From Polytrichum commune (Eukaryota > Streptophyta > Polytrichopsida > Polytrichales > Polytrichaceae), in contig OX485809.1 of NCBI GenBank assembly GCA_950295325.1, positions 30,518,144-30,582,143 of the forward strand: a stretch of 64,000 nucleotides of DNA, written 5' to 3'. The notes beneath the pieces were generated by a model. The model worked only from the letters and a program-made list of their open reading frames with translations, was not told where the DNA came from and did no database searches. Numbering within the stretch: the stretch's first letter is position 1; each line of letters begins with the position of its first letter. Shown in pieces: positions 1 through 64,000 of this stretch. The position numbers and the translations under genes were made by a program.

Positions 1-1
1 T

Positions 2-163
2 GGTACTCTTGCTTATATCTTTATTGATAAATCAAAGCGTACTAAATTTCAACCGAAAGGAAAGCGGGTTATATTTGTTGGCTACAGTGATACCAGCAAG
101 GGTATATTTTATGTAAGCAAAATATACCAGCAAGGGTATATACCAGCAAGGGTATATTTTATG
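2..163 (+). mobile_element. Ty1/Copia retrotransposon fragment (integrase C-terminal region)
   Basis: An open frame starting at base 2 reads like the end of a Copia integrase: a basic stretch (SKRTKFQPKGKR) followed by the hallmark VIFVGYSDTSKG. In intact Copia polyproteins this lies between the integrase core and the reverse transcriptase. The match fades after about base 124, where a short sequence (accagcaagggtatat) is locally duplicated. No reverse transcriptase follows and the left part lies outside the window. Inference: a decayed fragment, not an active element. Confidence 0.7.
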
Positions 164-1045
164 ATAGTAGGGTAGACGGGCCCAATTCCAACATCTTCAA
201 TTCGCCTTTTTGGCTCCCGGACTTCATATCAACTTTATTTCATTCCATTTCACATAGCACAAATTTAGACACCTATATATGAGTGGTATGTCGTGAACTG
301 TGGATCTGAGAGCAACCATCAAAAAGAAATTGCACTATTTGGAGGAATCTCCATTTGTGTGTATTTTTTAGCACAAAACTGCAAGTTTTTACATTTGACA
401 CGCAGAAACTTGCACCAAAGAGGATGTGGACATCAATTGACGCTCACAATTTAAAATTCAAGTAGTGTGACTTGTGAATTCTGTTCCCATCACTCCTACA
501 CAAACTGCACATTGCAATTGAACTGAAACTGAATGAAGTGGCGGAATAGACATCTTCTTTGGAAAATGACAACCGCTGTCTTTACACCTGATTGCGAAAA
601 TTGGATATGACTTGACATACACTTTATAATCAATGCATATCAAGTACAACTTCTGTAGGAAATGGGTCCAACTCCAGCAGTGCATATCACCAACACTCCC
701 ATAAAACTGTCAAGAGAAGATCACATACATCGTAAATCGAATCAAACAAGACCCATACATTAAGTACAATGGTGATGCCTAATGACACAATTGTCTGTAA
801 ATATACACAATAACATTTAATTGACACAAAAATTGTTTGTATCCCGCCTCTATATTAAAACGAAACAAGCATCCCACAGTTCATCAGAGTAACTCAACTC
901 TTCCCACAGCCTTCAACCGGCGCTCAAACTTTTCAAAAAATCTCAACCGAGTATTCTTCTTGTTTAGGCAAGAGAACATGCCCTGGGGAGCTCAAACCAA
1001 TATTAATCACAATGCCTTAAGCACCACTACAAGGAGGTACCATCC
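164..1045. other. Intergenic region and EF-2 3' flank
   Basis: No supported gene. Around 255-300 there is a short remnant resembling the left part of a MITE family found elsewhere in the window (an 'acacctatatatgagtggtatg' type motif). The right part, next to the EF-2 stop codon, must hold the EF-2 3'UTR. No polyadenylation site could be fixed by eye. Confidence 0.5.
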
Positions 1046-4000
1046 TTACAGCTTGTCCTCGTACTCTGACAAGGGTGTGATCTGGTCCTTGAGACCCTTT
1101 CGTTTCCTGATCTCAGTCACAAGGGTCCCGGACTGGGTGGTGCTGTCATAGGGATCGCTGTTCAACATCTCCCAATGATCAAACACACACTGGGGGAATG
1201 CTTGTCCGGAGGTTGCTGCACGAAGTGTGCCTGAGAAACCAAAAGACTCGATGACTGGCAAGTACGCCTTGATGTTGTACAGAGGAGTTCCTGGCCTTTG
1301 GACTTCCTCAAACACATGCCCACGCTTCTGGTTCAGCACTCCGTAGATACCTCCAAGAGCACCCTCTGGAGCCTGAATCTCCACAAGGTACACTGGCTCC
1401 AACAAACGTGGCTTGGCAGTCAACATAGCTGCGTACATCACACGCCTTGCTGTGGGGATAACCTGTCCACCTCCACGATGGATGGCATCAGCGTGGAGAA
1501 CCACGTCACAGACCTCAAAGGCAATACCTCTCATGTTCTCCTCCGCCAAGGCACCCTCCTTGGTGGCCCACTGGAATGCGGCAACCACAGAATCCTTGAT
1601 TTCGTTCAGGTACTGCACTCCCTTACACATATCAACCACCATGTTGGGTCCAGTGGTCTCAGGTCCGAAACACCAAATCTTCTTGGCTAGGTCTTTGTCC
1701 CATCCGAACTCCTCTGCCAAGATCTTGCTCCTCACCTTGGGGTCGTCACGGGGGCCAATGCGACCATCGTCAATGGCCTCGGGCAGACCTTCCTCCAATG
1801 GCCTAGCCTCAAAGTACAGCCTGTTGTGCTTATTGGGGGACTTGCTCATCACTGTCCTGCATGATTTCTCCAACACTGTCTCGCGGAAAGACACCACTGG
1901 GTCAGAAACCACGATCTCAGCACCTCCCATGAAGTCGTCCTGAAGATCCTTCAGACAGATTTCCAAATGCAACTCTCCTGCTCCAGCGATGATGTGCTCT
2001 CCGCTTTCCTCGATCGAACAGATAACCATAGGGTCAGACTTGGCCAAACGCTTCAATCCTTCCACCAGCTTGGGCAAATCTGATGCCACCTTGCACTGGA
2101 CTGCGACACGCACCACAGGAGACACTGAGAACTTCATGGCACGAATGGGATGAGCGTCCACCTCCTTCTCATTCGTCAAAGTTGCATTCTTCGTAATGAA
2201 TTGATCAAGTCCCACCATGGCCACTGTGTTACCGCAAGGCACATCCTCCACTGATTCTTGACGCCTTCCCATCCAGATGACGGTCCTCTGGACACTCTTG
2301 GTGTACAGATCCTTCTTTCCTCCGGGCACGTAGTTGGGTCCCATGATCCTGACCTTCAATCCGGTGGAGACCTTTCCAGCGAACACACGTCCAAAAGCAA
2401 AGAACCGACCCTTGTCGGGAGCGGGAATCATCTTCGACACATACAACATCAGAGGACCATCGGGGTCACAGTTCCTGATGGCGTTCGCATACTGGTCATC
2501 CAAAGGACCCTCGTACAAGTTCTCAACCCTGTACCTCTGGGCAGTTGCCGGAGAGGGCAGGTGAAAGATCATCATCTCCAACAAAGCGCTAGAGGCAGGA
2601 AGCCATGTCTGCATGACTCTCTTCATCAAAGCCTTTCCAACCAAGTCCTTTTCCTCTCCCTTAAGGGAGCAGTTCAACTTTGCCATCATGGGCCACAGTT
2701 TGTCCTTCTGGTCATTCATGCAGATGTTGATCACCTGCTTGATGGGGTTGTACACGAACTGAACAAAACCACGCTGGCAAGTGGGAGAACCAGTATTCTT
2801 TGATGTCCACTTCTTCGTGGCAGGGTCAAAGTAATTCTCACCCCACAGCCTTTCCATCATCTTCTTCTCATCCACACCAAACTTGCCTGCGTACATCTTT
2901 GCGAAGTTCGTCAGGGTGAATGCCCATCCGTGCAGACCGGCGGAGAAAGCAACAGTTCCCTTCTCTGGGTACACTTGCACATCTCCCAAAAGTGCATCCT
3001 CGTAAGTGGCCATGATAACGTTGGCGTTCTCGATCACACGCTGGAATGTCTGGTAAGCCTCCTCACCCTCCACTTGCAGCTCGAGGAAACACCTGTCCAT
3101 CTTATTCACGGTAAGCACCGGCCTAATCCTCTCTCCCAAAGCTTGTCGAAGCACGGTCTCTGTCTGGACACAGACACCCTCCACACAGTCGACCACCACC
3201 AACGCACCATCGGTAATACGCAGAGCTGCTGTCACCTCCGAAGAGAAATCGACGTGCCCGGGTGAATCGATCAAGTTGATCAGGTAGTCATGGCCGTCCT
3301 TCTGACCATGGTAATCCTTCAAAGACTCCACAGTCATCTCGTAATACAGCGAGATACCGGTAGATTTGATGGTAATACCACGCTCGGCTTCATCGGCACG
3401 AGTGTCAGTAAGACGGACATCTCCGGCGACCTCTTGGGCAATGATACCCGCAGCAGCCACGAGAGAGTCAGTCAAAGTAGACTTACCTGAAACAGCAGGG
3501 GCAAACGAGTTAAAATATGGTTCATTCCACCATCATGAGCACACAGTCAGCATACATTACGTAATTGGCCATAAATTCTAGTTACAACTCATAAATTACA
3601 ATCTTACGAAAGTCCTCACAAAAATTCAACGTTGTTATTAGCACTTCAAGATAGAGAACATATGCTCCACACCAACCGTAGAAAAATCCATTAGAAATTA
3701 GATACAATAGTTGACTAGGTTCAGTGCTATTTCTTCACTGCAAATGATTTATTCCTTAACACCTACAGAGTACACACATTCAGCGGACACTTAATGCTGG
3801 GACTTTCAGGGAGAAACAAAAACTGGGAACCTCTGTTTTCCCCTTCTTTAATTACACTGAACCACCCCCTTGCTAGAACAGATCTAGTATCTTCTCAAAG
3901 CCTACGAGCAACACAGGCTCGTGGCTCTTGGAAAAGACATCAAAGAGAAATTTAGTGATTTACCACATATTCTTAAAAATCCCACAATCTAAAATATCGT

Positions 4001-4751
4001 AAATGTAACACTTGCACAGAACGATTCTAGCTAAATTCATGGACAACATTAGAACACAAGAGAATTGATTTCTTCCGTTTCAATAGTTTCTCTAGGATAC
4101 AGAACAAAGCGCATCTACATGTGTGATTACAGCATTTGGTAAGGATTCAGGAGTTCTGGAATGTGAAAAGAGATTGAGAATGTCAACATACCGTGATCAA
4201 CGTGAGCAATAACGGACATATTCCTGATATTATGCTTCTTGTCCATAATCCGACGCAACTCGTCGGCTGTGAACTTCACCTGCAAAACATAAAATGCCCA
4301 TCCAAGTAAGTAACCAAATCAAAAACACACTACCTAATGTCCGATATGCATCCCAAGAGCTAAATATACATGACAGAACAAGCTCATGCAGCCGCAGATC
4401 CACCCCAACTAACAAACATCACAACTTGCTACATCTCAAAAACACGTAAGTCACCACCAACTGAAAACAGGTAAAACTCAGTTACCATGACGCCGTCCCA
4501 AGGAGACGACAAATAACCTAGGGATTCAGAACTCCAAAACCCTAGGTGTCGACTAACAGGACACCCTTCATAACAGCCACGCACATCCAACAACAAAGAA
4601 ACACAAAAACGATCCCCTAACCAAGCTAACGGGTTACAAAGCAACAACAGAACCCAACCATCGGAAACAGAGGGTATTGGAAAACACATGCAATTCTCAA
4701 CCAGACAAATTTCTGTAAAAACGAAAGATCAGGATATTGCGAGCTTACCAT
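1046..4751 (-). CDS. EF2: Eukaryotic translation elongation factor 2 (EF-2)
   Basis: Cytosolic GTPase that drives ribosome translocation. Coding exons read on the minus strand are 4751-4749 (ATG only), 4279-4192 and 3486-1046, joined at GT-AG junctions. The total is 2,532 nt, 843 residues, the usual plant EF-2 length. Exon 2 gives [20 protein letters not shown] and ends in HVDHG, so the G1 GTPase motif (GKST) is split across intron 2. Exon 3 carries DSPGHVDF (G3), NKMDR (G4) and, near the C-terminus, the diphthamide-site motif [11 protein letters not shown]. The stop codon follows SEYEDKL. The introns (4280-4748 and 3487-4191) contain no recognisable gene. No frameshift or internal stop is seen, so this is an intact, probably highly expressed housekeeping gene. 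Its promoter should lie in the more GC-rich stretch above 4752. Confidence 0.97.
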
Positions 4752-5040
4752 CTTGGCGGCTGTGGAGTAATCCGCCCAGCGGGCAACAGAAGAGAGGGAA
4801 GGAGGAGTAACGTAAGAGAAAGGGGAGGAGCGGAAGAGAGCTGCAAGTGCTCTCGCGAAAGGGCCCTGTGCGAGCTGTGCTCAAGAGGATATGCCCCGCG
4901 GGTGCCCTAGGTCCACCGACGGCTGAGATGGGACCTTTGGGGATCTCACGGTGGAGGAGGGCGGGGGAGTTAGGGTTCCAGGGGTGACTTGGGGCTTTGC
5001 ATTTATGGCAGTGCTTCAGTCACTTGGCTGACTCAAGACC
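4752..5040 (-). promoter_or_regulatory. EF-2 5' leader and presumed promoter region
   Basis: This stretch immediately upstream of the EF-2 ATG is purine/GC-rich compared with its flanks. The start-codon context on the minus strand is gccgccaagATGg, a favourable initiation context. No TATA box or transcription start can be fixed by eye, so the call rests on position and composition only. Confidence 0.4.
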
Positions 5041-5214
5041 CTAGATAGATTAGTTAGGTTTTTGTTCCTCGATTAGTGATAGTTTTCTTAATTGAGAGGC
5101 AAAATAGAGTCATAGACTTCTATCAGTCGTGCTGCTTATTTATTTTGCACGCTCCATAACATTATTTAGCATCATGGTTGAGTTCCAATCTATGTCCGGG
5201 AAGAACCGGCGGTT

Positions 5215-5430
5215 AGTTACATATGAACCTGTTGAGTTTGAGAAATAACCGGTTGAAGTTGGAGACTTCAGGAAAATTACCGATCATTTTAGAGGAATCT
5301 AGAGAATATACCTCAAATGAATAAAACAAAACCGAAAGATGTCAACATGTAACCGGTTGGATTTAGAATCACCGGGATCTTGACCGACTATGCCCAAAAA
5401 CTTCCTAGGCATTGGTGTGAGGCCAAATCC
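5215..5430 (+). repeat. Single copy of the foldback-element arm also found at 27.4-27.8 kb
   Basis: This stretch shares long blocks with 27601-27800, for example gagtttgagaaat, gaaagatgtcaacatgtaac and cggttgga, followed by a 'tgcccaaaa...' end. At 27 kb two such copies face each other as an inverted repeat; here only one is visible. It is a dispersed repeat of unknown class, possibly a broken foldback element. Confidence 0.6.
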
Positions 5431-6017
5431 ACCACCCTTTAGCATCCTAGTCCGGGTGATGACTTTGAGAATCACATGTGTCTATTACAACATTGAACCG
5501 TGTGCAAGGTAATTTTCATGTTCAAATGAACCCATATTGTCTCACTCATTGTGCTTCATTAATATTAGCCTCTTGGCTTGTGGTAGAATGGTCTTTATCA
5601 AGAGTCCAACCCGCGGCTTTAGCCACGCATGCCCTTAAGGATACTCCCCTCACTCTTTTAATCTTTACTTCCATCTTCTTGCTATTGCAAGAATCCTCCA
5701 CCTTCTCCATTACTGTGCACCTAATTTATGGGGACTTGAGAGTGTGCAAGTGTTGAAAAACACTTTACTCCATAGTCAAAGTTACATTTACTCACATGTG
5801 ACCTCCACACACACACCTCCTATCCTATTGAGCTCAACACTTATCTAAGGACTATTTTAATCCATGATTGGCATAACACCCTCACGGCTAGTTTAGTGGC
5901 ACCCTCCACACAATCTCAACCTTAACTTGCTAAACCTACCAACTGTCTAATTAACCTGTTGGTACGACTCTGGCCTGGTTACCGGCGGTCCCTTGGTTAC
6001 CCGAGTCCCAACCGCAT

Positions 6018-6224
6018 AATCCCACACGGTCCAGCAGTCTCGGCTGCCAAGCCTAATCCCACACGGCCCAACAGTCTCGGCTGCCAAGCCTAATCCCACA
6101 AGGCCCAACAGTCTCGGCTGCCAAGCCTAATCCCACACAGTTCAGCAGTCTCGGCTGCCAAGCCTAATACCACACAGTCCAGCAGTCGGCTGCCAAGCCT
6201 AAGCCCACACAGTCCAGCAGTCCG
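6018..6224 (+). repeat. 37-bp minisatellite, about 5.5 copies
   Basis: Tandem copies of a unit containing 'cagtctcggctgccaagcct' preceded by 'aatcccacacggtc'. The first copies are nearly identical and the later ones diverge (cacag for cacgg, loss of a tct triplet). No coding frame is preserved. Confidence 0.85.
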
Positions 6225-6549
6225 TGGTAAACCCAGCTACTAGCTGCCCTCAATACAAGCCCTTTCACCCATTAATCAAATGTTTCCTAGGTCTTTCCTT
6301 CTTTTCTTTTCCTTGCCCTAAGTCATGAACTAATCTAACACACTACTTTCACTAACTACTACCTAATCACCACATGCAATCCTAAGCTCTAAGAGCTCAC
6401 TCCCTTGAGAGGCCTTGAGAGAGGGATCTTAACTAACTAACTTCACTAAAAACTAATAACCCACACACGTGGCTCAAGCTCTTAAGAGCTTGCTCCCTTG
6501 AGAGAGCTTGATGGAGAGAGAGGAAAATGAGAGAGAAAACACCTTAAGT

Positions 6550-6593
6550 AGCAAAGAGGGAGAGAGGGAGAGAGGGAGAGAGGGAGAGAGAGG
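6550..6593 (+). repeat. Purine microsatellite (GAGAGGGA)n
   Basis: A run of gagagagg/gagggaga units without interruption, inside a wider GA-rich stretch that starts near 6500. Confidence 0.85.
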
Positions 6594-9500
6594 TGAGGAT
6601 AGGGTGAGAGGATTAGCACCTCCAATCACAATCCCTTAACCTTCACCTTCAAAGTAGGGACTAATCCCCTTCCACCAAGCTTCCTTCTTCCTAAACTACC
6701 AAGGTGGATCCAAAAGTGGGCATTTAACCCGCGGAGCTCACCTTGCTTCACCTTACCCCCTACTCACATTATCAAGGCATACTCTTATTGAATTCAACCT
6801 TGAAATAATCACACAACACATTCTAAAGCCTAAACTTAAATCCACACCACACTTCACTCTTTTTATGTTTTGTGAATAATCATAATACATCAAAGTCAAA
6901 CTAAAATTGGTTTCGAAGAGTTAATCACCACATGTGGGCACCATTTTGGGCTCACAATTGGTTCCAATTCCAAAGAGAAATAGTGTTGTTCCCCAATTTT
7001 GTTTTCTTTCCACTGCACAAATCTTATTTTGTATTGAACATGCCTTTGAGGAGGGTCACATTGGAATTACACATGAACTATTCCATGCATATTCCTTGGT
7101 TCATGGAACATAACGTTTTTCATACCTAGAACAGTAATTTGTGGGATCGGCAATATTTAATGGAATATTCTCCTATATTTGGACCAACTGTGACAATATT
7201 CTATGGAATATTGTCAGTCCCACATAACAATGTTATGGTACTGAATAATGTTATGAACTTTGTGTTGAAATTGATTGTTGCTATGTCAGGCTATCATCGA
7301 TTGAATATTGCATAGATAGATTGAAGGGGTTGAAATAGTGTTTTTTTGCTTCCAATTTTATGAATATCTGATTCATGTTAGTTTTAACCTCTTTGTTATG
7401 GAGTTGACCTTAGATCGAAGATGTGTTATTTGAAAGTTTGAAAGTATGGGTTGAAGATAGAAGTAATTTGGGGTTTGCTTGCAATATAAGCTTGTTAGGG
7501 ATGAACTTTAGAATACATGCATGCAATTTTTATACATTATTCTCAAAGTTCTCTTCTTTTCAAAGTTTTTCATTCCTAAAGTAGAGTATGAGTGAGAGAA
7601 GGAATTAAGCATCACATACATGAGTACCTCGAATTCATCCAAGATGAATGCCCTGAAATGGTACGCATCCCTAGTGTTACTATTTTAAACTAGTATCAAT
7701 GAACTCACAATAGTCTAGTCCAAGTCATTTGCAATGAATCAGCCATAAACATGTAGGAGGTTTGTTTCCATGATAAGTGGATGAAATGTACACTTGCATG
7801 CGATAATTCCCTTTGTCCACGTTGAGGTCAATGGATTGATAATAAATTAAAATGGTATTCAGATTCATTTTGGGCCTCTTCTTCACACACACACACATGT
7901 GTTCAATATTAAGATTATGTTCAATATTATAACAAAATCTTCATGATGTGGAACCCTTCAATTATCAAAGGGTTTTATCATTAGTATGCAATTATCCTAA
8001 TTTGGTGGTTTCCAAAATCTACACAACATCGTAGGCTTCATCCAAACAAGAAATGGTTGTGACAAATCTAGAAGAAAGAAAGAAGGATGACTTAAATGTG
8101 TGTGATTGGTATGAAAGATGATGTTGCTTCGTCTTTGAGTTGGTCTAAGTCTATATGTAATTTGAAATGGGCATCACGAGATCAATCAAAAGACCTCCAA
8201 AGACAATTGTGTCCTATCAACGATGAACACCTTGTATGTATGTGGACAAGTTGACATGCATCTATGTGTTCCAAGTGCAAACTCCTAACTTCCTACATGC
8301 TTGGTTGAGAATATCCAATTCACCCAGACACCCAATGTGATTGGGTGGATCACGAGTAATAAGATGCACTTGAAACCAAATCCTATGAAGGTCTCCCATC
8401 CAAACCCTATTATAGGGATCTAACTTGAGGTCTTGGGTATGAGCCACCTTGACAAAATTAATCATATGAACTCATCTCAAAATATATTGATTTCTACACA
8501 TATTAATAACTATGTAGTGTATTGCAGTTAATAGAAGATAAGATTCTATTTGGTGAAAGATTGTGAGGGATTGAGTTGACACCCTTGTCTTAACCCCATG
8601 CGTTTCCATGTCAGTCAAGTGAATCCCACTCTAGTCATTTTTGGCACTTGAGCTTCAAGAACTAAATTGTTGTAATATATGTTGTAATTCAAATTGAGAG
8701 CTTCATTTGGTGCACTAACTAGCCTCAAGATGGACTATTGTCCCATTATATCATTTCATAAACGCCAAAATTTGTAGAAATTAAAATTTAAGATAATAAA
8801 ATTAAATAAGGATTCTTTGGGGGGGGGGACGTCAATTGTCAAGTTTATCAAATTCATTTTTGGAAATAAATAAATAAAATTATTATTAGATTTGAAAACG
8901 CCCAAGTAGGATAGTGAAAACCATGAGCAAGAAGAAGAGGGCTTGCCAAGATGTAACTAATCATTGCATATGCAATTAGGAGCCATTGGAAAAAATTCCA
9001 ACCATAGTGCCACAATAATGAGCAGGAGGCATTAAAGATAAGTAGGAGCCTTAACATGATGACCACCTAAGGAAGCCCCGTGGGGGCTCATTTGGCAGTA
9101 AAGGATTAAGGGGTTGAGATTGGACTCAAGCTTGAAGATTGGTTAACTGAACTTGGAGGAGTGTTTTCTTGAGTTGGTACTAACATGGGAAAGTCATGTC
9201 ACATTAGCATCACTTCGATTTTCTCAAATTTGGGACATGGACCCTAATGTAAACTCCTTGGGTCCCAAACTAGCCACCCGGGGTTCACACCCCACTGTTG
9301 GAGGGTGGAGGAGGCCCTCGTAGAAAAGGTGGTGTTGTAATATCGTAGATCACTTGGCACATGGGCAATCTCATGCACTCTAAACTTGAAACTTGAAACC
9401 TCTAGTAGTTTGCTTACACCAAGTTGATCTAAAAGGCAACAAGAAAATGCAGGATTGAACTTTAGACCTTCCTCAATCATGATTTGCTTAATATGTATGC

Positions 9501-9699
9501 GAGCTCAATATCTACATGTCCATGTGCCGAAGGTGCTCATATAAATCTTAATCAAAGAAGTCCAAATTATCATTAAAGACCACTGAGTTGAAAGCAAAAA
9601 AAAAAAGGCAAAGATATCTTGCAAAACTCACTCACAACACTTAGGTGACATCAAGTGAAGAGAACAAAGAAGTGATTGGAAAGAAAAGAAAAGAAAAGA

Positions 9700-10092
9700 T
9701 AACGCCTGTATTATGCATACCGGCGTGAATGTGAGCCCGTTAACCCTATATTGATCTCGGGGATCCGAGATGCAATATTGGGTGTTATGCCTCTTGTGGG
9801 AGGTGGGCTCTGGTGTAGTGCAAAATAATTTCCACCTTATGGTGGTGGGATAGGGTTTTGTTTGTTGTCAAGTTTCCTTTTATTTAAGACCAAATAGGTA
9901 AGGTATTTAATGGCATTTTGGTGTATGTTTTCCATGAGGGTTTTGATGTGGGTTTTGGGGATTTTCAGGTTGGTTAATTGTTTGATGGAGTTTTCGTGAA
10001 TAGCACCTCTTACTCCTGCGGTGATAGTAACGAGGGGGTTGGTATTCCATCCGTTGGCTCTTAGTGTGATAATTAGCGGGTCATATTTGTTG
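9700..10092 (-). mobile_element. 3' end of a non-LTR retrotransposon (C-terminal ORF fragment plus 3' hairpin)
   Basis: On the minus strand a continuous frame of about 80 codons from roughly 10092 to a TAA at 9839-9837 has the C-terminal pattern of LINE polyproteins: DPLIITLRANGW, ITAGVRGAIHENS, IKTLMENIHQNAIKYLT and LVLNKRKLDNKQN. An in-frame TGA just upstream breaks the frame, and no reverse transcriptase follows upstream. Downstream on the same strand, in the presumed 3'UTR, an inverted repeat at 9744-9782 can form a hairpin with 15-17 pairs. It is a 5'-truncated, decayed copy. A link between the hairpin and template recognition by the reverse transcriptase is inference from other LINEs. 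Confidence 0.75.
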
Positions 10093-10960
10093 TGTCATCA
10101 CGTGATTGGAATTCACAAAGAATCACATAAACTGGCAAATAGAAATGCGTTGTAGCTTGAATCCAATATATCTTAGGATTGAAAAAGCACATAATCCACT
10201 TCTTTCGTTTCATGTCTCTCAAGTCTCTATGAACCTTTTGCATGGCATACTAACAACAATCACAAAAGAGAATAGTACATCAAAGATTTCGTGATAGTTG
10301 AGGTGCTTTTGATAGATCTAATTACGCTTCTAGTAAGAGGTGCTTCAAATGCAAGCATGGTGATTCTCATTCTTCCTACTTCTTTCCTCTCAAAGTCCCC
10401 TGCTTCAAACCCTAATTCTAACCCCGTGCTTCTCCTTTAGTTTTCTTTAAAATGGAGCAACATGGACATCTTATTAAGCATACTTCATGTCAACGTGTCC
10501 ATGAGTGCGCTCATGAAGTGTTCGCCATTTGTCATAATGGGCTTAACGGAATTTTGGTTGATCAAATGGGTCTTGGAAATAAGTCAAGAAAATTAGTTTG
10601 CTTGCCCATTTGAAAGGCAAGAAGATGCATCTCAAAATGTTGCTTGAGAATCAAGCGATGAGTTTAGAGTCTAGCATAATCAATGAATTTGGGCTTACAC
10701 TTAGGGCTTGTGCCCTCCACCCGCTGTCCAAAAGACGTTTAGGCAAGTGCACTTTACAATGGACACCACTTGAAATTCACCAAATTTAAATGCGGTACAT
10801 GAGAATTGATTATTCTTGTTTATAGAATGAAGGTGATTATTTTCATAATTTCATGAAATGAAAATTATAGATGACCTACAATGGTTTTCTTTCAAATATG
10901 TATACTTCAATTTTGGATATGGACTTTTAAGTTTTAAGGTATGTAAGTTTTTTTCATTTA
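10093..10960. other. Intergenic, nothing recognised
   Basis: AT-rich sequence with only short open frames (10106-10294, 10598-10789) that show no motif. No repeat shared with the rest of the window was noticed. Confidence 0.5.
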
Positions 10961-10964
10961 TATT

Positions 10965-11290
10965 TGATTGGTGTGTATTAAGGTGAGTATCGAAGCAAAC
11001 AATACAAAGACACATGTTTAAGAGAGATTGGACTATGTTTTCAACATTTATTAACTACTATGCACTCGATAGTGAACACAATTGGAAAGACATTTTTCTT
11101 CAAATAAGGAATCAACGGACATGCACTTCCATTAACCAAAATCAAACCAAGAGTTGTTTGATTTTCACTGATTTTTGTTGATGTTTCATCATAAATTTGC
11201 TAATACAAAACAAATTTGAAGACACGAGGTCAATAGAAGACGGAGAACAAGAAAAAGTAACCGGATTACACCCACATACCTTAACTTAGA
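10965..11290 (+). repeat. MITE-like element copy (family A)
   Basis: Family A recurs many times in this window. Its signature is an AT-rich start with 'ttgagtggtgtgtggttaggtgtgg', then 'acacatgtttaa(a)agagattgga', 'gttcaatagt' and 'aattggg', and an end of the type 'aaccggattacacccacat..ccttaa'. This copy carries 'gattggtgtgtattaaggtg', 'gacacatgtttaagagagattgg' and the terminal 'aaccggattacacccacata' followed by ccttaac. It is directly followed by a second copy at 11330. Confidence 0.6.
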
Positions 11291-11329
11291 TCAAGAGAGA
11301 CACGCCTAATTCAATAAACTGTCTTAATC

Positions 11330-11560
11330 GTACACCTATGTTTGAGTGGTGTGTGATTCGATGTGGATCCAAGAATGGACACCCATGGACATGCTTTCAA
11401 CAATAGAGATTGGTTTATGTCCTCAGAACATGTTACCAAGACTCAATAGTGAATATAGTTGGGGGAACCTATATACCCATTTAATGAGCATGAGAATTTC
11501 CATTTTGATAATGAACATTCAACAACCAAAAACCACGAGGAAAGTGGCTATGGCCTCGAA
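11330..11560 (+). repeat. MITE-like element copy (family A), 5' part
   Basis: Contains the family A start 'cacctatgtttgagtggtgt' and the internal blocks 'caatagtgaatatagttggg', 'gaacctatatacccatttaa' and 'tgagcatgagaatttcca'. The 3' terminal motif is not recognised, so it appears truncated. It lies in direct orientation behind the preceding copy. Confidence 0.6.
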
Positions 11561-11808
11561 TTAGATTTGCTAATCATTTCATAACCCACTAATAGCGTGT
11601 TTCATATCCAAGGAGAAGTGGACTAGTCCCATGCGTATATCCTATTTGAGATCCTACGATTCTCTCAGTTTTTGAGGTGGACAAAGAAGGTCCCAAAAGT
11701 TTCACCCAACCTTCAAATAGGCTCCAATACACGACGAGCTAACGAGCTTGTAATAGAATTTTTTCTCAAAGGAGGGTCAAACCCAAGGTTTCATACCTCT
11801 TTGTACTA

Positions 11809-11935
11809 GGTAGCGGTCATCTACAGAGTGGCTACCGGGTGTAGCAGGGGAGCAGAACCTGCCGAGTCGCGTCAGCGACGAGGGAGGTTCTGTTCACCTG
11901 CTACACCCGGTAGCCACTCTGGATGACCTGCTGCC
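11809..11935. repeat. Large near-perfect palindrome upstream of the recombinase gene
   Basis: Left arm from 11816 (gtcatc..cagagtggctaccgggtgtagcagg..cagaacct) is mirrored by a right arm ending at 11927. Counting outward bases that still pair, the structure spans about 11809-11935. Arms are about 45-50 bp with a few mismatches. The centre holds a second perfect 5-bp stem (gtcgc/gcgac at 11866-11870 and 11875-11879). The sequence is clearly more GC-rich than its flanks. It ends about 190 bp before the recombinase start codon. Possible roles (recombination site, transcript hairpin, element boundary) are inference. Confidence 0.9.
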
Positions 11936-12126
11936 ATACGTAGCCGATGAAGGATCTCAAAAATAGTTACCTGCCTATCCAGTTACTAATAGGTACCTTC
12001 CTTGTTGGCGGGAGGTAGGAATTTCAAAAGTGTCACGCCGAGCTATCTCCAACACTTCTATTCTCAGTTTAGGCTTTTTGTGCTCTGTCAGTTCTGTCTT
12101 TGTTGTTTGCCAATCTTGTCGCTGTC

Positions 12127-15100
12127 ATGGAAGGTAATCAAGAGGATGGTGACGTTGAGCAACATCAGCCTATGCCGTCATTCAAGTTGTTTAGTGATGA
12201 CGATGAGTTGGAGAGGCCGTTAGAAGTTGGTACTTCAAGGGGTAGAAAGAAGGGACGTTCTGGCACCAAGTTTCGTGGATCTAGATCTGGAAGGCGCAGT
12301 CGAGGTCGAGGACGAGGACAAGCTCCTGTGCATCGTGATTCACACGGTGTCGAAGAGATCTATGTTCCATCAGAAACATCTTTGTTGAATTCATCACAGT
12401 TTGCTTGTGGTGCAGATGGCGTTTTGTTGAGTGATAGCCATAATGTTGTTTCAAGTGTGCAAACTGTTTGTATTGACGCACCTCCATCCTCAGATGTTCG
12501 TGTTGATGGTGTTGATTCGAACATTGTGAGAAGCAACACTATTCCCAATGTTTTGAATGCACCAGTGTTTGTGAACACTACTGTGTGTGCAGATCTCACA
12601 ACTGCTGCATCCGTAAATGCTACCTTCATAAATGGGACAAGAAGTGATGGCAATCCAAGCTCTAGTTCTGTACATCTTGGGGAGGTTCCAGTGCATGCTA
12701 GTGAGTTTCCACTCCAAGATAGATCTTCACAGGACCTTGTTGTGCATGTGGCACATGCGATTGTTCCATCTTCCTCGGAATTTCTGGATTTAGATCAAGA
12801 GGATTTCAATAGTGTCTAAAATGGCGATGAATCAAACAGTTACCGAAACGAGAGGTGGTGTATCAATAGATTTAATGCTTGGCGTAGGCACATGAATATC
12901 CCCACTGATATCCCCGTGGAAAAGATTCCACTACAGGAACTTGGTGTGATTCTTAGCAAGTTCTTTTTGATGGTTTGCAAGGTTGATGGCAACAAGTATC
13001 CAACCGAGTCCATCAAAAACCTCTTGATGTCTTTCAATCGCATAATTCTAAGAGAGCAGAAAACTCGTATCAATCTGACTTGGAATGAGGAGGTTGAGTT
13101 CAATATTCAGAGGCATCCGTGGTTTATTGGTGCTTGTCGCGCCGTACAAAAGGCAATGACCAAAAGTAAGGATCTAGGGGCCAATAAACCTCGGAGGAAA
13201 GTCGATCCTCTAACTTATGAGCAGGAGAAGTTAATCTTGGCCCATCCTTTACATCAGGTTACATCTGCTCATGGGATTCACAAGAGAATGGCCTTTTACT
13301 GTTTTATTGTCTTCCTCATCAGAGGTAACACTGAATTGTGGAAGGTAATGGTCAAGGACTTCACAATTGAAGTGGATCAACGTGGACGTGAGTTCTTGAA
13401 GTAGGTGTCCTCTCTTCAGAATCCATCAATTTTTAGAATCTACAAGTGCCTTTGTTGTTCTATATATGTGCACTAAAGTTCTGAGTATGAGCGTAATATT
13501 ATTCTCATTTGAATGGCCTTTGGTCTTGAGGTTCAGAATGATGCATGACTAACAACTTCAGTAATTAGGTGTCTACGGGCCTGCTCGGAGTCTCAAACAT
13601 TTTCGGTAGTTTGAGTATGATCATATTAACAATATTGATATGTTGTGCAGGTACGATGAGCGTACTTCAAAGAACCACAAAGTTACACTCAGCAGGTTCC
13701 AAGAAGAACACTTCAGGAGGCCAGTAGTTTCTTTCGATCCTGATGTAGTAGCCACATTTCGAGCTCTTTTGTCTCATATGCCAACCAACTCAGAGCATGG
13801 TCATCTATTTCTTGCTGCAATTGTCAATCCACGTTCTAATATTTGGTTCAGAAGTGGCATCAATGTTGGTGAGTCTGCTATGAGAAACTGGATGCGTCAG
13901 ATGTGTAAGACAGTAGGTCTAGTTGGTGATTTTACTAATAAATCAGGGAGAGTGACTGCAATTTCACGCATGTCAGCAGGTATGGTCCCTAGAAAAGCAA
14001 TCGCTTCAGTTACTGGTCATCGTGATGAAAAGACTCTTGAAAGGTACGATAGAACGTTGCAATTGCAACAAAACGCTGCCCAAGCTCTTTGTAGGGAACC
14101 TTACGATGAGGATGGTAATCCTCTTACATATGAAGACCATTATCGCAGGCAAATGGAGCATTACCATGCGCATGAAAATGTGCTAGAGGATAGTACATCA
14201 GAACTTCCTCCCTCTCATGGAAGTGGCATCCAACAAGGTTTTGGTGGCCGACTCCAGATCCGATCTGCACCGGACCAGGTTGAGGAACAAAATTTTGTTT
14301 CTGAAGCTTTTGAGGAAGATGTTCATAATACGAGTGAAAATGATGATGAAATTGTTGTTTGTCCTGAAGTTCAAGAGTGTGGCCAAAATTTAGACGATCC
14401 TTCTATTCTCCCACCAACAAAGACTAGGAGATTTGATTCCACTTCGCATGTCAGATTCCAGGTTCCTCCTACTACAATTCCCCATGCAAGTGCCTTTCGT
14501 CCAAGTAATGTGCACAGTGCATTTCGTCCAGTAGTTTCTTGCCGACCTCATGTGCCGCCTCCAATATACAGACCTCAAGCAGCTCCATTGCAGAGGCAAT
14601 TTTATACCCCTTCAAGGCCTTTTAATCATGTGTACAAACCATACGATATCTATCATGATAGGGTTTTTGCTCCTCCGCCGAGGCCTATGGCTCCTTATCA
14701 ACATGTTCAGTCTATTGGTCAGGCAAATCCCGGTAACATCAGGACATGTTGCGGTAACATACCATATGTTGTGACACCTAATACATCTACCCCGGAAGCT
14801 GTGTGGTTAGAGTACGTTAAAGAATGCTGGAATTATGAATGGACATCTTTTGAGAAAGAAGATTTCAGTCATCACATCCCGGCTACTACTGTTGATGCTG
14901 TAAATTTACCGTGTGTCCAAGCTGTTTCAAGTGGTCAATGTGCAGAAACTAATGATGTTAATCAGGTCATGCAAGATGCTGAGAGGAATAACCAACAAGT
15001 TGGTGAAGGAGTTGCAGTATTGAATCCCGTGGCATTGCAACAAGTTGATGTCCCTAGGCAAGCTGATGTTGGTCGAATTCAGTTCCATGCTGGAGTTCAC

Positions 15101-15196
15101 CACCACTACAATATTGTTTTAGGCGATCCCATCTCTTTGTCAAGAGTTTTGGAGAATATATTCCAACGAACTGGACGTGATGGTTCAGGGAATTAG
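12127..15196 (+). CDS. Crypton-type tyrosine recombinase (DUF3504 family), one in-frame TAA
   Basis: Predicted to cut and rejoin DNA through a tyrosine intermediate. Exon 1 is 12127-13400 and exon 2 is 13651-15196; the GT-AG intron restores the frame as REFLK-YDERTSKNHK. The N-terminal ~230 residues hold an Arg/Gly-rich stretch (GSRSGRRSRGRGRG). The next part has the Crypton SAM-like region (RFNAWRRH, LSKFFLMV, then DPLTYEQEKLI). The catalytic domain shows Arg I in FLIRGNTELW (codon 13321), a box II NKSGRVT with Arg at 13949 but Lys where His is usual, GHRDEKTLERYDR with His at 14018 and the candidate nucleophile Tyr at 14045. About 380 Pro/Tyr/His-rich residues follow the Tyr, an unusual extension. 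A TAA at 12817-12819 interrupts the frame between the N-terminal part and the recombinase core; both sides share the same frame. The ATG at 12127 is the first in frame. Relatives are known to me from fungal, oomycete and animal Cryptons and from QRICH1/ZMYM/KCTD1. Family is confident; activity is not. Confidence 0.85.
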
Positions 15197-15297
15197 TGCA
15201 GGAAGATTAGTGCAAACCCAGTGCAGGTATGCGATTGAATTAATTGTGTTGGCAACTTTGAGCATGGGTTGATCTGTAGCTAATTCCTCTGCCTGCA

Positions 15298-16680
15298 TTA
15301 ATTTGTGCAATGATCTGTAGCTGGCTGTTCATGTGCCTGCCTTACTTTGTTTTCGATCATCCTCCTGGATATAGATTGCACCCTAGCTTGATAATTTCTG
15401 AAGCTAAATGTGTTTTTGGTGTGAATGGTTAGCATATTTTGTGTTTTGTTTTGTTTCGAATAATCTGTTTTGTTCCGGAAGTCTTTTTCAGCAATGTAAT
15501 GTTGAGTGGAACTTCGAATGTATTTGCAGGTGGGTACATTGTCATGGGCTCCCGCACCTCTGGTAAGACTGAGGTGGCTACCACCCGAGCTACATGAGAC
15601 CAATTTGTTCCTTAGAATACAACAACACGTCTTCAGGTGTCATTCTGGAGGTCATTCTGTGAACGAACCTCTGAATTTGAGCAGGATATGAGGTGCTTAG
15701 CTCATACTGGAAAAGAGGCCTTACCTGCCTCATGCTTTTAATCCATTTGGTAGAAAGAGGTGTTTGAATATAGTGCATTAATGCACTATTCATTTGCAAG
15801 CACCCACCCGATGGTTTTGGAAGGTCCTAGAGCTAGAATAGGCTGTCAATAGATGTTGCATTAGACCCCTAACCTGTGAGGTTGATTGGACCTTGCTCCA
15901 GTCCAAGTTCCTTGGATCAACACTAGATTCATGCAAAAGAACACATAGTAGAGGAGATGTTTGTGCTTTATATGGCATCGATCTTGAGCATCCAAGATGT
16001 CAAATGGTGGCTTGTGCACTCTCATTGTCAATTCTGAAATCATTCATCAGATGCTCAACAAAAATAAAAGCAGGGGGAGAAGTATGTAAGCACCCCTTGT
16101 CGTGTCTCCTGGTAAGTGTTGGGTTCTATTTGTCTCTGAATTGTCAATTGATCTGGTATTAGTGTAGTTGTACATCACTTTTTTGGTAGTTAACCAATTT
16201 GAAAATCCATGGAATGATTCACAAGAGGTTTAGCCTATTGGCTAGCAAACTGTACCATTGGTTTTTGTGTACCTGAGCTGTTTGATTGAGGAAAGGCATA
16301 CAAAAATTCTTGCATACTGCTGTGGAACCTTAATGTGAAGAGGTCACCTTTTTGCAGCAATTCCCTATTTGATGGTGTTGGAACATGTGCAGATAAGATT
16401 TAAACCATTCTAGGTTCAATAGCTAATGCAATTGGGTAGGGTCTATATGATTGTTTAAAGTGAGAATATTTACTTCGACCCCTTATAACTTTTGCATCTC
16501 ACCTTGATTCTGAAACTTGCAATGACAATCTCCAAGCTGACGGATCAATCATTCCAACAGATTTCACCAGCTGATGTGGCTAGGGTGCAATCGATCTCCA
16601 GGTGGATGATCGTATGCAAATTAACGCAAGCACTGAAACAGCTAGCTACCTACAGATCAATACACAAATTCGATAGTCCC
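15298..16680. repeat. Inverted-repeat pair flanking about 1.2 kb downstream of the recombinase
   Basis: Sequence around 15298-15400 is the reverse complement of about 16565-16670. Shared blocks, read on the + strand at the right copy, include gctagggtgcaatc, ccagg.ggatgatcg, gcaagcac and cagatcaatacacaaatt. Identity looks like roughly three quarters over 100 bp. Near the left copy there is also a short direct repeat of 'gatctgtagct'. The 1.2 kb between the arms shows no recognisable gene. This could be a MITE-like element or a pair of decayed element ends. Confidence 0.65.
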
Positions 16681-17315
16681 GGCACACTTCACCGCAAAAA
16701 GTTCCAAAATCAAAGGCAGGGTGCAAGACGATCTCCAGAAGCACGATGAGCTACAACGGAGAGAAAGAGAAAAGATATTTGAAAATGGATTCCCGCCCAT
16801 TTGGGGCTAATTGGTGTAATAATCTAGTCCCACATGGTGAAAAGGGTAGGTAAGTAGGTCGGAACAAGTTAGGTAGGTCGCAACACAGTAGGTCGCTATG
16901 GTCTTGGACCGTCCAGTGGAGAGCCAATGGGACTTCGCCACATCAGCTTCTATATCTCCAGAATCGGCTACGAGGGACTGTACAGATAACTATATTGTGT
17001 TAGTAAGCTTCAGATCTTTCCTCACAATCAAGGATTTATGTAGATGGGAGCTTATGTTACAGCCCATAATCGTCAAAAAATGATTATTTTCTTAGTTTAG
17101 GTAGAGCTCACAACGGTTTTACACTATTTACAATAAATTGGAACTTTTCTATGAGATGCTGAAGTTCATCGTTAGTGTGCAGTTTGGGGGGGGGGGGGGG
17201 GGAGGGGAGTTTGAGAGGCACAGTGGAGGAGATGAGGCTTGGGAATTTGGAGTGGAAGCAATTGATCTGTGTATCTTATGCAAGCACATGTTCTGTGATT
17301 GGGTGGGGATTGCAG

Positions 17316-17480
17316 GTGGCCATTGCGACAGGCAAAACAGAGGATGATGAACCAAAATTAGAAGAGGAGGGAGACATCGATGAAGATGCTGGAGAAGAGT
17401 ATGAAGATGTGCACAACTACAATGATGTGGAATTACCCACATTTGGGGCTGCGGAGGAAGAGGATTACTATGAGTATTGA
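17316..17480 (+). CDS. Orphan 3'-terminal exon with acidic tail (product unknown)
   Basis: A good splice acceptor (attgcag) at 17309-17315 is followed by an open frame of 54 codons ending in TGA. It encodes a highly acidic tail: GKTEDDEPKLEEEGD, then EEYEDVHNYNDVELPTFG and a final EEEDYYEY. The composition and codon pattern look like a genuine C-terminus. I could not find the upstream exons between the recombinase gene and this point. It may be a gene fragment, a captured exon, or the end of a gene whose other exons I failed to recognise. I do not recognise the family. Confidence 0.4.
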   Translation: MAIATGKTEDDEPKLEEEGDIDEDAGEEYEDVHNYNDVELPTFGAAEEEDYYEY

Positions 17481-18855
17481 CTTGGAATATAGATTCCCAA
17501 TGCTGCTCTTGTATCAGTATCCCACTGTCTATATTCTTTTTGTTCCTGAATGTAGAGCTTACAAACAGACAGACAGCCAGGTGAGCCACCAGATGTTACA
17601 CAGTAGAAATGATACATCCTTCCATCAAGGAAAACAGAGTTGTATACTATGAATCTCATACGGCACTGCTTCCAAGAAGCAGAAATTCATTGATTGGTCA
17701 ATTGGCTTGGCATTGAGATGTGTAATATGAGAGTTATACCTCTCTAGTTGGATTTTGAATTAAATTGATTAACTGGAGTCATATGAGCCCTTCTGTAAAG
17801 TCTCTAGTGGGTTGTTCCATCAGCACAATGGTACGCTCTAGTGTTGTTACTCAATGTAAGACAGTTTGCTCACATGCCACGTGCAAGTGCATTTGTTGAA
17901 GATTCAAGACAGTGAATCAGTGATGTGATTGGACAAAAATGTGATCAATGTCGTTGGCCCTGTCTTTAGTTGCTCAGGTCTGGTACCTACTTTTCTTAGA
18001 TACATTTTGAAGATAACAGTGCCACTACTTGTTAATTAAAGGGTGTTCAACTCAAAGTGGACATTTCATGATGCTCAATATTGCTGCACATCTGTTCAAA
18101 CTTGGTGTGTGAATCATTATGAAATGTATGACGTAAAAATAGTAAAAAACCCTCACTTTCAGGAAATGAGTTGACAAATCTCCACACTACTCATCACATT
18201 TTCAGACAATTCTACCTAATCCCTGCCAGTCGTTTGATGATTCTTGCATAGAACTGCAATATGCAGAGCATGGGCAGAGAACGGTATTCAAATACTACTA
18301 AGATTCTCCGAGTCAGGAGCTTTGAACTTGCTGGAGGTGTGCGTGAATTTACCTAGTTCTCAAGCAACCCTACATATGTTAAGTAATGACATTCATCGTC
18401 CTCCGATACTCCAATTCTGGCCCATTTTGGATCTTCCTCATTATCAACGGTCTGCAAATGTTCTGGAAGGACGACCGATACCAGAACAAAAGTGCCGTTG
18501 GAATCAATTTAGAGACTCACTCAGGGTTGAGATATCATTGACATTCTTAATATTTGCCCTCATCGATGGCAGCAGCGGATCGACGGCGTCCATGAAGCTT
18601 CGGCAGCCCATGCGGAGCTCAATCCGTTCACCAATAAAAATAAAAATAATCTTATCCAAAACTTTTGACGAGGCTCTTATCATCCTTCCCTTCGCTTCGG
18701 GGAAGGCCTGCTTCCCTTCAGCTTTCTCTGGAAATCAAAATCCTCACCACCTACCTCCCAAAGTGTGTATGCAGATCGCACACTCGCGGCAGCTCAAGAT
18801 TTCCAAGCACTACTGCGTGGCGGGTTGTGTGTTTAGCAGGTTAAGTGTACCAGCC
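17481..18855. other. Intergenic, nothing firm
   Basis: No conserved domain is visible. A reading frame stays open from 18244 into the zinc-finger pseudogene, but its residues before the Met at 18856 resemble no protein I know and are likely non-coding 5' flank. Confidence 0.5.
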
Positions 18856-19140
18856 ATGGCATCCATTGTTGCACTTCAAGCTGCATCGGTGGTCACATTG
18901 GCACTGATGTCGTTGAAGAAAGCCGCCATGCCAGGATCATTATCCTCAAAGGTTTCATCTCTCAGCTTGAAGCGGAGAGTGAACGAGAAAGCTTCTCGGG
19001 GACCTAAGGTGGTGTGCGCAGTGGGAGATGTCTCCGCCGAAGGCACCAACTACTTGATTGCAGGCGACATAGCCATCGCCTTGGTAGGGACAGCCTGACC
19101 TATCCTGTTCTCTCGCAAGGATTTGTGCCCGGAGTGCGAT
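18856..19140 (+). pseudogene. Plastid DnaJ-type zinc-finger (CxxCxGxG) protein, broken copy
   Basis: The frame starts MASIVALQAASVVTLALMSL, a Ser/Ala-rich probable plastid transit peptide. It continues into SAEGTNYLIAGDIAIALVGTA, a membrane-like segment, then an in-frame TGA at 19096-19098, then in the same frame PILFSRKDLCPECDGAGFVR. The CPECDGAGF motif is the first half of a DnaJ-like zinc-binding pair seen in small plant thylakoid proteins. The second CxxCxGxG half is absent, because after about 19140 the sequence changes into an unrelated GC-rich island. With one stop inside the conserved core and loss of the C-terminus, it is best read as a pseudogene, possibly an intronless retrocopy. 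Which zinc-finger protein it derives from is not settled. Confidence 0.6.
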
Positions 19141-19510
19141 GGTGCAGGCTTCGTCCGCACGACCGCAAGACCCTCGCTGCTGTTGGGCCTCGTTCCGCCC
19201 CCGATCGACACCAAATCGGGGCGGTCACGCGGCCGCTGGGAGCGGCAGCGCGAGGCGGGAAGGCGCATGGCGATGGTGGCGAGCGGGGCCGCCCTGCCTT
19301 CGATGATGGTGGCTGACGATGATGTGCGGTGTCGGTGACGCGCTGGCTCGCCGCGAGCGTTCGGGGAACGTGGGGAACGCAGGACGACGTGGCTGGCTAT
19401 GGCCTCGAGCTATGGGGAACGTGGGGAACGCATGACGACGTGGCTGGCTATGGCCGCGAGCTATGGGGAACGTAGGACGACGTGGCCGCTTCATAGGGCC
19501 GGCATTTCTG
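19140..19510. repeat. GC-rich island with 51-bp tandem repeats
   Basis: A strong local GC peak in an otherwise AT-rich spacer. From about 19351 to 19490 there are about 2.5 copies of a 51-bp unit containing tggggaacgtggggaacgc, gacgacgtggctggctatgg and cgagc. Because 51 is a multiple of three, the minus strand stays open with a 17-residue repeat (PTFPIARGHSQPRR...), but no family is recognised and I do not call it a gene. Confidence 0.75.
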
Positions 19511-20594
19511 GACGGCACTTCAAACCTCCTCTTCAAATATTTGGGTCATTGTAAATTACATTGGTACTAGGGCGATTTTATCTAGTTGTTAAGGTTTGAG
19601 CATGGTATATACATCTAAATGGTAGCAATTTTTTTTTATATCTCTGTATCTTATTTTTATTGAAAATTAATAATATCCTCATTATAGATACCGAAACGAT
19701 ATCAAAAGAAGACACTATCATGCCAACATTGGTTTACACTATTATAAATTGGGGGGGGGGGGGGATCAAGCTCAAATAAACTTCAAAACCATGTAGTCTT
19801 GTTAATCAAGAGCATTATTATGGAGGAGGAGTTAATGACTCAAGTTTATGGGAAGGGAATTGTATAATCCCCCACACAGTATGTTAAAATGACCATAAAG
19901 ATGCATCGTGTGATCACATGACCTATCAAAATTTGAAAATCCATCATACACATTAAGAGGAGCAAGGTATCGGCTTTGCTTCCCTCTTTCTTTACATTTA
20001 AGCTATGCATCCTCTTTCGATACTACCGTAAGTACCTTTTACCACTTCAGCACTAATTAAACTATTTGTAGGAAAACCGAAACTTTTGGAAATTGGATCT
20101 TTAAAACCTCAAAATTTAATGTGGAATAAATGTCATTTTTCATTAAAGCCATAATTTCCGCATCTCAAAATAAAAAAACATAATAATCATTTGCCTATAA
20201 ATGGTAAATAGACAAAATGGTAAAAATACTACAACATCCACTTAGAACTGGCTGGGGCAAACCAACCCATACATTGGTTCCTTGGATGCAAGGGTTTAAG
20301 CATCCAACAAAGAACGAGTGTATGGGTTGGTTCACCCAAATCCTTAGAGCTTTGCCAAACGTGTGGTTGTTTAACTACTGTAGTGTGTGGTTAATTTAAC
20401 AATCCCCTACAAAATTCTCTCACCTTGACATATCCACCAAATACCATCAATTTTTGACACCCTCGGATAGGTTCTTTGATACCTTGATTGATATTAATCA
20501 ATACCATACCAAAACTCGTGCAAAACCCCTCCAAGGTATTGCTGTGGGGCTTAGGGTTTAGGAGAGCTTCAATCGGTAATGGGATTGTGAGAAG
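19511..20594. other. Intergenic, nothing recognised
   Basis: AT-rich, with a G tract near 19751-19764. No open frame with recognisable content. Confidence 0.5.
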
Positions 20595-21080
20595 TGAGAG
20601 ACTGGGCAATGTGGTCGATGCTGGAATCGAAAGGGCGGAACGGCGCAGAGAAGGCCGATCAGAGGAGGAGGCACGGGCGAAAGTAGAGCAGTGTGAGAAA
20701 TTTGTGGACAAAAGGCTCAAACCTGACCTGGTGGCTGTAATTGGAGTGCTTCAGTGTTAGCGCAGCAGTAAATCTATGCCGATCTCGCAACCAACACGAA
20801 GATGCTGCAGAAGCTGAATTTGACGAAGCTGAGGATGATGATCAACATGGGGTCCGCGATGTATGAGCAAGCTGAAGTGCCGGATTCTACCAGAATCTTT
20901 GTTGACAATAGTGTTAGGGTTTCATGGCGGTGTTTACTGGGGATGAGGCCATCTGGTTTATCATGGCCAAGGACAAGGTTCTCAGTAACCAGATAGAGCA
21001 ACACACACCTCACATTTGCGAGCATTAAGGCGCAGATCAAGCTTGTCGGCGAGGGTATTCGAGAATTGATGAACATTTCT
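20595..21080 (+). pseudogene. UXT (prefoldin-like alpha subunit) pseudogene
   Basis: The + strand carries, in order, the signature blocks of the UXT prefoldin-like protein, a small coiled-coil co-chaperone: KVEQCEKFVDKRLKPDL, then after a frame change NMGSAMYEQAEVPDSTRIFVD, then DKVLSNQIEQH, then SIKAQIKLVGEGIRELMN. The blocks sit in different frames, and stops fall between them (for example TAG at 20758-20760). No introns separate the blocks. This indicates a processed or otherwise decayed copy, not a working gene. The parent gene is not in this window. Confidence 0.75.
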
Positions 21081-22227
21081 AACCAGCGATAGCACGACTC
21101 ATGCGAACAATCTAAATTTCTCTCTCAACAATGAGTTTGGCCCTCAATGAACCGAAATGAAATAGGTTGCTCATAATTCGCATTCAAACACTACCAACTA
21201 CCTCCGAGGATTCACCACAAGTGGAAAGAAATTATTGATAGTGTACGCAAAACAAACAATTGGAAAATTCATAGGGGACTAACTCCCAACGAAGAATTCC
21301 ATTGACTTGAAAACGAGAACTCTAATCTCTATTAGTTCAATCTGCTCCAATTAAAAAAGGTGAGTAAGAAGAGAAATCTCATTTTCTGGCTTCGGAGCTG
21401 GATACCCAAATATCATCAACATGCCCACATGCAGATCGCTCATTCTTTTGCAGCGCAATCACATGTCAAAATTATGAGCTTCTATCTTGGATCTCCCGAC
21501 TTCGTGGTTTTAAGCCCTCCAGTGAAGTGGGAGCTTGTTATTGGGTTCTGTAGCAGTTGGATTACTCAGTTGAAGTTATAAATTTCAAGCTGGGGAGGAT
21601 GGCAGGTGGTAGAATGATTCTGGTCATCCCCCTCTATAGCTTGCTCATTTGTTAATTATCAACATATTGAACCCACATTTCGTGTTGTGATTTTAGGTTC
21701 AGTAACTTAAGACAAAGAAAAAAACGTCTCTCTAGATAAGACTTATCAATGCTTTCACCTCAATTTGTAATGTATTGATACTCTCAGACGTGCCCACTTG
21801 TGGAATTCATTATTAACATCAGTTATGAAAGGGTTGGAATCATTTCTAATTTCTGAATCACTCACTGCTTATGATGCCAATCAATTTTTGCAAGATCGTA
21901 TACAATATGTTATTTCCACATACAGCTGGCTGCTATGATGATATACGAACATTAGCTTGTCCGTATATTGTACACATGATGTAACCCAGTTTTCTTTATA
22001 ATGTCGCCCCTCCACTTGTGCAGACACACACTTCTTCCTCTGGTGTGCAATTGGAGACCTTGTGTCAGCAATTTTGGATGTCATCGTAACGACATCTTTG
22101 CATCAGATGCAGGACACCTATAAGAGCTTGCAGCTCCCTCACAATGCTCCAGTAAAGGATTGAGGGACTGCCCCAAGGGCTGAGAAAGACACATTTTAGA
22201 GCTAAGATTTCTGACTGGATTGATAAG
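21081..22227. other. Intergenic / 5' flank of the STIG1-like gene
   Basis: No gene recognised. The last few hundred bases should contain the promoter and leader of the Cys-rich gene at 22228, but no TATA box or transcription start is clear by eye. Confidence 0.45.
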
Positions 22228-22926
22228 ATGGAGAAAAGGTGTTTACAAGTCTCAACAGTAGTCATCCTGTTGGTGTCTGTTGTGTGCTTAAAGGTCGCAT
22301 TTGGTGAAGATGAATCCATCCCATCTGTAGCAGCAAGGGATGCACCATCGAGGTTCACTTTGAGCCGCTACATGCTAACTCAGCGAAAGCAGGCAAAGAG
22401 CGACTCTTCGTGCGATTCTCGCAGCGACTGCAAGTATTTGGGATTCACCAAGCCCAGGTGTTGCAACGGCCAGTGTGTGAACGCAGCCACAGATGACAAC
22501 CACTGCGGCAGTTGCAACAACAAATGTAAGAAATCTGGAGCTAAGTGCTGCAAGGGCAAGTGCAAATTGCTCTCTGGTAGTGATCGATCAAATTGTGGTA
22601 GATGTGGCACCAAGTGCAAGTCTGGCTATGATTGTTGCCAAGGTATGTGCAGATTCGTGGCGGGAGGTGACCGGTTGAACTGTGGGGAGTGCGGTCGGAA
22701 GTGCAAGAAAGGCCACATGTGTTGCAAAGGGCACTGTAAGAACACGAGTGGCAATGACCGCTTTAACTGCGGTGGATGTGGGAAATTGTGCAGTTTTGGT
22801 GCAGATTGCTGCAAAGGAGCGTGCAAAAGTGTCCATGGAAGTGATTCTTCCAACTGTGGCGGGTGTGGGAAGAAGTGCAAAGCAAGGTCGCAATGCCACC
22901 TCGGCATTTGTGGTTACAATGACTAA
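22228..22926 (+). CDS. STIG1-like secreted cysteine-rich protein
   Basis: Single-exon protein of 232 residues. The N-terminus has a short basic start followed by VVILLVSVVCLKVAFG, a clear signal peptide, so the protein should be secreted to the apoplast. The mature part repeats a double motif: CCxGxC followed after about 8-10 residues by D(R/S)xNCGxCGxxC, four to five times. Examples are GRCGTKCKSGYDCCQGMC and GGCGKLCSFGADCCKGAC. This regular CCxGxC / NCGxCG spacing is the hallmark of the plant STIG1 family, known in flowering plants from stigma exudate and apoplastic signalling. Function outside flowering plants is poorly known, and nothing here shows the partner. The ATG at 22228 is the one that supplies the signal peptide, and TAA closes the frame. 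Open frames on the other strand are shadows caused by the regular codon pattern. Confidence 0.88.
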   Translation: MEKRCLQVSTVVILLVSVVCLKVAFGEDESIPSVAARDAPSRFTLSRYMLTQRKQAKSDSSCDSRSDCKYLGFTKPRCCNGQCVNAATDDNHCGSCNNKCKKSGAKCCKGKCKLLSGSDRSNCGRCGTKCKSGYDCCQGMCRFVAGGDRLNCGECGRKCKKGHMCCKGHCKNTSGNDRFNCGGCGKLCSFGADCCKGACKSVHGSDSSNCGGCGKKCKARSQCHLGICGYND

Positions 22927-23630
22927 TTTAATACTCATTCGATCCAAATCCTCAAGCTCAAGGTTTGTAATGCTTAGATTACGGCATCCATTGAAGTAGA
23001 AAAGGTAGCTATTAATAATAAAAGAGGAACTACATATGAGGGTACATCAACTCAAAACCTGGTCGTTTACTTCTGCATGGAGGGAACGACGGTCACGAAT
23101 TCTAGTCGGCCAGCCGGCGTTATTTGTTTCTTCTTTCTTTTCGGCAATTAGCGAGTTGCCGCATGCCACAGTGCAGAGCATTATTTGTATTGTTTAGTTT
23201 GTTCAAAAGTAGTAAAGCTACGATCAATACTGCACTGAGGAAATGACCTGAACAATCGCTGATTTTCCAACTGAATACTTTGGAGCGTGCTCAATGTAAA
23301 CCACCATCAGTCCGAATGGGAATACCAGCGAAACTAGAGTGTCAGACTCATATTGCTTAATTTCCAGTACATTATTTCTGTACATATGTTACAAGCTGTG
23401 GGTTTGCAATTAGTAGCTCCAATGTCGATGAACCAACGCGATTTCATCAAATCTCGTTGTTGATGTCCGAGACTGAACCTTCCCTCTTATTGTCACGACA
23501 TGGTGACATGGAAGTAACCATCTAGATTGGTCAGTGTCGTCATGCCGAGCTGATGGGATAATAACCCTGATATCATTGATTTGCTCATACAGAATATACA
23601 CAAAGCGTACAGGATGAAGACTAAGTTAAG
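22927..23630. other. Convergent intergenic region between the STIG1-like gene and the peroxidase
   Basis: Holds the 3' flanks of two converging genes. No additional gene or repeat is evident. Confidence 0.5.
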
Positions 23631-26280
23631 TTAGTTAATTCTACTGCAAACCTTGCGAATCTCTCCTTGCTGTCCTGTAAGAACTGAAAGGGTTCCCATC
23701 TTCACAATTGCGGGCCCAAAGGCGGCTGTGAAGTTCTTCGGTGGCGATCCGGGAGCGAGTGCATAGGACTTCACCAATGAGGACGTTAAGTTGTCGTCCG
23801 CCATGTTTTGGTCGATTCTGAAGATTCCGTGGTGAAGAAGGATTTGCTTGTAATAGCTGTTGTCGAATTTCGCTATGGTGCCTTGGTCCAGTCCGGTGGT
23901 GTTTCCGAACCGTGAAGGGTTCGCCGCTTGGGGGCAGATCTTTCTCAATTGCACAACAAGTTTCAGATCCATAGAGGGATCAGGCTTTCCCGTGCCCAGA
24001 AAGTTCCATAGACGATCACTAAAAAGTACACAGTGTCCAACTCCCACAGTGTGTGCGCCTGCATCGAAGCAACAAACTCAGATTCACTAGTCTTTTTTAT
24101 GAATACTTTTGCACTCAACTTTGTCTAAGAATCCTCAATAACATCGTCAATCTTTATAAGAAGAGTGTTGAACGTGTGACCCGGATTCAAAAGCACATCA
24201 AAAGCCATAAAAAGAGAACACTCTGAAATTTTATACCTTAATCTGAGAATATGTGAAAAATTTGCGTCTCAAGGTAGGCTTTATCATAATCGCTTAAAAA
24301 TTAATAGAAGTTTCCAATTGCCACTCTAGAAACGAAGACCCTGATCCTGGAAGAATTATTTATTGATTTTAAAAGGAAAGGAAGTGACATCACAAGGCTT
24401 AAGAATGTTAGGCTGCAGATTGGAAATGGAGATTTCGATTTCTGACATAGTATTTCAATCTAACCTTCCTTTTTCGGAAGGTGTGCCTTTTCAGGAAGGT
24501 TGTTGTCAAAAGAAATTGTGAAAATTAATAGGAGGGGAGTACGAGAGAGCCAATTACCAAGAAGAGTGACCATCTCTTCGAGAGAAAATCCCATCGTCTT
24601 GAAAATGATGAAGAGAGGCTTCATAGCCGAGGAAGGATTCGGCAACACCACATTGATTTCCTCAGACACACGCCCATCCCTGCGTCCTGTTGGCACGTCA
24701 TAATATAATCCACCGGCCTGCAATTATCCAACTCAAGCAAAATTTAGGATCAGCTATACTCATGTGACGATTAGGATCATCAATACTCATCTGACGATAA
24801 AACAAATCGCTATCCACTTACTTAGCCCGATTTTGGGATGTGCAAATCATCTTGGACTTAATCAATCTGAATTCCAGACAGATGGGGATAATGACCTACA
24901 ATTACAACGGCGTCGCGAGTGGCAAGAGTAATGATGTCTGCACAAGACACAACTCCTGGACACACTTTCTCCAGAGTAATCTTGGCGAGGTCGATCAAGT
25001 CGAGGCCGTGCAGTGTGAGATTTGGTATGGAGTCCATCTCCGCCGTGTTGTTCTTGGTGCTGTCGATCAGTATTGATGCATCACACCCCTGCATCATGCC
25101 ACCCCCGAAAACCCAATTGTTTACACACAATTTCACTTATGCTGAGAAACAATTACAGGTACTGCCTATCTAGGTTGATTCCGTCAACAATCTCCCAAAA
25201 CCTATGTACTCATTCTCGTAATTCGGTCTCAAATGCAATTCTATGTGCTGGTCCATCGAATGTGGAGCCTTTTGACAAACAAATTGGTGATCCACAAATT
25301 GACAGAAACATATTAGTAGATGAAATTAGACATGTCCTAGTGAGAAATGGTCTAAAATTCTAGCTATTGTAATGGAGTCGTACAGATGCATCACACCCCT
25401 GCAAGCCACCTCGAAAGGAAAGTGTTGACACACAGTTTCACTTAAATATGATAAGAAGTAATCATAAGTACTGCCTATGTAGGTTGATTCCGTCAATAAC
25501 CCCCCAAAACGCATGACCTGATTCTCGTGATTCGGTAAAAACGCAATTCTGTGTGGTGGTCCGTTCGAAACTCTCCAGACTTTTGATAGACAAATCGATG
25601 ATCCCAAAATCGACAGAAACATATTAGTCGGTGAAATTAGACAAGATCTAATGCGAAATGGTTTGAGACTCGCGCTATTGACAAGAAGACTGTTTTCACA
25701 AAAAAGTCAGTTATGAGAAGCAATTACAAGAACTGCCTGGTAGGTTGATTCCCTCAAGAATCTCTTTACTCGCATGTATAGGATTTTGGCAATTCGCTCA
25801 CAAAGGAAATTCTGTGTGGTGATCCGTCGAAATTCTCCAGCCTTTTGATAGAAAAAAGTGATGATCCACAAATTGACAGAAACGTTTTAGTTGGTGAAAT
25901 TAGGCAAGTCTTGATGAGAAATGGTTTGAGACTCTAGCTGTTGATTCCCTATTGACTATCCTTATAATTGAGTTGTAGGTCACCAAAAATCATGAAGTGT
26001 GCTCCGAAGATACACGTGTGTGGTGGTCTCTCACCGTTACAAAGCAGTCGTGGAAATGCAATCGCAAAAGACCCGGAACGATGGTCTTGTCCGCGGCAAA
26101 TTTCTTGGAAGTGGCGTCTCTCACAATGTCCTCTGCTGCCGGACAAGAAGATTTATAGAACCCCACCTTCAAACCAGTACTATTCACTCTCGGAAACTGG
26201 AATGCTTTCGCCCTACTAGTTCCATAGATTACCAACCACACCAAAACCAACCCGGTTGCTGCAGCTCTGACCTGCCCCAT
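23631..26280 (-). CDS. Class III secretory peroxidase
   Basis: Haem peroxidase of the plant apoplast that oxidises phenolics with hydrogen peroxide. Exons on the minus strand: 26280-26035, 25088-24900, 24717-24558 and 24058-23631, with GT-AG junctions and phases 0, 0 and 1; 1,023 nt, 340 residues. Exon 1 has a signal peptide ([13 protein letters not shown]), the mature start [15 protein letters not shown] and the distal haem motif [11 protein letters not shown]. Exon 2 opens with GCDASILID and carries GVVSCADI. Exon 3 has [12 protein letters not shown]. Exon 4 opens with the proximal haem ligand motif AHTVGVGHC, then [10 protein letters not shown], and ends VCSRIN. The expected Cys pairs and both catalytic His motifs are present and I see no frameshift. 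I chose the Met at 26280 because it begins the signal peptide. Intron 1 (25089-26034) contains a threefold tandem repeat described separately. Individual members of this large family cannot be told apart here. Confidence 0.93.
25070..25941 (+). repeat. Three imperfect tandem copies in peroxidase intron 1
   Basis: Copies at about 25070-25372, 25386-25676 and 25692-25941 share blocks such as 'ggttgattcc.tcaa', 'ccgaaatgcaattctgtgtg'-like text, 'ccttttgatagacaaat..gatgatcc', 'aattgacagaaac' and 'gaaattagacaagtc'. The first copy overlaps the start of exon 2, and the second repeats 'gatgcatcacacccctgca', that is, the exon 2 start and acceptor. Copy spacing is about 309 and 261 bp, and divergence grows toward the third copy. 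Confidence 0.8.
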
Positions 26281-26399
26281 GCTTCCTGCCCCAATCTGCA
26301 ACTCAAGGCAGAGAGCTCCACAACACCACTCACTTCTGAAATGCTCAAAAGTGGGAATCCTCACTCAACCCTCACTCCACCCATGCATCGCCGTTGGAC

Positions 26400-27368
26400 A
26401 TAATAATCTCATGCACCTCGCTCAAAGGTAAAAGCTTTTTGACTGGATTTGAGCAGGCTCTCGTATCGATTGCTCACTGGCAGCTGGATAATATATCCTA
26501 AAGCCACAGAGATTGCAATGAGATTCTTCAGTATACACAGAAGATTTTGCGTCTACAGCATGAGGGAGTGGAGAGGAAGATTAAGGCCCTCGGATCCTGC
26601 CAGACTTAAGCAAGTGCGCGCAGATGCATGCCCGCCTGCCAGATATATTTCACCTGCAATGATTCGAAAACTGGATACAGACATATGCTAATGACACTGA
26701 TTCTGCAACTTTGGGGGGGGGGGGTGAGAGAGAGATTCTCAACCTGCAACGAATCGAAAACTATCTCATTGGTGGACATGAGCTTTGACATTGATCAAGT
26801 AAATAGTGCTGCCTGCAGGAATTCCTTCCCTTGACCACATCCACTCTACAGGCTTGAAGTTGACCCAGGGTCACCACCACGGCAAGCAAGGAAAAAAGCC
26901 TCCAGACATACAAGATTAAGCAAGCACAACCGGGGAAGATGGGTTGATTGATTGATCGATTGCACTGTTGGCAAGGGTGAAAGAGTCTCTCTCGCGGCAT
27001 GCAACCCTGTAGAGAGCCGGCTGGATGTCCGCGCATGCAATCCGTGCGCGGGTTCTGCACGCCAAAAGATTGCTTGCATACAGAAAGCAGATTTAATTAT
27101 ATTCATTGTACCGGCCTGCATGCATCCATCTTGCAAGATGATCATCATGTGTTGGCCAGTCGGTTAGGTGATGCTTGGGTCCTTCCTTGCTCGACCTACA
27201 GCAGCTGCTGACAAAACTCCTATTCTCATTCTTTATCTACTTACTTTCTAACCCGACCGCGAATCTGGTGTTGACATTCCGTAACTGATCGAGCATGTTC
27301 TTTTTTCGGGAGATTCATCGTCTCCGAACTTAAATTTAGAATTATGGTGATGTGGCACCTGACTGCAG
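26400..27368. other. Intergenic, peroxidase promoter side
   Basis: Upstream flank of the peroxidase. Contains a G tract near 26713-26722 between two short direct repeats (cctgcaa.ga.tcgaaaac at about 26650 and 26741). No gene recognised. Confidence 0.45.
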
Positions 27369-27800
27369 TGCCCGGCGGGACTTTGGGCAAAATGGATCGA
27401 GATTCAAGTGTAATTTCCAAGTCCAACAGGTTGATTACATGTTGATATCCTTTGGGTATTCCTTTTCCAATTTGAGCTATTTGGTCTAGATTCCTCTAAA
27501 ACGATCGGCAATTCGTCTAACGTCTTGAACTTGAACCAACTTTATCTCAAATTCCACCGGTACCTACGAACGGGGAAGATCCAACTGCTAATTACAGATG
27601 AGCCGATTGAGTTTGAGAAATGTCCGGTTCAGGTTCAAAAGTGTGAGGCAAATTGCTGACCATTTCAGAAGAATCTGTGGAATATACCCTAAATTGATAA
27701 AAGAAAAACTGAAAGATGTCAACATGTAACCGGTTGGACTTGGAAATTACACTTGGATCTCGAGTCTCGACCAATTTTGCCCAAAATCTCCCCGGGCACT
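27369..27800. repeat. Foldback element: two ~200-bp inverted arms
   Basis: The left arm (27369-27568) is the reverse complement of the right arm (27601-27800). Matching blocks read on the + strand of the right arm include gatgtcaacatgtaa, gttggacttggaaattaca, ttttgcccaaa and the outer end ccccgggca (ccgccgggca on the left). The loop is about 32 bp. A single arm-like copy exists at 5215-5430. No coding capacity is seen, so it is a foldback or MITE-like repeat. Confidence 0.75.
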
Positions 27801-28186
27801 GGGACCCGAGATGCTAATTCTATATTTCCGAATATTTTAACTCCCTGCCAGCCACGTGGGCCGACTGCTCATCGGAACTCCAGTGCTAAGTATCCACTTT
27901 CTAGCTGGGCACACCCACCGATACGCATGATTTCCTGAAATATGTCCTCTTTTCGCAGATGATTAGCTTGCGACTCTGCACGCATTGTGACCCGTGGTCA
28001 CGAAGCTTAACTCACACACATCGATGGTATCATTCTCGACATTGATATTGCTGACACTGCACTATCCTTTCAAACTTTTCAACAAGATGCACCGAGCTTC
28101 TGTTCACGCTTGCTTGGAAAGCCAGAGATTGAGTGGGTGCCATTGACATTGACCAGGTCACATTCTGATCAGCAATATTGGTGGGT

Positions 28187-28543
28187 TCAAATATAAGGCG
28201 TGCGGGTGTTATTCGGTCACTTTTCTTAATGGAACACCCATATTTGATTGGTGCGTGTTTAGGTGAAGATGAAGAGATTGCAGTGCTTCTTGCACTTTTA
28301 TTAACTGCTCCACACTCCATGGTCAACAGAATCGGGAGGGACCTATGCATTCTGTCAAAGAATCGACAAATTTGCACTTTTCATGATAACTATACCTAAT
28401 TAAGTCGAGGGAGGTCCGATTACTCCTGATGCTTCATCGTAGATTTGGTAATGCATCACGTTTCGTTGTGTCTCTAAGCGGTAGAAGTTGAAGAACATAA
28501 AAAATTAGAAAAAGGAACCGGACAACACCCACGTATATGCCTT
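28187..28543 (+). mobile_element. MITE-like element (family A) with terminal inverted repeats
   Basis: The left end reads taaggc..gtgcgggtgttattcggtcactttt. The right end, reverse complemented, reads taaggcatatacgtgggtgttgtccggttcctttt. The two ends are therefore a clear terminal inverted repeat of about 30 bp around a 357-bp unit with no coding capacity. The internal region contains family A blocks. This is the best copy for defining the family ends. A target-site duplication is not certain. Confidence 0.75.
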
Positions 28544-31500
28544 AATGTGTAACGGCAATGGCAAAGTTTTGGGAAGCATTTCAGGATTTTTTTAATATAG
28601 AACCTAACAGCTGGCCCATTGATTCTGGAAACACTTTGCATGATTCTAGTTTCTGATGAAAGTCAACCACCCTAATTATGAATCTTCTCAGGGCATTGAT
28701 TGAGGTTATCACCGCACTCCGGTAAATCAGGACACATCATCATATGTTGAATTGACATTGTCGTAAAATTATGTTTCCAGTTTTTCCTACAACATTATGT
28801 GCTTAATGCTTTCCAGAGAGTCTGAAACAGATTCGGTCTCTGCTTCCCCAGTTTGTTTTTGGTTCACTCGACATTAACCTATGTATGTTTAGAAGCCTAA
28901 AATTGAAAGTGTTATATCTACTAAGTTCCCAGTTTTCCTCCAGCATTATGTGCTTCATGATTTCCAGAGATCCTGAACAGGTTGGCCCTGTTTATATTCT
29001 ATTCATTCAAATAGCCAATTTTAACCCTTGTTTATTTTGGGTGTTTATTCACTCAAGAATGGTATGCTGGAGTACTCCATACGTTGCATCTTGGTGAGGC
29101 TGGTGGAATTTCATTAGTTGCAATACCAATCACAATTATTAATCCTCGCATTTTGTGATTAATTATTGATCTTAAAATGAGTGACAATAAATCAAGGGGG
29201 ATCGTTTAATCAACCACACCCTGCTTAAAACGACCACAATTAATATGTGAGGTGTTGACTAGGTTTTGACTTGTCATCCAAATTGGCCAGGTTTATTAAT
29301 TGTAATACAAAGTTGATACCCTGATCTTCTTCATGTGTGTGATGAAAAATTAAAATTTTCACAAGCCTTGTGACCGTGCGACACATCTTTGTGGTCGTTT
29401 TAACAAACTACGTGCTCAATTTAATAATTACCTAAATCAAATCTACTAAATTATTGATGCTTTCTATTCAAGGTAGAAATTCATGAAAGCTCGGTAGATT
29501 GCAGTGCCACTTACCCACTATGTAAATTCTTTTTTTTTTAAAGTGTGTAAGGAATTTTATTTTTTTGGAACACAAGATGTGCATGGCCACGTGGCTAGTT
29601 TTCTATCAAGTAGAGAGAATATTTCACAACTAGGAATCGAATCGCCAACCATTCCATTTGGTTTTGGGTACCTCTCCACTATCATCTAGTAGTTTGGGGT
29701 CATATGGGATTATTGAAATGTTGTGTCTTTCACTTTAGCTATGAAGTTCTTGTTAAATTTGATAACTCTCAATTGATGAGGAAATTTGAAATTAGCCCAG
29801 GAATATGGTGAGCTACCTTCTTAGTTGAACTTTGGGTTTAGGTCACACATGTATACTTATAGTGGTATGTTGGAGGTTGTTGATATAGCATTGAAGAGGA
29901 CATTTAGCCAAAGCACATGAGCCTTAAAAGGCCCACCACGGTTGTAGCTACTGTGCAGGTGGGCCATGGTGATAAGAAACCTCATATTTTCCATCTTCAA
30001 AGTTCTGAACCTATTTGAAGACAACTCTAGGCACTACCATAGTAACACAACCTAGTAATTTCAATAGCATTTCGCTGCGACCAGCAAATAAAGAAAAATT
30101 TACCTTGTCCACTAAGAGAGTCGTACTTGGGTGAGATTGCGTGCACCTCATGTGCCAGAACCTATTGGATGTTGAATCTCTTTCTCAACATCAACCATTG
30201 GCAACCATATAATTCACAAGCAAAGCATCACCTATTGTCAAAGTCTTTGAGAATAGATATATTTACATCTAAATCTTTGGGTGGTTGAATAATTCTAAGA
30301 ATTTATGAACTTCAAGGGAAGTTTACATAGTTCAAATTGCTATGAAACATGATTGGTCAATCGTTTTAGCACTTGCTTCATTGGGTTAAAAAAGAGAGCA
30401 AACACACTTGCATAACAACCACCTCTAGCACATTAAACTTATCCATGTGCCAAAAAGTTAGCACACAAAGTAGCCAACCCATTCCCATCCAGTTAAGCAA
30501 TTTAATGTATCTACAATCTAGGTATAATGAAATAAAAATAAAAATAAAATCTAACCATGGATGGTAAACATACTCATTTCCAATTAGTCCCCCCCCCCCC
30601 CCTCCCTCTTAATACACAGAGTCCTTTAAAGTCCTATGGATACATGAGATTTGCTTATAGACATAAGAAGCAATTCATATATTTTCATATTGTTTTTCAC
30701 AATAACCAAATTACAATGAATTTTCCATGTGGATATTTTCTTCAACCTACACTCATGATATAGGTTACCCTATTTCCAATTGCCAATTGGTTACAAAACC
30801 AAGAACGTGCATTCTCCTAATCAATAATTATGACACCTAAATATGGTTGCAATCTAAACCTAGGTGTCAACTTAGCCAACCTAAGTTAAATCTATAATAG
30901 AGGCACCTATTCCTGATTAGGACCCCATCGGCAATCTATAGAGTATCAAAATTTCAATCAAGCTTCACCTGAAGAAAGAAAAAAGTTGACCGGACAAAGA
31001 GAGCAGGAATGAGCGGTTAAAATGAGCGCTTATGGCAAACTCTAGAGTTTTTGCATTCAAAAATCCACAATGTTTTCAATTTACAGAATAAAACTACCAA
31101 AAATTTACAATTCTCCTTATTTCTATCTTCCTGCACATGAAAATTTTGGCCTAAAATCTCTTGAGTGAACTGTTATGGGTGCCTCTACTCTAGATTTCAA
31201 CAATGATACGACAGCACTGACAAGAGCTGCAAAATGTGGTGGTGGTCACCTTAGTGATCTGGACACTTGAGACATTGAAATTGAAACCATCCTCAGCAGA
31301 GATGGAGGTAACTGTCCCTCAACTTCAAAAATTAGGCAGTCAAGAAACACACACAATGCTACTGTGGTTTCTTGAATTCACTGTCTTACATTCCAAGAAA
31401 CACACAACCCCAGATTTTTGCATTCAGTATCCTAGATTCTTTTTGGCTGACATTCACATTCCCACCCACAAAATAGTCCTACTAGTGTGGGTGGAAAATT

Positions 31501-32036
31501 AGCATGGAAATAATTAATGTGGCCACACTAATTTCTGGTCGAAGTGGATATTAACGTGGGTGTTCCCCCAAGTCCACGGCACTTCCCTCATAAAGACTTC
31601 CAACCAACACATTGAATATTTGTTATAGGACAAAAGTAGCACAAAATAAAATAATCACTCACATTAATTTTCTAGAGAAGAATTGCTATGGTCCACACTA
31701 CCTTTCTAGTGGAAATTTAGTGTGGGTTAAAAATTAATGTGGCCCACATTATTCTCATCTGAAAATAAGCATGGACTCTAGAAGATTACTGTGGCCCACA
31801 GCAATAGGACTATTTAGTGTACTTTTCATAAATCCAAGACAGAAGTTATGCCCCTTCTAAATCTTAAGGGGTGAAATGCAAAAACCAAGAGTCAAAAGTT
31901 GATGAAAACCACTTCAATGAAGTAAGAGAGTATGCACATTATTCTTGACATGGCAAGAGCATCTCATTTGATAATATTAATCTGATGACTATTCACTTTG
32001 CTACTATTTACCTTGCTGCAAATTTACAAGAGCTGA
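28544..32036. other. Long gene-free region
   Basis: AT-rich, with a C tract at about 30589-30602 and simple AAAT runs near 30533. The short open frames (for example 28885-29097, 31236-31502) show no motif. It ends in the 3' flank of RPN11. Confidence 0.5.
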
Positions 32037-36369
<4,333 letters not shown>

Positions 36370-36689
36370 GATAGCAAGCTACCTTCCGAACCAACGCAGC
36401 GACGCAGTATCGATAGTTCGCTAGATGAATGATGATCCGGTGAAACTAGGGTTTCAAGGTTTCGAAGAACAGGGGGCAGAGAATCAGTGAATGCGTTCTT
36501 CAAAGCGAAGTCAAGAATGGGAAAGATGAAGACCCTTCTTGAAAGATGAAGCCTAGAGGGGACTTGGCACGTCAAGTGGTGAGAATCTTCTAGAATATAG
36601 CATGCATGCTGATTTTAGAATACAAATCTACGATAGACGTACATTGATAGCCTTTGTAGGTTTCACATGCCTTATGAACTATGAAGTAA

Positions 36690-36990
36690 GGAATGTGAGT
36701 ATTATTTGATTCGTTGTTCATGTTCTCCGACTTCTACCAATTAATTTACACAACAAAACTTGTGTTGCATTAGCAAATCTACAATGAAACATATGTCAAA
36801 ATTGGATTGAAAATCACACTTTCCTTATTTAGTTATGGTTATCGGAAGTGTGTGTTTGTTGATCTCTTAATTGGATTATATAGATCCTCCTAATTGTTTT
36901 CATTATTGAGTGTAGAGCAAGTCTCAATATTTGGAGATGTGGTCCAGTCTCTTTTGCACATGTGTATTTATGACATGAAGTGGATAGGGT
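36690..36990 (-). repeat. MITE-like element copy (family A), reverse orientation
   Basis: Reverse complement contains 'cacatgtgcaaaagagact', 'cactcaataatgaaaacaat' and 'tagatttgctaatgcaacac', matching the internal blocks of the copies at 48.6-49.0 kb and 28.2 kb. Ends not resolved. Confidence 0.55.
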
Positions 36991-37220
36991 GCCTACTGCA
37001 ACCGATGGCAAGGCAACATGTATCAACACATGTCGATTCCCATGTATAACGGATATGTCATGTAAAGATGTACATTATTATGGATAATAAGGTGCATTAT
37101 TATATCCAATTATGATTAGACACATCTACAAATTTGTTTGGCATGGCCATTGTAGTTAAGCCACCCATAATAGAGATAAAAAATTAAACAAGAAATGAAA
37201 TGAAGTGTCATTCAAACATT

Positions 37221-37221
37221 T

Positions 37222-37263
<42 letters not shown>
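37221..37263 (+). repeat. (GT)n microsatellite
   Basis: An almost pure run of gt dinucleotides between AT-rich flanks; no associated gene. Confidence 0.95.
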
Positions 37264-37264
<1 letters not shown>

Positions 37265-38971
37265 CCTGAAATCAAAATAACCTTGGGAGGTGAGTGTATA
37301 GTTTTGTGTTTTTTGATGGACATGCACAATATCTTTTAGTTCCACAGTCACGGTTATTTAGTGTTTCTTGCCTTTGGCATTGGATCTCTTTGAATTTTAC
37401 TTTTTTTCCATTAGCACTTTCACTTTGTATTACAACTAACAACCTACTTGTGCATATTGAATGTGAGGTTCTACACATACAAAACCCCTAAAGTGAGGAC
37501 AAGTGGTGTTCAGCCAAATAAGATTGGGTCAATAATAATTATATGTTAGTCATGGAGTTACCAAAGGGGGCCACCTCCAATAGGAGGAAATAGCACATGT
37601 CGTATAGCCATGCTCCTTAAACTCAATATGGGTTCACATAAGAGATTTTGTGCTAGATCTAAAGAAGTATAATATTGTGCAAAAATTACACATGCAAGAA
37701 GATAAAAATCATAAGCCTAAGACTACATTTTTTTGGTAATCTTATTCCTTTAATTGAAATTATTGTGAATTTTTGAAGCCAAAAGTTGGCCCAAACATAC
37801 AACCAATATCTAGAGTCCACCATAATGAGTAATTTCTCTTCACTTTAGCACTCAAAACTAGGACATGTGTCATGGCACTATTGATTTTGACATTATCAAA
37901 ATTCAGTCCCAACTTGATTGAAATTCAATCCTAGCCTAATCAATATTTTGGTACACTATAAATTGTTGATGGGGTTCTGATCGAGAATGGGTGCCTCTAC
38001 TATACATAAACAATACAATGTGAAACTCTTGACAAATTGATTAACTTCCTATAAAGGTTGGAATGTTTAGTAGGGTCTACACCAATGCTAGACACTACAT
38101 TGTACTTAACCATGAGTTAACTAACCATGGTCAAGGAAGCTACCACACACTACGATGAGGGTTTCCATGACTTGGTAGCCATTCTAGTGACTGCACCTTA
38201 TTAAACTAGTACTTTAACCCTAAACCCCTCCATGTGAACACTCTTTTACATGCAGGGGAGAGAGAATACTCGGCTTAGTTTATTCACCAAGGCTCAATAG
38301 ATTGTGCTAAGTGTGGAAGTGTGTGGTGTTTGGTGTAGAAGAGGTTCTTACTATTAAAGAAAGTTACACCTTATGACAATGAGTAGGTTAACTCCGTATT
38401 TTTGTATTGAGTGTAAACATTTGCAACCTCTTAATGAACTTGATAGGTGAGATAAATGTGTGACATGGATTGCAACTAAGCCTAAGTGAAGAAAATTGAC
38501 ACACGCCTTTCTTAATACATAATTGCATGTTTGGGTTGGCATAGGTGCAAGTGAGGCTAGCTCTTCACATTTTAAGCAACAATAGTGCATTGCATATGTT
38601 TGAATGGTATGTTACTCTTGAAATAGTACACTAGTGAAAGTTACTATGTTGTCTTGACTACGTTGACTTATTATTTGGAATTATGCAATGCTATATATAT
38701 TTACTCTACATCTCATAGTTTACCAACAAATGTTAAAGTGGTTGTTTGGACATTATAGAACATCAAGAACTTTATTTGGTAATGAATTACATCAATAGTA
38801 AAAACATATAGCATTGTATAACTCCAAATAGTAAGTGACACTAAACATTAGTGTAGTTTTTTGATGTAAACACAAATTCAAGAATAGTAGTTGAGACAAT
38901 GTATATAAGTTTTAGCAAATAGCAAATGAGGTACTTAAGCATGCATAGCATATCATTGCTTCATTACTTGG
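37264..38971. other. Intergenic, nothing recognised
   Basis: AT-rich spacer without a supported gene. Short open frames (for example 37294-37491, 38354-38590) show no motif. Confidence 0.45.
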
Positions 38972-38983
38972 TTGTAGCAATAA

Positions 38984-39065
38984 GATAGATAGAAACTCCG
39001 GTCCCTTATGGTAAGGGGCCGGTGTGAATGAAGTGTCCGTTCGTAATGCCAAGGACCTAATGTCC
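38984..39065 (-). mobile_element. 5'-truncated SINE copy with target-site duplication
   Basis: Read on the minus strand, this is the 3' end of the SINE found complete at 58561-58940: 'cattacgaacggacact', 'cattcacaccggcccctta', 'gggaccggagtttctatcta' and the (CTAT) tail. It is flanked by perfect copies of ttgtagcaataa (38972-38983 and 39066-39077). 5' truncation plus a 12-bp duplication is the normal signature of retrotransposition. Confidence 0.85.
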
Positions 39066-39177
39066 TTGTAGCAATAACATGTAATCATTGAACAAAATGT
39101 AGTCATGTGTTGGGAAATCTTTTAAATTAGTCGCTATAGGTGATGGATATTTTATACCAACGCATGCAATTGACATT

Positions 39178-39975
39178 TAAGTATATTTGGACAAAATACT
39201 TGTCCAAAAATAATAAGGGATGTGCGATTTCAGGGACAAAAACATCAAACGACAACATCAAAAGCAACAACATAACAATCACAACTTCGAATGTTTGCAT
39301 TCCATGTTCGCCACCCACCATATTTGTGTAATTATGCAATCTAGTGTACGTCATATTGGATGTTGAAATTGTCCAAAAATCATGCATAAATCCAAATATA
39401 CTTAAATCCTAGTTATGTATCATAATATCACAATGCATTATTGTATACCTTTATGCTAACCCTTGCTATTAAGTTGTGACTTGAAAGCAAAGAAACATAG
39501 ATAGATATCTAGTTACTTTGATAAGCATACATATTCCTTGTTGAATTAACAATCAACTTACTAGATGCATAAAACATAGCACTCAATCCATGATTACAAT
39601 ATCGAATGCTATGTTTAGTGATGCAATTGACTCATGATGAAAGAAAATCCACCCGTCTACTCTTGTTTCGTTTTGATGTAAAATAGAAAGGAGAAGGCTT
39701 TTGGAAAGAGGAAGATCAAGATTGGATATCTATAACTAGGATCTAAGTATATTTGGATTTATGCATGAGTTTTGGACAATTCCAACTGCCAATATGACGT
39801 ACACTAGATTGCACAACTACACAAATATGGTGGGTGGCAAACATATAATACACACATTCGAAGTTATGGTTGTTGTGTTGTTGCTTTTGATGTTGTCATT
39901 TGATGTTTTTGTCCCCAAAAATACATATCTCTTATTATTTTTGGAGAAGTGGTTTGTTCAAATATACCGAAATGT
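39178..39975. mobile_element. Inverted-repeat element with ~240-bp arms
   Basis: The left arm (about 39178-39420) is the reverse complement of the right arm (about 39730-39975). Shared blocks on the + strand of the right arm are aactaggat, aagtatatttggatttatgc, gttttggacaatt, atgacgtacactagattg and atatggtgggtgg. About 310 bp of AT-rich sequence lie between the arms. Both arms carry a similar outward-reading open frame, FWTI.T.NMTYTRLHNYTNM followed by a hydrophobic stretch LLLLMLSFDVFV. I cannot say whether the frame is functional or a by-product of the duplicated sequence. Confidence 0.7.
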
Positions 39976-40139
39976 TAGTTCCGTTCATGAACAACAAAAG
40001 CTCAAGGTTATGAATGGAATGTTCCCTTCATCATGAATAGAAAAATAAATAAAAAATCAAACACATGAGGGTTGTTGGAAGTGTTATCCACTTGGACAAG
40101 TGACCAATTATGCATGTATAATCAAGCACATACATAGAT

Positions 40140-41175
40140 CTGGTAATGAAGGTCCTTGTATAGGTTGTTTCACCAAAGCACAATGAGCCTAATGTACAAT
40201 ATTTCATCCATATCATCATCCACATCCTCAATTTTTCATCCATCCTTCAACCCAAATGTGGCTTTGAAACACCTGTATACACTCTCTCTCCTCTCCTTCA
40301 CTTCGCAAACCAACATGTCTTTGAACAACAAAAACTCAAAAAGATATGGATGGAATGATATTTTCATGAATAGAAAAATACATGGACGTTATACTAGCGC
40401 AATTTAACATAACTTACACATAGATTTGGTAAAGTAGGTACTCATGTCGTTTGTTTTGCCAAAGCACGGTAAATTTAAGGTCACTTTAGACTACAATGAA
40501 GAAGTGCATCAGTCTGTCAAGAATCTCAGCCCAAGACAAGGTTATTTGAGGCAACAATTGATATGGTGGAGAAGATAGAAAAGAATAAAAGAATGCCTCG
40601 AGTTTGGGTTCTCCAAAGATCAAGTTTCTTGTCCAAGGGTTTAAGGTTACATGAGAACCTTGACCTCCAGAGAACTCCCCTAGCAAAAAGTAGTCTTGGC
40701 CATAGTGTAAACCCCGGCCGGTGAGGAACCCATTTGATAGCCAATCATTTTGCTCCATTCCCCTAAAATTCTTGACCATCGCACTTCCTCAGCGTAGTCT
40801 AAATCGGCCCCTAGAATACAAAGTTTCATCTTAATACTCCTTGAGATTCTCAATATTCATCCATCCTCCAACTAAGATGCGACTCCATGCTCTCATCCAC
40901 ACTCCTCTATCCTCAATTCACAAACCGGTACGTCCACAAACAACAAAAACTCAAAGGCTTTGAAGTGATTTGTTCATGTACAGAGTACCTAACACTTGGG
41001 AATTTTTGGCAAACTAGGTACTTACTTAAGTCTTTTGTTTTGCCAAAGCACAGTGAAAAGCATTTCATCTTAACTCTCATCCAGATTCTCATCCTTCATC
41101 CATCCTTGAACCCAGATGTGGCTCCCAGGCTCTCGTCCACACTCTCTCCTCTCCCTTCGCTTCACAAATTGCGTC
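40140..41175 (+). repeat. Repeated segments upstream of the plastid RF1 gene
   Basis: Related segments occur at about 40140-40350, 40430-40470, 40840-40990 and 41020-41175. Shared text includes 'ttgttttgccaaagcac', 'ctcatccttcatccatcctt', 'caacccaaatgtgg', 'ctctc(c/t)tctccttc' and 'aacaacaaaaactcaaa'. The last segment lies about 300 bp before the RF1 start, so the set looks like repeated copies of promoter-proximal sequence. Transcription-factor sites were not identified. Confidence 0.6.
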
Positions 41176-41449
41176 TCCGTGGCTTTGGAGCGTTCGCTGT
41201 TGCCGTTCTCGAGCGACAGCCAGTTGTCCACATACACTTCCGAAGTGCCAAAAGATTGTGTGTTTTGAACCTACGCACTCATCGGCTTTTGAAGAAATTC
41301 TGGAGTTTGAAGGAGTTGAGCAATATCGAGCAATTTCTTCACTTGTTTGGGAGGAATTCTGCAGCACCTTCAAGTGCACCGCAACTGATGGTTAGTTTTC
41401 CATAAGGCAGTCTGTGTAGGACGTGTTTGTCTAAGCGAGAGCTCTTGGA

Positions 41450-47713
<6,264 letters not shown>

Positions 47714-48240
47714 TTTAAATTGTGAAACGACTTCCCCTGCATTGCACTGCAAGGTTTGACAAGTAGTGGCACATCCATCCCTCTTACATTTGTGGAATGT
47801 GATGATATAGTTCCAAGTGCCATAGAGCAAATTTTTGAATTAGGAAAATTAATTCTTTGCAGACAGCAGGATGGAAGATTCAGTCTGCACGTTCCAATCA
47901 TTGTTGCCAGTCTGCCAACTTATATTAGACAAGTAATAGCAAATTGAAATGTCCAAGAGAGAAAACCTACTTTGTGCAAAATACAGGAAGAGTGCCATTG
48001 ATAACGTTGAGGCAATTGTTCAATAACTTGATATTAATAGGGCACCTATACATCTTGAGTGTCCCCATGTACATTCTAAGTTTGTGAATGCCTAACTTAG
48101 TGGATTAATTTGTATTTGGCAACAAATTAATTCAGTTAGTTAGTGGATTTTTTTGTTTTGAATTCCTGGCGATCCAATACTTCTTGTGTTTTGTATAATG
48201 GTGACACCTATGGTAAGTAAGGTAGACATGCTTAATTCCA
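47714..48240. other. RF1 3' flank
   Basis: Downstream of the RF1 stop codon; must contain its 3'UTR. No gene recognised. Confidence 0.4.
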
Positions 48241-48244
48241 ATAA

Positions 48245-48993
48245 TGCAATATTTTGGACACCTATATTTGAGTGGTATGTGGTTAGGTGTGGATCTAAGA
48301 ACAAACACCAAAACTACATGTGTTTAAAAGAGATTGGTCTAGGTTCAAAATATGCTAATTGTTCTAGGTTCATTAGTCAACATAATTGAGGGAACCTATG
48401 ACCACTTAATGAGTACAAGAATCTTCACTTTGATAATGAGTAAAATATCAGATGAGGTCGAAATTTTTGAGGCAAATGGCTACATGCACGATTTGGAGTT
48501 GCTAATCATCTTGCACTATATGCATGTTTCATATCTTACTAGAAGTGGGTGCCTCTTTTTTTGAGAACATGAAAATTGACTTCCATTTGAGCAGGAAAAA
48601 ATTGATTTTCGCAAACAAATCAGTGTGGACCCCAAATTATCGGGTTTGACATTGAATTTGTGCCAATTAGATTTACACGATGAAACTCGTGTTGCACTAG
48701 GAAATCTAGAATGAAGCACCAACAAAAATTTGTTTGAAAATCGGACCTCTCCTGATTTAATCATGGTTTTTGAAAATACATGTTTGTCAATTTCCTTAAT
48801 CGAATGCACAAGTCCTCCCAATTGTGTTCACTATTGAGTGTGGAATAGTCAATGAAACTTGTAAACATAGTCTACTCTCTTTCAAACATGTGTCTTCATG
48901 GTGTTTGTTGTTCGATCCTCATCTAACCACACAACACAATAAAACATAGGTGTTTGATTAAGAAAGGTAACCAAATAACACCCGTGCACCTTA
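48245..48993. repeat. Two MITE-like copies (family A) facing each other
   Basis: A plus-strand copy (about 48245-48545) begins 'cacctatatttgagtggtat' with 'ggttaggtgtggatctaag'. It is followed by a minus-strand copy (about 48600-48993) whose end reads, reverse complemented, taaggtgcacgggtgttat..ggttacc, the family terminal motif. The two share internal blocks such as 'acatgtgtttaaa' and 'gaacacaattggg'. This may be one element with long inverted arms or two nested insertions. Confidence 0.65.
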
Positions 48994-51900
48994 ACGCTAA
49001 TATTCAACCATGGGTATTATGGGGCGCGGGAATTTGTGGGTCATAATTCCCACGTGATTCTTTGGATACACCGTACGGATCTAGGTTAGTGACTCCACTC
49101 ACAACTCTTATGCCACATGTTCAAACTCTTTATGGATTTTCGACGAGATAACACTCAACCCCCATCCAATATTGTTATGCATGAAAGAGATCTCACGGAA
49201 ACCCATGAAACAAACCCGCCTCGATACATGTGACGTTCGAATCCCGTGTTGTGGAATCGCACACTAATACACACAACACACCCATTTAGCATATTCAAAG
49301 AATCCGCCTCACAACCCACGTCGCTTGATGACGTCGGTTTCACCAATGACACAAGCTATCAATGTTGTCTTTGAAAAGTTATCGGATGGACCCACCATCG
49401 TCTAGTCCATGAAGTTGTTATGCACCGCCCAAACTTGATGTTTTGGAGCATGGTTTAGGGTGCATTTATTTATTTATACGTTTTATTTTATTGAGTTGAG
49501 TTGAGAAGCATAAACGGAATGTTGATGTGACCGTGGTACCACTTCTTACAAGTGGGTAGTGTGTTTTGGAAAGATTCGCACTTGAACTTTAGCTTTCCAT
49601 TTTTATAAAACATGTGTTTCAAGGACGTGGATGGACAATCTATCCATGACTAGTATTCATGACATAGAGTCTTGATGACATCAACATTCGGTGTTTTCGC
49701 TTCTCACTAGAAATGGATCCTTAGCCCAACGACCTTTCCCAACCTTGAAGCTTGGGAGGCCCATGATTGGCCAATATAAAGCAAGAGTTCGATGCATGGT
49801 GAGATTGTGGAGTTAGTCCCATGAGCTACAAATATTCTCAAGGATACTCATTGAATTGATGTCCATTGAAAAAGGATTTTTTTAAGAAAAATAATTAATA
49901 TTTTTAAATGACTATGGAACTAGACACAACTTTTTGCTCATCCCTCGTTATGAGCCCTCCAATCATGGAGATCAACGCCTTGGAATCAATTTGAAAGTGG
50001 AAGAGGACGAGAATTGTGTCCATTACTGGGAAGTCTTGTTCTTTATCAAACTCGGTGCACAACCTCCACTAGGATTGAAATGGCGAACGGTTGCATCTTA
50101 ACTCATAGAACTTAGACATTAAAATAAAAAAAGTAGTTGACCATGACATCACGTTGACTTTGGTGCTTTAAACCATTCGTATGAGCAAGGAGATCAAGAT
50201 TGCACTCAAAATGACGTGATTTGTTGGTCCTCCATGCTTACCGGAGTCTTATGGCGGTTTGGGCAAATAGTTGTCAACTATTTAATCTATTTTCAAGAGT
50301 TTACTCCACCAATGAAATCTTCGGTTATATTCTCACTTTTCACTTACAAAAATGGACTTTTTGGAAGAAAACTTCTACAAAGTCCCTACTAATATAATGA
50401 ATGCCAAAATCCGCCATGATACTATGGTAATATCTACTCCCTAAATACCATTGTCCTATGTCATCCTAGCCCGTGCTTTCAACACTTAGACTACATGATC
50501 TTGATTTCACTTTATATTGGCATGATCGAGCTATGTACACAATCTTCTAAGGAAACACGCCACTTGTATGACGCACTTGTTCAAGCCAAGGATCGAGAAT
50601 CTTCTTCATAAACTTTATTCTTGTGATAGTGCTAAGTGGCCCAATGTAGTAATGAGATTATGATATCCTCTAGTCTTGCTTTCTCTTTTCCCTTGCCAAT
50701 ATTACAACACTACAAATCCATTTGGGAGGCTCACATTCCAATCAAGAATATGCTTTCTTCACTCATCCAATCAATAAGCCACACATTAACAAAAATGCAC
50801 TCTTGCCCAAAAGTGGATAATCTTGACCACCCACAACCTTCAACAATACTGTAGCTCTCTAGTAGCTTGGGAACCTTCATGTCTAATAATTAATCAAAGT
50901 GTGAAGGTAAGTTGAGCAACCTAGAAAAATAGTTTTCTAAATTTGGGTTGATCTAAAAAGTAATTTAGGATAAGTTAAACATTCATCCAAGTCATTTCTA
51001 TAATTCATGGATGGCTTTCCTAATTTCATCTATGACGGCTACGATTAATCTAAACACTTCCCTTGACCAACATTCCTTACCCTAAAGTTTGTCTTTTACT
51101 AGTATGTCAGGGTTTTGTTTGGCAACAAATTTTGCTTTGTGTGAGAGTTATATGGAGTGGTCTTTGGGAGAGACTATGTTGCTATGGTGTTTGTGAGAGA
51201 TTAAGCTCGAGAAGAGTGACAATGGCAAGGCAAAAGTCATAGCAATGTATGTTTAAATCCATTGATAGAGAGGAAATGCATGTACATGTGGAGCATGAAT
51301 TTGAGAGCTTAGGCAAAAGATTGGAGCTAGATTCTAGTGAATGTCGCTTGCATTATTATGATTTTAGGCACTCTTTGTCTGTTTTTTTTTGACACTCAAC
51401 AAAATTAGTTTCTCAAAAATTTAGGCACCTTAAAAATTATTTATTTTCCGCCCAAGATGTTGGAGAGCTACGGTACTCAAATCAAGAAGTTGTTGTTGTT
51501 GTTGTTGTCGTCGTCGTTGTCTAAAGTATTTGTTGTGGAGTATGTGCACCAAGAATAACTTTCCATTTTTTGTTTGTGAGCTTCACAACACATCTTATCG
51601 CAAAGAGGTAGGAATGCTATGGTTGTTTGTTGCACCAATGACCAAATATGCTTAGGATCTACAATGGACATCATGAACCAACTATCTTGGCCTTGGATAT
51701 TAGCTTAAAAAAAAATCAACTTAACAAGTTCTAACTTACAATGTTTGACAAAGTTCACCCAAATCAATGAATACGTAACCATATTGTAATATCAAATATG
51801 CATCACAAAGTTTTTGCAAATCTTGCAAATCTTATCGTGCTGTTTGACAATGCAAAAATAAACCATGAACCCTCTTCAAATTCTTATATTGAAATGAGCA

Positions 51901-52510
51901 TATTCTCTGTCTAGATAAGTGAGTGTATGACCACAATTTCACTAATTAAGATGGTATGTATTTTATCCGTTTAAGTCTCTATACAAACACATTTGACTAG
52001 GAGAGTGTAAATGATGAATTACCTAGTAGATATGGTGGGTGAATGACTAACCATCTGAGAGGCATTTGAGGACCTTTCAAGTTAGAAAACAAAAATTCTA
52101 AGACACGTATTACTAGTTGTGATTGATCCTTGTCAAAAACCTCATGCTCATCTACTAGAATTGCCCATTCACATCAATCAAGGATTTGAAAGCGAAAAAA
52201 ACGAGTACTTACAAATCTCACTTCCAAAAAACCCAAAGAACATTCAACCATTCATGATGAGTCCACAAAACCTTTTGATTCGAAAGGACATCCTTAGAAG
52301 CCAATAGACGCAACAATCGTCTATGACTCAAATTCTCGCATAAAAATGATGATTCGCCAAGACCCATTCTATAGTGCCTTGTCACCAACGGTTCTATCCC
52401 TCGATCGGAGTTGTCAAGCTGAACATGTCAAAAGGGCCAACACTTATGCAAGACTTATTCAAGCACGGTCATAGGGCCCCCTTCAATATCGTTCCCTTGA
52501 CTGGGAACGT
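48994..52510. other. Long gene-free region
   Basis: No supported gene. Contains a (TTG/TCG)n run at about 51486-51520. The open frame 50636-50854 and neighbours show no domain I recognise, although the stretch 50.0-50.9 kb has the look of decayed coding DNA. Confidence 0.45.
51484..51522 (+). repeat. (GTT/GTC)n trinucleotide microsatellite
   Basis: Uninterrupted gtt repeats followed by gtc repeats. Confidence 0.9.
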
Positions 52511-52518
52511 CGGGAACG

Positions 52519-52526
52519 TATAAAAG
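52519..52526 (+). promoter_or_regulatory. Possible TATA box upstream of eIF4A
   Basis: The octamer tataaaag follows a doubled 'gggaacgt' motif (52503-52519). It lies about 590 bp before the presumed 5'UTR intron donor. TATA-like octamers occur by chance in AT-rich DNA, and the true transcription start is unknown, so this is tentative. Confidence 0.35.
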
Positions 52527-52559
52527 TGGCGCCAAACTAGATTCTATAGCTGGAAGGCA

Positions 52560-52910
52560 CGGGCCCGCGGGTTTCAAAGGGCGGCCCAGTGTTTCAGAGG
52601 GCGATAACCTCGGTAGAGGAAGATCCTACCCGGGGTTTAACCGGGTCGCCCGACCCTTTGGGGAGAGAGGGAGAAACCCGGCCCGCGGCCTCTCTGCGAG
52701 ACCCGATTGCTAAAGAGGGGTTCGGCCCGGAGAATAGCTGGGTGGCCCGGAGATTTTGGCTGGAAAGCGGTCCGGAGGATAGCTGGGCGACCCGACGATT
52801 TATGCTAGGGAGTGGCCCGGACGTTGAGCAGTCGGACCGGTGTTTCAGGGGGTGGGGGGCTTGGTAAAGGGAGATCATACCCGGTGATTTGTCTGGTGAC
52901 CCGAAGATTT
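52560..52910 (+). repeat. GC-rich imperfect repeats in the eIF4A promoter or leader
   Basis: About 52572-52650 and 52830-52905 share a layout of 'gtgtttcag.ggg', '.ttggta.agg.agatc.tacccgg' and 'gggt.(g)cccga'. Between them a shorter unit 'cccggagaatagctgggtgg' recurs as 'tccggaggatagctgggcga'. The segment is clearly GC-richer than its flank. No coding function is assigned. Confidence 0.6.
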
Positions 52911-53116
52911 CGAGCTCAAAGACCTACGCTGCCGCAGAGGAAGCTCTTTTGCTTCGTTGCTGCTGCGCCGCTCGTCGTCGCCCTCCTCCCTCCCCAAACC
53001 CCAGATCGGTGCGTCCCTAACCTCCACATTACGGCCATCATCTCTCCTTGTTGCCCTTCTCTTTCTCGTCATTTCAAGTCCTTTCTCAACGAATTTGGTG
53101 CTCCTTTGCGATTAGG

Positions 53117-54325
53117 GTAAGGGTGTCAACGGAACAAGGGTTTCGTTGCGGCGGCCCTTAAATTTCTTTCCTCACCTCCCCTGATTTCATTCTGGTACAT
53201 CCTTTTGTGATCAATGTGAAAGCTTGTCTGTTTCGTGCAGCCTTTTTTTTTTTTTTTTTTGGTCGTTGTGTCTGTCTCTTTGCCGAGGCCTATGTGGTCC
53301 TGTTAGATGTGCGGATGCACTGTTATGGCTCAAGTGTGTCTGGAATTCTTGAGGCAGTGTCCCTTAGCCGGCCTTGCCAAGTAGGACGTCAACTGACTGT
53401 TTTTTTGCTGCGAAGACCTGTGATAACACCGTGTAGTCCTATTAGGGTAAGATGATATGTTGGATGTTAGGGTCCAGGGAGTGTCATGTGTATATGGGTG
53501 GCGGGTTTATCAACTCATACCTGTACACAGACGATCTGTGTGATGAGCTTGTATCAAAATGTCGATCGAAGGGCCTGAAAGCTTGATATTACTCTTCAAC
53601 ATATGCGAGAATCTTATGATGTATGCCATCTGTACAGCACAAGACTCTTGCTGTTCAATATGCCCTTATATGTCTTCTGCTCTAGTTATGTACATTTCTC
53701 AGTGGAAAGCACCCTGCGGTTTATATGATGCTATATTTACCTACCGCATTTCGCAATTGTATGGGCTGCCTACAGATGTCCTTATCCGCTCCTTAATGTG
53801 GGTGTTTGTGTCGAGTCCATTTTTTTGCAGCCATTGCTGCAGCTCTCACGTGATTCTCTTAAGTTTGATATAAATTTGCGATGTTAGATTGACTGCCCCT
53901 TTTTATTAAGGAACAGCATTTCTGTAACTTGGTCGATAGTGATCTGGAGCAGTTGCGCGCTTAGCAACTATATTTTGATTGCACTCTGTATTGTAAAACT
54001 TCAATAGAGGATACACAACTACAAGAGAGATGCTATTGTTTAGTGTTGGAACCTGTTTTTATCTCTTCACAGTGCAATTCCCTCCTTTCTGCCGGAAAGA
54101 AGAGATTAATGACGAGGCTTGACCTGGTGTCATGTGTGTTTTAGGTTTATGGGAAATCCTTGTATTCAATGGACTGTATTGTGTTGTTTTATTTCCTTGG
54201 AAATGCAGTAGTCATGCTCTGGCCTCAAACTTCAGAGCAGCAAAACTTTGCTCGTTTTTGTCGGTTCAAATTATCTTCATGTACTTCAGTTTTTTGACAG
54301 CATTTAGTTTTGTGTTTGTCTGCAG
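53117..54325 (+). other. 5'UTR intron of eIF4A
   Basis: Donor attagg/gtaagg at 53117 and acceptor tctgcag at 54325, 12 bases before the eIF4A ATG. Such a leader intron is common in plant eIF4A genes. It has a long T tract near 53243. Assignment is by splice motifs and position, without transcript support. Confidence 0.6.
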
Positions 54326-54337
54326 TTGTGAAAGAGT

Positions 54338-56401
54338 ATGGCAGGTTCTGCTCCTGAAGGTTCCCAGTTTGACGCTCGCCAGTATGACGCCAAGATGGAG
54401 ACCATGTAAGTTCTCCTACTTGTAACATTCTTTTGAATGCACAGCAATACTTTTCATATATTTAATCCTCGAGAAGCTTGGTACGATAAGTCTGTGAGCT
54501 ACGGTTGAGAGACAGTGAAGTAAAAAGGAAAGGAAACTATGGAACTGTATTTCTTCTGTTCCCTGATATAGCATTTAACAGCCTTTCTGTGCAACAAGGT
54601 TGTCAAAGTGATTGAAACATTTTTTCAAACTTAATTTTCGAACTTATTTTGGCCTAAACTTTCAGCTTGAGCGGCGAGGGTGATGACTTTATTTCAACAT
54701 GGGAGGAGGTCCACGATACCTTCGATGCTATGGGACTACATGAGAATCTTCTGAGAGGCATTTACGCATATGGTGAGCAACACTATACCCATTCTGTGGA
54801 TTTCTTGTTTTTCCCATCATTTGTGTTCTTAATTGGACGCAGAGTGAACCTGTTTCGCTTGGATAGTATGAAATGAATAGATAAATGTAGTAAGAGTTAA
54901 ATGAGTTAGTTAAGGGATCTCTGCATATGAAAACCACACACAGGAAGCTCCTGAAAAAACCTGATCTTAGAAATACCCATACTTTGGTCAATACAACTAC
55001 CGTTTTCACTCAATACTATCCATCTTTCAATGGATAGGTTGGTTGTTATCAGTTTCATCTTCAAATTATGATGGCCCACTGTAGTGGCTGTTGAAACTCT
55101 GCTTGAAAGTTTTATGTAAAGCCTAATTGCATTTTAGAGCTCGACTGATTCTCTGAATAAAATGGTGACAGGTTTTGAGAAGCCTTCTGCCATTCAGCAG
55201 CGAGGTATTGTGCCCTTCACAAAGGGTCTAGACGTTATTCAACAAGCACAATCAGGCACTGGAAAGACAGCTACTTTCTGCTCTGGTATCCTTCAACAAT
55301 TGGATTATCAGCTTCTTGAGTGCCAAGCTTTGGTCTTGGCACCTACCCGTGAGCTTGCCCAACAGATTGAGAAGGTGATGCGCGCCCTTGGTGACTACCT
55401 TCAGGTCAAGGTACATGCCTGTGTTGGAGGAACCAGTGTAAGGGAAGACCAGAGGATACTGCAGAGTGGTGTCCATGTTGTTGTTGGAACCCCTGGTCGC
55501 GTGTACGATATGTTGCGAAGGAATGCACTCCGTGCTGATTCCATCAAGTGCTTTGTACTGGACGAGGCTGATGAAATGCTTTCTCGTGGATTCAAGGATC
55601 AGGTGTGTTCTCACTCAATTATGTGCTGTGGAGCCTTGACTTATCAATCATTTCTTTTGGTTCTTTTTTGGATGATTGAACATGTGAAGTTTTCAGCATC
55701 CGAGGAAGTTGCGAGTCTTATAGACTGCTACATGAGTCAACTAATACTTAGTGTCTATGATGCAGATTTATGATATTTTCCAGCTGCTGCCTCAGAAGCT
55801 GCAGGTAGGTGTGTTCTCTGCTACTATGCCCCCAGAGGCCCTTGAGATCACCAGAAAGTTCATGAACAAGCCTGTGAAGATCTTGGTCAAGAGGGATGAG
55901 CTGACTTTGGAGGGTATTAAGCAGTTCTATGTAAATGTTGACCGGGAGGAATGGAAGTTGGATACCTTGTGTGATCTCTATGAGACTTTGGCCATTACCC
56001 AGAGTGTTATCTTCATCAACACCCGCCGAAAGGTCGACTGGTTGACCGATAAGATGCGTGGTATGTCAAGTTTACTGGTTGTACTCGTGAATGCAGTAAT
56101 TATTTCAGTTGCCTGTTATGTTACCGTTTTAGTTCAAGGAAGGTGTTGTGCATATATGATGTGCTCACTTGTTCCTTTTATCCTTGTATGAAGTCTTGGA
56201 TCTTCAAATGGAATGATCTGATAACATGTCCATGCTGTTTACACCATCCTTAGCTTGTGGGCCTTCTGTGTTCTGTGTTGTACTTATTATTGTGAATGAT
56301 CTGCAGCTCGTGACCACACTGTGTCTGCAACTCACGGAGATATGGACCAGAACACCCGTGACATCATCATGCGTGAGTTCCGCTCTGGCTCATCTCGGGT
56401 C

Positions 56402-56433
<32 letters not shown>

Positions 56434-56647
56434 TGATGTCCAGCAGGTTTCCCTGGTCATCAACTACGACCTGCCCACCCAGCCTGAGAACTACCTCCAC
56501 CGTATTGGTCGTAGTGGGCGATTTGGACGCAAGGGTGTGGCCATCAATTTTGTCACCAAGGATGATGAGCGCATGCTCCAGGATATCCAAAGGTTCTACA
56601 ACACTGTGATTGAGGAGCTGCCATCCAATGTTGCTGACCTCTTGTGA
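54338..56647 (+). CDS. EIF4A: Eukaryotic initiation factor 4A (DEAD-box RNA helicase)
   Basis: ATP-dependent RNA helicase of the eIF4F complex that unwinds mRNA leaders for ribosome scanning. Exons: 54338-54405, 54666-54772, 55172-55602, 55766-56060, 56307-56647, all GT-AG; 1,242 nt, 413 residues, as usual for plants. Motifs in order: PSAIQQRG (Q motif), AQSGTGKT (I), APTRELAQQ (Ia), TPGR (Ib), VLDEADEML (II), FSATMP (III), SVIFINTRR (IV), [10 protein letters not shown] (V) and [13 protein letters not shown] (VI). It ends [10 protein letters not shown] then TGA. Intron positions restore the frame exactly. The start [20 protein letters not shown] matches plant eIF4A N-termini. No defect is seen. 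The absence of the eIF4A-III type start makes canonical eIF4A the best choice. Confidence 0.97.
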
Positions 56648-57384
56648 GTTGAGGATATTTCTCCTTAAGCACCAGCTAGAGGGGAATGAGAGTGATCTTT
56701 CCCTCCACAGGGCTGGTCGCGGAAGTAACGTATAATGGAGTGAAGGCTTGTTGGATCTAGGGATTATTTGGGAAGGATTTCTTGAGAGATGCCGGGCATT
56801 TATGAGCCTGTGTTGCTTGAGTAGCTTTGTCAAATCTGGAGGACTGGAAGCCCTGGGGCAGTAATGGAAGCACATATTTGCAAATACATTGAATTATCTT
56901 AGATGTTTTCTTGGTGTTTTTGCAGTCTGTTTGTGTGTGCATTCATGCTCGTTCTCTTTCAACCTTTGTTTATGCTATTTCTTTTTCAGGGTGATTGTTG
57001 CATCTGTGCTAAGTGATTGCCTTCTGATTCTTGCTGTATATTCTCATCCTTCTGTTGATGAAGGGTGATGTGATTGAGGTTAACTTGTTGGTCCTGTGGT
57101 TTTTATAATTCTCTTCCTAGGTCTCATTTATTGCAAAGATATTCAAGGATTGCCATAATGTGTTTACACAATGTACATTAGTTCAAGAGTGTCTTTTGAG
57201 GACACTTAACTAATTAGTACGTGCCTTAAGGAAACACTTTCAAAGAGTAGCTGTTACCTTGTACTTTTCACATTGTGGATGGCCCTTACAGTCGATCGTT
57301 TTGTATACCTCACCAAATCACGGAGGTTCATGATTGTTCAAGATCATACCAAGAGCATTCGTGGATATTCTACACACTATCTTA
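56648..57384. other. eIF4A 3' flank, nothing further recognised
   Basis: Contains the 3'UTR of eIF4A (T-rich, about 250-450 bp) and AT-rich spacer. Confidence 0.45.
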
Positions 57385-57660
57385 CTCGACAACCTATTTT
57401 TCAAGTGGTGTGTGGTTAGTTGTTCTAATAACGGACATGAAAAAAACACAAGGTTTTAAAATAGATTAGACTGCATGTTTAAAGAGATTAGACTGTTTAA
57501 AAGAGACTAGACTATGTGTTCAAAGTTTGTTAACCTTTCTAGGCTCAGTAGTCACAAGCTAGATACCCCTTCCAAGCACATGCCTTTTTGTTGTCCATTT
57601 TTAGATCCACATCTAACCACCTACCCCTCAAAAACAGATATCTAGCTTGTTGTTATGTTG
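57385..57660. repeat. MITE-like family A remnants in inverted orientation
   Basis: Plus-strand blocks 'caagtggtgtgtggttagtt' and 'agagactagactatgtgttc' are followed at 57603-57621 by tagatccacatctaaccac, the reverse complement of the family's 'gtggttaggtgtggatcta' start. The copy is heavily diverged. Confidence 0.5.
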
Positions 57661-57829
57661 GAATACAAGACATAGTGGTTGATTGAAGGCCCAACTGCGA
57701 GAATTACATTTATACTATATGCCACTCCAATGTAGGTGTCCGATTAAGTAAGTGAAATGAAATTGATTTTAAAGTCTAGGAAGTTGAAGAGCTAATGGGA
57801 TTGAAGGTACATCAGGATGGTTTTAAATT

Positions 57830-59990
57830 AGTTAATTCTCTAGAGTGGCGGAGTGCGGTAGCCTCTGCGAGATAGAGGCTAATGTTAAGTTGTTGGTCTA
57901 ATTGAGAGAGACTCGAGGCTCCTTAAAACTATGTTCTCAAATAGTGATGGAAACTTATCTCTAATGGTGTTGTATAGGGGACATTCCAACATGAAATGTG
58001 CCTAATTTTCAACTGCAATATAAGAGCAAAAGTGGCATAGTCTAGTATCTCTAGAGATAGGGATTATCGTTCATCATTTAGTTTCAATAGCAAATCTAGG
58101 GTTCGAGGTGCAATAGGCGGCAATGATCTTGCGTTGTGGTGGAGTTGATGGTTGCTCCAATTCACATTCGTATTTAAGAAAATCCTTCAGGTGGGGATAA
58201 TCTAGTTTCTTCCCAAAGAGATGGAAAGCGTTTCACTCTTTAGCAAGAAAGACCTCCTTGATATCAACATATGTTGTTTTTTTGATGTGGTTGGCTTGTC
58301 ATGGGTTTCCTTATGAGATAAACCCCATGATGTCTTCCACATGGTTGTTGATTTATACCAAGTGTTAAAATTCTCATTCATCTAGGTGTGGGGATAATGA
58401 GGCTACTTCATTGACTAGCTAAGAGGGGGATAGGTGGGTGAACCATTGTTGAAAGCCCATAGTATGCTTGAGAGCATATAATTCTATGGGAGGTTCTCCG
58501 AGTTTAGCCAATAATATATGATAGGTAATCGAAGAACGCACTTTGATGTGAGACATCATAGCGGCACCACGGGCCTTGGCTTGGTGGTTAGGGCTCATGA
58601 CCCCCAATGAGGAGGTTGTGGGTTCCATTCCCCATGCCGGTGTGGTGCTCACCACCTTAGTCCACCCAACTATGGTGGGGGGTCCTTGGACCTTGTTGTA
58701 TGGGTACCTCAAAGCCCTTTGGGGGGATACCATGTCCGGTATCTTCAAGGCACTAGTGGCTAGCTAGGAACTAGTATAGTGTGTCACTATAGTGCCCATC
58801 CTCGAAAGGGGAGAGTAGTATTGCCCCAATGTCCCCTTGTCCGGTGGGCATCGGGTCATTGACATTACGAACGGACACTTTATTCACGCCGGCCCCTTCA
58901 AAGGGACCGGAGTTTCTATCTATCTATCTTTCTATCTATCTGAGACATCATATGCATCTTCACGCCATTTTCAAAGACTTTCCAATGAGAGTTTTTTCAA
59001 TTCGTCTTCCCAAATTTCAGTGCCATACATGAAAGTATGAAGCACCAAAGCCTTGAATAGGTGAGACTTGGGTTCCCAACATGTGACGCCGACTACCGCT
59101 TCTTTCCTTAAAGTTCCCATCAAGGTTTTCATACTTGCGATTCCTCGCCTTTTACTAAATGGCTCAATCTAACCATGTGAATAAAAATCAATCCCAAGGT
59201 ATTTGTATTCATGGGTGATCTCAATTTGGTCCTTGGCTAGGTAAATTGTCTCTTGGTTTAATTTCCTTTTGTTGCGGCCAAATATCATGATTTTAGTCTT
59301 AGCCATATTGACTTCAAGGCTAGAAGAAGTGCAAAACTCATATAGCTTGTTCAAAAGTCTTTGTAGCCTTGCGCTTGATCTAGAGAGTAAAACAACAACG
59401 TCAACATAAAGAAGAATGGCAACCACTGTGTTAAATAAGCATGGAGAATCCCCGTTGATCTCGTCCAAATATGTTTCAAGTTCTTCAATGTACAAGTTGA
59501 ATAGTATGGGGGAGAGGGGCATCCTTGTTTAACACCAATGTCAGACATTACTTCATCATGTGTGTCACCATTTATTTGAACTTTTGTGTAGATTGCGGTG
59601 TGCATGGTTTTTAGAGCTGATTGCAAGTGAGGTGGTACCCCTAATCTTTGGAGGTATTCCCAAAGATTGTCATGCGAGATTGTGTCGAAAGCTTTCTTGA
59701 AATCGACAAAGCAAGAATAGAGACATTGACATGCAAATATCTCTTGTTTGATTAAAGTACACAGTGTAAGGATGTGGTCCAAAGTAGATATACCTTCCTT
59801 GAAATATGCTTGCCCTCTTGCCCTAACCTAAATGAATTAGGCACGTCTACCCAAGAGGATGGAGTTTTAAATAAGAGCGAGGATTTGTGTAGAAAAGCAC
59901 CCAAGTTTTGATGATGTGGAGACTTCTTTGGTTAAAACCCACAACATGTGGGTAGCGCCATTACAATTCATAAATTTTTAAGGCTTGGGA
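57830..59990 (-). mobile_element. Degenerate non-LTR retrotransposon (LINE) with reverse transcriptase
   Basis: Read on the minus strand from about 59990 down: a degenerate RT start, then TLDHILTLCTLI, VDFKKAFDTISHDNLWEYLQ (RT block with the first catalytic Asp), IGVKQGCP, then after a frameshift near 59512 PLSPILFNLYIEEL. Next is YVDVVVLLSRS, where a canonical Y-A-D-D would be expected (second catalytic Asp lost), then ITHEYKYLGIDF. Further on come LFKALVLHTFMYGTEIW, the post-RT stretch YHILLAKLGEPPIEL and a terminal ECPLYNTIRDKF segment near 57.9 kb. Frameshifts, stops and a mutated active site show that it is dead. A SINE (58561-58940) interrupts it. Endonuclease sequence was not found, so the copy is 5'-truncated or too decayed. 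Confidence 0.82.
58561..58940 (+). mobile_element. tRNA-derived SINE with 12-bp target-site duplication
   Basis: Starts with a tRNA-like head: an A-box-like tggcttggtgg at 58577-58587 and a B-box ggttccattcc at 58621-58631, spaced as in tRNA genes, which would act as an internal RNA polymerase III promoter. A tRNA-unrelated body follows, and the element ends in a (TATC/TTTC)n tail rather than poly(A). Perfect tgagacatcata copies flank it (58549-58560 and 58941-58952). It is inserted inside the LINE in the opposite orientation. The 3' 80 bp recur as a truncated copy at 38984-39065. The mobilising LINE partner is not identified. Confidence 0.92.
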
Positions 59991-60059
59991 AAAGGTTCAT
60001 CCAACCGTTGTATGACCTCGCACTATAGAAAAATGGTTCAAAGATTCTTTTGCAAAAAT

Positions 60060-60092
60060 GATAGGTTTTAGGGTTTAGGGTCTAGGGTTGAG
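60060..60092 (+). repeat. Short interstitial telomere-like repeat
   Basis: Two to three units of the plant telomere motif (ttttagggtttagggtctaggg). Too short to be more than a remnant. Confidence 0.6.
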
Positions 60093-60739
60093 TGGACTCC
60101 ACATTACTCAACTTAAGCCAATACATTTTGTGGGTTATGGCTAAGTTGGGTAACGTTATGGAGGGAATGTTGTAGATGTGTATCCAACACTTAAAACGAC
60201 AATTCTAGGGAACTTTTGTTCCCCTACTGGGCACTTTGAAGTTGGATGAGCGGGGTAGAGGTGTCCAAATATGTTAGTGACCTAATTTTGCTACTTATTT
60301 TCTATCCTCAAGTTGGTTGCTATGTACTTCAAAACACTTAATTATAATATTATTCTAAGGATGGAAATGCAAATCAGTGGTTGAGAGAGACGATTGTCAA
60401 TGGTCAACAATGTTTGTATTAACTCTAAATTATAGAATGTTTAAGTTTTATGGATTTGACATCTTCATGCATTTCCTAATTCTTGAACATTTGAGTGGCA
60501 TTTTTTTTTATAGTACGTTAATAAGGAACTTGAGTGCTCAAGGTGTTGCTATAGTAATAGGCACATCTACATTAAAAAAAAAATTGAATGCCAAACAATC
60601 CAAGATGAACTCTTTGGAATGTTGAATCCAAGGCATGCATAACTTACCAAACCAACATTATGTATTAGCGTCATACACTTGAAACCTCCAAATATATGAC
60701 ATTTGATACATAAGGTAAACGTGTGTGATTCAAGTAGTT

Positions 60740-61310
60740 ACATTAATTGGACATCTATATTTGAGTGGTGTGTGGTTAGGTGTGCATCCAAGAACATACG
60801 CCATAAAGACATATGTTTAAAAGAGATTGGATTACGTGCTCATAATGTGTTAACCATTTTAGGTTCAATAATCAACATAATTGGGGGGGGGGACCTATGT
60901 GACCTATGGACTTTGATAAGTCATAGCAATTCAAGATTAGCTCCAAAACTTTATGGGATTGATTATGTCTTCTTTTGATACATTTGCAGAGTGGTGTGTG
61001 GTTAGGTGTGCATCTTAGAACGGACGCCATAAAGACACGTGTTCAAAAGAGATTGGACTACGTGCTCATAATATGTTAACCATTATAGGTTCAATAATCA
61101 ACATAATTGGGGGGGGGGACCTATGTGATCTATGGACTTTGATAATTCATAGCAATTCAAGATTAGTTCCAAAACCTTATGGGATTGATTATGTCTTCTT
61201 TTGATACATTTGCAAACACACATAAATTTCGACCTCGCAAATTCGAGTAATATAAGATAGAAAATAACAACAAGTAATCAAATAAGGCCCATCTACCTTA
61301 ATATTGGTTT
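60740..61310 (+). repeat. Family A MITE with internal 226-bp tandem duplication
   Basis: After 'acatctatatttgagtggtg' a 226-bp unit (60763-60988) is repeated almost exactly at 60989-61214. Each copy contains 'ggttaggtgtgcat', 'gttcaataatcaacataatt', a G tract and 'gattatgtcttcttttgata'. The right end reads 'atcaaataaggcccatctac' then cttaat, resembling the family terminal motif. Confidence 0.75.
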
Positions 61311-62917
61311 TAAGTTCAATGTCGGTTCTGGTAGCCTACTTAATGCAAAAAGTTTGATATATGTACACTCTAAACTATGTAATAACAACCTCCTTAATGT
61401 CACTTCTTCTCTTATATCCAAAAATCCATAGAAAACGGATGTTCTCAATGTAAATCTCACTCCTTGTTTTCATGTTTCCCTCCCATATAGCATGGGTTTT
61501 GACATTGAAATAAACCACCAAAGAATTCAAACCACACACTCACATGCATCACGGTGTCATCATTATAATTATTGTCATTATTGCAATGTTGACTTTGTGT
61601 TATTCGATAATATCACATGCTACACATATATATACATATATATTTTATCACGCATCTATATTACCACTACAAAACTCCTTAATATCACGTGCACTTTGGT
61701 TGCCACAAGCGTGATAGTTATGGAGTTTAGATTGTCCGTAGTCGTAATTTGCGAGGTGGTCTGAAGGAGAAAGTCAAGCGGAGATGTGAGCAGATAAGTT
61801 GTTCCTTTTGGTGCTGTCTCTGTTCTGTTCATCCCACAGGAGAGGATATGGATGAATGAAGTTTCCAAGTAGCAATGCAGCGTGGGAGGGACTCGGGAGC
61901 TCAATTGTGTTGTGGATAGATTCATCAGGTCCGCTGTAGATCCCACTTCAGGATATTCACTGCTGGATATGTTGACTTAGCAGGTCCATTTAGGCAATTG
62001 TATCTTCTCACACTCATCAAGTTCACCACCTAAGTTCAAGAATGCAGTTCTTTGCTTTTGTAAGCTTGCAGGTTCGATGCAATTCCCTTGTGTGGAGTAG
62101 TAGCTGGAACGTGGGGGGAGGGAGACTCTGAAAGAGATTCAAGTATCTGGGATTCTCTGCCCTTGAGGTTTTGGGTCTTGGGTGGAGAGGTTTAGGGTTG
62201 CAGAATCAAGCAGCATTGCTTACTCTCATGATGCTGATAGGTAATGAACTTGCCAGCAGTCAGCTCTGTTGCTTCAAGTAGCCTCGTCACTTGGGTGCAT
62301 TGTTGATCCATTTTTTTTTGAGGTTTCCGGAGGTGTAATCAAGTTCAGCTGAAACCCTTCTTTGGTTCTTCATAGTTTGAGTGAGAGAATCTTTAGGGTG
62401 TGGTTTTTTTGCCAGAGATTCGCAGCTGGGAGTGTTTGGAATGAACCGGTGTCAAATTCTGGTACCAAACATCATCAGCGGTCAGAGCCGTTGAGGTAGC
62501 ATTTATACGAAAAGAGGACCTTATCTTACACAAAACTCTCAAGACTTTGACAGAATTCTGAGAATCAAGAAAACTGGGAAAGAAAGAAGTAAAGAAAGGA
62601 GGCGAAGCAAAACCTTTCTTGCTGGTGTTTCTTAGGTTTAACATTGCGTTAGTGATAAGTAAATTCTGGACAAGAAGAGTGTCGTGGCTTTGGGTTGTCA
62701 TCAGATTGGATAAGTTCACATCCCCCACAATGAGTAGAAGTTTCTGGCACACGGAACCCTACAGGATGAAGCTCAAGACTCTCTTAATCTTTGAGCAACG
62801 AGATGAATGTTCGGAGGTAGACCAAGGAAACTCTCCTTAATTTTGACACCCACTGCAGCACACAGACAGACAGACAGACAGACGGACAGACAGAAATTGG
62901 GGTTAGCCTTCAAGGCC
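61311..62917. other. Intergenic region and 5' flank of the last gene
   Basis: No gene recognised on either strand. Contains a short (TA)n-like stretch near 61625-61650 and, just before the next ATG, a (CAGA)n microsatellite at 62861-62894. Confidence 0.45.
62861..62894 (+). repeat. (CAGA)n microsatellite in the leader of the last gene
   Basis: Seven to eight cagacaga units with one cggaca variant, ending 24 bp before the ATG at 62918, so probably within the 5'UTR. Confidence 0.85.
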
Positions 62918-64000
62918 ATGGCAGCGAACTGGGGTGCTTTGAGCTCTTCTGCCCTACCCGGTGTTTACTTCTGCCATAGCCACCATGGAACACCTCTCCC
63001 TTGGACTCGTGTGCAAATCCATTTGCATCATTTGCAGCAGATCTTGGTGTTCAACAAGCTTCAGCCTGCAACGGCACTACCCTCATCTTCTGCTGCAGCA
63101 GCTCAACATTCTAACGCAAGAATTGCAAAGAGCAACCGGCGGTCGCGGTTTGGTGAATCCCTGCCCACTTTTAGTCTGGAGGATGAACTGGAAGGCAGCA
63201 TCAATCTTGTGGCTCAGTTGCGATCTGCCGTAGGTTTCCTTTCCTCCCCTGAATCCAATATCATCATGCTTTGATGCTTCTCTATCCTTTTTATGGCCTT
63301 TAGCAGTTTATTACTACCGCGTTGAGGTGAGTGGACGTAGAGCGAACACTTTTAGCTCTGCACCTACTTCTCCTAGAATGTTAACATGCGATTAGTATGA
63401 GATGACAAGAAAAATTCAAATTGAGGCCGACTTAAACCACTTTCCTCATTAGTTTTGGAGCTCATATGAATATCTTTTTCATTATCATGCCTAATGGTGC
63501 AGCTTTAGTTCATCCTTTGTCTGCATTGAATTCTAAGTACCTTGAACCTTCTAAGTCGTCGGCCTTGAAGATTCTACAAGTTCAAATTTGGGCCTGAGCT
63601 TGAAAATCTCCTTTTGTTGGATTGAATTCCACGTACAAGCCGAACTGGGGCTTGAGCTTGAAAAATCAATCCCGACAAAGCGGGAACTAACCTTGAGACA
63701 ATGTAGCTCCCACCATCTTAGGCACCTGTAAGGAAGGGCTCAAATTTCCTCCTTCATGTTTCAGTTTCATACTTCCACTATCGGTAACCTGTGGTAATGG
63801 TAGAGTTCTGTTTGTTTTCTTGAAGTTTTGAGGCTCTGTTTCCACCTTGTACAGTTTGTGTACCTTAAACCCTGGGAACCCCGGGGTTTTTTTTTTGTTG
63901 AAGGTTTTGGAGATCGATCACAGTAAGTTTGAGATTTGTGGCAGGAGCTAGAAATACAGGAGCAGGAAGAGAGAGACGTGGGTTTGACCACAAAGAAGGC
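62918..64000 (+). CDS. Unidentified, probably plastid-targeted protein (partial)
   Basis: Exon 1 (62918-63229, 104 codons) begins MAANWGALSSSALPGVYF and is rich in Ser, Ala, His and Arg with few acidic residues, as in a plastid transit peptide. It then becomes acidic: FSLEDELEGSINLVAQLRSA. The donor gtaggt at 63230 and acceptor ggcag at 63940-63944 join in phase 0 to exon 2 (63945 onward), ELEIQEQEERDVGLTTKK. The gene continues beyond the window. The joined stretch is likely helical. I do not recognise the family, and the cut-off end prevents a better call. Confidence 0.55.

Follow-up and report, generated by a model that had tools for sequence, protein, structure and literature searches.

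Gene structure at the locus

The window analysed here comprises 64,000 nucleotides of the Polytrichum commune genome assembly (contig OX485809.1, positions 30,518,144 to 30,582,143). Its forward strand carries a putative tyrosine recombinase gene. Exon 1 (12127..13400), recognised from the reading frame and from aligned relatives, encodes an unstructured N-terminal part, a helical N-domain and the Arg-I region. It is followed by a 250-bp intron of the GT...AG type (13401..13650), whose splicing is inferred from the sequence, and by exon 2 (13651..15196), which encodes the catalytic domain, with its Lys, Lys-x-x-Arg, His and Tyr residues, as well as a long tail and is open over 528 codons. As described in the earlier note, the two exons can be joined in frame across this intron, and the predicted product contains the three motifs named there. 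These are IRGNTELW, with its Arg codon at 13321-13323; NKSGRVT, with Lys at 13940-13942 and Arg at 13949-13951; and GHRDEKTLERYDR, with His at 14018-14020 and Tyr at 14045-14047.

An in-frame TAA stop at codon 231 of exon 1 (12817..12819, forward strand) had been overlooked in that reading. Because of this stop codon, the window copy is inactive as a source of the full protein. The same TAA is absent from three close relatives, L022, L023 and L024, each of which has other stops. Related genes of the same genome were assigned to families A to E, the window gene being a member of family A. The reading frame breaks at the same place, with the intron following EFLK, in families A, B, C and E; family D is continuous at this position and shows its break further on.

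Other features of the window include a gene for a STIG1-like cysteine-rich protein (22159-22923; Pfam Stig1, E 1.8e-28) and a reverse-transcriptase fragment of an unrelated retroelement (59172-59528; RVT_1, E 5.4e-13).

Identity of the encoded protein

The assignment of the predicted gene product to the tyrosine recombinases is supported by profile searches. The joined translation, for which an HMM search had been suggested in the earlier note, matched the PHROG integrase profile phrog_1 with E 1.4e-9 (1.2e-9 when a somewhat longer stretch of the joined protein was used). The PHROG integrase was also matched by four of the five family representatives. The match of the window protein to Pfam Phage_integrase (E 0.001) is weaker than Pfam's own cut-off; three of the five representatives matched this profile, with a best E value of 3.3e-5. 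A profile built from five rows retrieved the solved integrase 3nkh (E 2.4e-4) as its sole match at E<=1.

The gene had been read as displaying the full set of Crypton/DUF3504 features. The motifs are indeed present, but the DUF3504 profile did not recognise the window protein (no PF12012 match at E<=5), and one of the five representatives gave a weak match to it (E 0.011). The N-terminal part matched QRICH1 (PF25561) with E 0.02-0.03, that is, under the cut-off (one of the five representatives, at E 0.027). Pfam scans of these proteins yielded no GCR1_C or C48 matches. The ALOG profile PF04852 was matched neither by the five representatives at E<=1 nor by the window protein at E<=5.

The catalytic set of tyrosine recombinases consists of Arg, Lys, His/Lys-x-x-Arg, His/Trp and Tyr. 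In the alignment, Arg, Lys, Lys-x-x-Arg, His and Tyr are all kept in families A to D, with Lys at the position of the second-box His; the row for family E ends before box II. Protein identity to family A amounts to 34-56% across families A to D.

A prokaryotic or viral origin was considered and rejected, as no match was found among 50,697 phage records. Stretches fitting the search pattern numbered 33 in viral contigs and 15 in genome contigs, with no confirmed relatives among them.

Copies of the element in the genome

The recombinase gene lies within a larger unit. The whole family A element spans 5169 bp (5.17 kb; 11804..16972, forward strand), from TACTAGG on the left to CGGCTACG on the right, and its ends are common to L022, L023 and L024. 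The earlier note had described a span of 12127-15196, which holds for the gene but not for the unit itself. The recombinase is the only recognisable gene of the element. It is followed by a non-coding 3' part (15197..16967), in which the copies differ between about 15443 and 16811 and in which two ORFs gave no Pfam family at E<=0.01. The stretch at about 15443-16811 is replaced or lengthened in further members of family A (L022; L024, at about 7416-9857); three ORFs from this stretch of L024 and L022 likewise gave no Pfam family at E<=0.01. The elements concerned measure 4.5 to 6.2 kb. The non-coding 3' part also holds an inverted repeat of about 80% (15300-15387 / 16579-16670), which is present in L022 too.

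A count of copies in the source genome had been proposed as a check. With exon 2 as the query, at least 29 protein matches were obtained in the chromosome-scale assembly (407,808,757 bases, 64 contigs). Members of family A are 97-100% identical over the query. Insertions of this family with two ends comprise the window copy, L022, L023 and L024; a further left end was located on contig C1 by a left-end search, and the right end of that copy was not found. Family B consists of L025, L028 and L029, which are 86-95% alike over most aligned pieces, family C of L026 and L027, and family D of L036-L039. The remaining protein matches outside these groups are single or decayed.

One more family A copy, at 30.49 Mb on contig C7, was rejected as an independent insertion, since it sits in a nearly identical stretch. 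Namely, window positions 1-26392 and C7:30485952-30512342 (L042, L021, L043) form near-identical tandem copies with a period of 32,192 bp, the twin lying upstream and including both the element and its neighbours. Identity is 99.96-100% over the parts compared. Either the duplication is very recent or the arrangement is an artefact of assembly.

Contamination by fungal or animal DNA had been named in the earlier note as a condition that would refute a plant origin, and Cryptons have been recorded from fungi, animals and stramenopiles (PMC3212892). The findings do not support contamination. The contigs are chromosome-scale, and the window lies inside a 42-Mb contig with plant genes alongside (STIG1-like, peroxidase, EF-2-like and DEAD-box helicase). 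Related insertions occur on six contigs (C1, C2, C3, C4, C6 and C7), and one of the insertions hit a repeat of which the window also has copies. Contamination is thus extremely improbable.

All four family A copies that were read carry at least one stop and none is intact; L023 and L024 also have frame-changing gaps. The dN/dS values for six pairs of family A copies range from 0.30 to 0.93, and the pair L023-L024, with 0.93, is near neutral. These values are read as a purifying signal. Single-copy differences numbered 116, and changes from C to T or from G to A made up 72 of them, which is the expected pattern of methylated plant transposons.

Ends and target sites

The four two-ended family A insertions start with TACTAGG and end with the same right terminus, with unrelated flanks outside. 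Elements of family D start with TACTAGAG and end with TTTAACG, and those of family C start with TATTAGG and end with GGTTACG. Exact ends were seen in four family A, four family D and two family C insertions. The left ends of family B were not found, so that the element of this family could not be delimited.

Each of these ten insertions is bordered by imperfect 5-nt direct repeats, of which the left one is variable and the right one is fixed within a family. In the window, the left core, CTTTG, lies beside the element (11799..11803), and the right core, CTACG, forms its last bases (16968..16972); both are given for the forward strand. Each of the four right ends examined in family A has CTACG, and unrelated flank begins directly after it. 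The left cores are CTTTG, CTATG, CTATG and ATATG in family A and CAACG, TAACG, CTTAG and TCATG in family D. All ten insertions have a G adjacent to the left end, and the last G is invariant. The left five bases are not the same between near-identical copies and are therefore read as part of the target rather than of the element.

With the G excluded, the left and right-end 4-mers match at 24 of 40 positions over the ten insertions. Flank controls (220 positions) gave a mean of 0.99 matches per 4-mer, or about 10 of 40, and the observed number was reached in none of 20000 resamples. One family D insertion, D_L038, has no core match at its four positions.

The target of the L023 insertion is a dispersed repeat. 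Two unoccupied copies of this repeat align directly across the L023 junction, with 66% and 69% identity; one of these two was in turn aligned with three further copies. Where L023 has CTATG, the unoccupied copies have a single CCATT, CCACT or CCAGT, which is followed by the right flank. No target duplication was detected at this target, the one compared, against diverged unoccupied relatives. A 3-nt gap lies beside the junction in the alignment of L025 against L023, and also in that of L029. The imperfect core repeats and the absence of a target duplication are both in line with integration by a recombinase. The repeat family targeted by L023 also occurs in the window at 10959-11514, 35367-35747, 48218-48948 and 60711-61214.

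A scan for TAYTAG followed by a hairpin covered 13 loci, with L021, L023, L024, L027, L037, L038 and L039 left out. It recovered the known ends in L022 and L026, and it gave nothing in L025, L028 and L029, nor in L036, where the hairpin is deleted. An 11-bp hairpin arm in L032 was taken as a chance occurrence. Within the window, the scan marked positions 11804 (25-bp arm) and 39559 (10-bp arm). Arms of at least 10 bp were found at 3 of 979 motif sites in 20 mononucleotide shuffles of the window.

Nature of the element

We consider it very likely that this is a Crypton-like element of a land plant: a DNA transposon with a tyrosine recombinase as its only recognisable protein. Judged by sequence, its mobility is supported by the exact ends shared at unrelated places, by the core repeats and by the lack of a second recognisable gene. 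On this evidence, the window element is a broken copy of a recently mobile transposon. The earlier note had left the choice between a plant Crypton-like lineage and a domesticated recombinase gene. The sequences point to the former, a mobile lineage and not a domesticated gene, because exact ends are shared at unrelated sites and stops occur in the four family A copies.

A domesticated gene without a transposon, comparable to the DUF3504 genes of animals, would agree with the long open second exon of 528 codons, the low copy number of family A and the dN/dS values, most of which are below 1. It would not explain why, in three families, copies at unrelated sites have exactly the same ends, nor why stops occur in 4 of 4 family A copies read. 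Moreover, the catalytic residues are retained here, whereas DUF3504 genes are described as being without most of the tetrad (PMC3212892). Domestication is accordingly very unlikely.

A remnant of a DIRS-like retrotransposon, in which the recombinase was kept and the reverse transcriptase lost, is also improbable, while a DIRS-like origin may still apply to the deep ancestry. In its favour, the tyrosine recombinases of DIRS and Crypton are related (PMC6681497), and the ALOG domains of plants have been traced to a DIRS1-type recombinase (PMC3537659). Such decay is difficult to reconcile with the elements of family D, which are 2.9-3.2 kb long and hold only recombinase ORFs plus short ones, and with the fact that families A, C and D share the same plan. 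No reverse transcriptase was detected at Pfam E<=0.01 in the 10 ORFs scanned from elements of these three families, and no long terminal or split direct repeats were seen in the window element.

Among known systems, the Crypton-like transposon proposed here can be compared with several that encode recombinases. Crypton DNA transposons have been divided into CryptonF, S, A and I (Kojima and Jurka, 2011; PMC3212892). The elements resemble Cryptons in having a recombinase as the only shared protein, in the presence of introns and in that no reverse transcriptase was seen. They are also similar in their short direct repeats, which measure 4-6 bp in fungal and oomycete Cryptons (PMC3212892) and are imperfect and 5 nt long here. 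Unlike Cryptons, which are described as being without terminal inverted repeats (PMC3212892), they have a left hairpin and an inverted copy of the right end; they also differ in the weak DUF3504 match and in showing no GCR1_C or C48 match. The DIRS, Ngaro and PAT retrotransposons possess a related class of recombinase but differ in their ends and in their reverse transcriptase and RNase H, neither of which was found here. Among green plants, DIRS elements are reported from green algae only (PMC9033089).

The name Crypton fits in the sense of a DNA transposon that has only a tyrosine recombinase and short direct repeats, with no clade membership implied; Crypton itself is poorly resolved in trees (PMC6681497; PMC3212892). 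We call these elements a new Crypton-like variant.

The terminal hairpin and the predicted joined site

The left end of the window element contains an imperfect long inverted repeat, which forms a terminal hairpin (11809..11935, arms 11824-11870/11875-11921). It is followed by CGTAGCCGAT (11939..11948), which repeats the right end ATCGGCTACG in inverted orientation; both features are on the forward strand. The fold of this left end has a z value of -14.4 relative to 200 dinucleotide shuffles. The same order of a long hairpin and an inverted right-end copy is found at the left ends in families A, C and D. The inverted copy agrees with the right end at 24 of 25 bases in family D and at 23 of 25 in family C; in family A it extends over 10 nt and then diverges (17/25).

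Given the left hairpin and the inverted right-end copy, rejoined ends would therefore fold into one long hairpin. Such a structure was predicted for all nine junctions modelled (four of family A, three of family D and two of family C), and the join lay 1-2 nt from a bulge in each of them. The predicted folds of the joined ends have z values of -15.8 to -20.7 (one junction per family), and those of the left hairpin without the right end range from -9.8 to -15.6.

The five family A copies contain two compensatory pairs (shuffle mean 0.92, maximum 2); none was present in the family D copies and one in two family C copies. Covariation was rejected as proof of the hairpin, being too weak for this purpose. 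It gives limited evidence of selection on the pairing itself, for which the stronger argument is the recurrence of one layout in three families with unlike stem sequences.

A two-sided palindrome of 69 bp, L045 (C1:28596565-28596635), has the family A left end at both edges (TACTAGG...CCTAGTA). About 9 kb from it lies the C1 copy L044, whose left flank recurs in reverse complement as the right flank of L045. The palindrome might be a foldback by-product of recombination.

In the mechanism that we propose, the recombinase would link the right end (...CTACG) and the left end (TACTAG...) into a circle, which would then recombine with a chromosomal site resembling the 5-nt core. The left core would be supplied by the target and the right core by the element. 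With less confidence, we suggest that, owing to the left hairpin and the inverted right-end copy, the joined site takes the form of a single long hairpin. Conjecturally, the folded site could be read by the recombinase or could aid it. The terminal hairpin may thus be how the enzyme recognises the element.

The chance that the hairpin and the inverted right-end copy are unrelated to recombination, an ordinary double-stranded core site being used, is only a little short of even. Instead they could, for example, serve as a terminator or trigger silencing, or be a foldback that repair left behind. The right-end pairing of family A, which covers just 10 nt, the weak covariation and the loss of much of the hairpin in L036 are all compatible with this explanation. 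It accounts less well for a layout that recurs at the same end, in differing sequence, among three families with about 34-49% protein identity to family A, for the fact that the part copied in inverted form is precisely the right end, and for the position of the join next to a bulge in 9 of 9 predicted folds.

A role of the folded joined site in recombination would recall the attC sites of integrons. The integron integrase is also a tyrosine recombinase, and the predicted joined site could, like attC (PMC8946536), form a long hairpin that is imperfect and leaves bases near the crossover unpaired. It differs from attC in that the hairpin is partly contained in one end and is completed only on joining of the ends. 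The similarity to attC is a resemblance only. The ALOG transcription factors of plants are regarded as going back to a mobile element, namely to the N-terminal domain of its tyrosine recombinase, and complete elements of the ALOG type are described as not known from streptophytes (Iyer and Aravind, 2012; PMC3537659); the proteins of our elements differ in having no ALOG Pfam match. That the recombinase of a land-plant transposon acts, in the manner of integron attC, on an attachment site which is formed by joining and folded into a hairpin, and that the family may be living relatives of the ALOG ancestor element, is a tentative and rather doubtful suggestion.

Significance for plant genomes

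The table of Kojima and Jurka (PMC3212892) lists 24 species of animals, fungi and stramenopiles and no plants. Reviews of 2024 (PMC11397423) and 2026 (PMC13317346) state that no Cryptons have been identified in, or described from, plants. Among the literature matches listed, none reported plant Cryptons in its title or at the start of its abstract; subscription papers, preprints and Repbase reports were outside the scope of this search. Taken together, the reviews and this negative result make it likely, though not established, that Crypton-like elements of plants are described here for the first time.

With several families recently active in a single land plant, the DNA transposons of plants would gain a further class. 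These elements are also a possible source of plant genes derived from recombinases. In addition, the system would make it simple to test if a hairpin-forming attachment site can serve a eukaryotic recombinase.
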